Source: a virus. From it: 43,735 nt of DNA. Within the stretch, counting starts at the first letter, position 1. Each line of letters begins with the position of its first letter. The notes beneath the pieces were generated by a model, which was not told the DNA's origin, did no database searches, and saw only the letters and a list, made by a program, of their open reading frames with translations. Shown here in pieces: positions 1-43,735 of the stretch. The position numbers were made by a program, and so were the translations under genes. Location of the stretch: positions 1-43,735 of IMG/VR virus record IMGVR_UViG_3300035162_002268; one strand, written 5' to 3'.

Positions 1-35
1 TCCCGTATAACGGAAGATACTATACTCAAAAGAGC

Positions 36-578
36 ATGATAGGTGTCCATTTTTGGTGTAGGAATGATGAACATACTTGTTCAGCATGTGGTGAAGTCGT
101 GGCTTATGATGACATCGTAGGCGACGGGACTAACCGTGGTATTTGTTGCGTTCCCGAAGTGACCATTCGCTACTACCACGCTACTGATATTGATAACCTC
201 CCATCAATCATGAACAAAGGAATCCTCGCTGTGCCTTTTGTCTATTGCTCAACCGATGAAGAAACTGCGGCGCGATGGATGTCATTCACACGAAGTGGTT
301 CAAAGCATATCATCACACTGCCCTTCGATAGAAAAGAAGGTGACCCGCGTATGTCAATTGGGATAGACCACTCTCCATTGATGACACAACTCGTTGGTGT
401 TAATGACGACGGCTCATCCTTCACATCGAATGAAGCGATACCTGCCGAAGACATTGAGTTCGCTCACATCATGGTGTATGAAAACCCACACTACAATGAA
501 GAAGCGCGCAACATGTTTGACAAAGTTGCCAAGATTAACGCGCAGATTGTTGCTGACATGGAGGATGATTCACTGTGA
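36..578 (+). CDS. ADP-ribosyltransferase-like protein with N-terminal Cys cluster
   Basis: 180 residues from ATG. The N-terminal 40 residues contain Cys at 8, 15, 18, 37 and 38 with a CSAC pair, which could bind zinc. Residues about 45-150 follow the pattern of the ADP-ribosyltransferase (ART)/KptA-like fold: YYHAT (46-50), then a helix ending in KGI, a short strand VYCSTDEETAARW, a strand IITLPFD, and a late strand after the sequence IPAEDI. In ART enzymes the YHxT histidine contacts NAD. This gene overlaps the next by a GTGA junction, so it belongs to the long early operon. The target, if any, is unknown; modification of host proteins or nucleic acid is only a guess. The fold call is tentative and a non-enzymatic relative is possible. 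Confidence 0.5.
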   Translation: MIGVHFWCRNDEHTCSACGEVVAYDDIVGDGTNRGICCVPEVTIRYYHATDIDNLPSIMNKGILAVPFVYCSTDEETAARWMSFTRSGSKHIITLPFDRKEGDPRMSIGIDHSPLMTQLVGVNDDGSSFTSNEAIPAEDIEFAHIMVYENPHYNEEARNMFDKVAKINAQIVADMEDDSL

Positions 579-1048
579 AGTTCACACTTGACTTTGGAAA
601 GCATGACTACACCGACAACGGAATCAAAGACAACCTCGTTCAAGTTAAGGTTCGTCTCGGAGTCGTCGATGAAGGTCCACAACTCTCCTTCTGTGGAATT
701 GTTTGGAACAGACTCAAGACTGATTACATCAGTGCGGGACAGAACCTTGACACTATCCGCGAACTCGTTGGCTTGCGGTGGCAACCTTTGATAAAGCGCG
801 TTCATTACATTTGGAAACGCTATCATCTCAACGACATGAAGGGTGGCACTCCTCGTCAAGAGGCATACCTCGCTGGCTACATGGATGCGTCGGGTGAGTC
901 TTACGATTACATTATACGAAAAGACCTACTTGACGAAGCAGGTCTTGAACCCGACAACGGCTACCACTACGGTAGCGATTGGCTTTACTCACCAATCCCC
1001 GACGATATTATCGCGGAGATTAAATCATGGAGTGATTTGAATGAGTGA
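575..1048 (+). CDS. Conserved phage-type protein of unknown function
   Basis: 157 residues. The start is GTG at 575, overlapping the upstream stop as GTGA, with a GGAGGA Shine-Dalgarno about 8 bases upstream. The central sequence VHYIWKRYHLNDMKGGTPRQ and the C-terminal GYHYGSDWLYSPIP pattern resemble a protein family common in tailed phages, where a W-x-R-[WY]-HLND-x-[RK]-[AG]GT-x-x-Q signature recurs. To my knowledge the function is unknown. No membrane segment or signal peptide is visible. Confidence 0.75.
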   Translation: MKFTLDFGKHDYTDNGIKDNLVQVKVRLGVVDEGPQLSFCGIVWNRLKTDYISAGQNLDTIRELVGLRWQPLIKRVHYIWKRYHLNDMKGGTPRQEAYLAGYMDASGESYDYIIRKDLLDEAGLEPDNGYHYGSDWLYSPIPDDIIAEIKSWSDLNE

Positions 1049-1190
1049 ACAACTCGTTGTCAAAATCGAAACGGAAGAGTATATCTTTTGGGAATACACT
1101 AACGGACAACCACAATCAAACACGCGTCTTTGGACACGCGCTCTTCAACAAGAGGAGAAAGACCAAACAACAATGGAGGAATCCGAATGA
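1041..1190 (+). CDS. Small acidic hypothetical protein (49 aa)
   Basis: ATG at 1041 overlaps the end of the previous gene by 8 bases, and the stop TGA at 1188-1190 overlaps the next ATG at 1187. The frame is therefore locked into the operon on both sides. The protein starts MSEQLVVKIETEEY and is hydrophilic and Glu/Gln-rich. No family is recognised. Confidence 0.6.
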   Translation: MSEQLVVKIETEEYIFWEYTNGQPQSNTRLWTRALQQEEKDQTTMEESE

Positions 1191-1873
1191 AACAAAACAA
1201 ATACATAATGAACCCCGATGAAAACAAGCACCAATTCGCTACGCGTATTGTTGTAACAGAAGACCGACCGATGAACGCGAAAGCCATTCACGATTGCGTG
1301 GATGAACGAAGTGTTGACATGACAATGGAAGAGATGCAAGCCCATGTTTGCTACGCTGTCAAGTTACAGAACCTTGACAAGACTCGCGTTGTGAAGAACC
1401 ATGAAACAGGTGGAACGCATGTCGTCTATCACCCGTTGGGTCAACACCCTATTGGTGATGAGATACCACAACCACTGTTCAACAAGAAGAAACATCTTCG
1501 CCCCGTCATTGATTTCAAAGGTGAGGACATCACCCCCGACCTTAACACCACTCACACTTCTGCAAGGATAGGTTGCACAACAAACATCGGTGCAATTGCT
1601 GACTCATTAAAAGAGAAAGGTGTTGCACCAATCCTACACAAGAAGGGTGCGATGGATAACTTTGACCCCGATGCCTTTGTGGTTAAGCGAACACCTATCA
1701 TCAAACCAAGTGGCGTGCCTTCAAACATTCTTGATGTTCTCTCCGTGTATCACGGTAAGACTGTTGAGCAAATCGAGGACATCATCATGTCGAAGATTAG
1801 AACTGCTCGCGTTGACAACAAGACTCTCAAGCACACCTCTCTATTCACCGTTCTCAAGGAGTTGGTTGGATGA
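1187..1873 (+). CDS. Hypothetical protein (228 aa)
   Basis: The frame is open upstream, but ATG at 1187 (MKQNKYIMNPDE) is chosen because it forms an ATGA overlap with the preceding small gene and has GGAGG about 9 bases upstream. It is hydrophilic and soluble. The last 50 residues (from about SNILDVLSVYHGKTVEQIEDIIMSK) look helical and could be a small DNA- or protein-binding domain. No family is recognised. Confidence 0.7.
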   Translation: MKQNKYIMNPDENKHQFATRIVVTEDRPMNAKAIHDCVDERSVDMTMEEMQAHVCYAVKLQNLDKTRVVKNHETGGTHVVYHPLGQHPIGDEIPQPLFNKKKHLRPVIDFKGEDITPDLNTTHTSARIGCTTNIGAIADSLKEKGVAPILHKKGAMDNFDPDAFVVKRTPIIKPSGVPSNILDVLSVYHGKTVEQIEDIIMSKIRTARVDNKTLKHTSLFTVLKELVG

Positions 1874-2139
1874 AGAAGCCTACACCTATCCCCGAAGACG
1901 GTTGGACAGACGAAGACATTGGACGCGAAGTAATTCTCAAGATGCCTCACGGCACGCTTGTTGAAGACCGCATCGTGTTCATCAACACACACGGTGGACA
2001 ACTCATCGGTCCCGCGACAGAACTCGGTGCGCTTGCCGCACGCATGAGTTATGTCATTCCCATTCTCCACGCGCATGATGAACACCTCATGAACATGGAC
2101 AACAACACACACAATGAAGGAGATGAAAACAATGAGTGA
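1870..2139 (+). CDS. Hypothetical protein (89 aa)
   Basis: It begins by an ATGA overlap with the upstream gene. The N-terminal part, with EDGWTDEDIGREVIL followed by an alternating strand pattern (GTLVEDRIVFINTHGGQLIGP), suggests a small beta-rich fold. The tail is Asn/His/Asp-rich. Function is unknown. Confidence 0.65.
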   Translation: MKKPTPIPEDGWTDEDIGREVILKMPHGTLVEDRIVFINTHGGQLIGPATELGALAARMSYVIPILHAHDEHLMNMDNNTHNEGDENNE

Positions 2140-2485
2140 AGAAATTGATATGAACGAAGACAGAAGACAGATGGCCGTTGATAACCTCAACTCGATTGAC
2201 AATGGAAACACTGACAGCGATAGCCTCCTCCGTCATGCTATGGATTTGATGTCCAACTACGGATACAAAACCTATGACCAAGCGATGGAAAGAACGCTTA
2301 AGAAATACCGCGCTAATCCTAACTACTTTAGTGACACACCAAACGCTTACTGCTACATGCAAGCGAAGTGGAAGGAGATGCAACCCGTTGTTGAAGACAA
2401 TGATGTCACCTCCGCAGTGAATGAATTGATGTCACAGATGGCACGCGACTTGGCTGGCTACGAACCTACGGGGGATTCACAATGA
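2132..2485 (+). CDS. Hypothetical acidic protein (117 aa)
   Basis: ATG at 2132 is preferred to in-frame ATG 2114 because AAGGAG at 2118-2123 lies 8 bases before it. It overlaps the previous stop by 8 bases. The protein is mostly helical and acidic, with a block YKTYDQAMERTLKKYRANPN. No recognised domain. Confidence 0.65.
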   Translation: MSEEIDMNEDRRQMAVDNLNSIDNGNTDSDSLLRHAMDLMSNYGYKTYDQAMERTLKKYRANPNYFSDTPNAYCYMQAKWKEMQPVVEDNDVTSAVNELMSQMARDLAGYEPTGDSQ

Positions 2486-2700
2486 GTGAAAAACTGTATG
2501 ACAGATTGATGCAACTACAAGAAATGTGCGAGGAGTATTTACCCGAAAGCATTAGAGATGACGCGGAGGCTATTGAATACGCTTTGGCGGGTATCTATGA
2601 TAACCTACCCAAACTGAACAAGACTCAAGCATTAGCAGGTGACATTGTTCTTTGGACTGTCAAGATGTTTGAAGCACATGAGGAAGGTGAACTACAATGA
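2482..2700 (+). CDS. Hypothetical acidic small protein (72 aa)
   Basis: ATGA overlap at both ends. The product is acidic and helical (MSEKLYDRLMQLQEMCEEYL). No family is recognised. It belongs to a run of four small acidic genes (2132-3160). Confidence 0.6.
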   Translation: MSEKLYDRLMQLQEMCEEYLPESIRDDAEAIEYALAGIYDNLPKLNKTQALAGDIVLWTVKMFEAHEEGELQ

Positions 2701-2903
2701 GACTTGCGCGAATCATAAAGCGATTGCCTATGCTCTTACCTCCAATTACTTACGAAGGAGTTGATGAAGAACACATGGAAGAGTTCTTCAAAGAACTCTA
2801 TGAAGAATTACCTTACCTCAAAGACGCATCAAAGGATGAAGTCTTAGCACTTTACAAGGCAGGTCTGTTGAATGTTTGGGAAGACACGGATGGTGAATGG
2901 TGA
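2697..2903 (+). CDS. Hypothetical small protein (68 aa)
   Basis: ATGA overlap with the previous gene. A basic N-terminus (MRLARIIKRLP) is followed by an acidic helical region with EEHMEEFFKELYEELP. It is not convincingly a membrane protein. Function is unknown. Confidence 0.6.
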   Translation: MRLARIIKRLPMLLPPITYEGVDEEHMEEFFKELYEELPYLKDASKDEVLALYKAGLLNVWEDTDGEW

Positions 2904-3160
2904 TGACTTGGCCTTCTATTCTAACAGCGAACAACTCAAGATACTATCGAACAATTGATGGTGTTGAACAAGAAGTTGCACCACCAACTTACAGATTCTT
3001 TGGTGAAGACATTCAAGGTCGCGGTGTCTATCGCGTCACTGAAACAAAAGGATTGCTTGTTACCTCAAATGGGTTTCAACATTCTTGGATACCGTGGCGC
3101 ACTTTCGTTGCCATAAACAAGCACGCGCTTAACCAATACTCACAGGTTGTGGTTGTATGA
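2903..3160 (+). CDS. Hypothetical small protein (85 aa)
   Basis: ATG at 2903 shares one base with the preceding stop (TGATG) and has GGTGA at 2892-2896 at good spacing. In-frame ATG 2897 is the alternative but lies too close to that site. The strand-rich pattern (YRTIDGVEQEV, YRFFGEDIQGRGVYRVTET, HSWIPWRTFVAI) suggests a small beta-barrel. Function is unknown. Confidence 0.6.
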   Translation: MTWPSILTANNSRYYRTIDGVEQEVAPPTYRFFGEDIQGRGVYRVTETKGLLVTSNGFQHSWIPWRTFVAINKHALNQYSQVVVV

Positions 3161-3858
3161 CTTTCAGCACACAAGACTTTCACACACTGCTTGACGACAA
3201 GCACACAGTCATCAGCATGGCGACCAACAACACAGGGGTTGGTGAATACATCATCGTCATGAATGGATTTGTTCGACCTCAAAGTCCTTTGAAGGATAAG
3301 TTTCTCAACCCACACAGGAACATTGCAAACATACCACCACAGTATGTTCGCTCTTGTCCTCGTTGCGATGGTGATTGGGAAGCACTGACCTACGACATCA
3401 AGAATGGTAAGATGCAGAACACTCATTACATTTGTTCCGCGGGTTGCGGAGTAAGTATCTGCTCACTTACCTTTGACAAGTTCGCTCGCTACCATTCACC
3501 GGAAGCAGTTGACCAACTCATCGCTGAACAAGATGCTCAAGACATCGAAGACAACCGGATGACCGAAGAAGAGATTGTCTTCTCCGAGTTTGAAGGTGAC
3601 CTGCATGAAGAGATTGCAGATTTGATAGACGCGCAACCCAATCTTCATATACCGTCAGCGGAATCTAATTCTATGACGCGCGCCGCAGAAGATAATACTA
3701 TGCCGGACCTTAACACCATGCCGGACCTTAACACCATGCCAACCATGTTCCGCACCAAGACTTACGACATGGTTGCACGCAGTGTTGACCCATTGAACAC
3801 CATGCCGGACTTGTTCGGCACATCACAGTCCACGGACACAAAAAATAAGGAGGAATAA
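3157..3858 (+). CDS. Zinc-ribbon protein with C-terminal NTMP repeats
   Basis: 233 residues. Residues about 68-105 contain a zinc-ribbon-like set (CPRC, then CSAGC and a further Cys). An acidic helical region follows. From residue 180 the chain carries four NTMP(D) tetrapeptide repeats. Embedded among them is FRTKTYDMVARSVDPL (codons 198-213), encoded by a 49-bp block identical to one in the next gene at 4557-4605. This makes the C-terminus a partial mimic of the downstream protein. Only two bases separate this gene from the next. Function is unknown; a partner or regulator of the downstream DUF932-like protein is an inference from the shared segments. Confidence 0.7.
   Translation: MTFSTQDFHTLLDDKHTVISMATNNTGVGEYIIVMNGFVRPQSPLKDKFLNPHRNIANIPPQYVRSCPRCDGDWEALTYDIKNGKMQNTHYICSAGCGVSICSLTFDKFARYHSPEAVDQLIAEQDAQDIEDNRMTEEEIVFSEFEGDLHEEIADLIDAQPNLHIPSAESNSMTRAAEDNTMPDLNTMPDLNTMPTMFRTKTYDMVARSVDPLNTMPDLFGTSQSTDTKNKEE
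3694..3810 (+). repeat. NTMP-coding repeat array, copy A
   Basis: Four in-frame copies of a unit reading roughly AACACCATGCCGGAC, translated N-T-M-P-D. Three are adjacent. The fourth, at 3796-3810, follows the 49-bp block shared with the downstream gene. The first unit (3694-3705) is a synonymous variant. Confidence 0.85.
3748..3796 (+). repeat. 49-bp perfect direct repeat, copy A
   Basis: Identical over 49 bases to 4557-4605 and read in the same codon phase in both genes, giving FRTKTYDMVARSVDPL. The flanking bases differ at once on both sides. The copies are 809 bp apart. Confidence 0.95.
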
Positions 3859-3860
3859 GT

Positions 3861-5966
3861 TTGACAAAAACCCCGAAACCCGAAGCCCCGCGCACCATTG
3901 TAATTGGTGTAGCGCAAGAAGAAAAGAACGACATGCAGGTGGTTGCATCCAACGCATGGGAAGGACACAAGTTCATCCCCAACGCGTGTATCAAACACAC
4001 TGTCACACATGGTGAGCAGACTGTGTTCTTGTTGGAAGACGCGCAAGTTAACAGTGTCAACATTAGTGTAGCATCAAACTACACTTACGACACTGAAAGC
4101 GATGCAGTCCTACAAGACATTGCTGACATGTGGAATGAGTTCGGTGTCCTAACAGACCATGCCGAACCATCCACTGACGACGACACCATGCCGGACATTG
4201 GATTGAACACCATGCCAAGCCTCGGCAGTGACAACACCATGCCAGCCATGAACACCATGCCAGCCATGAACACCATGCCGGAGATTGGATTGGTCGGTGC
4301 AGTTGAAGATGATGAAGTGCCTAACTTTGGTGCGGCACTTGGCATCGAACTTGCTGACCATGTTCTCGCTGACAACGAATCCGAACAAGACTCGGAAGCG
4401 AAGCAGACCAAGTTGAAACTGTCTGCTGTTCAGCAAGCCGCGAAAGCCCGACAAGAACGCTACGCCGCATCCCAAGTCATCAAGGATGGTATGGCTTCCG
4501 ACATCAGCAAAGCAATGGTTGATGGTAAGCGACACGAAAATGTTGGTGCATGGAACTTCCGCACCAAGACTTACGACATGGTTGCACGCAGTGTTGACCC
4601 ATTGACAGGTGTTAGTGAATACCACGAAGTGTCATCCGAGAAAGGTGACACTCGCATTCGCGCAGTCTTCAACCCAACACTTGCGACAAAAGACATGCCT
4701 CTCGGTCACTGTTTGAACCGAGCCATCGGCCCATCTTTCGTTCCCATCGAACATCCCGACATCTTCAATCCAATTATTGAAACGGTGCGCGGCATCAACA
4801 CAGCCAACGGATGCGTCTATGTGAAAGTCCCAACAGGTGAAGACACCTTTGCATACGAACTCAAGTCGGGAACTGAACTCATCACTCACGATGCGTTCTC
4901 TTTCAACAAGGGTGCGCGTGCTATGATTAACCTTGACCTCACAGGTTTCGGTAACAAGACACGCAACGAATCGGCTAAGTCACTCAACAACTTTGGCTAT
5001 GTCAATCTGTCTGCTAACAGAATCAGCGACGCGCTTGTCGAAGAAGAGGGTGGTCACCGAGTCGGTGTATCTATCATCAACTCTCACGATGGTAAGTCTG
5101 CTCTTCAAGCATTCATGACTGTGCTTCGCACCTACTGTGGTAACCTTGCCGCACGCGGTGGAGTTCAAGCACTGCTCATGGCTGGCGACCGAACAAAGAT
5201 TCGACACATGGAAGGTGTTGTTTCTCAATTCGACCCCGAACAATTTGCTGGACAACTCGGCAGTGCGCTTGTTGAATCTCGTAAGAACTTGGTTGCTATG
5301 CACATCTTACGACACATACCTATCGAAGCGAATGTGTTTGACAAGGTGATGACTGCGTTCTCTTCTCACGGACTTGTATCTCAACCAACACTGACCATCT
5401 CCGCTGGTGACATTGACCAAATCCCGAAGGATAAGAATGGGAACATGATTGTTAGTGCCGCCATGATGACAAAGGATGCTGTCAAGGTCGGACACGGACA
5501 CGCTTACAATGCTATGATGCAGGGTTGGATGAACCCCGATGTGGACTATGTTGCTATGGACAAGACCGAAGCAGACAAGGCCGCAGTCGGTAGTGCATTC
5601 CACGCCGCGCAAACACTAACCGGAACGATTACTCACAACCCTATCTTCACTGATGGTAAGAGAGTTCTCCACGGACAGAAGCAAGGCATTGAACTGATGA
5701 TGAAGAAGTCGGACAAAGCGGCTAACCTTCTTGAAGACATTGCTATGGGTGCTGTCAATGCTTACGCCGCACACACTGGTGAACCTGTTGATGACTTCGA
5801 TGCTATGGGTCAGTGGTTGGCAGACAACCCCGACCAATTCAAGATTCCTTACAGCGCGAAAGCAAATGGTAAGAAAGTGATGACTGCTGTGACAGACATC
5901 CCTGCCTTCCATGACACATGGAACTACTCAATCAAGAAAGTGAAGGTCGCGGCTCCTACCAATTGA
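3861..5966 (+). CDS. DUF932-like phage/plasmid protein with N-terminal NTMP repeats
   Basis: 701 residues. The start is TTG at 3861, supported by a strong AAGGAGG eight bases upstream. Residues about 1-105 form a unique N-terminus. Residues 108-140 hold five N/D-TMP repeats, then a charged helical linker (about 150-230). From FRTKTYDMVARSVDPL at 233 to the end the protein resembles the large DUF932 family of phage/plasmid-like proteins, including the typical block NSHDGKSALQAFMTVLRTYC followed by a GNLAAR-type sequence. DUF932 has no firmly assigned biochemical role. Position suggests early expression, and the good ribosome site suggests high expression. The gene is followed by the largest structured gap of the window. 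Confidence 0.7.
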   Translation: MTKTPKPEAPRTIVIGVAQEEKNDMQVVASNAWEGHKFIPNACIKHTVTHGEQTVFLLEDAQVNSVNISVASNYTYDTESDAVLQDIADMWNEFGVLTDHAEPSTDDDTMPDIGLNTMPSLGSDNTMPAMNTMPAMNTMPEIGLVGAVEDDEVPNFGAALGIELADHVLADNESEQDSEAKQTKLKLSAVQQAAKARQERYAASQVIKDGMASDISKAMVDGKRHENVGAWNFRTKTYDMVARSVDPLTGVSEYHEVSSEKGDTRIRAVFNPTLATKDMPLGHCLNRAIGPSFVPIEHPDIFNPIIETVRGINTANGCVYVKVPTGEDTFAYELKSGTELITHDAFSFNKGARAMINLDLTGFGNKTRNESAKSLNNFGYVNLSANRISDALVEEEGGHRVGVSIINSHDGKSALQAFMTVLRTYCGNLAARGGVQALLMAGDRTKIRHMEGVVSQFDPEQFAGQLGSALVESRKNLVAMHILRHIPIEANVFDKVMTAFSSHGLVSQPTLTISAGDIDQIPKDKNGNMIVSAAMMTKDAVKVGHGHAYNAMMQGWMNPDVDYVAMDKTEADKAAVGSAFHAAQTLTGTITHNPIFTDGKRVLHGQKQGIELMMKKSDKAANLLEDIAMGAVNAYAAHTGEPVDDFDAMGQWLADNPDQFKIPYSAKANGKKVMTAVTDIPAFHDTWNYSIKKVKVAAPTN
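4182..4280 (+). repeat. NTMP-coding repeat array, copy B
   Basis: Five in-frame copies of the (A/G)ACACCATGCC(A/G) unit. It includes an 18-bp tandem duplication reading N-T-M-P-A-M twice (about 4233-4268). It is the same peptide array as at 3694-3810 in the upstream gene. Confidence 0.85.
4557..4605 (+). repeat. 49-bp perfect direct repeat, copy B
   Basis: Partner of 3748-3796. Here it encodes the start of the DUF932-like domain, which suggests that this copy is the original and the upstream one the transplanted copy. Confidence 0.95.
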
Positions 5967-6119
5967 GTTCGATAATCACTCTTGAAGATACTCGTTTGTT
6001 GATACCGTAAATCAACACCCCTTCCTATTGGGGAGGCGGCGGTGGACCGCCCCTCCCCACCCCCTCGACTGTTGTTGCTCATGGAATGATGAGCGCGTAG
6101 CGAGAACGGAGTGTTTAAC
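5967..6119 (+). other. Structured intergenic region with three stem-loops
   Basis: The gap contains no credible gene. Three hairpins lie in series. At 5997-6017 a 7-bp stem (TGTTGAT/ATCAACA) has a 7-base loop. At 6030-6058 GGGGAGG and GGCGG pair with CCGCC and CCTCCCC around a TGGA loop, a 12-bp stem with one bulged C. At 6077-6094 GCTCAT and ATGAGC enclose 6 bases. No T-run follows the strong hairpin, so a simple intrinsic terminator is not the obvious reading. Possible roles are a structured RNA, an mRNA-processing or stability element, a leader for the gene at 6120, or a DNA cruciform. Confidence 0.7.
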
Positions 6120-6680
6120 ATGACCGATAAAAAAACAAAAACGAAAATAGAATGGAGACTGAATGCCGAAGCGCGAACTATAACATCTAACGATGAAGTT
6201 CTTACACAAGATGTTCAAGAAATAATTGACTTAGACGAAGACAACCGCATGGATGTTCTCATGGACAAGTTCGGTGCAGAAGCATTGGGCTTTGTCATCG
6301 AGATGTATGGTTTGCCAACGCGCGTATTGGGTATCGCTATGCTTGATGGTCGTGCCATCATGCTTGGTGACTGCTCATGTCGTGGTGCTAACTGTCGTGC
6401 CGCATGGGGATGGGCTTGGACTGCGCGTGACCTTGACATGACAGGTCATCGTGGTAGCCTCAAGGCTCAACCGTGTAGTTCAGCGAAGGCAACTGTCTTC
6501 GACCCGACCATTGGTATGCTTTACCCTGCACCTTACGGACAAGACCCCGAAGAGTTTTACCGATTCCAGCGACCTCATTGGGGTGACGCTGATAAGATTG
6601 GCTTGGCTAACTTCATGAATGCAAATGTTTCAACCACAGAAGAAGGGCGAAACGGCGGCGGCGATTGGAAGGTGGACTGA
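6120..6680 (+). CDS. Hypothetical protein (186 aa) with Cys cluster
   Basis: ATG at 6120 is chosen because GGAG lies about 8 bases upstream; in-frame GTG 6111 is less likely. It starts with a lysine-rich segment. A central block GDCSCRGANCRAAWGWAWT has three Cys with later C-S-S, and could be a metal site. This is the first gene after the structured gap and directly abuts the next start codon. No family is recognised. Confidence 0.65.
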   Translation: MTDKKTKTKIEWRLNAEARTITSNDEVLTQDVQEIIDLDEDNRMDVLMDKFGAEALGFVIEMYGLPTRVLGIAMLDGRAIMLGDCSCRGANCRAAWGWAWTARDLDMTGHRGSLKAQPCSSAKATVFDPTIGMLYPAPYGQDPEEFYRFQRPHWGDADKIGLANFMNANVSTTEEGRNGGGDWKVD

Positions 6681-7589
6681 ATGGGTTACACACACTACGC
6701 ACACATACCTACTTCGCGCATCGAAGACGAGCAATGGTCTTACTTACAAAATCAAATCATGGCTTTGACTATCACTGATGATTGGGAAGAGAAAGAAGTC
6801 ATCCTCACTACCGACCTCATCCAAGTGAAAGGCAACCATGAATGGTTTATCATACCACGCGAACCTCACAGTGAGATGACACCGGATGTATTCTTTACCT
6901 TCACCAAGACAGCGCGTAAGCCATACGACTACATCATTGTTGCTTGCTACATGGCATTGTATCGTGCGGTTAAAGGTGTCAAGTTGTCAAGCGATGGTCA
7001 CTACGCTGAACTCGCTGAAGGCCGACAACACTACGCTGATACATTTGGATTAAGCGACGCGCAAATCCAAGAACTGTTTACTGATACTATCCATGACCGA
7101 CGACCCGAATGGTATATCGGTGACCCGCACTTTGCAATCGCTGACCATCAATGGGAAGAGTTCATCAATCTTATACCAACTGACGATACGCTTGAAGGAA
7201 ACGGTGTTGAGTTTGAATGGAAGTATGGATACAAAGCCTATGTGTATAACAGTGGGTTTAGTGGCGATGGTTCAGTTAATGTTCACGGACACAAGTTGTC
7301 CATTGATACAGGAATGCTATCGGTTCTCCCTATTGCTATCTGCAACGGTGACATGAATGGTGGTGCGGTTGTCCGTTCCCTCATGCGCCCTGTCTTTGAT
7401 ATTGATACAGACAACTTCCCGCATGTCACACTGACTCTCGATGGACACACTACTCATGATGATTTGGGTAAAGTCGAATGCGTTGGTTGTGATGAATGGT
7501 GGGATGATAACGACATGCAGACAGACGCGAATGGAAATGAGTATTGCTTTGAATGCTACGAAGAAGTTGATGAAGGAGAGGATGCTTGA
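6681..7589 (+). CDS. MGYTHY-family phage protein with C-terminal zinc finger
   Basis: 302 residues. It begins MGYTHYAHIP and contains HEWFIIPRE and FTKTARKPYDYIIVACYMALY, then a SSDGHY block. This ordered signature marks a family frequent in marine and other tailed phages whose members start MGYTHY. Function is unknown to me. The C-terminal 45 residues add CVGC and CFEC pairs, a probable zinc finger. The start is supported by GGAAGGTGG upstream. Confidence 0.8.
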   Translation: MGYTHYAHIPTSRIEDEQWSYLQNQIMALTITDDWEEKEVILTTDLIQVKGNHEWFIIPREPHSEMTPDVFFTFTKTARKPYDYIIVACYMALYRAVKGVKLSSDGHYAELAEGRQHYADTFGLSDAQIQELFTDTIHDRRPEWYIGDPHFAIADHQWEEFINLIPTDDTLEGNGVEFEWKYGYKAYVYNSGFSGDGSVNVHGHKLSIDTGMLSVLPIAICNGDMNGGAVVRSLMRPVFDIDTDNFPHVTLTLDGHTTHDDLGKVECVGCDEWWDDNDMQTDANGNEYCFECYEEVDEGEDA

Positions 7590-8080
7590 TGAGAGTTACT
7601 ACAAAGAAATGGATTGCTTGTGGTTTCGATTTATCGAAACATGAGGCATTGAGTGGACTACTTGATGCGTGTCATACCATTGCTATCATCCCTCGTTCCA
7701 ATGAGGCTAAGACAGACGCGATGATGAATCATGGTTATGTTACGCGCGAAGAAAAGAATGCTTGGGCCTACGATGAGACTATGAATACTCTTGGTTCTAT
7801 TAACGCGAAGATTCTCAATCAATATTGTAAAGAGACAAGCGGTATGCTGACCTTTGCTGGCACTGACTATTGCAGTGTGTTGTTGAAATCTTTCACGAAA
7901 AAATACAACCGCGCTGATGATGTCTTTTCTATACTGTATGGTAAGAGAGATGGGCCTCTTCGATTCATCACACCTTGTGGTGACTGGTGGATTCTCACAG
8001 CACCAAGAATCGGTGACACTGATGAATGTGAAGGCATTCCGATAAGACTTGACCCTTTCCCAATGGAGGTATTACAATGA
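7589..8080 (+). CDS. Hypothetical protein (163 aa)
   Basis: ATG at 7589 overlaps the preceding stop by one base (TGATG), with AAGGAG about 11 bases upstream. It is a globular, mixed alpha/beta sequence (MRVTTKKWIACGFDLSKHEA at the start). The gene ends by an ATGA overlap with the next. No family is recognised. Confidence 0.65.
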   Translation: MRVTTKKWIACGFDLSKHEALSGLLDACHTIAIIPRSNEAKTDAMMNHGYVTREEKNAWAYDETMNTLGSINAKILNQYCKETSGMLTFAGTDYCSVLLKSFTKKYNRADDVFSILYGKRDGPLRFITPCGDWWILTAPRIGDTDECEGIPIRLDPFPMEVLQ

Positions 8081-8415
8081 TAACAACACAAGAAATATAC
8101 GCGCACTTGCGCACGATGACGAAAGATGAACTGATTGAATTGAACAACGCGGTTGTTCACGAAATCAAATGGAAACGAAAGCAAGACCTTGCCGACAAGA
8201 AGAAGACACTCAAGGTTGGCATGAGAGTTTGGTGGGATGGTAAGAAAGGCTACGACACTGGAATCATTACAGACTTACGCATAACTAAAGCAGATGTTAT
8301 CGCAGATGATGGAGCGCGATACGAATGCCCCATCACTATGCTGAACGAACTTTTCATCAGTGTGACAGTGAAGAAGACACCGGAGTTCAACACAGCAACG
8401 GGGGAGTTTGAATGA
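8077..8415 (+). CDS. Hypothetical protein with SH3/KOW-like segment (112 aa)
   Basis: The N-terminal 45 residues are helical and basic. Residues about 47-95 (LKVGMRVWWDGKKGYDTGII, then TKADVIADDGARYECPITML) have the strand spacing of small SH3-like barrels. The latter is a pattern-level guess. ATGA overlaps at the start; the stop overlaps the next small gene. Confidence 0.6.
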   Translation: MITTQEIYAHLRTMTKDELIELNNAVVHEIKWKRKQDLADKKKTLKVGMRVWWDGKKGYDTGIITDLRITKADVIADDGARYECPITMLNELFISVTVKKTPEFNTATGEFE

Positions 8416-8585
8416 ATGACACAGAACTACTCGCAGAAGTCAAGCGATTACGAGAAGACATAGTTTCTATTCTCGGTGCGATAGACTTACCCGACTATGA
8501 TGATTTACCAAATACACAACAGGAATTGAGAAACATGATGATTAAATATGGACAAGAGCATTTGATACATGAGGTGATTGAATGA
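8412..8585 (+). CDS. Small coiled-coil protein (57 aa)
   Basis: ATG at 8412 (MNDTELLAEVKRLREDIV) forms an ATGA overlap with the previous stop, and its own stop overlaps ATG 8582. The LLAEVKRLR heptad is also found, with nearly the same DNA, in the gene at 10676-10876, so the two are related in part. Confidence 0.6.
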   Translation: MNDTELLAEVKRLREDIVSILGAIDLPDYDDLPNTQQELRNMMIKYGQEHLIHEVIE

Positions 8586-8776
8586 GCGCGAATTGGGAAT
8601 GGAAAGAACACTTCATCTTCCTCAACATACTACAAGAGTCGGGAGTCACCAACATGTTTGGTGCATCCCCTTACCTTGTTGAACACTGCGACCTCGATGG
8701 TGCTAACCCAAGAGAGGTTCTCATCAATTGGATGGACAACTACGAAGAGATTCAAAAGGAGTTGACTAAGGAATGA
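8582..8776 (+). CDS. Small phage-type protein (64 aa)
   Basis: The sequence FLNILQESGVTNMFGASPYL and the downstream REVLINWMDNY match a small family that I recognise from marine phages, with a conserved GVTNMFGA motif. Function is unknown. ATGA overlaps at both ends place it in the operon. Confidence 0.75.
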   Translation: MSANWEWKEHFIFLNILQESGVTNMFGASPYLVEHCDLDGANPREVLINWMDNYEEIQKELTKE

Positions 8777-9285
8777 ATATATTTGTATTAGACGCGAACC
8801 CTATCGAAGCCGCACGAATGATGTGCGACAAACACATACCGAAGATGGTGGTGGAGACTGCGCAGATGATGGCGAGCGCGCTACGACGACATGGTGCTAC
8901 TGATGACATCATGCCATTGGCGAAGACCACAGGCCGCCCATACAAGGGGGGCTATCACCATCACCCATGCACCGTTTGGTGTGGTGACACACAGATGAAC
9001 TACTTGTGGCTCGCGGAACATGGTCGAACACTGTCTGTTGAATACACTATGCGCTTCGGTAAAATCCATGCGTGCAGTTCTGCTATTCAGCACATGGAAC
9101 AATACTACGAAATGATACCAAATGGTATCCTCACCGAGTTTGCTCAAGCAATGCCCGATGATTTCAAGGTGCGCGGAGATGCTGTTTCCGCTTACCGTAA
9201 CTACTACTCCAATGACAAACGCAGGTTTGCATCATGGAACAAAGGAACTCCCACGCCTCAATGGTGGGAAACAAAGGAGGAATGA
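8773..9285 (+). CDS. Phage protein of the MNIFVLDxNP family, full-length copy
   Basis: 170 residues. It begins MNIFVLDANPIEAARMMCDK and continues with HIPKMVVETAQMMASA, HHHPCTVW, NYLWLAEHG, a Tyr/Arg/Lys-rich middle and the C-terminal AYRNYYSNDKRRFASW. These are hallmarks of a conserved phage family in which CDKHxxKMxxEtaQmL is nearly invariant. The clustered His, Lys, Glu and Asp residues suggest an enzyme, but no activity is known to me. A diverged paralogue lies at 9874-10374. Confidence 0.8.
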   Translation: MNIFVLDANPIEAARMMCDKHIPKMVVETAQMMASALRRHGATDDIMPLAKTTGRPYKGGYHHHPCTVWCGDTQMNYLWLAEHGRTLSVEYTMRFGKIHACSSAIQHMEQYYEMIPNGILTEFAQAMPDDFKVRGDAVSAYRNYYSNDKRRFASWNKGTPTPQWWETKEE

Positions 9286-9287
9286 AT

Positions 9288-9599
9288 ATGACCACATACA
9301 AAAACGATGAAGAAAAAATCTTTACACACCAAAACAAACGAGCGAGGAAGAGTGCGCGCACTGTCCGATATACATTGAAAGTGACCGAAGTGGGTGAAAC
9401 ATACTCATCCGCTGACATCATCAAGCGAATGGAATATGTGAAAACACCCGACACCCGACTTGGGAGAGTTCCTACTAATTGGATTCCATCAAGCGCGTGT
9501 TCTCTTGCACACAAGTTGCGACAATTCCCTCAATACTGGAGAATGAAACAAGTATCACCGGATAACAAGTCCGTATTCGAGTGGGAGAGGATAGCATGA
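9288..9599 (+). CDS. Hypothetical protein (103 aa)
   Basis: Start ATG 9288 is chosen for AAAGGAGG seven bases upstream; in-frame ATG 9282 is too close to it. A basic N-terminus (FTHQNKRARKSARTVRYTL) is followed by SSADIIKRMEYV and a C-terminal half (IPSSACSLAHKLRQFPQYW) that could be a winged-helix-like DNA-binding fold. That is a guess. Confidence 0.6.
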   Translation: MTTYKNDEEKIFTHQNKRARKSARTVRYTLKVTEVGETYSSADIIKRMEYVKTPDTRLGRVPTNWIPSSACSLAHKLRQFPQYWRMKQVSPDNKSVFEWERIA

Positions 9600-9877
9600 G
9601 CCGAGAAATTATAAAAGATGACAGCCAAGAGGTGTTTTTGATTGAAGAATCCACCGCTACCTTCACCGACACAGGTAGCACAATACAGACAGTCACCATA
9701 ATGATTGGTGACACGACATACAAGTTGAGTAAGCACTCAAACAGCAAATGCGAGACTCTCGGAGTCCACCACATCGGAGACACAGAAATCACAGTGTATC
9801 GAGATAAGGTGAGTAAGAGAAGGAGAAAGTTACCATGCGGAGCATCGTGGACTGTTATCAAGAAGGTGAAACCATGA
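9596..9877 (+). CDS. Hypothetical protein (93 aa)
   Basis: ATGA overlap with the gene before, which fixes the start at 9596 (MSREIIKDDSQEVF). The alternating hydrophobic pattern predicts a mainly beta protein. The C-terminal SKRRRKLPCGASW block is basic. No family is recognised. Confidence 0.6.
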   Translation: MSREIIKDDSQEVFLIEESTATFTDTGSTIQTVTIMIGDTTYKLSKHSNSKCETLGVHHIGDTEITVYRDKVSKRRRKLPCGASWTVIKKVKP

Positions 9878-10374
9878 GTTTCTTTGTGCTTGACGCGAAC
9901 CCTGTTCAATCCGCTAACCGTTTGTGTTGGCTTGACTGTGAGAGTGTTGCCTTTGAAGGTGCGCGTATCATAGTATCAGCATTCAAACACCACGGTGGTG
10001 AAATCGAAGACATTGGGTTTGAACCACTCGATAAGTTTCCGAACCATCCGCTTGTTCGCTTTGCTATTGTATCAGCAGACAACGCTCGATGGATGATGAG
10101 ATACACACGCGCCGCTACAATCAAGTGGGGTAAAGAAGACTCATCGAAATACAAAGAAGTCATGGAGAAGTTGAACAAAGTGGCATCCCGTATTGACAGC
10201 ACCATTCCACATGGACAGACAACTCTCTTCGGAAACTTTTATGTTGATGAGAAGTCTGCTGTCATACTCTCGCAAGAATCAATAGACTCAAACCGCGCTT
10301 ACTACGAGCGCACAAGACAACACCTGTCGTGGGGTGACCACGAACCAACCCTATATGGAGGGGAACAAGAATGA
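9874..10374 (+). CDS. Diverged MNIFVLDxNP-family paralogue
   Basis: 166 residues starting MSFFVLDANPVQSANRLCWL, with ATG 9874 in an ATGA overlap. The first 30 residues and the SNRAYYERTRQHLSW end match the gene at 8773-9285. The conserved CDKH...KM...ETAQ block and the HPCTVW motif are replaced here (LDCESVAFEGARIIV, NHPLVRFA). It may have lost the ancestral activity and kept the fold. It could be a duplicate of the upstream gene or a separate acquisition. Confidence 0.7.
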   Translation: MSFFVLDANPVQSANRLCWLDCESVAFEGARIIVSAFKHHGGEIEDIGFEPLDKFPNHPLVRFAIVSADNARWMMRYTRAATIKWGKEDSSKYKEVMEKLNKVASRIDSTIPHGQTTLFGNFYVDEKSAVILSQESIDSNRAYYERTRQHLSWGDHEPTLYGGEQE

Positions 10375-10679
10375 AAAATACAGAAAAACAAATGGAACTG
10401 ATAAAACAAAGACTGAATGAACAGATGAACGAAGCGCGCCAAATGGAACTACGCATTGACACCATGAAACAAGTCATGGTATGCGAAGCCAACCATCATG
10501 ATTGGAAAGTGCATTCATCCGAAGGCGACCTAACATCATTGCACAGCGTCAAACTATGGTGTGGACAATGCCCTTGTTATGTTGACATGGCTCAACACCC
10601 TGCTAAACAAATCAAGGTTTCAGTCAACGGTGATTTCTCACAGACGCTAACATCTTTTCTCGGAGGCGAAGAAGAATGA
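10371..10679 (+). CDS. Coiled-coil plus CxxC protein (102 aa)
   Basis: Residues 1-38 form a charged helix likely to be a coiled coil (EKQMELIKQRLNEQMNEARQ). Then comes VCEANHHDWKVHSS and a WCGQCPC cluster, which with the earlier Cys and His could bind zinc. The NHHDWK hexapeptide recurs in the next gene. Confidence 0.6.
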   Translation: MKNTEKQMELIKQRLNEQMNEARQMELRIDTMKQVMVCEANHHDWKVHSSEGDLTSLHSVKLWCGQCPCYVDMAQHPAKQIKVSVNGDFSQTLTSFLGGEEE

Positions 10680-10876
10680 CTGACACAGACAAATACGAAG
10701 GGCTAACGATTGACGATTGGTATAAAATGAATCACCATGATTGGAAAGATGTTGTGAATGAACACAACGACCTGCTCGCAGAAGTCAAGCGGTTGCGATT
10801 TATCGTGGACAGTATTCCCGATGATGTGTGGAAGGACATGAACACATGGGAAGCGATGAAGGAGTTGATTGAATGA
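10676..10876 (+). CDS. Small hypothetical protein (66 aa)
   Basis: It combines an NHHDWK motif shared with the gene before and an LLAEVKRLR heptad shared with the gene at 8412-8585, so it looks like a mosaic of neighbouring genes. ATGA overlaps at both ends. Function is unknown. Confidence 0.6.
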   Translation: MTDTDKYEGLTIDDWYKMNHHDWKDVVNEHNDLLAEVKRLRFIVDSIPDDVWKDMNTWEAMKELIE

Positions 10877-11037
10877 TTGACACAGACATCTTAGCGCAGG
10901 TGATATACGAAGAACACATGAATTGGTATGAAGATGGGCGTTGTCCTAAATGCGATGAAACATGGAACATTGATTCTCACGCATGGCGTTGTCCTACTTG
11001 TGATACAAAATTGATAGAGGTGAAGAAGAATGACTGA
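10873..11037 (+). CDS. Zinc-ribbon micro-protein (54 aa)
   Basis: ATG at 10873 overlaps the previous stop (ATGA). The sequence has two CxxC pairs spaced as in a zinc ribbon: RCPKCDETW and RCPTCDTKL. The stop at 11035-11037 overlaps the next gene by 8 bases. Likely a small zinc-binding adaptor; partner unknown. Confidence 0.65.
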   Translation: MIDTDILAQVIYEEHMNWYEDGRCPKCDETWNIDSHAWRCPTCDTKLIEVKKND

Positions 11038-11482
11038 ACTCAAACATAACATGAGAGAGAAGGAGTTTCAACAAGCAGTTGATGAAGGGTTGATTGTTCA
11101 AACAAGCATGAACCCCGAATTGCTCACATACCATATCAAAGGCGCGGGCATTCGATGGAACGAGTTTCAATCGCGTAAGGACATCGAGTTATTGGTGGCA
11201 GAAGGTTGGGGTGGCATCGCTACGCGACTTGCACACATGCAAGAAAACAACAATTGGAAAGCGCGCAGATACGCTTTACTCAAACATCAATACACACAGT
11301 TGAGAAGATTGGCTCTTGATGAGAAACTCATTACTCGCAACGGAACACCTTGTGCTAATTGTAAATCAACCAACACTCAAACAGATTGGGATACGCACTA
11401 TGTCGAAAGTGGACATGCTCACACTTGGGGAAAGCATTGTTACGATTGTAACCACAGCGAAGTCGGGGGTGACCGAATATGA
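11030..11482 (+). CDS. Zinc-finger protein (150 aa)
   Basis: The N-terminal 100 residues are helical and basic, with an IRWNEFQSRKDIELL segment. The C-terminus has CANCKS and CYDCNH, two pairs separated by about 28 residues, a likely zinc ribbon. It sits just upstream of the SNF2 helicase with an ATGA overlap, so a joint role is possible. Confidence 0.65.
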   Translation: MTELKHNMREKEFQQAVDEGLIVQTSMNPELLTYHIKGAGIRWNEFQSRKDIELLVAEGWGGIATRLAHMQENNNWKARRYALLKHQYTQLRRLALDEKLITRNGTPCANCKSTNTQTDWDTHYVESGHAHTWGKHCYDCNHSEVGGDRI

Positions 11483-13461
11483 ATATGACATTTGAACGAT
11501 ACACTGACAACTACGGGCCGCGCATCGCTCTCATCAAAGTCCCCTTCAATTTGAAGGATGACATGAAGGCCGCGCTACCATTCCCTCAAATGACATGGAA
11601 CGGAGAGAAGGGTCTATGGACAATTCAAGACCGCGCGGATGTTATTGAGAAGACTGTTACATTTCTCGCAGACCATGACATTACCATAGATGGTTTAGAA
11701 TACGATGCGGATGCTATTGTCGTGCCTGTTGGTAGTGCTACGGCTACATACTCCGCACCGGACAAACTCATCATCGAGTGGGATTTTCAATCGAATTGGA
11801 AAGACATCAACGGTTCTATGAAACAAGCGGCGGCTGGTAACGCTAAGTGGATGAACGCGAATAAGAATTGGATGATTCCGATTGCTACTGCTATGGCTGT
11901 GGCAAACGCGGTTCGTCCTCACTACGCCCCACTCGCTGATGCTATCGAAGACAACCCACAAGTTCAGTTAGCGCACGCCGCTACACTACAACGAGTGGAA
12001 CTGTCAAGCGCGGTTGATACTGTCATCGAACTACCCGACGAAGAACCATTCAACAGTATGCGACCTTACCAACGCGTCGCCCCTGTGATGTTCATGACGG
12101 GTGGACGACAGCGCGTATTGATTGCTGATGAGATGGGTCTTGGTAAATCACTTCAAGCACTCGCTTGTGTTGAGTTGGCTCAATACAAACGCGTGCTGAT
12201 TGTCTGCCCTTCTATTGTCAAACACAATTGGGCTAACGAGATTGTCAAGTGGTTACATGATGGTGAATGGGCTTATCAAGACCACTTCATCATCAACGGA
12301 TGGAAGGGTGAGATTGAACAGACGCGCTTCAACATAGTTAACTATGCTATTTTGGAGAAGCGTCTTGACCACCTTAAAGCAAACGAATACGACTGCATCA
12401 TCTTTGACGAGGTTCACCGTATCAAGAACCCGAAAACCGCATCAACCAAAGCCTCGCTGAAATTAGCGGAGGGTGTTCAAGGTATCATTGCGCTGTCGGG
12501 AACACCAATCACGAATAGACCGAGTGAGTTCTTCACATCATTGAACATGATGATGCCAGCAACTTTCTCCAACTACTTCACCTTCGCTAAGAAATACTGC
12601 AACGCTAAGAAGAACTCTTTCGGTTGGGATTTCAGTGGCGCGTCTAACATAGACACAAGCCGTGATGGTATCACCACACCACTTAACCACATATTGCGTG
12701 ACTTCATGTTGCGTCGTTCTATGGATGACCCACGAATCGCAGGTGAGATGCCAGCGTTGGTTGAAACAATCATAGCATTTGACTTACCCGAAGAAGCGCA
12801 GAAAGCATACAAGGTTGAATACAACTCATGGATGCAAGAATGGGTCAAGCAACAGGCTGACTTTGGTTCAACAGACGCGGGGTTCTCTCTCAACATGATG
12901 ACACAACTTCGACACATAGCAGGTCGCCTCAAGGTTGACGCGGCGGTTAAGTGGGCGAATGATTATCATGACACCACAGGTAAGCCACTCGTTATCTTTG
13001 CGCATCATAACGATGTGGTAAGTAATCTGTTAGCGAAGTTGAATGGTGAGGAAAGACGAGCATTTTGTATCGTGGGTAGCACACAAGGGAATCACCGACA
13101 AAAATACATTAGAGAGTTCCAAGAGGGAAAAATTGACTTCCTCATCTGTTCCACTAATGCCATGCGTGAAGGGGTCAACCTCGACTACGCTAACACCACA
13201 CTCTTCGTTGAGCGTGAATGGGTTCCAGCATGGGAACAACAAGCGGCGGCGCGCGTCCGCCGTATGACACAAGGAGAATCCACATGCCACAAGGTTGTCT
13301 TGTCGGCTAACGAAACGATTGACTCAATGTTTGACCAAGTGGTTGCTGAAAAAGCAGACCTTGTTGACCGAATACTTGACGGTGAAGAAGGAAAGACGCG
13401 TGAAGCAATCGGCATGGCATTGTTGAAGAAATTGAAAACAGGAAAAGGTGCATTACTATGA
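11479..13461 (+). CDS. SNF2-family helicase, SMARCAL1/HARP-like
   Basis: 660 residues. The N-terminal 150 residues show two imperfect repeats with Trp-rich ends (WNGEKGLWTI near 40-49 and NAKWMNANKNWMIP near 121-134), as in HARP domains of annealing helicases. The SNF2 ATPase follows: RPYQR (195-199), Walker A DEMGLGKS (217-224), DEVH box (310-313), SGTP (340-343), and a C-terminal lobe ending in motif VI QQAAARVRRMTQGE near residue 587. Such enzymes translocate on double-stranded DNA and remodel forks. In this operon it likely serves virus DNA replication or repair. The whole core is intact. Confidence 0.9.
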   Translation: MNMTFERYTDNYGPRIALIKVPFNLKDDMKAALPFPQMTWNGEKGLWTIQDRADVIEKTVTFLADHDITIDGLEYDADAIVVPVGSATATYSAPDKLIIEWDFQSNWKDINGSMKQAAAGNAKWMNANKNWMIPIATAMAVANAVRPHYAPLADAIEDNPQVQLAHAATLQRVELSSAVDTVIELPDEEPFNSMRPYQRVAPVMFMTGGRQRVLIADEMGLGKSLQALACVELAQYKRVLIVCPSIVKHNWANEIVKWLHDGEWAYQDHFIINGWKGEIEQTRFNIVNYAILEKRLDHLKANEYDCIIFDEVHRIKNPKTASTKASLKLAEGVQGIIALSGTPITNRPSEFFTSLNMMMPATFSNYFTFAKKYCNAKKNSFGWDFSGASNIDTSRDGITTPLNHILRDFMLRRSMDDPRIAGEMPALVETIIAFDLPEEAQKAYKVEYNSWMQEWVKQQADFGSTDAGFSLNMMTQLRHIAGRLKVDAAVKWANDYHDTTGKPLVIFAHHNDVVSNLLAKLNGEERRAFCIVGSTQGNHRQKYIREFQEGKIDFLICSTNAMREGVNLDYANTTLFVEREWVPAWEQQAAARVRRMTQGESTCHKVVLSANETIDSMFDQVVAEKADLVDRILDGEEGKTREAIGMALLKKLKTGKGALL

Positions 13462-13604
13462 CACATGGAAAAAGAAAATTAAGAAGATGCCGTGAATGCG
13501 GAAGTGAAAGAATGAGAAGCGCGGGAAAGTGCAAACTGATTATTGGACAGGCAACTGAACAATGCACAGGAATGATGCAGGTGGTTAAAGATGACAGAAG
13601 ATGA
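13458..13604 (+). CDS. Cys-rich basic micro-protein (48 aa)
   Basis: ATG 13458 overlaps the helicase stop (ATGA). It has a very basic start (MTHGKRKLRRCRECGSER), then two further Cys, giving a possible Cys4 zinc site. The end overlaps the next gene by 14 bases. Function is unknown. Confidence 0.6.
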   Translation: MTHGKRKLRRCRECGSERMRSAGKCKLIIGQATEQCTGMMQVVKDDRR

Positions 13605-13905
13605 AGACCGAATGACTACGGCTGAATCCTACAACCTCACTTTGAGAAGTGGAAGACAGGTTTCAATAACTGATGTGGGTAACAGGATTCTCAAGAACTT
13701 CGCACACAAACAACTACGCAGATTGAAGTTTGAAATCACGCGCCTCAATAGGATTAAGGATGAGTTAGAAAGACGCGAGTATGAAGGGGCGTTAGATTCA
13801 TTGACAGCATACAAGGATTACAATGTGTTTCAAATGACAACACACGCTACGATTCTCGCAATGAATACACACAACCACCAACTGAAAGGAGATGAAGAGG
13901 AATGA
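13591..13905 (+). CDS. Hypothetical helical protein (104 aa)
   Basis: AGGTGG eight bases before ATG 13591 supports this start over ATG 13609. After a short strand region (YNLTLRSGRQVSITDVGNRI) the rest is a long basic/acidic helix with LRRLKFEITRLNRIKDELER. Function is unknown. Confidence 0.65.
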   Translation: MTEDEDRMTTAESYNLTLRSGRQVSITDVGNRILKNFAHKQLRRLKFEITRLNRIKDELERREYEGALDSLTAYKDYNVFQMTTHATILAMNTHNHQLKGDEEE

Positions 13906-14141
13906 CGCGCAACTTCGCTTACAACCAAACATGGGAGGGAATCGAAGCAATGCTTAACGAAGCAGAAGCGGAGATGAAGAAACACAAAGTTGCTATCAAC
14001 GATAAGGATACTCCGATGAGAGAGAAAGCGCAACACATGAGAGATTACAAAGGATTGCAGGGTGTGTGCTATTCACTTCGATGGGTTCTCGGTGATAAGG
14101 TTATGACACGCGCTATGGTATTGGGGAGGAATAGACCATGA
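13902..14141 (+). CDS. Hypothetical helical protein (79 aa)
   Basis: ATGA overlaps at both ends. It is charged and helical (GIEAMLNEAEAEMKKHK) with a YKGLQGVCYSLRWVLGDK segment that recalls small phage proteins. No function is assigned. Confidence 0.6.
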   Translation: MTRNFAYNQTWEGIEAMLNEAEAEMKKHKVAINDKDTPMREKAQHMRDYKGLQGVCYSLRWVLGDKVMTRAMVLGRNRP

Positions 14142-14335
14142 TGCCCGCGCAACAACCACTTGATGTTATCATCCTACCATACAAAGACTGTCCATGTGGT
14201 GGTCACCCCGACGCGTTTGTTGACATGCTCATCTATCGAACTGTGCCTTACGGTATCTTTGAGAAGATTGAGATTGTCTGTGACATTGCAGGTGTAACAT
14301 ACGATATGTTGCCGATGTTTATGGCGCAACAATAA
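14138..14335 (+). CDS. Hypothetical small protein (65 aa)
   Basis: It starts ATGATG at 14138 in an overlap with the previous stop. There is a CPCGGHPD motif in the middle. After its TAA stop there is a 26-base gap, the only break in this part of the operon. Function is unknown. Confidence 0.55.
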   Translation: MMPAQQPLDVIILPYKDCPCGGHPDAFVDMLIYRTVPYGIFEKIEIVCDIAGVTYDMLPMFMAQQ

Positions 14336-14361
14336 AAGCCTTCTCCCTCTTGGGGGTGAAT

Positions 14362-14658
14362 GTGTCCGTTTCTTACAAGATAGCCGTGTCCGATTTCACC
14401 GACTGTGGAAGGTTAATCAAACCGAATGGTGAAGACGCGAATCTCAAGGGTATCACAATTGATACTGATGATGGTCAATCACACATCATTGTAGGCTACG
14501 ACTATGTATCTCACCTTCTCGGTGAAGTTGTCATGTGTTCTTGTGGTGACCAATTAAACCCACACCAAATCGCTTTACATACCCACAAGCGAGAAGTTAT
14601 CCTTGTCCCCGCGCGATGCTGTAAAAAGTTCCGTTGGTTCAAAGGTGATGAAAATTGA
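14362..14658 (+). CDS. Hypothetical protein (98 aa), GTG start
   Basis: GTG at 14362 is favoured because GGGGGTGA lies just upstream; TTG 14350 in the same frame is the alternative. The product has strand-rich segments and Cys at a VMCSCGDQ motif and a later RCCKKF, a possible zinc site. It ends in a TTGA overlap with the next gene. Confidence 0.55.
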   Translation: MSVSYKIAVSDFTDCGRLIKPNGEDANLKGITIDTDDGQSHIIVGYDYVSHLLGEVVMCSCGDQLNPHQIALHTHKREVILVPARCCKKFRWFKGDEN

Positions 14659-15302
14659 TAACAGATAACTGGATACCCGCACAAGATGATATTGAATGGA
14701 CGCGTGAGCATTACGAGAAGATGAGTATGGGTGACACATGGGGTGTTGCTGATGCTGTGTTGCGCAAAGACGAAGACAATATACTCACTGTCCTTAACGC
14801 AAGTCCCGCATCACTGCTACCACTTGAGCGCATTAAGAAAGTGTGTGAGTTGATTGGTGTGACTATGATAGCAGACGACGCTGAACTAATCCAAGACCCA
14901 CAAGCCGCCGCGCAAGCCGCCGCCGAAGAATGGACCTCACCAAACACAGGTATCCCCCTTGTCAATTTCGATTTAGAGAACGCGGAGTGGGTATTGATGG
15001 ACCCCGATGAAGAAGCATGGCGCGTCGCTATCCGACACCATGACGAAGGTGACACTGATGAAGTTGCGTTGAGTCCAATGGACTATCATCTTCTCGCAGG
15101 TGATGACCTCTTCTTCACATGGGATAAGATGCAGGTTCTTGAACGACACGAAATTATAGACATGGCTGACGAAGGTAACATACTAAGCGCGCTTGAGAAC
15201 AACACAGTTGTTATCATGCCTTCTGTTTGGAATGAGAAGCCTGTTCCCCCACACCTACGCGGATTGATATTTCACACGAAAGGAATAGAGGAAGAGGAAT
15301 GA
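14655..15302 (+). CDS. Acidic hypothetical protein (215 aa), TTG start
   Basis: The start is TTG at 14655, overlapping the previous stop as TTGA; a TGA lies directly upstream in frame. It is strongly acidic. An Ala-rich stretch (QAAAQAAAEEW) is near residue 80. Several Trp and Asp-rich segments follow (FDLENAEWVLMDPDEEAW). No domain is recognised. It lies just before the ligase-like gene. Confidence 0.6.
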   Translation: MITDNWIPAQDDIEWTREHYEKMSMGDTWGVADAVLRKDEDNILTVLNASPASLLPLERIKKVCELIGVTMIADDAELIQDPQAAAQAAAEEWTSPNTGIPLVNFDLENAEWVLMDPDEEAWRVAIRHHDEGDTDEVALSPMDYHLLAGDDLFFTWDKMQVLERHEIIDMADEGNILSALENNTVVIMPSVWNEKPVPPHLRGLIFHTKGIEEEE

Positions 15303-16600
15303 AGTTTGAAGACTTAGCGAGCGCGGTCTTTGCCTCTCAAAACGAGACTAAAGGAAGCACCCTCGCTAATCTATTCAAGACGAATGCGGATAGCGCGCAT
15401 GACATTATCACAATTTGCTGTGCTAACCCGCGCTCATCCATCAAGCCTTATCACATCATTAAGATGTTAGCGCATTCCTATGGTTTGTTCCCCGAAGAGT
15501 ATGAATCATTGATAGACGAACACGAAATGCCTACACTGCTTGCATCCGAATCCCCGCAAGACATTACCAACTCACTCACACTAAGAGAAGTCATCGAACT
15601 CAAGGAGATGATTGTTCATTGTGAAGTGAACGCTGACATTCTATTCAAGTCAATGTCACAATTGAGTGCAATGTTGTTTTGGGGTTTCGCTTTCGGAAGA
15701 AACTCATTAGCGTATAAACGAATCATGCAATCACTCGCATCCATCACAAAGTATGACACGAATCATCTTCAACGAATGCGCTCTATCATGCCAGCAGGTG
15801 AAATTATCCAGCGTGCGCTAAACGAAACACTCCCCCACGAATACACTATCCAACCCACCTACCCATTCAAATCCCCCCACTATTCTCGGTGGAATAGATG
15901 GTCACTCCCTTTCAAACAGACACATTATGACATCGTGCGAGGTAAAAGATACTACGCGCACCGAAGGGGAGATGCCGTCTATTGTTTTTCATCGACCGCG
16001 CAACGCGTAGCGCGCTCTCCCAACATCGAAGGCACGCACGACTGTGTGTGTGAGATGGATGAAGCAGACAACATCGTTGAATGGTTATACACAGACGACG
16101 AACCCAATCTATGGAAAGAGAATAGGAATGTGCGTGCGCACGAACCTAAGAAGGTTGAGGACCGCGCGCATCTGCGTGCGATTGTGCAGTCATTAGAAGA
16201 GGGTGAAGTCTTGCGCCTAACTGATGCTGAACGACCTTACTTCCATAGTGGAGCAGTTGGAGGATTTATAGTGCCGAGAAGAACATTTGACTTACCGCTA
16301 ATCATTCTCGGAGGATACCGAGATGGCGAAGGAATACGAATTAAGATAGCCGCCCTTGATGGGTTCGACCCGTTCCCGATAGGATACGCGTTCGTCAAAG
16401 CCGATGACATACCCGAACGATTAGCACGACTGTATGACGCGCAGGGTATGATGGACATAGACGAAGGACTCATCGGTATATTCCACGCACTGTCATACGA
16501 CCATGACACGAAGACACTACGCGCACCTTATCTTACACGCATTGATACAACGATAGGTCAGTCCGACGCAATACAGATTGGGGATTTGATGGAGAGATAG
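15299..16600 (+). CDS. Divergent ATP-dependent DNA ligase-like protein, probably inactive
   Basis: 433 residues. The C-terminal half follows the order of archaeal/eukaryal DNA ligases. DIVRGKRYYAHRRGDAVYCF (211-230) aligns with the motif I region (normally KxDGxR...H..G....FS). EEGEVLR (300-306) aligns with motif IV. A block VPRRTFDLPLIILGGYRDG (325-343) aligns with motif V and the start of the OB fold. LRAPYLTRI (407-415) matches the typical ligase C-terminal end. The N-terminal 180 residues are helical like the ligase DNA-binding domain. The catalytic Lys of motif I is Ile212 in this alignment, and the lysines of motifs IV and V are replaced by Arg, Pro or Val. So it may be a DNA-binding pseudo-ligase. 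Alignment was by eye. Confidence 0.55.
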   Translation: MKFEDLASAVFASQNETKGSTLANLFKTNADSAHDIITICCANPRSSIKPYHIIKMLAHSYGLFPEEYESLIDEHEMPTLLASESPQDITNSLTLREVIELKEMIVHCEVNADILFKSMSQLSAMLFWGFAFGRNSLAYKRIMQSLASITKYDTNHLQRMRSIMPAGEIIQRALNETLPHEYTIQPTYPFKSPHYSRWNRWSLPFKQTHYDIVRGKRYYAHRRGDAVYCFSSTAQRVARSPNIEGTHDCVCEMDEADNIVEWLYTDDEPNLWKENRNVRAHEPKKVEDRAHLRAIVQSLEEGEVLRLTDAERPYFHSGAVGGFIVPRRTFDLPLIILGGYRDGEGIRIKIAALDGFDPFPIGYAFVKADDIPERLARLYDAQGMMDIDEGLIGIFHALSYDHDTKTLRAPYLTRIDTTIGQSDAIQIGDLMER

Positions 16601-16602
16601 TG

Positions 16603-16965
16603 ATGGACGATGATAGTTTCTTCCTCGGATGGCTGGCGAGAGAATGCCGATTCCAATTGAGCGTTCACTTCGCACCCAAGACACGAATAGGATACCGTGT
16701 AGTAAGACGCGTGCTGGTATCACGAAAGGATGAACCCGCACTCAACATGTGGCTATCCACTCAAGGTATCAATGCACGCATCCTCAAAGACCCCGCACTA
16801 ATCAAACAACTGATACGCATACTTGCGCCTGTCAAACACCATGTTGCAGACATAGATAACATGCTCAAGATGATTCGGTTGATGGATTACAAGCATCGCA
16901 ACCCTACACACGGAAGGATTGAGGACATCATCGACCTCATTGACAACAGTGGAAGTGGCGATTGA
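16603..16965 (+). CDS. Hypothetical protein, possibly a degenerate LAGLIDADG-type protein
   Basis: 120 residues. ATG 16603 has GGAGAG upstream; GTG 16600 is an alternative. The start FFLGWLARECRFQLSVHF is positioned like the LAGLIDADG helix (GWLxDxEGxF), with Glu kept and other acidic or Gly residues altered. The rest (GYRVVRRVLVSRKD, LNMWLSTQGI, LIRILAPV) follows the usual strand/helix order of single-domain homing endonucleases. It is the last gene before the AT-rich gap. The assignment is weak. Confidence 0.45.
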   Translation: MDDDSFFLGWLARECRFQLSVHFAPKTRIGYRVVRRVLVSRKDEPALNMWLSTQGINARILKDPALIKQLIRILAPVKHHVADIDNMLKMIRLMDYKHRNPTHGRIEDIIDLIDNSGSGD

Positions 16966-17137
16966 CGCGTTATCATGCTGATTATCAATAATCTTATTTT
17001 ATTCTTATAGATATAAACTCTATTATTCTTATAATAATAATCTAATAATATCAAGAAAACCTATGGGAAAAACGGCGTGCGTCGTTGACCCCTTATAAGG
17101 GAGTCGGTAAACCCTACCGGGGGATTGAGGAAAAAAC
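16966..17137 (+). promoter_or_regulatory. AT-rich promoter/leader before the replication core, possible origin
   Basis: The first part is very AT-rich, with a palindrome GATTAT-CA-ATAATC (16980-16993), two direct copies of TATTCTTATA (17000-17009 and 17024-17033), TATA-like sequences, and AATAATCTAA (17036-17045), which recurs exactly at 28215-28224. The second part holds a 12-bp palindrome CCCTTATAAGGG (17090-17101), a hairpin CGGTA-AACCC-TACCG (17105-17119) and a GAGG ribosome site before ATG 17138. A promoter with a structured leader fits best. The AT-rich part could also be a replication origin. Confidence 0.6.
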
Positions 17138-18022
17138 ATGCCCGAACACAAACCCCGAACCATTGCCGAGTTCATCGGCCACAATGACCCTAACAACCCG
17201 CTCTTCTATCTTGACGAGTGGGAAACTGATAGCCCCCAATGTCTGCTTTTCAGTGGCAACCCCGGCCTCGGTAAAACGACAGCCGCATACTTGATTGCGA
17301 ACGAATTGAACCTTGACCTCATCGAGATGAATGCATCCGACGAGAGAGGTATTGATGCTGTGCGAAACAAAATCAAAGAGATTGCATTGAGCAGTTCGCT
17401 TTGGTCAAGGCGACTCATCCTTCTTGATGAGTTTGAAGGGATGACCAAACCTGCGCAAGAAGCATTGAAGCGCATGATGGAGAAGAGCCAATGCTGGTGG
17501 ATTCTCACATGCAACGATGATGGTGGTATAATCCCCGCTATCAAATCACGCTGTGTGCAGTTTAGATTCAAGCCTTACAATCAAAACCAAGTGCGCGCGT
17601 ATGCTGAACTCCTACTTTCGACACAAGGTTTGAGTTCAACCGACAGCCCCGACGCACTGCATTCACACTACGGTGGTGACCTTCGCGCTATTGGTAATCA
17701 TATCATGAGTGGTCGAAAACTTTCCGAATCACAAACCAACTTTGACTCACTTGCTCTTGACATCGCCGCTGGTGATTGGGAGTCAACTCACCGAACTATG
17801 CTCACGATGGTTCGAGAAGGCGCATCGCTACACTTGGTGATGCGCAAAATCCACGAACATGTGAAATCCGTAGGGATGAGTTCACAAAGTTTATATGCCT
17901 TCTTCGCTGTATGGGGTAATTTCGTATTACGAATGCACCAATGGCCTCTCGGAACGGAGTCGTTTATCGACTACTTTATCGGAACGCTATGCAACGAAGA
18001 CACAACCAAAATGGAGGACTAA
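17138..18022 (+). CDS. rfcS: Replication factor C small subunit (clamp loader)
   Basis: 294 residues. AAA+ motifs are in order: Walker A GNPGLGKTT (about 44-52), a box with MNASDERGIDAVRNKI, Walker B LLDEFEGM, sensor 1 region ILTCND, and the RFC hallmark SRC followed by VQFRF. This is the archaeal/eukaryal small RFC subunit, which opens and loads the PCNA ring. It is shorter than usual cellular forms (about 320), mainly at the C-terminus. No large RFC subunit is seen in the window, so the loader may be a homomer or recruit the host large subunit. Confidence 0.93.
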   Translation: MPEHKPRTIAEFIGHNDPNNPLFYLDEWETDSPQCLLFSGNPGLGKTTAAYLIANELNLDLIEMNASDERGIDAVRNKIKEIALSSSLWSRRLILLDEFEGMTKPAQEALKRMMEKSQCWWILTCNDDGGIIPAIKSRCVQFRFKPYNQNQVRAYAELLLSTQGLSSTDSPDALHSHYGGDLRAIGNHIMSGRKLSESQTNFDSLALDIAAGDWESTHRTMLTMVREGASLHLVMRKIHEHVKSVGMSSQSLYAFFAVWGNFVLRMHQWPLGTESFIDYFIGTLCNEDTTKMED

Positions 18023-18024
18023 AA

Positions 18025-19347
18025 ATGCCAAACCTAAACGAAAACGAAGCCAAAAACGATAACCGAACAGACACAGGATTCAACGCCCAAGTCGAGGACC
18101 GCCTCAAGTGGTGGGCTGAAAAGCACAACAAGACACTTGACGACGCAACAGGTGAATTCTTTACCTACCTCAAGACTAAACTCGGTGTTGAACACCCGGA
18201 TAAAGAAGAAGATGACTTCATGATTGATGCCGCAGAAACCTTCGTGGTTGAGCGACGAGTCATGACTGGAAGCGCGCAGAATGCAAGCGAACTTGTTGGA
18301 TACTTTGTCGGTGTTGACCCTAAGATGAGAGATGGACAAGAACGCAAGCGCAACCCTGCCGTTGCCGCCGCAATCAATGACCTTGATGGTGCAATCCAAC
18401 AAGGACTTGTAGCACGCGCTTACACCGAGAACGGTGTTTGGATGCTTGAGGGAGTCAACGGACCGAAGGCTACCGAAGAATCAGCAGACGCGAAGCCGTG
18501 GTTCTTGTATGAAGAGAATGGTCTTCAACTCGCAATCTTACAGAACAACTCCGAGTGGTCACGCTACGGTGAGCCAATCACACCATACCGATACCAACGA
18601 ACCTACTACTTCCTCGGTAACGAGAAGGAGAACTTCTTGGATGACCAAAGAAACCTGCGCTTGACTGTTACATCAAGTGACCCCGACGAGTGGTTCATCC
18701 CTCAACTGTTCAGCGAATGCACAATCAAAGTGCGCGCTCAATCAGCCAATGTCAAACCGGAGTGGGCTGATACCTACAACACCTTCCCACTCCCCGGTGC
18801 ATTGACATACGGAAACAACTTCGTTGAAGAGCATGTCCGTGACGCTATCAAACCGGACAAGTTGATTCCCGACCTTGACAACTACATCAAGGACTTGTCA
18901 ACTCTCAATGAAGTCTTTGAAACACGACAAGAGAATATCCCCGGATACAACCCGGTCGGTCCTCTTGTCTTCATCCGAGGCAAAGTGAGTGACATGAGGA
19001 AAGAAGCGCGTGAAACAGAATGGGACCCAACAGGTCACGACTACTCAATGAGCCTCACATCATTCGACCTCGCTCGCACCTTCACCGAAGGACGACGACA
19101 GAACTTACCTTGCTATGTCCACGGACTGCTCGGTGATGACGGACATCCATTCGACTACGCTACTAATGAAGGTTGGAAATCCTACGCTGTTAAATCCACA
19201 GTCATTGTCTTTGGACGATTGAGTGTGCGCGTTACAGACGATGGACCACAACCTGCTATCAAGACCTTCGGAGTCTTCGCAGTCCCACGCCTCGTCATCC
19301 CTGCTGGTGAAGGCGGCGACACATCAACAAAGCAATATGGAGAGTGA
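18025..19347 (+). CDS. Putative OB-fold single-stranded DNA-binding protein
   Basis: 440 residues. ATG 18025 is chosen for GGAGGA upstream; the frame is open further left but overlaps RFC. The C-terminal part has OB-like strand patterns (GPLVFIRGKVSDMRKEAR, AVKSTVIVFGRLSVRV, IKTFGVFAVPRLVI). The N-terminal half is helical and acidic. Position between the clamp loader and the RecA-like ATPase supports an RPA-like role, but no diagnostic motif is present. It shares the start MPNLN with the next gene. Confidence 0.5.
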   Translation: MPNLNENEAKNDNRTDTGFNAQVEDRLKWWAEKHNKTLDDATGEFFTYLKTKLGVEHPDKEEDDFMIDAAETFVVERRVMTGSAQNASELVGYFVGVDPKMRDGQERKRNPAVAAAINDLDGAIQQGLVARAYTENGVWMLEGVNGPKATEESADAKPWFLYEENGLQLAILQNNSEWSRYGEPITPYRYQRTYYFLGNEKENFLDDQRNLRLTVTSSDPDEWFIPQLFSECTIKVRAQSANVKPEWADTYNTFPLPGALTYGNNFVEEHVRDAIKPDKLIPDLDNYIKDLSTLNEVFETRQENIPGYNPVGPLVFIRGKVSDMRKEARETEWDPTGHDYSMSLTSFDLARTFTEGRRQNLPCYVHGLLGDDGHPFDYATNEGWKSYAVKSTVIVFGRLSVRVTDDGPQPAIKTFGVFAVPRLVIPAGEGGDTSTKQYGE

Positions 19348-19352
19348 AATGA

Positions 19353-20372
19353 ATGCCAAACCTTAACGATTTGAAAACAGAAGCCAACAAAAACCTAACC
19401 CTAACCGCCGCAACTTTTGACCCAAGCACCGGAGAAACAGTTCCGGTCGCTTTGGTCGAAGAGAAGAGAAGCGATGCCAAGCCAATAGCACAATCAGTGT
19501 GGGATGAAATCGTCAACGCTGGAACGCATATCCCTAACAACATGGTCTTCGCTGGACTCATTGGTCCCGAAGGTGTTGGTAAGACAGGTATCGTTCTTGA
19601 CAGCATGACTCTTGAAGAGAAGAAGCGCGGAGATGTAATCTTCTGCCTTGACTTCGATGGTGGTGGACAGACAACCCGCGTGACTCATCACCGTGAGTTC
19701 GCTAACAACATCCGTTGTCTTAACCCCAATGTCATGTTTCAAACATTTGATGATGATGGTGACATCCGTGAAGCAATCGACTACCCAGCAACACACAGAC
19801 GCGTGATGAAAGTTGGACAGACTCTTGTTGATTGGGCCGCTAAACCCGGTAACAAACCACGCCTACATTCAGTCCTGTTCACAGCGATTGACCTATGGGA
19901 TGAAGTTGCGAAGAACTGCATGTTCATTGAAGACTTGGGAACTGCACCCGATGGTATCGGTGCTAAGGTTGAACCTCACCTACAAGTGGGAATGCGGTTC
20001 AATTGGCAAATCCGTTCAACTCGATTCCACCAGTTGACTACCATTGCCCGAACGCTGATGTCACTTGGAGTGCGCGTCTATTTTGAAACTCACTTCAAAG
20101 AGTTGCAAGACAAGAGTGGCAATGTCATTGGTAAGAAACCAGCATGGGAAAAGCACACAGCAAATTACCTCAACCAAATCATTTACTTCCACAAGAAGAA
20201 GGTGCGCGGAGAGGATAACAAACCAACAGGGGAAACACGCTACGAGGTTGAGTTCGTCAAATGCAAAACGAACGCTGACCTACTTGACCAGCGAAGAACA
20301 ATCATGGTCACGAAGCAGAACGCATCCCCGGAGTGGTTCGGACTACCGGAACTACGAGAGGGTCAAATATGA
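19353..20372 (+). CDS. RecA/RadA-superfamily ATPase
   Basis: 339 residues. It has Walker A GPEGVGKT (71-78), a strand VIFCLDFDGGG near 95-105, a second conserved strand SVLFTAIDLWDE and a later YFETHFKEL, an arrangement typical of RecA-fold ATPases. It lacks the N-terminal helix-hairpin-helix of cellular RadA, so it is closer to RadB/Sak4-like phage recombinases. A likely role is strand annealing or pairing, or helicase loading, in viral replication. ATGA overlap with the following gene. Confidence 0.75.
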   Translation: MPNLNDLKTEANKNLTLTAATFDPSTGETVPVALVEEKRSDAKPIAQSVWDEIVNAGTHIPNNMVFAGLIGPEGVGKTGIVLDSMTLEEKKRGDVIFCLDFDGGGQTTRVTHHREFANNIRCLNPNVMFQTFDDDGDIREAIDYPATHRRVMKVGQTLVDWAAKPGNKPRLHSVLFTAIDLWDEVAKNCMFIEDLGTAPDGIGAKVEPHLQVGMRFNWQIRSTRFHQLTTIARTLMSLGVRVYFETHFKELQDKSGNVIGKKPAWEKHTANYLNQIIYFHKKKVRGEDNKPTGETRYEVEFVKCKTNADLLDQRRTIMVTKQNASPEWFGLPELREGQI

Positions 20373-20731
20373 GCGAATGGAAAAGAACAGGCACACCAGC
20401 ACACAACAATGCAGTTGAGCGTAGCGCGGAAGACGAACCCGAATGGGAAGCCGACCCCACTTGTCAAGACTGTGGGGGTAGTGGATTTGTTTGCACAGAA
20501 TCACCAGTAAGAAATTACGAAGGCGAGGCTGTTGATGTTGAGTTCATCAACGAGCCTTGCGCTTGTATCTTTCAACGGTGGGTGACAAAGGCAGACACCA
20601 CATGCCCTCAATGCAAAGGAACAGGCGCGGTTCAAGAACGATTGATTCATCCCGACACGAAGGAAGAATACATCAAGTTCCACGACTGCGTTTGCCTACG
20701 ACTTATGAAGGAGATGATTACGAATGACTAA
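20369..20731 (+). CDS. DnaJ-type zinc-finger-like small protein (120 aa)
   Basis: ATG 20369 (MSEWKRTGTP) overlaps the ATPase stop as ATGA. It has CQDCGGSGFVC, then CAC, then CPQCKGTGAV and CVC. The two CxxCxGxG units are like those of the DnaJ cysteine-rich domain, without a J domain. The nearby group II chaperonin gene makes a folding-related role conceivable but unproven. Confidence 0.7.
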   Translation: MSEWKRTGTPAHNNAVERSAEDEPEWEADPTCQDCGGSGFVCTESPVRNYEGEAVDVEFINEPCACIFQRWVTKADTTCPQCKGTGAVQERLIHPDTKEEYIKFHDCVCLRLMKEMITND

Positions 20732-20873
20732 GAGACACATTAAAGGAAAAACAAAACCAAGACTATGCGGCGCGAAGGGTAACTTTGAACCAATTGGAGT
20801 TACGAGTGAATTGACTATCTGTAAAGACTGTCAATCAATTCATCTTGTTATGACAGGAGAGGTGATTGAATGA
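20724..20873 (+). CDS. Small Cys-containing protein (49 aa)
   Basis: ATG 20724 overlaps the previous gene by 8 bases and its stop overlaps the PCNA start at 20870. It has a basic N-terminus (MTKRHIKGKTKPRLCG) and a CKDC pair, a possible three- or four-ligand zinc site. Function is unknown. Confidence 0.55.
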   Translation: MTKRHIKGKTKPRLCGAKGNFEPIGVTSELTICKDCQSIHLVMTGEVIE

Positions 20874-21625
20874 GTTTCGTTAAAGCGACATTCAGCAATG
20901 CTTCTCTTTGGGCTTTCATGACCGGCTTCGGTGAGGGTGTTAATGACCTTCGCTGTGACATCGCTGACATGAAACTGACAGGTTGGGTTGACACTGCTAC
21001 GCATTACTTCACAAAGAGTATCGGTATCCACATGGAAGACTACAAATCCGGTATCGTATATGTCCCCGATGTTCACAAAGTCGGCGCGTTTCTCAAAACA
21101 TGCAAAGAGGATAACACAGTTATGCAACATGTAGGTAACACCTTGACACTGACTAACGGTAATGATGAGTTCAGCACACCGACACATGACCACATTATGT
21201 CTTACGCAACTGTGGACCGCGCGAAATTAGCAATTAGTATGTCTAAGGATGCTGGTTGGATGTCTCTTGGTCGCGCTGATATACAGGCTCATGGTAACAT
21301 GAGCATGGAAGAACTTCGTGGTATCTCATCAATGACTAAGGTTGTCGGTAAGGATGCTCCGGTTCGTGTATCTGTTGAGGACCAAGAGATGACAATAACT
21401 GCTGGGACTCAACGAGGCGCAAGGATGACTCGACAAATTGAGATTGATACCACTTTCGCAGGGTCATGTGAAACCGTCTTTGGTTCACACTTTCCTAAGT
21501 TGGCTAACATCATGCCGAGTGGAACTGTCATCTTCCACATGGGACTCAAGAGCGCGCTAATCCTAAGACACTCGGAAGTATCAGCACTGCTTGTTCTCAA
21601 ACATCAAGAGGGTGCTGACCAATGA
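20870..21625 (+). CDS. pcn: PCNA-like DNA sliding clamp
   Basis: 251 residues, the normal length for archaeal PCNA. The sequence has the PCNA order: an N-terminal strand FVKATFSNASLWAFM, a central connecting region, and a second domain with VRVSVEDQEMTITAG and a C-terminal SALLVLKH strand. Sequence identity to any one PCNA seems low, but context is decisive: it is fused by ATGA overlaps to a small Cys protein and to PolB, downstream of the clamp loader. It should tether the polymerase to DNA. Confidence 0.85.
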   Translation: MSFVKATFSNASLWAFMTGFGEGVNDLRCDIADMKLTGWVDTATHYFTKSIGIHMEDYKSGIVYVPDVHKVGAFLKTCKEDNTVMQHVGNTLTLTNGNDEFSTPTHDHIMSYATVDRAKLAISMSKDAGWMSLGRADIQAHGNMSMEELRGISSMTKVVGKDAPVRVSVEDQEMTITAGTQRGARMTRQIEIDTTFAGSCETVFGSHFPKLANIMPSGTVIFHMGLKSALILRHSEVSALLVLKHQEGADQ

Positions 21626-23979
21626 TTGTTGATGCAATTTACCACGACGATGCACCGCCTACTATCTATACACGCTATCGAATTGATGGTGAGTTATGCG
21701 AAGAAACAGTGAATGACTACAAACCTCACATGTATATTCCAGCATCAACACCGGAGTTTCGACTTAAGAATCTCAAGCGTTCATTCCCTGCTTCTAAAGT
21801 GTGTAAGGATAAAACATACGAAGGACTTGATGGTGCTACTCTATGGCGTATTGAAACGGATAACCCTTATGAGATTGTGCAGATGAAGAACATGTTCAGT
21901 AAGACATACGAAGGTGACATGAGATTCATTGACCAATACCTCGTTGAGAATGTAACCAAGATGCCGAAGTGGAAACCGCGCAAATGGTGGTATGACATTG
22001 AATGTAATACAGGTGACGACAAGTTCACTACTGTCATTGCTGTCATTGACTCCGACCTTGACACACCCGTTGTCTTTGCATGGGCTGACGAGCGAACCAA
22101 TTGTCCTCTTGATAAGGACTACCATCTTGCTCATAGCAACCCGGTGACGATGAAGGTTAGAGATACAGAATATGAATTGCGACCCTCCAATAGCGAGAAG
22201 AATATGTATGACGATTTCATTGAGTTCTTACAAGAGCGTAACCCCGACATGATGATTGCTCACGCGGGAACATTCTTTGACATACCTCACATGATTGAAC
22301 GCCTTGACAAGATTTACGGTCATGGTGGCGCGTCTAAATTGAGTCCTCTTGGTATCATCCGATACCCAAAGAAGGGTGATAGATACCGATTCGATGACCA
22401 ACCGATTGCAGGTCGATGGCAGTTTGATACTGCCGCACCCGCTACAAGTGGCACAGGGTTTGAGCGAGTATGGAAAGACAGCGGTGGTGGTCAACTACCT
22501 AACCGCAAGTTGAATACTATCGCTGAAACTCTTGGTCTTGGTTCAAAACTCACAGAAGAGATTGAGGGCATGGATGTTCACAATGGATGGTATGAGTATT
22601 GGTCCGACTTCGTTGACTACTGTTTGCTTGACACTGTTCTGCTTCGTGGTATTGATGAAGCGCGTAATGTAACTGACTTCTTTGTTGAGATGGTTCGCCT
22701 TTGTGGTGTCTCTATTCAATCAGCAACGAATGTATCAAACTTCATGCGTGGTCTTCTTGGTCGTAAGACTGACTTGATTGCTCCTACCCGTATCAATGTG
22801 CAGAAGCCGGACATACAAGGCGCGGAGTTCATTCTAAAGGAACCGGGTCTGTATGAAGATGTATGCGTCATTGACTACAAGGGTCTGTATCCTTCACTCA
22901 TTACAGGGTTCAATCTTTGCTACACTACCAAGCGTGATGGACCGGGTGAAGGTATCATCGAGATGGAGAACGGAACTTTTTGGAATCAATTAGAAAAAGG
23001 TATTCTCCCTCAAGTTGTTGACGACCTCTTCGACTATCGTGCGTTGTGTAAAAAGACAATGCGTGAAGCAGAAACTAAACATGAACGCGACGCTTGGAAC
23101 ACAACACAGGCCGCTATCAAGCGCGTCATGGCATCTCTTTACGGTGCGACAGCGAGTGTTGGGTTCGGCTGGGCTGACCTTGACATTGCTGAAACCATCC
23201 TCTCCGAAGGGCGACGATGCATTGCTTTACTTGATACAGTCGCAACCAACATGGGTTACAATGTGCTTTACGGTTTCACGGACTCCGCTTTCATTCAAGT
23301 TCCACTTGACCAAGCAGAATCACTGGCCGCGCGTATTACTAATGTTGTTCAAGAATCAACTGGTAATACCAAACTTGTCGCGGAGGTTGAAGCATACATG
23401 CCTTACTGGTTATTGGCCGGTAAGAATCGCTACGCTGGGAGGGTGTCTTATCCTCCCGAAGATGTTGGTAAGATGAAGACTGCCAACTTCATGAAGGGTA
23501 GCAGTCTTGCTCCTATCAGCAAGGAGATTGAAGGCACAGTGCTTGGCCTCGTATGCGATGGTGCATCCGAATCCGATGTAAGAAGTGTTGTTCTTGATGT
23601 CGCTTTGCCTGTCCGAAAAGGTGAGATGACATTGAAGAGCGTGACACAATCAACAAGAATTAGCGCGAATCCGAAAGACTACAAAGTCCTATCCGGTGCT
23701 TCAAAAGCCGCGCATTACTACAACGAATACATGTCAACAGGTGACCCATTCGTTGCAGGTGACTCCGTTCAATGGACTTATGTTTCAGCAGTTCCAAATG
23801 GTTTGCCACCGACCAAAGTGGTCGCGTATCGTGAACCTGCTGAACTTGAAAGTTTTGAACTGGATGCAAAAATAATCTTAAACAAATCTATTGAGAAGAA
23901 AATCTCCGGTATATTCGATGTCTTGGGTTGGGACATTGAAGCCGCACTTGGAACCCCCCGACCCGCAACTTATTGGTGA
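21622..23979 (+). CDS. polB: Family B DNA polymerase
   Basis: 785 residues. Exonuclease motifs: DIE (125-127), FFDIPHM (218-224) and YCLLD (333-337). Polymerase motifs: A DYKGLYPSLI (418-427), B KRVMASLYG (500-508) and C YGFTDS (550-555). Motif C lacks the first Asp of the canonical YGDTDS; the second, essential Asp is kept. Motif B has Ala for the usual Asn. The length matches archaeal PolB. Proofreading should be active. It is the replicative polymerase of the virus and overlaps the PCNA gene by 4 bases. Confidence 0.93.
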   Translation: MIVDAIYHDDAPPTIYTRYRIDGELCEETVNDYKPHMYIPASTPEFRLKNLKRSFPASKVCKDKTYEGLDGATLWRIETDNPYEIVQMKNMFSKTYEGDMRFIDQYLVENVTKMPKWKPRKWWYDIECNTGDDKFTTVIAVIDSDLDTPVVFAWADERTNCPLDKDYHLAHSNPVTMKVRDTEYELRPSNSEKNMYDDFIEFLQERNPDMMIAHAGTFFDIPHMIERLDKIYGHGGASKLSPLGIIRYPKKGDRYRFDDQPIAGRWQFDTAAPATSGTGFERVWKDSGGGQLPNRKLNTIAETLGLGSKLTEEIEGMDVHNGWYEYWSDFVDYCLLDTVLLRGIDEARNVTDFFVEMVRLCGVSIQSATNVSNFMRGLLGRKTDLIAPTRINVQKPDIQGAEFILKEPGLYEDVCVIDYKGLYPSLITGFNLCYTTKRDGPGEGIIEMENGTFWNQLEKGILPQVVDDLFDYRALCKKTMREAETKHERDAWNTTQAAIKRVMASLYGATASVGFGWADLDIAETILSEGRRCIALLDTVATNMGYNVLYGFTDSAFIQVPLDQAESLAARITNVVQESTGNTKLVAEVEAYMPYWLLAGKNRYAGRVSYPPEDVGKMKTANFMKGSSLAPISKEIEGTVLGLVCDGASESDVRSVVLDVALPVRKGEMTLKSVTQSTRISANPKDYKVLSGASKAAHYYNEYMSTGDPFVAGDSVQWTYVSAVPNGLPPTKVVAYREPAELESFELDAKIILNKSIEKKISGIFDVLGWDIEAALGTPRPATYW

Positions 23980-23983
23980 TACA

Positions 23984-24211
23984 ATGACAAACGAAAACGA
24001 AAAAACAAAAGAAAACGAAGCCCGAATAATCGAACTTGAAGAACTTGTTCAATCACTGAACGATGAAATTGATGCGATGATTAGATATGACCACACAGCA
24101 CACACACTTGCTCGCGCGGTATGCGAACTACAAGAAGAACTTGTAAAGCAATTCCCTACGATTTACATAGCGAACAAGATTGACGCTCCGACAAGGGTGG
24201 GTATGCAATGA
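23984..24211 (+). CDS. Small coiled-coil protein (75 aa)
   Basis: ATG 23984 is preferred, with GGTGA five bases before it and a 4-base gap after PolB; the frame extends left but only inside PolB. The protein starts MTNENEKTKENEARIIELEE and is largely a charged coiled coil. It could bind the polymerase, but this is inferred from position alone. Confidence 0.55.
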   Translation: MTNENEKTKENEARIIELEELVQSLNDEIDAMIRYDHTAHTLARAVCELQEELVKQFPTIYIANKIDAPTRVGMQ

Positions 24212-24315
24212 GTGAGCGATGCGAGAGGTGTCAGTCAATCATAAGAAAAGACCGTAACCCTCAATGCAAATGCAAATCGAAAGGAAGAATAACAGGAACA
24301 TTACAAGGTGATTAA
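24208..24315 (+). CDS. Zinc-knuckle-like micro-protein (35 aa)
   Basis: ATG 24208 overlaps the previous stop as ATGA. The sequence has CERC near the start and CKC after RNPQ, four Cys in 20 residues with many Lys/Arg, a possible nucleic-acid-binding zinc knuckle. TAA at 24313. Confidence 0.5.
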   Translation: MSERCERCQSIIRKDRNPQCKCKSKGRITGTLQGD

Positions 24316-24316
24316 A

Positions 24317-24610
24317 ATGCAAGCAAAAATAGAATACTTTGAAACAGGAACGAAGAACATCAAATACGCAGAAGGAAAATTGTTCTTTGGTGATGCGCTA
24401 CTTACAGATTACATTGGGTTGAAGAGGGAGGGGGAAGACTATCTCCTTATCCCATCAGCGACAGTGATTACAATTCAAACCTATGAGTTGGATGAAGAAC
24501 TTTACATGGTTGATGTTGCAAGCATGAAGCGTTCAAAGATGGCCGCGCTAAAAAGAATGGACAATGACTTACTAAGACAAGACGATTCGGGGAGGCCGTT
24601 TCATGGATAA
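24317..24610 (+). CDS. Hypothetical protein (97 aa)
   Basis: ATG 24317 has AAGGTGA about 7 bases upstream; GTG 24308 is the alternative. The N-terminal half is strand-rich (AKIEYFETGTKNIKYAEGKL). The C-terminal part is helical and basic. No family is recognised. Confidence 0.55.
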   Translation: MQAKIEYFETGTKNIKYAEGKLFFGDALLTDYIGLKREGEDYLLIPSATVITIQTYELDEELYMVDVASMKRSKMAALKRMDNDLLRQDDSGRPFHG

Positions 24611-24719
24611 CTACCCGGACGGTATGGATTGGGGAGCGTATGACGACTACCACGACCCTGTTTTAGAGTGTTGTGACCAAAGAGCATCATGTTGTGAATG
24701 TGAGGATGAGGAAGAATGA
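24603..24719 (+). CDS. Acidic Cys-rich micro-protein (38 aa)
   Basis: It is locked in by overlaps on both sides (ATG 24603, stop overlapping ATG 24716). It contains five Cys as CC, CC and C, with many Asp, Glu and Tyr. It may be a metal-binding peptide. Coding status rests on operon spacing alone. Confidence 0.45.
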   Translation: MDNYPDGMDWGAYDDYHDPVLECCDQRASCCECEDEEE

Positions 24720-24991
24720 ATACACCATTGAAATGTGCTAACGGAGATTACATCAGCGTGCAAGCATCGAGCGGTCATTACTGCTCACCGCGCGCAGACA
24801 CAACTGACATAGGATACGGTTCTGTTGAAATCCGTATCAACGACGATGACCCTATTGGTTGGGTTTCGGCATCGACATTGCTTGAAATGATTGCAACGCG
24901 TGGAGGTATCATTGGTGGTCAATTGCCACCTCTCAACTTCGGACAGTATGATTATGTTGCTGAAATGAAGGCGAAAGGTGAGGAAGAATGA
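24716..24991 (+). CDS. Small phage-type protein (91 aa)
   Basis: The stretch DYISVQASSGHYCSPRAD and the following YGSVEIRI resemble a small phage family with an SVQAS...HYxxPR...Y..VE signature. Function is unknown to me. ATGA overlap with the nuclease gene downstream. Confidence 0.65.
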   Translation: MNTPLKCANGDYISVQASSGHYCSPRADTTDIGYGSVEIRINDDDPIGWVSASTLLEMIATRGGIIGGQLPPLNFGQYDYVAEMKAKGEEE

Positions 24992-25908
24992 GCGTCAAGA
25001 TTTACGACGACGGTTCCTCCTATGCTTGGACACCCGAAATGGGAGAAGATGGCATCATCATTCGGATGAGCAAGTCAACTGCTGGTTCACTTGGGTGGTG
25101 CGCGCAACAGATGTGGTTGCAACATAACTATCCTAAACCTCAAGGCTTGGTTAAACACCTTGTTCTTGGTGACGATGTTCACAACGGTCTTGACTTGTTC
25201 TATCAATCAATTGAGAAGAACACTCATCAAAAAGAAATCATCATCAAGATGCTTGAACAAGGAGCGGAAGTGACAGATTATCTTAAGAAGTTGATTCCAT
25301 CCGAGAAGGCTATTGTTAGCAATCGCCGCGCGGAGAACAAAGACTTCCCTTTCTATCATGACGACTATTACTACAACATGAACTGGTTGATGGAATATGA
25401 GAACGCGCGAATGAAACTCTCACCTAACAACCCTTTACCGCTGGCTAATGAAGTTCGCCTTGAAGTAAAGATTGACATGGAGATTGAAGGGTATGGAACT
25501 ATACCCGTTCAGTTTGTTGGTATCATTGACCGTATTTTCGAGGCTACTGACGGTGGACTACTACTCTTTGAGTTGAAGACTGGTAAATGGAGTGACGCTA
25601 AAGCGAGTGAGATGAGAAAAGAGATGTCATACTACAAGTTTTTGATTGAGAATTGCGATAGTGATTATTTGAAAGAGCGCAACATTGACCGTCCGGTTAC
25701 ACATTGGGGTTGGAGATATTCAGCCGCAGATAACTGGATGAGTGAAAAGGTCAAGGCCATAAGCCAACGAGGGCTAATGAAGCGTGTCAAAGATTTGATA
25801 AAGATGTATCTTGACAACCAATTCCCCCCGACCAAACAGGACTTCAAGTGTGGCTATTGTGATTACCTTGAACTATGTCCAAAATATGCAATACAGGTGA
25901 GCGAATGA
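24988..25908 (+). CDS. Cas4/RecB-like PD-(D/E)XK nuclease with Fe-S cluster
   Basis: 306 residues. The nuclease core shows a conserved Asp in FVGIID (near 176-181) and FELKTGKW (near 193-200), the ExK of PD-(D/E)XK enzymes, followed by the helix MRKEMSYYKFLI (QxxxY-like). One Cys at 38 and three at 288, 291 and 297 (CGYCDYLELC) match the four ligands of the 4Fe-4S cluster in Cas4/AddB nucleases. No CRISPR genes are present, so a role in end resection during viral recombination or replication is likelier. Confidence 0.85.
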   Translation: MSVKIYDDGSSYAWTPEMGEDGIIIRMSKSTAGSLGWCAQQMWLQHNYPKPQGLVKHLVLGDDVHNGLDLFYQSIEKNTHQKEIIIKMLEQGAEVTDYLKKLIPSEKAIVSNRRAENKDFPFYHDDYYYNMNWLMEYENARMKLSPNNPLPLANEVRLEVKIDMEIEGYGTIPVQFVGIIDRIFEATDGGLLLFELKTGKWSDAKASEMRKEMSYYKFLIENCDSDYLKERNIDRPVTHWGWRYSAADNWMSEKVKAISQRGLMKRVKDLIKMYLDNQFPPTKQDFKCGYCDYLELCPKYAIQVSE

Positions 25909-26060
25909 GTGGAAGACCGTGTGAACTATGTGGATGGGACAAAGGTGGTATCGCTATGCGATATTCAAAGCGCGCCGTTTGCTTCTCCTGTATCGACAAG
26001 ATGCTTGAGTTTGCAGTCACAGCAGGAATGAGGTTTGATGATGAATCCTCTTCACTTTGA
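25905..26060 (+). CDS. Zinc-finger micro-protein (51 aa)
   Basis: ATG 25905 overlaps the nuclease stop as ATGA. CELCGWDKGG and CFSC give a two-pair zinc finger. The end overlaps the primase start region by 20 bases. It may assist either neighbour. Confidence 0.6.
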   Translation: MSGRPCELCGWDKGGIAMRYSKRAVCFSCIDKMLEFAVTAGMRFDDESSSL

Positions 26061-27132
26061 CTTCCCTAAAGAAGCAGGTCTGTTCCGCAAAATCATTAAC
26101 GATAAGAATGAGTTTGAACGGTATTGGTCTGCGTTACAAAATTCACAGTGCGCGTATATGTCCGTGTATGGTTTCCGAGCAGTGAAACCAAACGGTCGTC
26201 GCGCTGAATACAACACAGCCATCATCAAGCATTTCGTTCTTGACTTCGATAAGAAGTATCGTAAGGGAAGCAACATGATTGAAGTTGACGGTGACGAGGT
26301 TGTTCAACAAGTTCGCCGCCTTCATCAATTCATGATGGATGAACAAATCAATCACGGTGTGTGGTTTAGTGGTAATGGTTTTCACATTTGGACATCGCTC
26401 GATAAGACCCACTTACCATCAAACGGAACGCAGGTGTCACACATCAAGGCCGCGGGTAAGAAGGTCATCAATAAGTGGAAGAAAGACATGGAACTGTATT
26501 GCATGGACCCAACAGTGCCGTTTGATACTGCGCGTATGATAAGAGTGCCTAACTCTTACAACGCCAAGCAACATGTCCTGCGATGGAGTATCCCTCTAAC
26601 AAGTGAGCAACTACTTACTATGTCTTGGGATGAGATTTGCGAGAAAGCAGAAACCCCGCTTAACACCGCGCACTTCTATGGTCACAAGGGAGTCAATCTC
26701 CCTGTGAGTGAAGTTCGTAAAAGCCAATTCAAAGTGACAGGTGAACCAGTGAACTTCGATACTGTCAAGATGGGGAGCATCAAGATTCTCCCATGTCTCA
26801 TGGAGTCGGCTTGTCAAGTCGGGAGCAATCCTCCACATATCAGCCGCGCGAGTCTTGCTATTTACCTTGCATCGCGACTACGCAACTTCCTCCCTGTCCA
26901 GCGAACTACTGTGCAGATGAGGGAGAAGCATATACTCACACTCCACAACTTTATTGAAACGCTACAATGGGCTGACTACAACCCCGGTGTTACTGAATAC
27001 CAATTGCGTTCAATAGTTGAAACAGGATACATGGAACGATGCGAGAGCCTTATTGGTAAGGGTCTTTGTATCGGTCGATGTCAACTGTGGGATGGAACAG
27101 GCAATCACGAAGATAAGGAGATGATACAATGA
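26041..27132 (+). CDS. Archaeo-eukaryotic primase with PriS-like and PriL-like parts in one chain
   Basis: 363 residues from ATG 26041 (ATG 26038 is also possible). The N-terminal part has AEP motifs: VLDFDK with catalytic DxD (68-70), SGNGFHIW (110-117) and DTARMIRVPNSYN (162-174). The C-terminal third has Cys at 252, 334, 343 and 347 in a PCLMESAC...MERCESL...GLCIGRC layout, with an intervening ASRLRNF helix, like the 4Fe-4S domain of the large primase subunit PriL. It should make primers for the PolB/PCNA system. The fused layout recalls primases of archaeal plasmids. Confidence 0.85.
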   Translation: MNPLHFDFPKEAGLFRKIINDKNEFERYWSALQNSQCAYMSVYGFRAVKPNGRRAEYNTAIIKHFVLDFDKKYRKGSNMIEVDGDEVVQQVRRLHQFMMDEQINHGVWFSGNGFHIWTSLDKTHLPSNGTQVSHIKAAGKKVINKWKKDMELYCMDPTVPFDTARMIRVPNSYNAKQHVLRWSIPLTSEQLLTMSWDEICEKAETPLNTAHFYGHKGVNLPVSEVRKSQFKVTGEPVNFDTVKMGSIKILPCLMESACQVGSNPPHISRASLAIYLASRLRNFLPVQRTTVQMREKHILTLHNFIETLQWADYNPGVTEYQLRSIVETGYMERCESLIGKGLCIGRCQLWDGTGNHEDKEMIQ

Positions 27133-27467
27133 CGCGCAAATACGAATACACAGAAGTGAAAGGATTCTTACAATCCATCAAAATTACCCACACCGAGGTG
27201 GTCAAACCCAGTAAAATACCGGGCGAGAGTCGATGGTTTAATGCTGATTATGTCGAACTATTATTGATGATTGATGAGAAGTGGAGAACGCCGCGACAAC
27301 TAACTAAGTATTCACAGGCATTGCGCTTGATGGATTCATCCAAAATATCACAGATGATGAAAGGACTTGAACAGCAGGGTTTAGTTGAATCAAGAAAAGA
27401 GGGTCGTGACCATACTCAATACAGACGGACACATAAATTCCCATCACATGAGGGGCGATTAGCATGA
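27129..27467 (+). CDS. Winged helix-turn-helix protein
   Basis: 112 residues. The segment YVELLLMIDEKWRTPRQLTK, then SSKISQMMKGLEQQGLVESR and a basic wing EGRDHTQYRRT, is a clear MarR/ArsR-type winged helix. It could regulate early genes or be a replication accessory factor, since it lies between the primase and the ERCC4 nuclease with ATGA overlaps on both sides. Confidence 0.75.
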   Translation: MTRKYEYTEVKGFLQSIKITHTEVVKPSKIPGESRWFNADYVELLLMIDEKWRTPRQLTKYSQALRLMDSSKISQMMKGLEQQGLVESRKEGRDHTQYRRTHKFPSHEGRLA

Positions 27468-28153
27468 AGCCTCCATTGATTATAGACACCAACGAAAGAG
27501 GCACACTTGTTTCTGCACTTGAACGCCGCGCTAAATCAAGGTCACCCCGTATCAACATCCTTCGACAGAACTTAGTCAACGGTGATTACAAGTGCGGTGA
27601 TTGGTTGATTGAAGCCAAGAGCATAGATGACTTGTTTAACTCTATGAGAAGCGGTCACCTAATGCGTCAACTCGATAACATGGATGCCAATGATGGTAAC
27701 TATGGGTTGGTGATATGGGGAGAAATCGGTGGCTATGTTCACCGAGCGCGTGAGCGTGGCTCAACAATCACAGCCAGTCAAGCCCTCAAACAAATGACAG
27801 GGTTCCTCGGTAGGGTTGTAGCCGACTTCGGTTGCCTCATTTACCGCGCCCCTAACGCAAGTGAAGCGTCGGCTTTCATGGTCGCTTTACATGAAAAAAC
27901 ATACAAGAAAGCAAGCAGACATGGTGCGCAAGCAGTTAAACGCGTATCCACAAATGATGTCCGTATGGATATGATACTAACGATACCCGGTATCGGGCCG
28001 GACATGGCCGAAGCAATTCTCAACGCGTGTGGCTCAATTGAAGAGGCCGCGTGTGGTGATTGTTTGCGAGATGTTCCCCGTATGGGTAAGATTTTGCGCA
28101 ACCGCGTAATCGAAGTTTTAACAAGCGAAGAAGAAGTTCGCTTTGAGAGGTGA
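27464..28153 (+). CDS. ERCC4/XPF-family nuclease
   Basis: 229 residues. It has IIDTNERG (6-13), NGDY (39-42), IEAKSIDDLFNSM (49-61) and a RQL helix, the order of the XPF/Mus81/Hef nuclease domain. The usual ERKS is EAKS here, with Arg replaced by Ala. A C-terminal helix-hairpin-helix pair (LTIPGIGPDMAEAIL, then DVPRMGKILRNRV) provides DNA binding. It would cut branched DNA. It closes the replication-core operon before the second AT-rich gap. Confidence 0.87.
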   Translation: MKPPLIIDTNERGTLVSALERRAKSRSPRINILRQNLVNGDYKCGDWLIEAKSIDDLFNSMRSGHLMRQLDNMDANDGNYGLVIWGEIGGYVHRARERGSTITASQALKQMTGFLGRVVADFGCLIYRAPNASEASAFMVALHEKTYKKASRHGAQAVKRVSTNDVRMDMILTIPGIGPDMAEAILNACGSIEEAACGDCLRDVPRMGKILRNRVIEVLTSEEEVRFER

Positions 28154-28300
28154 TTCTAAGATGAATACTTCACAAATACTCATTTTTTCTTTCTATTATA
28201 ATATAGCGAGAAACAATAATCTAAGAAACGGTTATAGGCTGACTCGCACCGTGGGTGAATACCCTCAAGCGTCTGCCACCCCCCAAAGGAGATGAAAAAT
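28154..28300 (+). promoter_or_regulatory. AT-rich promoter/leader before the helicase gene
   Basis: The gap contains a run CTATTATAATATAG (TATA-like, about 28192-28205) and the 10-bp AATAATCTAA at 28215-28224 that also occurs before RFC. The remaining leader is GC-richer and includes a small hairpin GGGT-GAAT-ACCC (28253-28264) and AAAGGAG before the start codon. No coding sequence is seen. A promoter for the 28301-31980 genes is the simplest reading. Confidence 0.6.
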
Positions 28301-29725
28301 ATGCCCCAAAGACAATGGAACCAATACACAGCAGTAAAAGAATACCCCGTAATGAAGGATTACCTTGAGCGTTTTCGGACGACTTCGTTTTTCAACGAAA
28401 TACCCGGCCTCATATCCTTCTTTTACCTACAAGGCCAAGCCCTTGTTGACTATGTGCGAATACCCGTATGGGCTTCGGCACTCGACCCGCGCATCCATGT
28501 ATTTTGGATTCAAGCAACAAGGTCGGGTAAGTCAATCGCTTGGGAGTTCACCGGAGAAGTCGCTGAACTTGCAGGTCTTGACATTGACATGTTCACAAGC
28601 GGAACTGACAGTGCGCTCATCGGGTCAATCGACTCCGTGAGTGACGGTGACGGTGGATATGAACTTGTGCAGAACGAAGGACTACTCGGTGGTAAGAAGT
28701 GCTTGAACTTCGATGAAGGTTCAATCCTTCTTCAATCGAACCCTAAGCAATTCTTCTCGGAAGTTATTCTGTATCTTCAACAAGCGATGAACCCTATCGG
28801 AAGCCACAGTAACACCCTAACCAAGCACATGAAGAATGGTAAAGTCGAAACAGAATCCCGCGTATCGCTTTGGATTACTTCATTCCCACCAGCAGGTGTT
28901 AAAGAGTATGTTCTCACGAAGGGTCTATTCCAACGCGTGCTTTTGATTTACCGACCGTGGAGTGAAGACATGCGACAGATGGTGTCGGAACAAAGAATGT
29001 CCGGTGTCTTCCAAGACAAACTGACAGATGTTTCTTCACTCCAAGACATCGCTGACCACTTCATTCGCATTCGTGAAAAAACACAAGCGCGTCTATTGGG
29101 ACTTGCTAATATGACAAACCAACAATGGGAAGAACTTAATCCAGCCAGTAAGGAAGAAGTAGCGCGTGGATGTATGCATGAGATGTTTAGGACTGATGAA
29201 TCGTTTAATCCTCAAATGATGGCATCGGTTGATGAATACTACACTCTTGTTCGTGGTATGGATAAGCACCTATCCGATGTTGTTTGTTCATTCATCCCTA
29301 ACATTCTCAATTACACTACGCTCTTTGCCACACACCTTGCAATGATTCGTGTTGAGCGTGACAACATACCAGCAGATGGTGATTGGGTAGTCACAGGTGA
29401 TGATGTTGAGATGGCAACCGAAATCCTCTATGATATATATGAGCAACTTGTCCTTTGGCTTGAGTCCGAAGTTGAAGTAGGAGCAAAGGCCGCTGAAAAG
29501 ATTGCGCGCAAAGATGAGTGGATGAATGCTATGAAACCATGTAAGAAGGTTGACATCGAAGGCAAAGGGGACAGTTGGGTTCTCAAGAACGATATGTTTG
29601 ACCGATACGCTAACCAACTCGGTAAGAGCAAACCAACTGTGTATAAGCGATTCAAGGATGTTGAGAAGTTATTCAAGACCCATCGTGTAGGAAGTGCAGT
29701 CTATGTCAAGTTCAAGGAGGAATGA
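28301..29725 (+). CDS. AAA+ ATPase, candidate replicative helicase
   Basis: 474 residues. ATG 28301 (MPQRQWNQYT) is chosen since AAAGGAG lies about 8 bases upstream; ATG 28292 abuts that site. It has Walker A QATRSGKS (71-78), Walker B CLNFDEGSIL (near 131-140), a sensor strand LWITSFPPAG and a probable arginine finger in GLFQRVLLIYRPW. The C-terminal about 60 residues resemble a winged helix (NQLGKSKPTVYKRFKDV). The layout is MCM- or DUF3987-like. Placement beside primase and polymerase genes fits the viral replicative helicase, which is otherwise missing. Confidence 0.65.
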   Translation: MPQRQWNQYTAVKEYPVMKDYLERFRTTSFFNEIPGLISFFYLQGQALVDYVRIPVWASALDPRIHVFWIQATRSGKSIAWEFTGEVAELAGLDIDMFTSGTDSALIGSIDSVSDGDGGYELVQNEGLLGGKKCLNFDEGSILLQSNPKQFFSEVILYLQQAMNPIGSHSNTLTKHMKNGKVETESRVSLWITSFPPAGVKEYVLTKGLFQRVLLIYRPWSEDMRQMVSEQRMSGVFQDKLTDVSSLQDIADHFIRIREKTQARLLGLANMTNQQWEELNPASKEEVARGCMHEMFRTDESFNPQMMASVDEYYTLVRGMDKHLSDVVCSFIPNILNYTTLFATHLAMIRVERDNIPADGDWVVTGDDVEMATEILYDIYEQLVLWLESEVEVGAKAAEKIARKDEWMNAMKPCKKVDIEGKGDSWVLKNDMFDRYANQLGKSKPTVYKRFKDVEKLFKTHRVGSAVYVKFKEE

Positions 29726-29728
29726 TTG

Positions 29729-30331
29729 ATGAGTAAAATAATGGCACTCGATATTGAAACAGGTAACTTCTCGCATGAGATTGGTGGATGGGACAAAACC
29801 CACATGTTCGACACAACTGTTGTCGCTACATGGGATGGTGAAGAAGCACATGTGTTCAGCAAGGCCGACGATGTGATTGTAGCAGACGCGCACATGCATT
29901 CTCTCCATCCACGCGACCTCGGTGAGCATCTCAAGAAGCATGTTGACAATGGCGGCATCGTCATTGGACACAACATACGAGGTTTCGACCTCCCCGTTCT
30001 CCGTGATGCGCTTGACATGCATTACGCCGGAGTTCTTCTCAACAAGAAGGAATCCATCGTTGATACATCTTGGGAAGTTCGTAGCGCGAGTGGTAAAAGT
30101 CACCCCCTCGATTCTCTATGCAAACATACGCTTGGAGTAGGGAAAGAAATCATGGATTCAGCAGACGCGCCGATTGCTTGGCAAGAAGGTCGCTACGCTG
30201 ATGTTATCAAATACTGCATAGCAGATTGCAAACTCAATTATGACTTGTTTCTTCATGGAAGAACAGAAGGCTTTGTGAAAGGTCGTAATGCTGAAACAGG
30301 ACTAATTGAAGAATACCAAATAGGATGGTGA
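29729..30331 (+). CDS. DnaQ-like 3'-5' exonuclease
   Basis: 200 residues. Exo I MALDIETGN, Exo II IGHNIRGFDLPVL and Exo III KYCIADC form the DEDDy set of proofreading-type exonucleases (RNase H fold). It is separate from the polymerase, which has its own exonuclease domain, so it may trim recombination or repair intermediates or degrade host nucleic acid. ATG 29729 is preferred over TTG 29726. Confidence 0.85.
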   Translation: MSKIMALDIETGNFSHEIGGWDKTHMFDTTVVATWDGEEAHVFSKADDVIVADAHMHSLHPRDLGEHLKKHVDNGGIVIGHNIRGFDLPVLRDALDMHYAGVLLNKKESIVDTSWEVRSASGKSHPLDSLCKHTLGVGKEIMDSADAPIAWQEGRYADVIKYCIADCKLNYDLFLHGRTEGFVKGRNAETGLIEEYQIGW

Positions 30332-30339
30332 ACCCCCCG

Positions 30340-31836
30340 ATGACAGAAGAAAGAAAAACTGGAAGAGAAGCCCAAATGAGCAATATACGAGCCGCAGTGC
30401 AGGTAGCAGAAACCGTAAGGTCAACGCTTGGACCCGCTGGAATGGACAAAATGCTTGTTGATGAACGCGGAGAAAGCATCGTGACTAACGATGGTATAAC
30501 GATTATGCGAGAACTAAGCACAGCACACCCCGGTGCGCAGATGATGGTTCAAGCGAGTCAAACGCAAGAAGAAATGTGCAAAGATGGAACGACAAGTGTT
30601 GTTGTTCTTGCTGGACAGATGTTAGCCTTGAGTGAAGGATTACTCATGCGTGGCATCCATCCACAAACCATTGTGCGCGCCTTTCATAAAGCGTCGGAGT
30701 TAGCAATCAACAACTTACCCGAAGCATCGTCAAAGATTGAAAAATCTAACATCGCATCAACAGCGTTGAGAGGTAAGGCCGCTGAATCACATCTTGATTT
30801 CGCCGCTCAACTGTGCGCACATGCCGCAACTCAAGTCAACGGAGAACTCAATCGAGTTAGGATTCTAACTCAAGCAGGTGGCTCTATGGATGATTCGTAT
30901 ATTCATGCAGGTCTTGTCTTGAACAAAACATTCACTAATCCCGATTATGTTGGTAAAGAAAATCCGCGCGTATTACTTTTAGACGGTGGACTTGACGGAT
31001 TCAACTACGAAGATGTTCAAATGCAGATTCAAGACCCCGCTCAACTCAATAACATTCGTCAACAGGAAATGGAGATATTGGGACAAGTGGCTCAAACCAT
31101 TAGTGAAATGTGTGATGTCGTCATCATTCGTGATGGTGTCCATGAAGCGGTCGCTAAGTATCTCGATGCTCAAAACATTGGTGTTGTGAGTCGTGTCAAT
31201 CAAAGTGACATTGATGCTATCTCAAGAATCACAGGTATCGCAATCTATCATCGTGTCACAGAAGCACCCGAAGAAGCACCACGAATAGAAGGTGGAGTTA
31301 ATTCAAAGCGCATCGGTGACCTCGATTATGTATCGGTTAAATCCAAAGAGAGTGATACACTCACTCTCATTATCCGTGGCGCAACTCGACAAACACTCGA
31401 TGAATACGAGCGCGCGTTTGAAGATGCTCTCGGTGTGGTTTGTCTTTACATGAGTGACGAGCGCGTCTATCCGGGTGGTGGTGCTGTTCTATCGAAGTTG
31501 TCTATGGTTGTTCGCAACTACGCACTCAATGAGAATGGGTTGACAGCAAGAGAGCGTATGTGTATGGAAGCATTTGCGGACTCACTTGAAATCATACCAG
31601 CCGCTATTGCAAGCAACGCGGGAATGGACCCTCTTGATGTAGTTATGGAACTCCGCTCTTGTCCTGCTGATGTTGGTCTATACATTGACCACAAAGGAGA
31701 GGGTCAAATCACCAGCACAGCAGAAATGAATGTGTGGGAACCAGCATCACTTGTTGAACAGATTATCAAATCAGCAACCGAAGTGTCTTGCTCTATCCTA
31801 CGAATTGACGACATCATTGCCCGAAGAGGGGAGTGA
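30340..31836 (+). CDS. Group II chaperonin (thermosome/CCT-like)
   Basis: 498 residues, slightly shorter than cellular thermosome subunits (about 540). It has RSTLGPAGMDKMLV, VTNDGITIMREL, CKDGTTSVVVLAGQ and VYPGGGAVLSKLS, the conserved nucleotide-binding sequences of group II chaperonins. The usual GDGTTS has Lys for the first Gly. The start of the N-terminal arm is short. GGTGA upstream supports ATG 30340 over ATG 30325. Likely used to fold virion or replication proteins, possibly as its own ring or mixed with host subunits. Virus-coded thermosome homologues are known in magroviruses. Confidence 0.92.
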   Translation: MTEERKTGREAQMSNIRAAVQVAETVRSTLGPAGMDKMLVDERGESIVTNDGITIMRELSTAHPGAQMMVQASQTQEEMCKDGTTSVVVLAGQMLALSEGLLMRGIHPQTIVRAFHKASELAINNLPEASSKIEKSNIASTALRGKAAESHLDFAAQLCAHAATQVNGELNRVRILTQAGGSMDDSYIHAGLVLNKTFTNPDYVGKENPRVLLLDGGLDGFNYEDVQMQIQDPAQLNNIRQQEMEILGQVAQTISEMCDVVIIRDGVHEAVAKYLDAQNIGVVSRVNQSDIDAISRITGIAIYHRVTEAPEEAPRIEGGVNSKRIGDLDYVSVKSKESDTLTLIIRGATRQTLDEYERAFEDALGVVCLYMSDERVYPGGGAVLSKLSMVVRNYALNENGLTARERMCMEAFADSLEIIPAAIASNAGMDPLDVVMELRSCPADVGLYIDHKGEGQITSTAEMNVWEPASLVEQIIKSATEVSCSILRIDDIIARRGE

Positions 31837-31842
31837 TGGTTT

Positions 31843-31980
31843 TTGACATTCTTGACCGCGCTAATCACAGTAATTGCAGTATTGATGTTAATTGAGTTCG
31901 GTCTTTACTTGACCGATTTAATAGTGCGTAAGATGTCTAACCTTGCTATTCCGGGTTCTGCTGAATCGGAAGAGGAGTAA
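31843..31980 (+). CDS. Small membrane protein (45 aa), TTG start
   Basis: TTG 31843 lies 7 bases after the chaperonin stop and has GGGGAG nine bases upstream. Residues about 3-25 (LTALITVIAVLMLIEFGLYL) form one transmembrane helix, followed by a short basic segment and an acidic tail SAESEEE. Single-span proteins of this size at the end of a viral operon may act in lysis or at the membrane, but there is no homology evidence. Its 3' end overlaps the convergent gene by 35 bases. Confidence 0.5.
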   Translation: MTFLTALITVIAVLMLIEFGLYLTDLIVRKMSNLAIPGSAESEEE

Positions 31981-33574
31981 ACCCTTCTGCGTTCTTACGC
32001 CTTTGTGTTTCGCGACTTTCCCTTTTTTGTTGTTCTTTTAGGGCGGCTTGCTTTCGTTGTTCCTCCGCCGCAAAATCAGTCGGCGCGAAGGCAGGTCGCC
32101 CGTCAAGAGTCTTCTGTCCTTGAACGAAGAGTTGTTTCTGCTCTTTCAACAACCGCATAGCGATGTCCATTGGTTCGCCTCGCTCAAATGGCTCACCCGT
32201 TTCCCTGTCAATGTTGGCGATAGGTTGCTTATCACCACCATAATCAATAAGTCCTTCTTCATGCATTTTATTCCAAAACCCCAATGCCTCGGCTGTCACC
32301 CCTGTTGGTTCGATGTGTTCAACATTCGGGTGAATACTACGAAGTTCAGTCTTAATATCGCGCAACGCTTGTCTTCCATGACCCTTGTATCTTGCATCAT
32401 TGTGCGTGGCAAAAAGCGGTATGGTGGCGTGTTTGCCTTTCGATTCAACTATTGCGCGCACCTTTTGGTCGGGGGAATGATAAAGAAAACGCCCGTTCGC
32501 TTCAACACCATCGCCCCCTGCGTTTGAAAAGTCGTATTCAAAGTTAGGGTTAGGGTCGTATTTAGGGGGCGCGGGTGTAGGAACTCCCGCAACCTGTTTC
32601 CCTGTGGCTGTATCATAAAGCGGTGCTTTGACCACGACCATCTTGAGCGTTGAGCCTACGGATGGATGAGAGCGCGCCCTGTTCGTGTGTGGGTCTTCGA
32701 CTACTATCTTACCTGTCTTGGTGTGACTCATATCTCCACCTCCTTTACCAGCCACCCCGCGCTTGCGACGCTCACCCTCTAACTCCCGTCTGTATTTCTT
32801 ACGCGCGGGGGAGGATTCGTATTCAGTTTCATATTTGCGCTTATGGGCTAAGGCTTTAGGTGACTTGGCTTCTTTGATAACCATTTTGTTCATGCCGGAA
32901 GTGAAATGATAAGCCCCGCAAATGCATGGATATACGCTAATACTCATACTCATCAATGATGCGTCTTGGTATGCTTCTTCTTCGCTACCGTATGCTTTCT
33001 TCGATGGTGTAGGGCAATTGTTATCCCCTTTCAGCATGTTCGTGATGTTTTCACTATTCATCTTGTCCCAAAAGCCTTGACTTGACGGTGTGATGCTGGT
33101 TGGTGTCATCTCAACAGGACCACCGTGGTGTGCTTCTAACTCACTTCTAAGTTGACTCAACCCCTCTCTCCCAACACCCGCCTCTTGCTCATCCTCTCGG
33201 ACTCCGTAATGGTCAACAGCGTATCTGTTATCACCGAGGTGTTTGATACCCGCGCGCACTTTTTTATCGGGTGATTCATAGAAATGAGTGAAGTTTTTAT
33301 TCTTGAATTCCGAGTGATACTTCTTGTCATTGAAAGGACCACCTTTCAATTCGGGATTGTTTAAGCGCGGGAATGAATAACCGACTTCTTGACCAACGGC
33401 ACTCTTTGGCTTCTTTGGCTTCTTTTGTTCTTGGCCCATGTTTGTTTGTCGCAATCTTGTAGGTTCGGGGTCTTGCCCTGTGCTACGAAGATACTCAAGC
33501 AGTTGGCGGTTTCTATCAACCCTGTCATAAAGTGGTGATTTCCGAACAAGAATCTTCCACCAAACATGTGACAT
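31946..33574 (-). CDS. Double acetyltransferase-like protein with central zinc finger
   Basis: 542 residues. Two similar halves are visible. Residues about 97-182 (FYESPDKKVRAGIKHL, GVGREGLSQLRSEL, SQGFWDKM) and 363-446 (FLYHSPDQKVRAIVES, GHGRQALRDIKTEL, ALGFWNKM) both follow the GNAT acetyltransferase pattern, including the acetyl-CoA loop (G-x-G-R) and the terminal FWxKM. Each is preceded by a KxPLYD motif (12-17 and 316-321). Between them lies a zinc finger (C187, C217, C219, H223; YPCICGAYHFTSG) of a type common in phages, and a very basic stretch. The start has GAGGTG upstream. A late virion-associated enzyme or structural relic is likely; acetylation is an inference. Confidence 0.6.
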   Translation of the reverse strand: MSHVWWKILVRKSPLYDRVDRNRQLLEYLRSTGQDPEPTRLRQTNMGQEQKKPKKPKSAVGQEVGYSFPRLNNPELKGGPFNDKKYHSEFKNKNFTHFYESPDKKVRAGIKHLGDNRYAVDHYGVREDEQEAGVGREGLSQLRSELEAHHGGPVEMTPTSITPSSQGFWDKMNSENITNMLKGDNNCPTPSKKAYGSEEEAYQDASLMSMSISVYPCICGAYHFTSGMNKMVIKEAKSPKALAHKRKYETEYESSPARKKYRRELEGERRKRGVAGKGGGDMSHTKTGKIVVEDPHTNRARSHPSVGSTLKMVVVKAPLYDTATGKQVAGVPTPAPPKYDPNPNFEYDFSNAGGDGVEANGRFLYHSPDQKVRAIVESKGKHATIPLFATHNDARYKGHGRQALRDIKTELRSIHPNVEHIEPTGVTAEALGFWNKMHEEGLIDYGGDKQPIANIDRETGEPFERGEPMDIAMRLLKEQKQLFVQGQKTLDGRPAFAPTDFAAEEQRKQAALKEQQKRESRETQRRKNAEGFTPLPIQQNPE

Positions 33575-33583
33575 GCGCGCACC

Positions 33584-35053
33584 TCACTCATCTTCGGGTC
33601 GGGGCATTCGTTGGATTGCAGGGTCGGGACCGAAGTGGCCTCCTTCGTGGCCGATGTCATGTTCGTTCTCCATATACTCGCTTGTGTCGCGCTTAGAGCG
33701 GTCGCGAGCAAAGTCGTGGTGTCCTTGCATACTTTCTGTCCCATCGGACCCACTATGCGCTAATTGTGCGAACTTTGGGTCTTTCAGCATTTCAGCAAAG
33801 CGCGAGGTGTTTTCATCATCTCGCATATCGGGTGCGATTATTTTATTTTTACCTCGTCCCTTGATGTTTTGATAATCCAACGAGTCTTCAAGAGCGCGTG
33901 CTTGTTGAGCATAGTTCATCACCGCGGGAGGAACAGTATTTCCTTCTGCATCAAGCATATCGGGATTGCCCTTCAACAAAGCCCACGCTGGGTCCATGAC
34001 ATTTATGCTGTCGGAAGATGTTTGGAAATCTCTTGTTAGCGTTCGTGTTGAACCAAGTTGTCGTGCATCCATTGAAGGGTCGTTGACTTCTCTCGCATTC
34101 GCTGTTTGACCTTTCGGAGTTTCAGCACCTATGCTTTGTGGGTCAAACCTCACATTCGGGTCTTCATCATCTTCGGGTGAACCTAAGCGTGTTCCCGGTG
34201 GAGCGTTCGGTTGAGTGAACTCCGTTGAAGGTGTGTTAGAAAAAGACTGGTCGCGTCTTGATGAGCCTTTATGGTGTCCTAATCCGCGTGGGCGCAAATG
34301 CATCATTGCCGCTTCTTCGGGGTTTGGTTTGTGACTGTATAAGCGCGTGTAAAAATCGAGTAATTCGTCTTCTTCATCGCTGTCCGGTGTAGGGTCGTAA
34401 TTGCCAGTAGTGTAGCGTGACTCTTCATCCTCTCCTTCTCCGTGGAACATATCTTCCGGCATCTCGCTGTATTCGATGGGTGCTTCGGGTGCTTCGGGTG
34501 CGCGCTTCTTACCGCGGTTCTTACGAGTGTTCGGACCTTCTCTTGATTTATTCTCTTTTTCGGGTGACAACGAGTTTAGTCTTTCTTGGAAGTCCATAGT
34601 CGGATTGACTGTCATTGAACGCTTGAACTCATTTAGACTGATTCCTTTTCGTTCAAGAAGTGCTTTCAGTTTCGGTTTAGCGTCACCGCTTTGTGTGAAT
34701 TGACCTTTGTTAGCGGCGTTGAGTTTCCGCGCTTCATCAATCATTTCGGGCATGTTGACTGAATCATCTCCCATAGCAGAATCAAGCCTCTTACCGTGTT
34801 TGCTTTCAACGATATGCTCAAGTAATCTTCTTTCGATATTTAAACTCTCCAACACTTTATCGAGATGTTCGGGGTTATCCCTCATCTTTTGTTTGAATGA
34901 GTGAATTCTTGCGCGGTTAGAAGCCCCATCACCACCACGCTGTCGAGTTGGACGCACTGCTTTCTTCATATCTTTCTTATCCTTCTTCTTGGGTTTGCCA
35001 CCCATTCCGATGATAAGAACCATTCCGCCTTTTCCTTTTCCTTTTGCCATCAT
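33584..35053 (-). CDS. Long charged late protein (489 aa)
   Basis: It starts MMAKGKGKGGMVLIIGMGG, a basic/Gly-rich head, followed by mostly hydrophilic, Asp/Glu/Arg-rich sequence with low predicted order. A block VMDPAWALLKGNPDMLD carries the AWxLLK motif shared with other late proteins. The start overlaps the stop of the zinc-ribbon gene. Probably a virion or assembly protein; no family is recognised. Confidence 0.6.
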   Translation of the reverse strand: MMAKGKGKGGMVLIIGMGGKPKKKDKKDMKKAVRPTRQRGGDGASNRARIHSFKQKMRDNPEHLDKVLESLNIERRLLEHIVESKHGKRLDSAMGDDSVNMPEMIDEARKLNAANKGQFTQSGDAKPKLKALLERKGISLNEFKRSMTVNPTMDFQERLNSLSPEKENKSREGPNTRKNRGKKRAPEAPEAPIEYSEMPEDMFHGEGEDEESRYTTGNYDPTPDSDEEDELLDFYTRLYSHKPNPEEAAMMHLRPRGLGHHKGSSRRDQSFSNTPSTEFTQPNAPPGTRLGSPEDDEDPNVRFDPQSIGAETPKGQTANAREVNDPSMDARQLGSTRTLTRDFQTSSDSINVMDPAWALLKGNPDMLDAEGNTVPPAVMNYAQQARALEDSLDYQNIKGRGKNKIIAPDMRDDENTSRFAEMLKDPKFAQLAHSGSDGTESMQGHHDFARDRSKRDTSEYMENEHDIGHEGGHFGPDPAIQRMPRPEDE

Positions 35054-35247
35054 TGTTCAACTCCGTGATGTTTGAATTTGGGTTTGTTTAATCGTGCCTC
35101 GCGCCAAAGCCTTTGACAATTAGGACACTCCCATACAAGCACACGCGAATCTCTATCATTAACATATCGGCCTTCGATTCGTTGCGCGATGACTGTTTTA
35201 CCACACGCAGGGCATTTTTGACTTAGACGCTCTCTTAATTTCCCCAT
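35050..35247 (-). CDS. Zinc-ribbon protein (65 aa)
   Basis: It has a Cys4 zinc ribbon: KCPACGKT and ECPNCQRLW separated by about 25 residues. AAGGTGA precedes ATG 35247. It lies in the tail-gene cluster with an ATGA overlap with the next gene. It could be a regulator of late genes or a structural cofactor. Confidence 0.7.
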   Translation of the reverse strand: MGKLRERLSQKCPACGKTVIAQRIEGRYVNDRDSRVLVWECPNCQRLWREARLNKPKFKHHGVEQ

Positions 35248-35258
35248 TCATTTCACCT

Positions 35259-37853
35259 TCAAGGTATTGGTCCACCTAACGCCACCAATTGCGCGGCTAT
35301 TCTTTGAATTGCTGTTTCCAAATCGGGAGGGGGGGCATGAACCCAATTAGGGGGGGCCGCTGGGTTGTATGGTTCAGCACCACCGAGTCCGGCTGGCACA
35401 GCGGCGGCGGCTAAAACACCTTGAGCCGCAGTAGCATAAGCCGCTGTGTTGAATGCTTTAACCTGCGCAAGATTGGTCACTTCACTATCCATGAGCGCAC
35501 CCGCGGCGGTAACATTTGCTGTATCTGTTACATCAGCATTGTCTTCAATGTTGAGAAGTGTGTGGACTTCTGCTTTGGTGATACCCGATGCAAACACAGG
35601 CGTTCCACTGTTATCTTCAATAGCAGGAGCAGTCCCACCACCACCACCACCGCTTGCCGCGATAGTTCCATCAGCCGCTATGGTGATATTCGTTCCCGCT
35701 GTTAATGCGGCGACAACATTGGCTGTGTCTGTTACATCCGCGCTCGCTTCAATCGCATTCAGTTTGCTGTGGTCTGCATCTGTGAACACATTGGAATCAG
35801 TCGCCGCTTCAACAGCCGCGCGGATTTCAGCATTGCTTTGGTCAGCGGTAGCCGAAGCCTCTATTCCATCGAGTTTAGTCCCATCAGTCGCTAAATCTCT
35901 CCCGTCAACTGTGCCACCCGCTAAGATATTACCTGTCACATCTAATGTTAGAGATACCGCGGCGTGACCCGTTATAGAAGTAATCCTGTTCGCTTCAACA
36001 CCATCGGCCCCTGCGTCTAAGGTTATGAGTTTTACATTGCCATTAGTGTCACCCGCGGCGTAAATCTCCATATTGTCACCCGCGTTATACACTTGCAACT
36101 TACCCGGCCCTGTGCTGTAACCAACTTGTATTGCATTACATTTGATGTTTGTAGGGACTATGAGTGATTTTCCTACGGCCATTGTCACATCACCCGCAAG
36201 AACAAGAGTAGCCTCACCCTCAACGGCGGCGATGGCGGCGGCATCGTTGTAGGCAGTAGCACCTGCGGCGATAGCATCCAACTTTGATTTGTCACCATTA
36301 GCGAATGCTCCTTCGGATGGAGGTTGTTGCGCGCTGTCAGCCTTTGCGCCTTGTGCGGCTGTTGCATAATCGGATGTGTCGAACGCTTTGACTTGAGCGA
36401 GGTTTGTGACTTCACTATCCATTAACGCACCTGCGGTGGTTACATTGGTTGCGTCTGTCACATCTGCGTTGTCTTCAATGTTGAGAAGTGTTTGGACTTC
36501 TGCTTTGGTGATACCTGTGGTGAACGCTGGTGTGCCACTGTTATCGTAAATTGCGGGTGCAGGTCCAGCCGCGATGATAGCCGATTGATAATCGCATCGC
36601 ACCCATACACTACCTTCGTAAATGAATGTAGCGCGGTGCGCAGGACCAACGGTTTCATTAGAACCACTCAAATCATCAAAGATGATATTACCTAACCCGT
36701 TGTTGCATACTTCGATAGTATGACCTTCGGGGAACTTGTAATTCGTTCCATCTTTCTCCGGTTGAAGAGTGATGTCAACACCCGCGTTTGGTGCAAGCAT
36801 GAAGAAGGAATCACCTTCTGCGGTGACGACCCATGTGCCATTTGTTGTTAGCGCGGTGCTTGTTGCGTCAACTCCCTTACCTTGCAGACGAACCGAATAG
36901 TGTCCTGTCTGTTGGTTGTTGCGCCCTGCGAAATAGAATGCGTCAGCGACATGTCCTGTTCCACGGTCTGCTCCGCGAGATGGTCCTTGACCATACCCTG
37001 CGTCACTCGACCCCGGTGGACTTTGAGCAAATGAACCGTAGCGCGGATGACTTACCCAATTGACATTGACAGTATCCGAAACAGCCAGTTCACCGTTGTC
37101 GTTGTGAACCGCATTAAGATGAGCGATAGTGTTGATACCTTGTGCATCACCATCTGCGATTTCAGCAACGGAAGCACCTGCTCCCGTCGAAACGCTTCCT
37201 GTTGATAAAGGCACTCGGTAATCCGCCGCGCTCTTAAGGAATATACGCTTGTCATTTACCTCAATGATGTTGAGATTGTTTGAGCCACCACCACTTGCAA
37301 TGTATTGAACTCTCACTTGAGCAAGCACAATAGCCTTTGCGTTGTCACCGTTTGATAGTGTTTTGTAATTGATGAGATATTGGTTGGACGCGGAGGGATA
37401 TACACCTGTTGTAGTATCAACCGGACTGCCGCCTTCGTAGTGGACTTTGTTGACTCCACCGCTTGGTGCAATATAGATTGTGTAAATTGCTTCTTCATTT
37501 GCTGAAAGAGATAGCGCGCCACTTCCGTGTGAGCCATCGTTGAGGTCGAGTGTGATTGAATCTCCTACACCAGTTCCGAACTCATACAGCGCACCATCAA
37601 GGACAGCAAAGCCACCACTTACGGTGAGTGTGCTTGCTGTCGCACGCACCATAGAGCCGGGTTGATTACCAGTGTTGGTATCATTACGCGTGGAGCCAAA
37701 GGCTCCGTCTTGGTATCGAATGATACCGTTGCCGTGAATACCTTGTAGCGCGTTCGTCAAAGTTGAAGGGGAGAGTGAATCCCCATCCCGTAGGCCATCT
37801 TCACCAAGCGTATTTTGCGCGGCTGTATGCCCTGCTATGTTATCAGTTGCCAT
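35259..37853 (-). CDS. Repeat-rich tail fibre protein
   Basis: 864 residues. The N-terminal 200 residues are strand-rich (SMVRATASTLTVSGGFAVLD) and likely attach to the baseplate. The C-terminal half has phage-fibre repeats, for example LLNIEDNADVTDATNV and KLDGIEASATADQSNAEI. A unit of about 75 residues (from AI-DNSGTP to KAF...YATAAQG) occurs twice, near 36346-36563 and 35413-35632. A Gly6 run precedes the second. Such repeats form trimeric fibre shafts for host recognition. ATG 37853 is preferred, AGGTGA being 5 bases upstream; ATG 37856 and GTG 37862 are in frame. Confidence 0.85.
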   Translation of the reverse strand: MATDNIAGHTAAQNTLGEDGLRDGDSLSPSTLTNALQGIHGNGIIRYQDGAFGSTRNDTNTGNQPGSMVRATASTLTVSGGFAVLDGALYEFGTGVGDSITLDLNDGSHGSGALSLSANEEAIYTIYIAPSGGVNKVHYEGGSPVDTTTGVYPSASNQYLINYKTLSNGDNAKAIVLAQVRVQYIASGGGSNNLNIIEVNDKRIFLKSAADYRVPLSTGSVSTGAGASVAEIADGDAQGINTIAHLNAVHNDNGELAVSDTVNVNWVSHPRYGSFAQSPPGSSDAGYGQGPSRGADRGTGHVADAFYFAGRNNQQTGHYSVRLQGKGVDATSTALTTNGTWVVTAEGDSFFMLAPNAGVDITLQPEKDGTNYKFPEGHTIEVCNNGLGNIIFDDLSGSNETVGPAHRATFIYEGSVWVRCDYQSAIIAAGPAPAIYDNSGTPAFTTGITKAEVQTLLNIEDNADVTDATNVTTAGALMDSEVTNLAQVKAFDTSDYATAAQGAKADSAQQPPSEGAFANGDKSKLDAIAAGATAYNDAAAIAAVEGEATLVLAGDVTMAVGKSLIVPTNIKCNAIQVGYSTGPGKLQVYNAGDNMEIYAAGDTNGNVKLITLDAGADGVEANRITSITGHAAVSLTLDVTGNILAGGTVDGRDLATDGTKLDGIEASATADQSNAEIRAAVEAATDSNVFTDADHSKLNAIEASADVTDTANVVAALTAGTNITIAADGTIAASGGGGGGTAPAIEDNSGTPVFASGITKAEVHTLLNIEDNADVTDTANVTAAGALMDSEVTNLAQVKAFNTAAYATAAQGVLAAAAVPAGLGGAEPYNPAAPPNWVHAPPPDLETAIQRIAAQLVALGGPIP
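35413..35632 (-). repeat. Tail-fibre duplicated segment, C-terminal copy
   Basis: About 73 codons, from AIEDNSGTPVFASGITKAEV to YATAAQG, similar to the copy at about 36346-36563 in both protein and DNA. Boundaries are approximate. Confidence 0.75.
36346..36563 (-). repeat. Tail-fibre duplicated segment, internal copy
   Basis: About 73 codons, from AIYDNSGTPAFTTGITKAEV to YATAAQG, partner of 35413-35632. Differences are mostly silent or conservative, as expected for an older duplication or repeated exchange. Confidence 0.75.
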
Positions 37854-38577
37854 CATCGTCACCTACTATTCTCAATCTATCAGCGTCAATCGGCTTTCGC
37901 GCTATGAAATGCGAGTAGCCTCCATGCATTGGTCTTTTCTGTCCGTGTTCTAATCCTCGCACTTTGACAACACCCGGTTTCTCATTCGGCTTAGATTTAG
38001 ATTGCTGTGCAAAACCGCGCGCTTCTGCTGGATTAGTTGTGAAGAAAAGAGCAGGACTTGGTGCTTGTGTATTATCTTCGTAGCGCACATTACCTTTTGG
38101 TTGCAGTCCACCTTCTAAGGCTTCATTCATGCGCGAAGTTCCGTGATACCAGTCAACATCGTGATGCTCTTTCAACAAAGTCCAAGCCTTCTGCATTGGA
38201 TTGCCCCGCTGAAAAATCTCCGCCGCAGGGTTGACCATTTTTCTTCCCGCACCCGCCATTGGTGTTCCGCCAAACGAAGGTAAGTATTGACCTTCGTAAA
38301 TGGGTATCTCAACATCAGTTTGCATCTGTCTTCCGCGCGGAGTATCATTCATAATTTCTCTTGCATCAGCGCGAGGGTCTATGTCGCCAACCCCTGCTTT
38401 ACCCTTTTTACCCTGTAAATGGCCGACCGTTCTATGCGCATATCGTCCTTCTTCAATATCATTGACGCTGATGTTTTTTGGGTCGTGGGGGTGATACCTT
38501 AATTCGTGTGCTAAACCTGTGTTATCACACCATTTACAACCACCGCCTTGACATTCTTCGCATAATTCATTCATCAT
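37843..38577 (-). CDS. ADP-ribosyltransferase-like late protein with Cys-rich N-terminus
   Basis: 244 residues. The N-terminus CEECQGGGCKWCDNTG resembles half of a DnaJ-type zinc finger. A linker carries KMVNPAAEI and NPMQKAWTLLKEH (126-138), the AWxLLK motif. Residues about 143-238 read WYHGTSRMNEALEGGLQP, then PALFFTTNPAEARGFAQ, a GVVKVRGLE strand and a final IDADRLRIV, the ordered signature of ART-fold enzymes (His145, Tyr/Phe-rich second strand). In phages such ARTs can enter the cell with the DNA (T4 Alt is an example) or sit in structural proteins. Target and activity are unknown. Confidence 0.55.
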   Translation of the reverse strand: MMNELCEECQGGGCKWCDNTGLAHELRYHPHDPKNISVNDIEEGRYAHRTVGHLQGKKGKAGVGDIDPRADAREIMNDTPRGRQMQTDVEIPIYEGQYLPSFGGTPMAGAGRKMVNPAAEIFQRGNPMQKAWTLLKEHHDVDWYHGTSRMNEALEGGLQPKGNVRYEDNTQAPSPALFFTTNPAEARGFAQQSKSKPNEKPGVVKVRGLEHGQKRPMHGGYSHFIARKPIDADRLRIVGDDDGN

Positions 38578-38921
38578 GATACCTCCAATATGAATGAGAA
38601 GCGCACTTCGTTTTGTGCGCTTTTAGTGAGAGAATGAATATCCGCGCGATACACAGGAATGAACTCACCTGTGGTTGCGTCTTTGTATTGGAGATAGACT
38701 TCTTGAATAGGGCTTGCGAATACATGTGATGCGTTTAACACGCCCTCAACAAGTATGCTGGTATCGTCAATGATTTGCACACGCGGAACGACGCGTGCCA
38801 TCGTGCGCGCACCACCGTCTTCGGAGGTTGCAACTGTTCCGTCGCTTCCTACATGCAACTCGTTGACAAGCGTAGCGAGGTGTTCAACCAAGCGTCTTTT
38901 GATAGCGTTGAGCATTGGCAT
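38574..38921 (-). CDS. Small tail-associated protein (115 aa)
   Basis: An N-terminal helix (MPMLNAIKRRLVEHLATLV) is followed by a beta-rich segment (IDDTSILVEGVLNASHVF, QEVYLQYKD, FIPVYRADI) typical of small phage baseplate or fibre-connector proteins. It lies between the hub-like gene and the fibre gene. Function is inferred from context. Confidence 0.6.
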   Translation of the reverse strand: MPMLNAIKRRLVEHLATLVNELHVGSDGTVATSEDGGARTMARVVPRVQIIDDTSILVEGVLNASHVFASPIQEVYLQYKDATTGEFIPVYRADIHSLTKSAQNEVRFSFILEVS

Positions 38922-39391
38922 TATTGACCACTCTTCCTCCGACGCAATCCTGTTCCCGTAAAACCAGCATCACGCCTTCTTACTCTCGCCCCTTTTGCTT
39001 CTATCTTGCGCGCGTTTCTTTCCCTGTCAGTCAACGGCGGAAGATGGCGGTCTTCGCTTGGGTGTCTAATCTTGCTAACGAAGCGTGGGTTTTTGTATTT
39101 CAAATCAAAAGAATCGTTTTTGATACTCGCTCTTTGTTCGGGTGTCACCATCCGACGAGCCGTTTCCATTATTCCATCAAAATACCCTCGCCCTCCTTGT
39201 TGTTGCGCTAAAAACTCTAACCTTTGCCGGTTTGCATTCTCGGCCATTACCTGTCTGTTCGCCGCACCAAGAGCCGCAGGGTGAATTGCAGAATCTCTTG
39301 TCGAATATCCACCATTCGACGGACTGAAACTTTGAACGCGCGCATTGGGATTACCTTTAAGCAAAGTCCATGCCTTATCAAACGCGTTCAT
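38921..39391 (-). CDS. Basic late protein starting with AWxLLK motif (156 aa)
   Basis: It starts MNAFDKAWTLLKGNPNARVQ, so the motif shared by several late proteins is at the extreme N-terminus here. The rest is hydrophilic and Arg-rich, ending FTGTGLRRRKSGQ. The start overlaps the previous stop by one base (TAATG). It may be an internal, DNA-associated or scaffold-type protein. No family is recognised. Confidence 0.6.
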   Translation of the reverse strand: MNAFDKAWTLLKGNPNARVQSFSPSNGGYSTRDSAIHPAALGAANRQVMAENANRQRLEFLAQQQGGRGYFDGIMETARRMVTPEQRASIKNDSFDLKYKNPRFVSKIRHPSEDRHLPPLTDRERNARKIEAKGARVRRRDAGFTGTGLRRRKSGQ

Positions 39392-41067
39392 TAAATCTTC
39401 CTCCTAATCTTCTTACCCTTGACCGTTCTCATCTCATGTGCGCGAGGTCGGAGCATACGAATCTCCCCGATAGGTGAGGGTATTGCGGCCCCGCTTACCA
39501 AACTTACGCCTAAAAACTGCGTCGCGCTCTTACTGCTAAACGACACAAACGACTTGTCATCGAGGATGAGGTGGCCGCTATCAGCAAATCCGGCTGTGCT
39601 GGTGACTGTGATAGCCCCCGACGCAACAGCGGTCGAAGGAACGCGTGGTGTGATACCAAACCCAAGCGCAGAACGACCTGCTCCGTATCCGCTGTTTCGA
39701 TGACCAAGCATCATTCCCGCGTGTATGTCTTGTCCTGTGTTGGTTGCAGTTGTTCTCGCTCTTGTCAGTTTGTCGATGACGGGGCGGATGGTTAAAACAC
39801 CGCGCACTCTTATTTTACTTGAACCAATACCGCTCTTGTTGAGGACCGTTACTTGTTGATTACTATTCATTACAAACTTTTCATCATCTAAGTCTGCACT
39901 GTCACCGAATGAATTGATGACAGCCTCAAGACCTGCTTCGTAAGAAAGCAATTGAAAATTCGATGTCCCTTTCGCGCTGTGTTCTAATTCAACAATTGCT
40001 TGTTGCACTTTTCCAATTGCAGAATTGTAATTAACAATGTCACCCGGTTCAAAATCCCATGACTGCGCGTGTTGATTTGACTTTAACGCTCCTTGTGCTT
40101 TTTTGTTCAAACGCAACAATTGGCTCGCGGCTGTTCGCCCCTTCGATTCGTTGTTGACTGTTGGGTCTTTCATTTTCATTTCTTTGATTGACCCGCGTTT
40201 CTTTTGCTCTTCTGCATCATCAACCGTTATGCTAAGAGAATCGTTAAGAGCAATACCGTTTCCTTTGACAACAATTCTGTTTGCGACATCAACGATTGGG
40301 TCAATCTTAGTTTGACCCACACCTCTTTGTGTTCCTAACTCGCGGTCTTTGGAGTTGAAAATTTTAGGTGCGTAAAGAAAGTTACCAAACCTATCGTAAT
40401 ACATGATGAAGTGGTCGTGTCTGCCTACGAATCGAACCGCTGTTGGAACTGCTGTTGAGTTGAAGTTTTGCGCAATGAACAAAGTGCTTGTTCCTTTTGA
40501 TGATGCGCTATTCAATCCATGTAATGCTTTATCGAATAACTTTTCAACTAAATCAGTTGACCTCAAACCAACGCTAATTGTTTGACCAGCGCGGACATGT
40601 GTTGTGTCCCCCATACCATAATTCGTCATGCTTTTTCCCCGCATGTTTGTTAATTCAACGCGCACTCCTTTTGTTGTTGTATTGACAGATTGAGTTCGCA
40701 ATCTCAATACATCATCTTCTTCGGCTATCAACAACATGGGTCTGCTTGATGTTGCGCTTAGTTGCTCTCCATCAAAGAAAGGAGAATCTTCATGTGTTGT
40801 GTGCGCTAACCGTATTGATGACTGTTCTTCACTTATCCGATAGCGACGAGGATGTGTTGGTTGGAAATCTTTTTGGTTTGGTATGCTCACTTGTGTTTTT
40901 TTGCTGACTGATTGTGTTGTTTGATACACCGCGTGATGAATAGCGTTATCAACAAATGTAGGCTTTTCAGCAATTGCGCCTATCTCTTTATGCACTTCTT
41001 TAGCACGACCATATCTCTTACTCGCGTATGAAGAGTTTGTTGGTGAAGGAACACTGTAAGCCATCAT
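39391..41067 (-). CDS. Tail hub/late-control gpD-like protein
   Basis: 558 residues. The middle has NRIVVKGNGIALNDSLSITV, a SKGRTAASQLLRLNKKAQGAL helix and WDFEPGDIVNYNS, an order seen in baseplate-hub proteins of the gpD/XkdQ kind. The first part carries HVRAGQTISVGLRSTDLVEK, and the C-terminal third has VTSTAGFADSGHLILDD, a jelly- or barrel-like segment. It would form the base of the tail through which DNA leaves. It overlaps the large gene upstream. The assignment is tentative but fits neighbours. Confidence 0.5.
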   Translation of the reverse strand: MMAYSVPSPTNSSYASKRYGRAKEVHKEIGAIAEKPTFVDNAIHHAVYQTTQSVSKKTQVSIPNQKDFQPTHPRRYRISEEQSSIRLAHTTHEDSPFFDGEQLSATSSRPMLLIAEEDDVLRLRTQSVNTTTKGVRVELTNMRGKSMTNYGMGDTTHVRAGQTISVGLRSTDLVEKLFDKALHGLNSASSKGTSTLFIAQNFNSTAVPTAVRFVGRHDHFIMYYDRFGNFLYAPKIFNSKDRELGTQRGVGQTKIDPIVDVANRIVVKGNGIALNDSLSITVDDAEEQKKRGSIKEMKMKDPTVNNESKGRTAASQLLRLNKKAQGALKSNQHAQSWDFEPGDIVNYNSAIGKVQQAIVELEHSAKGTSNFQLLSYEAGLEAVINSFGDSADLDDEKFVMNSNQQVTVLNKSGIGSSKIRVRGVLTIRPVIDKLTRARTTATNTGQDIHAGMMLGHRNSGYGAGRSALGFGITPRVPSTAVASGAITVTSTAGFADSGHLILDDKSFVSFSSKSATQFLGVSLVSGAAIPSPIGEIRMLRPRAHEMRTVKGKKIRRKI

Positions 41068-43735
41068 GCACCAACTCCGTTATCAGTTCTGTCACCTTCG
41101 TTGTCATGGTCGGATGTGTTGAGTTTATCACCCGCATACAACGATTGAGTATATCGTGGTTGAACACTGTAATCATTTCTTACGAATGTTTCTCTCTCTT
41201 GGGTCACAGACTGTCTTCTTGACGCATCCGCGCGTAGGTGTTGTAGTGTGTTGTTGGTCACTACCATTCTTGCAACCGCTTGAGTTGATTTAGTTGTGAA
41301 CGATGTTGATTCACTTCCGGGTATTTTTGGTCCTGTGCTTGAAGGCGCGGCAGTGTTTGTCAAGGCGAAGAGATAGACAGGAGCGTATGGTGGATTCGTC
41401 GGTGATGGGTTTGTATTGCGCATATAGTTTGATGCGGCATCAGCGGCGCGTGCGTTTGGTGCATCATACATGAAGACACCATATCGACCCGCGGCTGTCG
41501 CGGACAGCACATGTGCTGTATCATCACGGAACAACTCAATGTGTTTGTTATCAAGCACGCGCACAGGACGAACAAGGAACTTGATGTTATCATCTTTGAG
41601 GTTGGTTTTGTTACTCAATGAGTTATGGTTGCTTGTTTGATATGGGTTTGTTGTCACACCGCTCGATGCGCCCCATCCTAAATCATTGATTGATTCTCCT
41701 TCGGATGACACTTCCATGATGTATGTTCCACCGATAGGAGGAATACCATGCGTTGTTCCAAACTTCATTACTTGCTTGGCTGAACTCAAATTGAGAGCGT
41801 TCAAGTTCAAATCACTTAACGCGCGGTTTGCTGTTGACACACCACCGGAGAATATGAAACGCTGTCCAACCTGTCTGTCTGTGTGAAGACTTGTTGCTTC
41901 TGTGCTTGAAATGATATACCGCGGAGATATTTCACCATCGTTCTCAACAACACTCATTCCATCAATACCAATACGAGGTTTCGATTTTGCAATTGGTTCT
42001 CGCATAAAGTCAAAGTTTGTTTTCTCAATGTTTGTTCCAACATTCGCTTCTTTCTTGAGAAGTCCATCTTCACCTGCGAGTTCCAATCTCGCGCTTATTC
42101 CTCTTGTTATTTCATGAGGTTGTAATTTTGTGTTAGAAGGTCGAATGAATCCACCTGTGAATGGAGGTTGACTGGTATGATGGGAAAGGACCAAACCAAA
42201 CGGTTGAATGCTTTCCGACACATCTTGCAGTATGTCTTCGTTGAAGTATGTTGGATACCGAACACCGCGTCCATCACCACGGTCACCAACTCTCTTAGCG
42301 GTTGCAGGGTCAAAAAAGTTGACTTGTGATTCTGCTAACTGCATATTTGCAATTTCGTTAAACATGGCTTCGGCACTTTTGGTTCTATCAGTTGCGCGGT
42401 ATGCATCTTCGGGGTCCCACGATGGGCGAATACCAAATCCGCGCACAGGGAATCTTCTTACTTCTTCGCCCGTAGTGTTCCCCCACCAATCAACCATGTA
42501 GTGTGCTTGAGCAAGCGCGAGATTGACGCGTTGGTCTGCTGTGTTAATACCCGCTTTGTGACCCATAGGTGAGTCTGCATGGAATTTGCGGATTGCTGTT
42601 GTTGGATTTCGTATGTTGCGCACAGCGCATCCATAGCCTTTGGTCATACGACGACCATCGCTGTATCGAACTTGTTGGAACTTGAGGTCGCTTCCTATCA
42701 ACGCGGAAGCATTTGTTTGTCGTTCAATGATACCAGTGTATGACGCATCAATTGGTTTTGTGAACACTGTGTTCGTGCCAGCGTTTTGATAATTAAGACG
42801 AGTAGTGACTGCTTGATTACCAACGAATGGACCCTCCGCGTGGAAGTGATAGTAGGTGTGTGGGTCACGCAATGCTTGATTTGCTTTGATAGCCCAGCGT
42901 GGTCGATTATATGGTTGACGAACTGATACGCGGTATCCCCAACCGGATTGCTTCTTTACGCTTTTAGTGAACAAAGTGTCTGTGATAGACTCAACATCAC
43001 CTTCGGTGACGACCAACCCCTTAGCGTCGGATACTTGCTTAACGCTGGGGTCATCCCACTTATCACGCCATCCGGGTGCGGCTGTTCCGTAAAGAGCAAG
43101 AGAACTCATTTGCGCACCAAAGCGATGTCCACCCGGCCAAAATGAACCAAAGTAGTATTTGCGCGAAAGTCCATCTGTGACTACGCTGTGGTTTGCACCA
43201 CCGAATGCGCCTGTGTCAACCAATGCTCCGTTGTTATCACCCCAATACTTTGCGCGGAAACTGAATGGCCCATCGCTCATAGCGTAAGCAAACTCATGAT
43301 AGTGAACCATTTCAAAATGTTCGGGTGCGTGGTTGTATGCTTTCTTATCAACCGCGGCATCACCTTTAGCACTTCGACTATCCGAGAACCAAGTCATCGG
43401 ACGACCGAGGTTGTAGTGCCACATGCAAAGATATGCGTCGGGTAAGTGTAGGCTGTTGGTATCTCGCGTTCCCGACAATGATTGTGGTAAGTTGCGCGTA
43501 GCCACGCTCTCTTCGGACTTAGTGTAAATGGTATCGGATAAAGAAGTTCCATACTTTGTTGTCATTCTTAATGTTGCGTTCAGCACAGCGGCGGCAAAGA
43601 ACCCACCCGCTGATGTTTCTTGGACACCCGTAAAGACAACAGCACCGTCGCTTGCACCAACACCGCTGATGTGTCCTCTCTTGTTGTAGGTCGCTCTTCT
43701 TTCAATACCACCATCATCAATGATAACAAGTTCAT
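41064..43735 (-). CDS. Very large structural protein, 5' end outside window
   Basis: The reading frame stays open to the right edge of the window, so the true start is outside. At least 890 residues are seen, running from ELVIIDDGGIERRATYNKRG to DRTDNGVGA. An internal GTG at 43586 is not the start. It is rich in Gly, Asn, Ser, Thr and aromatic residues, with few long helices and no Cys cluster, as expected for a large beta-rich virion protein (baseplate, tail spike or tape-adjacent). No family is recognised. It is the first gene here of the tail operon running leftward. Confidence 0.7.
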   Translation of the reverse strand, partial: ELVIIDDGGIERRATYNKRGHISGVGASDGAVVFTGVQETSAGGFFAAAVLNATLRMTTKYGTSLSDTIYTKSEESVATRNLPQSLSGTRDTNSLHLPDAYLCMWHYNLGRPMTWFSDSRSAKGDAAVDKKAYNHAPEHFEMVHYHEFAYAMSDGPFSFRAKYWGDNNGALVDTGAFGGANHSVVTDGLSRKYYFGSFWPGGHRFGAQMSSLALYGTAAPGWRDKWDDPSVKQVSDAKGLVVTEGDVESITDTLFTKSVKKQSGWGYRVSVRQPYNRPRWAIKANQALRDPHTYYHFHAEGPFVGNQAVTTRLNYQNAGTNTVFTKPIDASYTGIIERQTNASALIGSDLKFQQVRYSDGRRMTKGYGCAVRNIRNPTTAIRKFHADSPMGHKAGINTADQRVNLALAQAHYMVDWWGNTTGEEVRRFPVRGFGIRPSWDPEDAYRATDRTKSAEAMFNEIANMQLAESQVNFFDPATAKRVGDRGDGRGVRYPTYFNEDILQDVSESIQPFGLVLSHHTSQPPFTGGFIRPSNTKLQPHEITRGISARLELAGEDGLLKKEANVGTNIEKTNFDFMREPIAKSKPRIGIDGMSVVENDGEISPRYIISSTEATSLHTDRQVGQRFIFSGGVSTANRALSDLNLNALNLSSAKQVMKFGTTHGIPPIGGTYIMEVSSEGESINDLGWGASSGVTTNPYQTSNHNSLSNKTNLKDDNIKFLVRPVRVLDNKHIELFRDDTAHVLSATAAGRYGVFMYDAPNARAADAASNYMRNTNPSPTNPPYAPVYLFALTNTAAPSSTGPKIPGSESTSFTTKSTQAVARMVVTNNTLQHLRADASRRQSVTQERETFVRNDYSVQPRYTQSLYAGDKLNTSDHDNEGDRTDNGVGA

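Follow-up and report, generated by a model that had tools for sequence, protein, structure and literature searches.

Short peptides shared by unrelated proteins within a virus and different between related viruses

The Z and D genes and the virus that carries them

In this study, we focused on two neighbouring genes on the plus strand, Z (3157-3858) and D (3861-5966), in a window of 43,735 nucleotides that makes up the whole IMG/VR virus record IMGVR_UViG_3300035162_002268 (G000). Z encodes a zinc-ribbon protein that consists of a conserved head and a disordered tail. Its zinc-ribbon cysteines (CPRC, C93 and C97; 3355-3447, plus strand) are invariant in an alignment of six Z proteins, and no family match was found for Z. 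The tail (residues 137-233) lies almost entirely below pLDDT 50 in an AlphaFold model of moderate quality (mean pLDDT 62). It carries an array of the tetrapeptide NTMP (3694-3807, plus strand; copies at 3694, 3712, 3730 and 3796), which we call a tag. Orthologues of Z are situated immediately upstream of D in the relatives L004, L005, L006, L007 and L080, and a divergent one is present in L081.

The D protein is composed of an N-terminal beta domain, a linker that bears the tag, and a C-terminal domain. The beta domain (residues 1-96; 3861-4148, plus strand) evolves faster than the C-terminal domain. The linker (residues 97-161) is below pLDDT 50 in a model of the same moderate quality (mean pLDDT 62), and its tag array (4182-4280, plus strand) is followed immediately on the 3' side by a conserved acidic box, DDEVPNFG (4308-4331, plus strand). 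The earlier note on this DNA counted four NTMP copies in Z and five in D; the count for Z is correct, and D has four NTMP (4206, 4233, 4251 and 4269) plus one DTMP (4182). By Pfam score and fold, the C-terminal domain belongs to the DUF932 family (PF06067; TIGR03299, phage/plasmid-like), to which D adds the beta domain and the tag linker. The match to PF06067 (5067-5354, plus strand) scores 28.3 bits against a curated cutoff of 23 and includes a helix, ALQAFMTVLRTYCGNLAAR, that is resembled by a small protein of the relatives, S. Eight of nine aligned D proteins match PF06067 at E up to 0.01. A Foldseek search of BFVD with the D model gave ten matches at E <= 0.001, some of them named DUF932 or TIGR03299, and a fold search of the PDB with the same model gave no significant match.

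The window encodes a family B DNA polymerase, a Cpn60/TCP-1 chaperonin, an SNF2 helicase and a PD-(D/E)XK nuclease. Its genes form two opposed clusters, on the plus strand to 31.8 kb and on the minus strand from 31.9 kb, and the minus-strand genes (late module) include tail fibre and baseplate matches. The gene profile published for the magroviruses of marine Poseidoniales (PMC10768690) is matched in the window by the family B DNA polymerase, the virus's own replication genes and the chaperonin, as well as by the separation of the replication genes and the virion genes into opposed clusters. No named magrovirus was among the INPHARED matches listed. The group probably consists of marine tailed viruses with an archaeal host; we infer both the magrovirus-type placement and the host of the window from its gene set. 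The minus-strand tail fibre gene contains two near-identical stretches (35539-35585 and 36469-36515) about 930 bp apart, perhaps a duplicated fibre module.

Viral contig searches yielded the D-bearing relatives L004, L005, L006 and L007. A polymerase search and a subsequent search of 50 records added seven further D-bearing viruses, and L091 is an additional partial one. No relatives of D were found in genome contigs or among INPHARED phages. Both Z and D are readable in seven viruses: the window, L004, L005 (locus of record G052), L006 (locus of G053), L007, G008 (L080) and G018 (L081).

Peptides shared by the carriers of one virus and different between viruses

The NTMP arrays are not due to chance: NTMP is the most over-represented tetrapeptide in the window record by a de novo count (8 seen, 0.07 expected), and it was found in no ORF of the record other than Z and D. 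Each of the other six viruses has a different peptide common to its own Z and D: FDMTGATP (FDMTG) in L004, IDWG in L005, LDIG in L006, DDMxIDFG in L007, VSFTF in G008 and xDFDD in G018. A tetrapeptide common to the Z tail and the D linker was present in 7/7 own pairs and in 0/42 foreign pairs, and the true pairing outscored all others among 5040 permutations. This result also held for mechanically cut segments (the last 50 residues of Z and residues 85-170 of D). When wider segments were used, some foreign pairs shared words, and the permutation result weakened to 21/5040, or 306/5040 for pentapeptides; we put this weakening down, in part at least, to a 49-bp copy in the window that places a conserved segment of D in Z. 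The match between Z and D of G008 is weak by alignment score. The de novo word count ranked the tag first in the window, G051, G052, G018 and G028, and no tag was detected in G030 and G046, both of which have D. Enrichments of GPAG and GGGG were rejected as tags, as they resemble common low-complexity sequence.

In more complete relatives, the tag is present on further proteins. LD[VI]G of L006/G053 occurs in Z, D, an SF2 helicase (1026-2660), a virion-module protein, M (86122-87672), and a giant protein (95002-101946), and a sixth protein has related peptides (PTLEV). In L005/G052, the orthologues of all six contain [IV]D[WF]G. The G052 tag gave 11 hits in 6/6 G052 carriers and 0 in those of G053, and the G053 tag gave 10 hits in 5/6 G053 carriers and 0 in those of G052; the tag expressions for the helicase, M and the giant protein were written after inspection, and P-values of these carrier counts are descriptive and not a test. 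G018 has a third carrier, protein X, with DIEDFDDD. In the distant G028, whose D is 26% identical, all 11 occurrences of IPIP among the ORFs examined fall in five proteins: D, the helicase, N, M (assigned as an orthologue only by its position) and a putative clamp, which was recognised by eye and has no family match. In G033, L[DE]SLS is found in D, the helicase and M only. M and the giant protein sit in the late module adjoining the terminase, and neither has a match in Pfam or PHROGs. In the window virus, Z and D are the only visible carriers, and, by analogy with the relatives, the helicase, M and the giant protein would be expected to lie outside its record. The idea that the tag is on every protein was rejected, because the scan finds it on a limited set.

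A separate motif, EPMDxAWxLLK, is constant between viruses and is found in virion-module proteins of G036, G039, G043, G053, G052, G033 and G028, where a single protein can have as many as four copies. The motif may form a helix that serves capsid targeting or scaffold binding.

The tags change quickly. Between G052 and G053, the terminase-like protein beside M is 98.7% identical and the C-terminal domain of D 98%, and the tags on six orthologous proteins have nothing in common. Identity in this pair is 68% for the N-terminal domain of D, 61% for the helicase, 36% for M, 34% for the giant protein and 33% for the sixth protein; the carriers other than D rank among the least similar proteins of the two viruses. 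At the nucleotide level, identity falls to 30% over the Z tail and to 44-52% over the D linker, and recovers to 96-98% in the C-terminal domain. These results show that the carriers share a peptide within a virus and that this peptide differs completely between viruses, even where folded domains are 98% identical. In L005 and L006, the helicase bears its tag at the N-terminus, and in G028 at the C-terminus; this suggests that the tag was added independently.

In L004, Z and D encode their tag copies in nearly identical DNA. In G008, only one of five degenerate codons is alike between the copies of VSFTF; in G018, different codons spell an identical or near-identical peptide; and, most clearly of all, in G033 the tag is written as TTG GAT AGT CTG TCT, CTT GAT TCG TTG TCG and TTA GAA TCA TTA TCA. 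Since some of the matches persist with different codons, selection on the peptide, and not only DNA copying, keeps them. For the same reason, a general reading of NTMP as a DNA site was rejected.

DNA-level captures by the Z gene

The earlier note reported a perfect 49-bp repeat in the same codon phase in both genes, and this is borne out. Positions 3748-3796 (FRTKTYDMVARSVDPL, plus strand), between the third and the fourth NTMP of Z, are identical to positions 4557-4605 (plus strand) at the start of the conserved C-terminal domain of D, at a spacing of 809. Both copies begin on a codon boundary, at codon 198 of the 3157-3858 frame and codon 233 of the 3861-5966 frame. The copying ran from D to Z, because the block is absent from Z of the six relatives and the peptide WNFRTKTYD is native to D of close relatives, being conserved in L004, L005, L006 and L007. 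At its 3' end, the copy in Z continues into 15 nt (ATTGAACACCATGCC) identical to 4202-4216 in the D array, as expected if the copying strand had jumped within D. The perfect identity supports the recent copying event that the note had proposed, and the near-identical tag DNA of L004 likewise reflects recent DNA copying.

The block is not the only one of its kind. In the close relative L004, the Z linker contains an in-frame 142-bp piece of gene Y (L004:1647-1788), in which D is not involved; it is 96.5% identical to part of Y in the window (1538-1679, plus strand). The Y-type protein of two other relatives (G052:5632-6897 and G053:4463-5380) has an acidic motif, VFTFDDDD, which is the same in both viruses, unlike the private tags. 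A small gene, S, lies between Z and D in L004 (1955-2104) and also in the Z-D gap of L005, L006, L007, L080 and L081. In the window, S itself is lost, and its terminus, SQSTDTKNKEE, is now joined to Z (3820-3858, plus strand; TSQSTDTKNKEE), where it matches the end of S in L004. When a profile of S was compared with all ORFs, three S-bearing ORFs came first and D proteins came next (E 1e-4 to 8e-4). With a profile of the D helix, 4/6 S proteins ranked above all of 20,000 shuffles. S may act as a micro-protein mimic of D. Pieces of other viral genes seem to accumulate in the Z linker, and the 49-bp repeat is one of several DNA-level captures by Z and not the device. Such captures could plausibly carry tags from one gene to another.

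Docking and other explanations of the shared peptide

We put the chances slightly better than even that NTMP is a virus-private docking tag, which gathers viral proteins on a shared partner. The tag would be a short linear motif, repeated for avidity, in the disordered tails or linkers of several proteins per virus: D, Z, the SF2 helicase, virion-module proteins and, in one virus, the putative clamp. All of these carriers would bind one partner, tags and partner would change together, and each virus would gather its own proteins into one replication or packaging assembly. The suggestion in the earlier note that NTMP brings two proteins together has gained strength from the relatives, which point to a role wider than Z and D. 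It is possible, if on the unlikely side, that the peptide is each virus's own barcode for a set of replication and virion proteins. A viral hub that co-evolves with it, perhaps the N-terminal domain of D, would read the barcode and so keep the machines of co-infecting relatives from mixing, and all carriers would exchange the barcode within a very short evolutionary time. D would be the best candidate for the hub because no other carrier found is as constant and because its N-terminal beta domain evolves unusually fast; that D is the hub and this domain the tag receptor is a more doubtful proposal. It speaks against docking that a single receptor following motifs as unlike as IPIP, IDWG and LDSLS is hard to picture.

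Several other explanations were considered. Slippage and gene conversion might copy a repeat between linkers without any function, as could be supposed from the near-identical tag DNA in L004 and the window and from the 49-bp and 142-bp captures. However, this neutral homogenisation is contradicted by the differing codons of G033, G008 and G018, the carriers are tens of kb apart and on both strands, and the tags occur without exception in frame and in one small set of proteins, which makes it quite improbable. The earlier note had also envisaged phase variation or protein swapping, in which recombination between the two 49-bp copies would delete 809 bp and fuse Z to D in frame. The arithmetic is correct and the repeat is perfect and in frame, but the copy is present in 0/6 relatives, Z and D are separate genes in 6/6 and no fused Z-D gene was found; a homology that exists in 1/7 viruses is not a kept device, and we regard this explanation as scarcely credible. 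An assembly error or chimera is very improbable as the origin of the insert: a perfect repeat is known here from one assembled contig, but it is in frame at both ends, its 3' end runs on into the 15 nt shared with the D array, and a comparable capture in L004 is non-identical (96.5%). Such an error, if real, would leave the tag finding unaffected.

The remaining alternatives concern what the peptide does. Identical peptides might stack on each other as amyloid-like or low-complexity stickers, without a separate receptor. Such a zipper would directly explain why all carriers have the same sequence, and in several tags (LDIGDITIDVG, VSFTF and IDWG) hydrophobic residues alternate with polar ones. 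Bacterial amyloid signalling sequences (BASS), like RHIM/HET-s motifs, are also common to the products of neighbouring genes and differ between motif families (PMC8086366), and here Z and D share a motif in 7/7 viruses. However, BASS pairs link NLR and Bell-type proteins, whereas the tags join two to six replication and virion proteins across the genome; the carriers are DUF932 proteins, an SF2 helicase and proteins without a family match, and none of the annotated ones was found to contain an NLR or Bell-type domain. The tags also change between close relatives and are not all beta-forming: IPIPIP and NTMP contain proline, LDSLS looks helical, and most tags are in very acidic segments. IPIP, NTMP and LDSLS argue against amyloid formation and against one cross-beta mechanism for all viruses, and stacking is improbable in our view. 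Slightly less probable again is a signal that brings proteins into the prohead or marks a prohead-protease cut. The late-module position of M and the giant protein suits it, and phage T4 puts one short peptide, the capsid targeting sequence, on otherwise unrelated internal head proteins, which are taken to one assembly (PMC9026906). However, the T4 sequence is an N-terminal propeptide that is cut off, whereas the tags are repeated, often at the extreme end of a protein, and are located in the D linker, at the C-terminus of Z and at the N- or C-terminus of the helicase. They also differ in every virus and are found on replication proteins: the helicase, D and Z sit in the replication half of the genome. 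The constant EPMDxAWxLLK of virion-module proteins suits the capsid-targeting role better.

Our preferred reading, docking, relies on a known physical principle, the short linear motif. Replisome motifs such as the PIP box and the SSB acidic tail are short, lie in disordered tails and recruit several DNA proteins to one hub. These motifs are conserved over huge distances, whereas the motif described here is private to each virus. In the open-access literature searched, we came across no report of virus-private tags on groups of unrelated proteins, and we rate as new that the tags are private to a virus and change in concert across the genes of its genome. Binding motifs are usually recognised by their conservation, but these are the same within a virus and different in every virus. 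The pattern probably marks proteins that work together, several of which have no assigned function (the DUF932 protein, Z and the giant virion-module protein), and it offers a way to find interaction partners in uncultured viruses by sequence only. It also raises the questions of how five or six genes can exchange a motif almost simultaneously and which selective pressure favours private tags.

An enrichment of LIYK in relatives without D was rejected as a protein tag because it is mostly located just upstream of start codons. LIYKAT or LIYKGT occurs at several genes of G036, G039 and G041, and the underlying DNA may be a promoter box (TATA-like).
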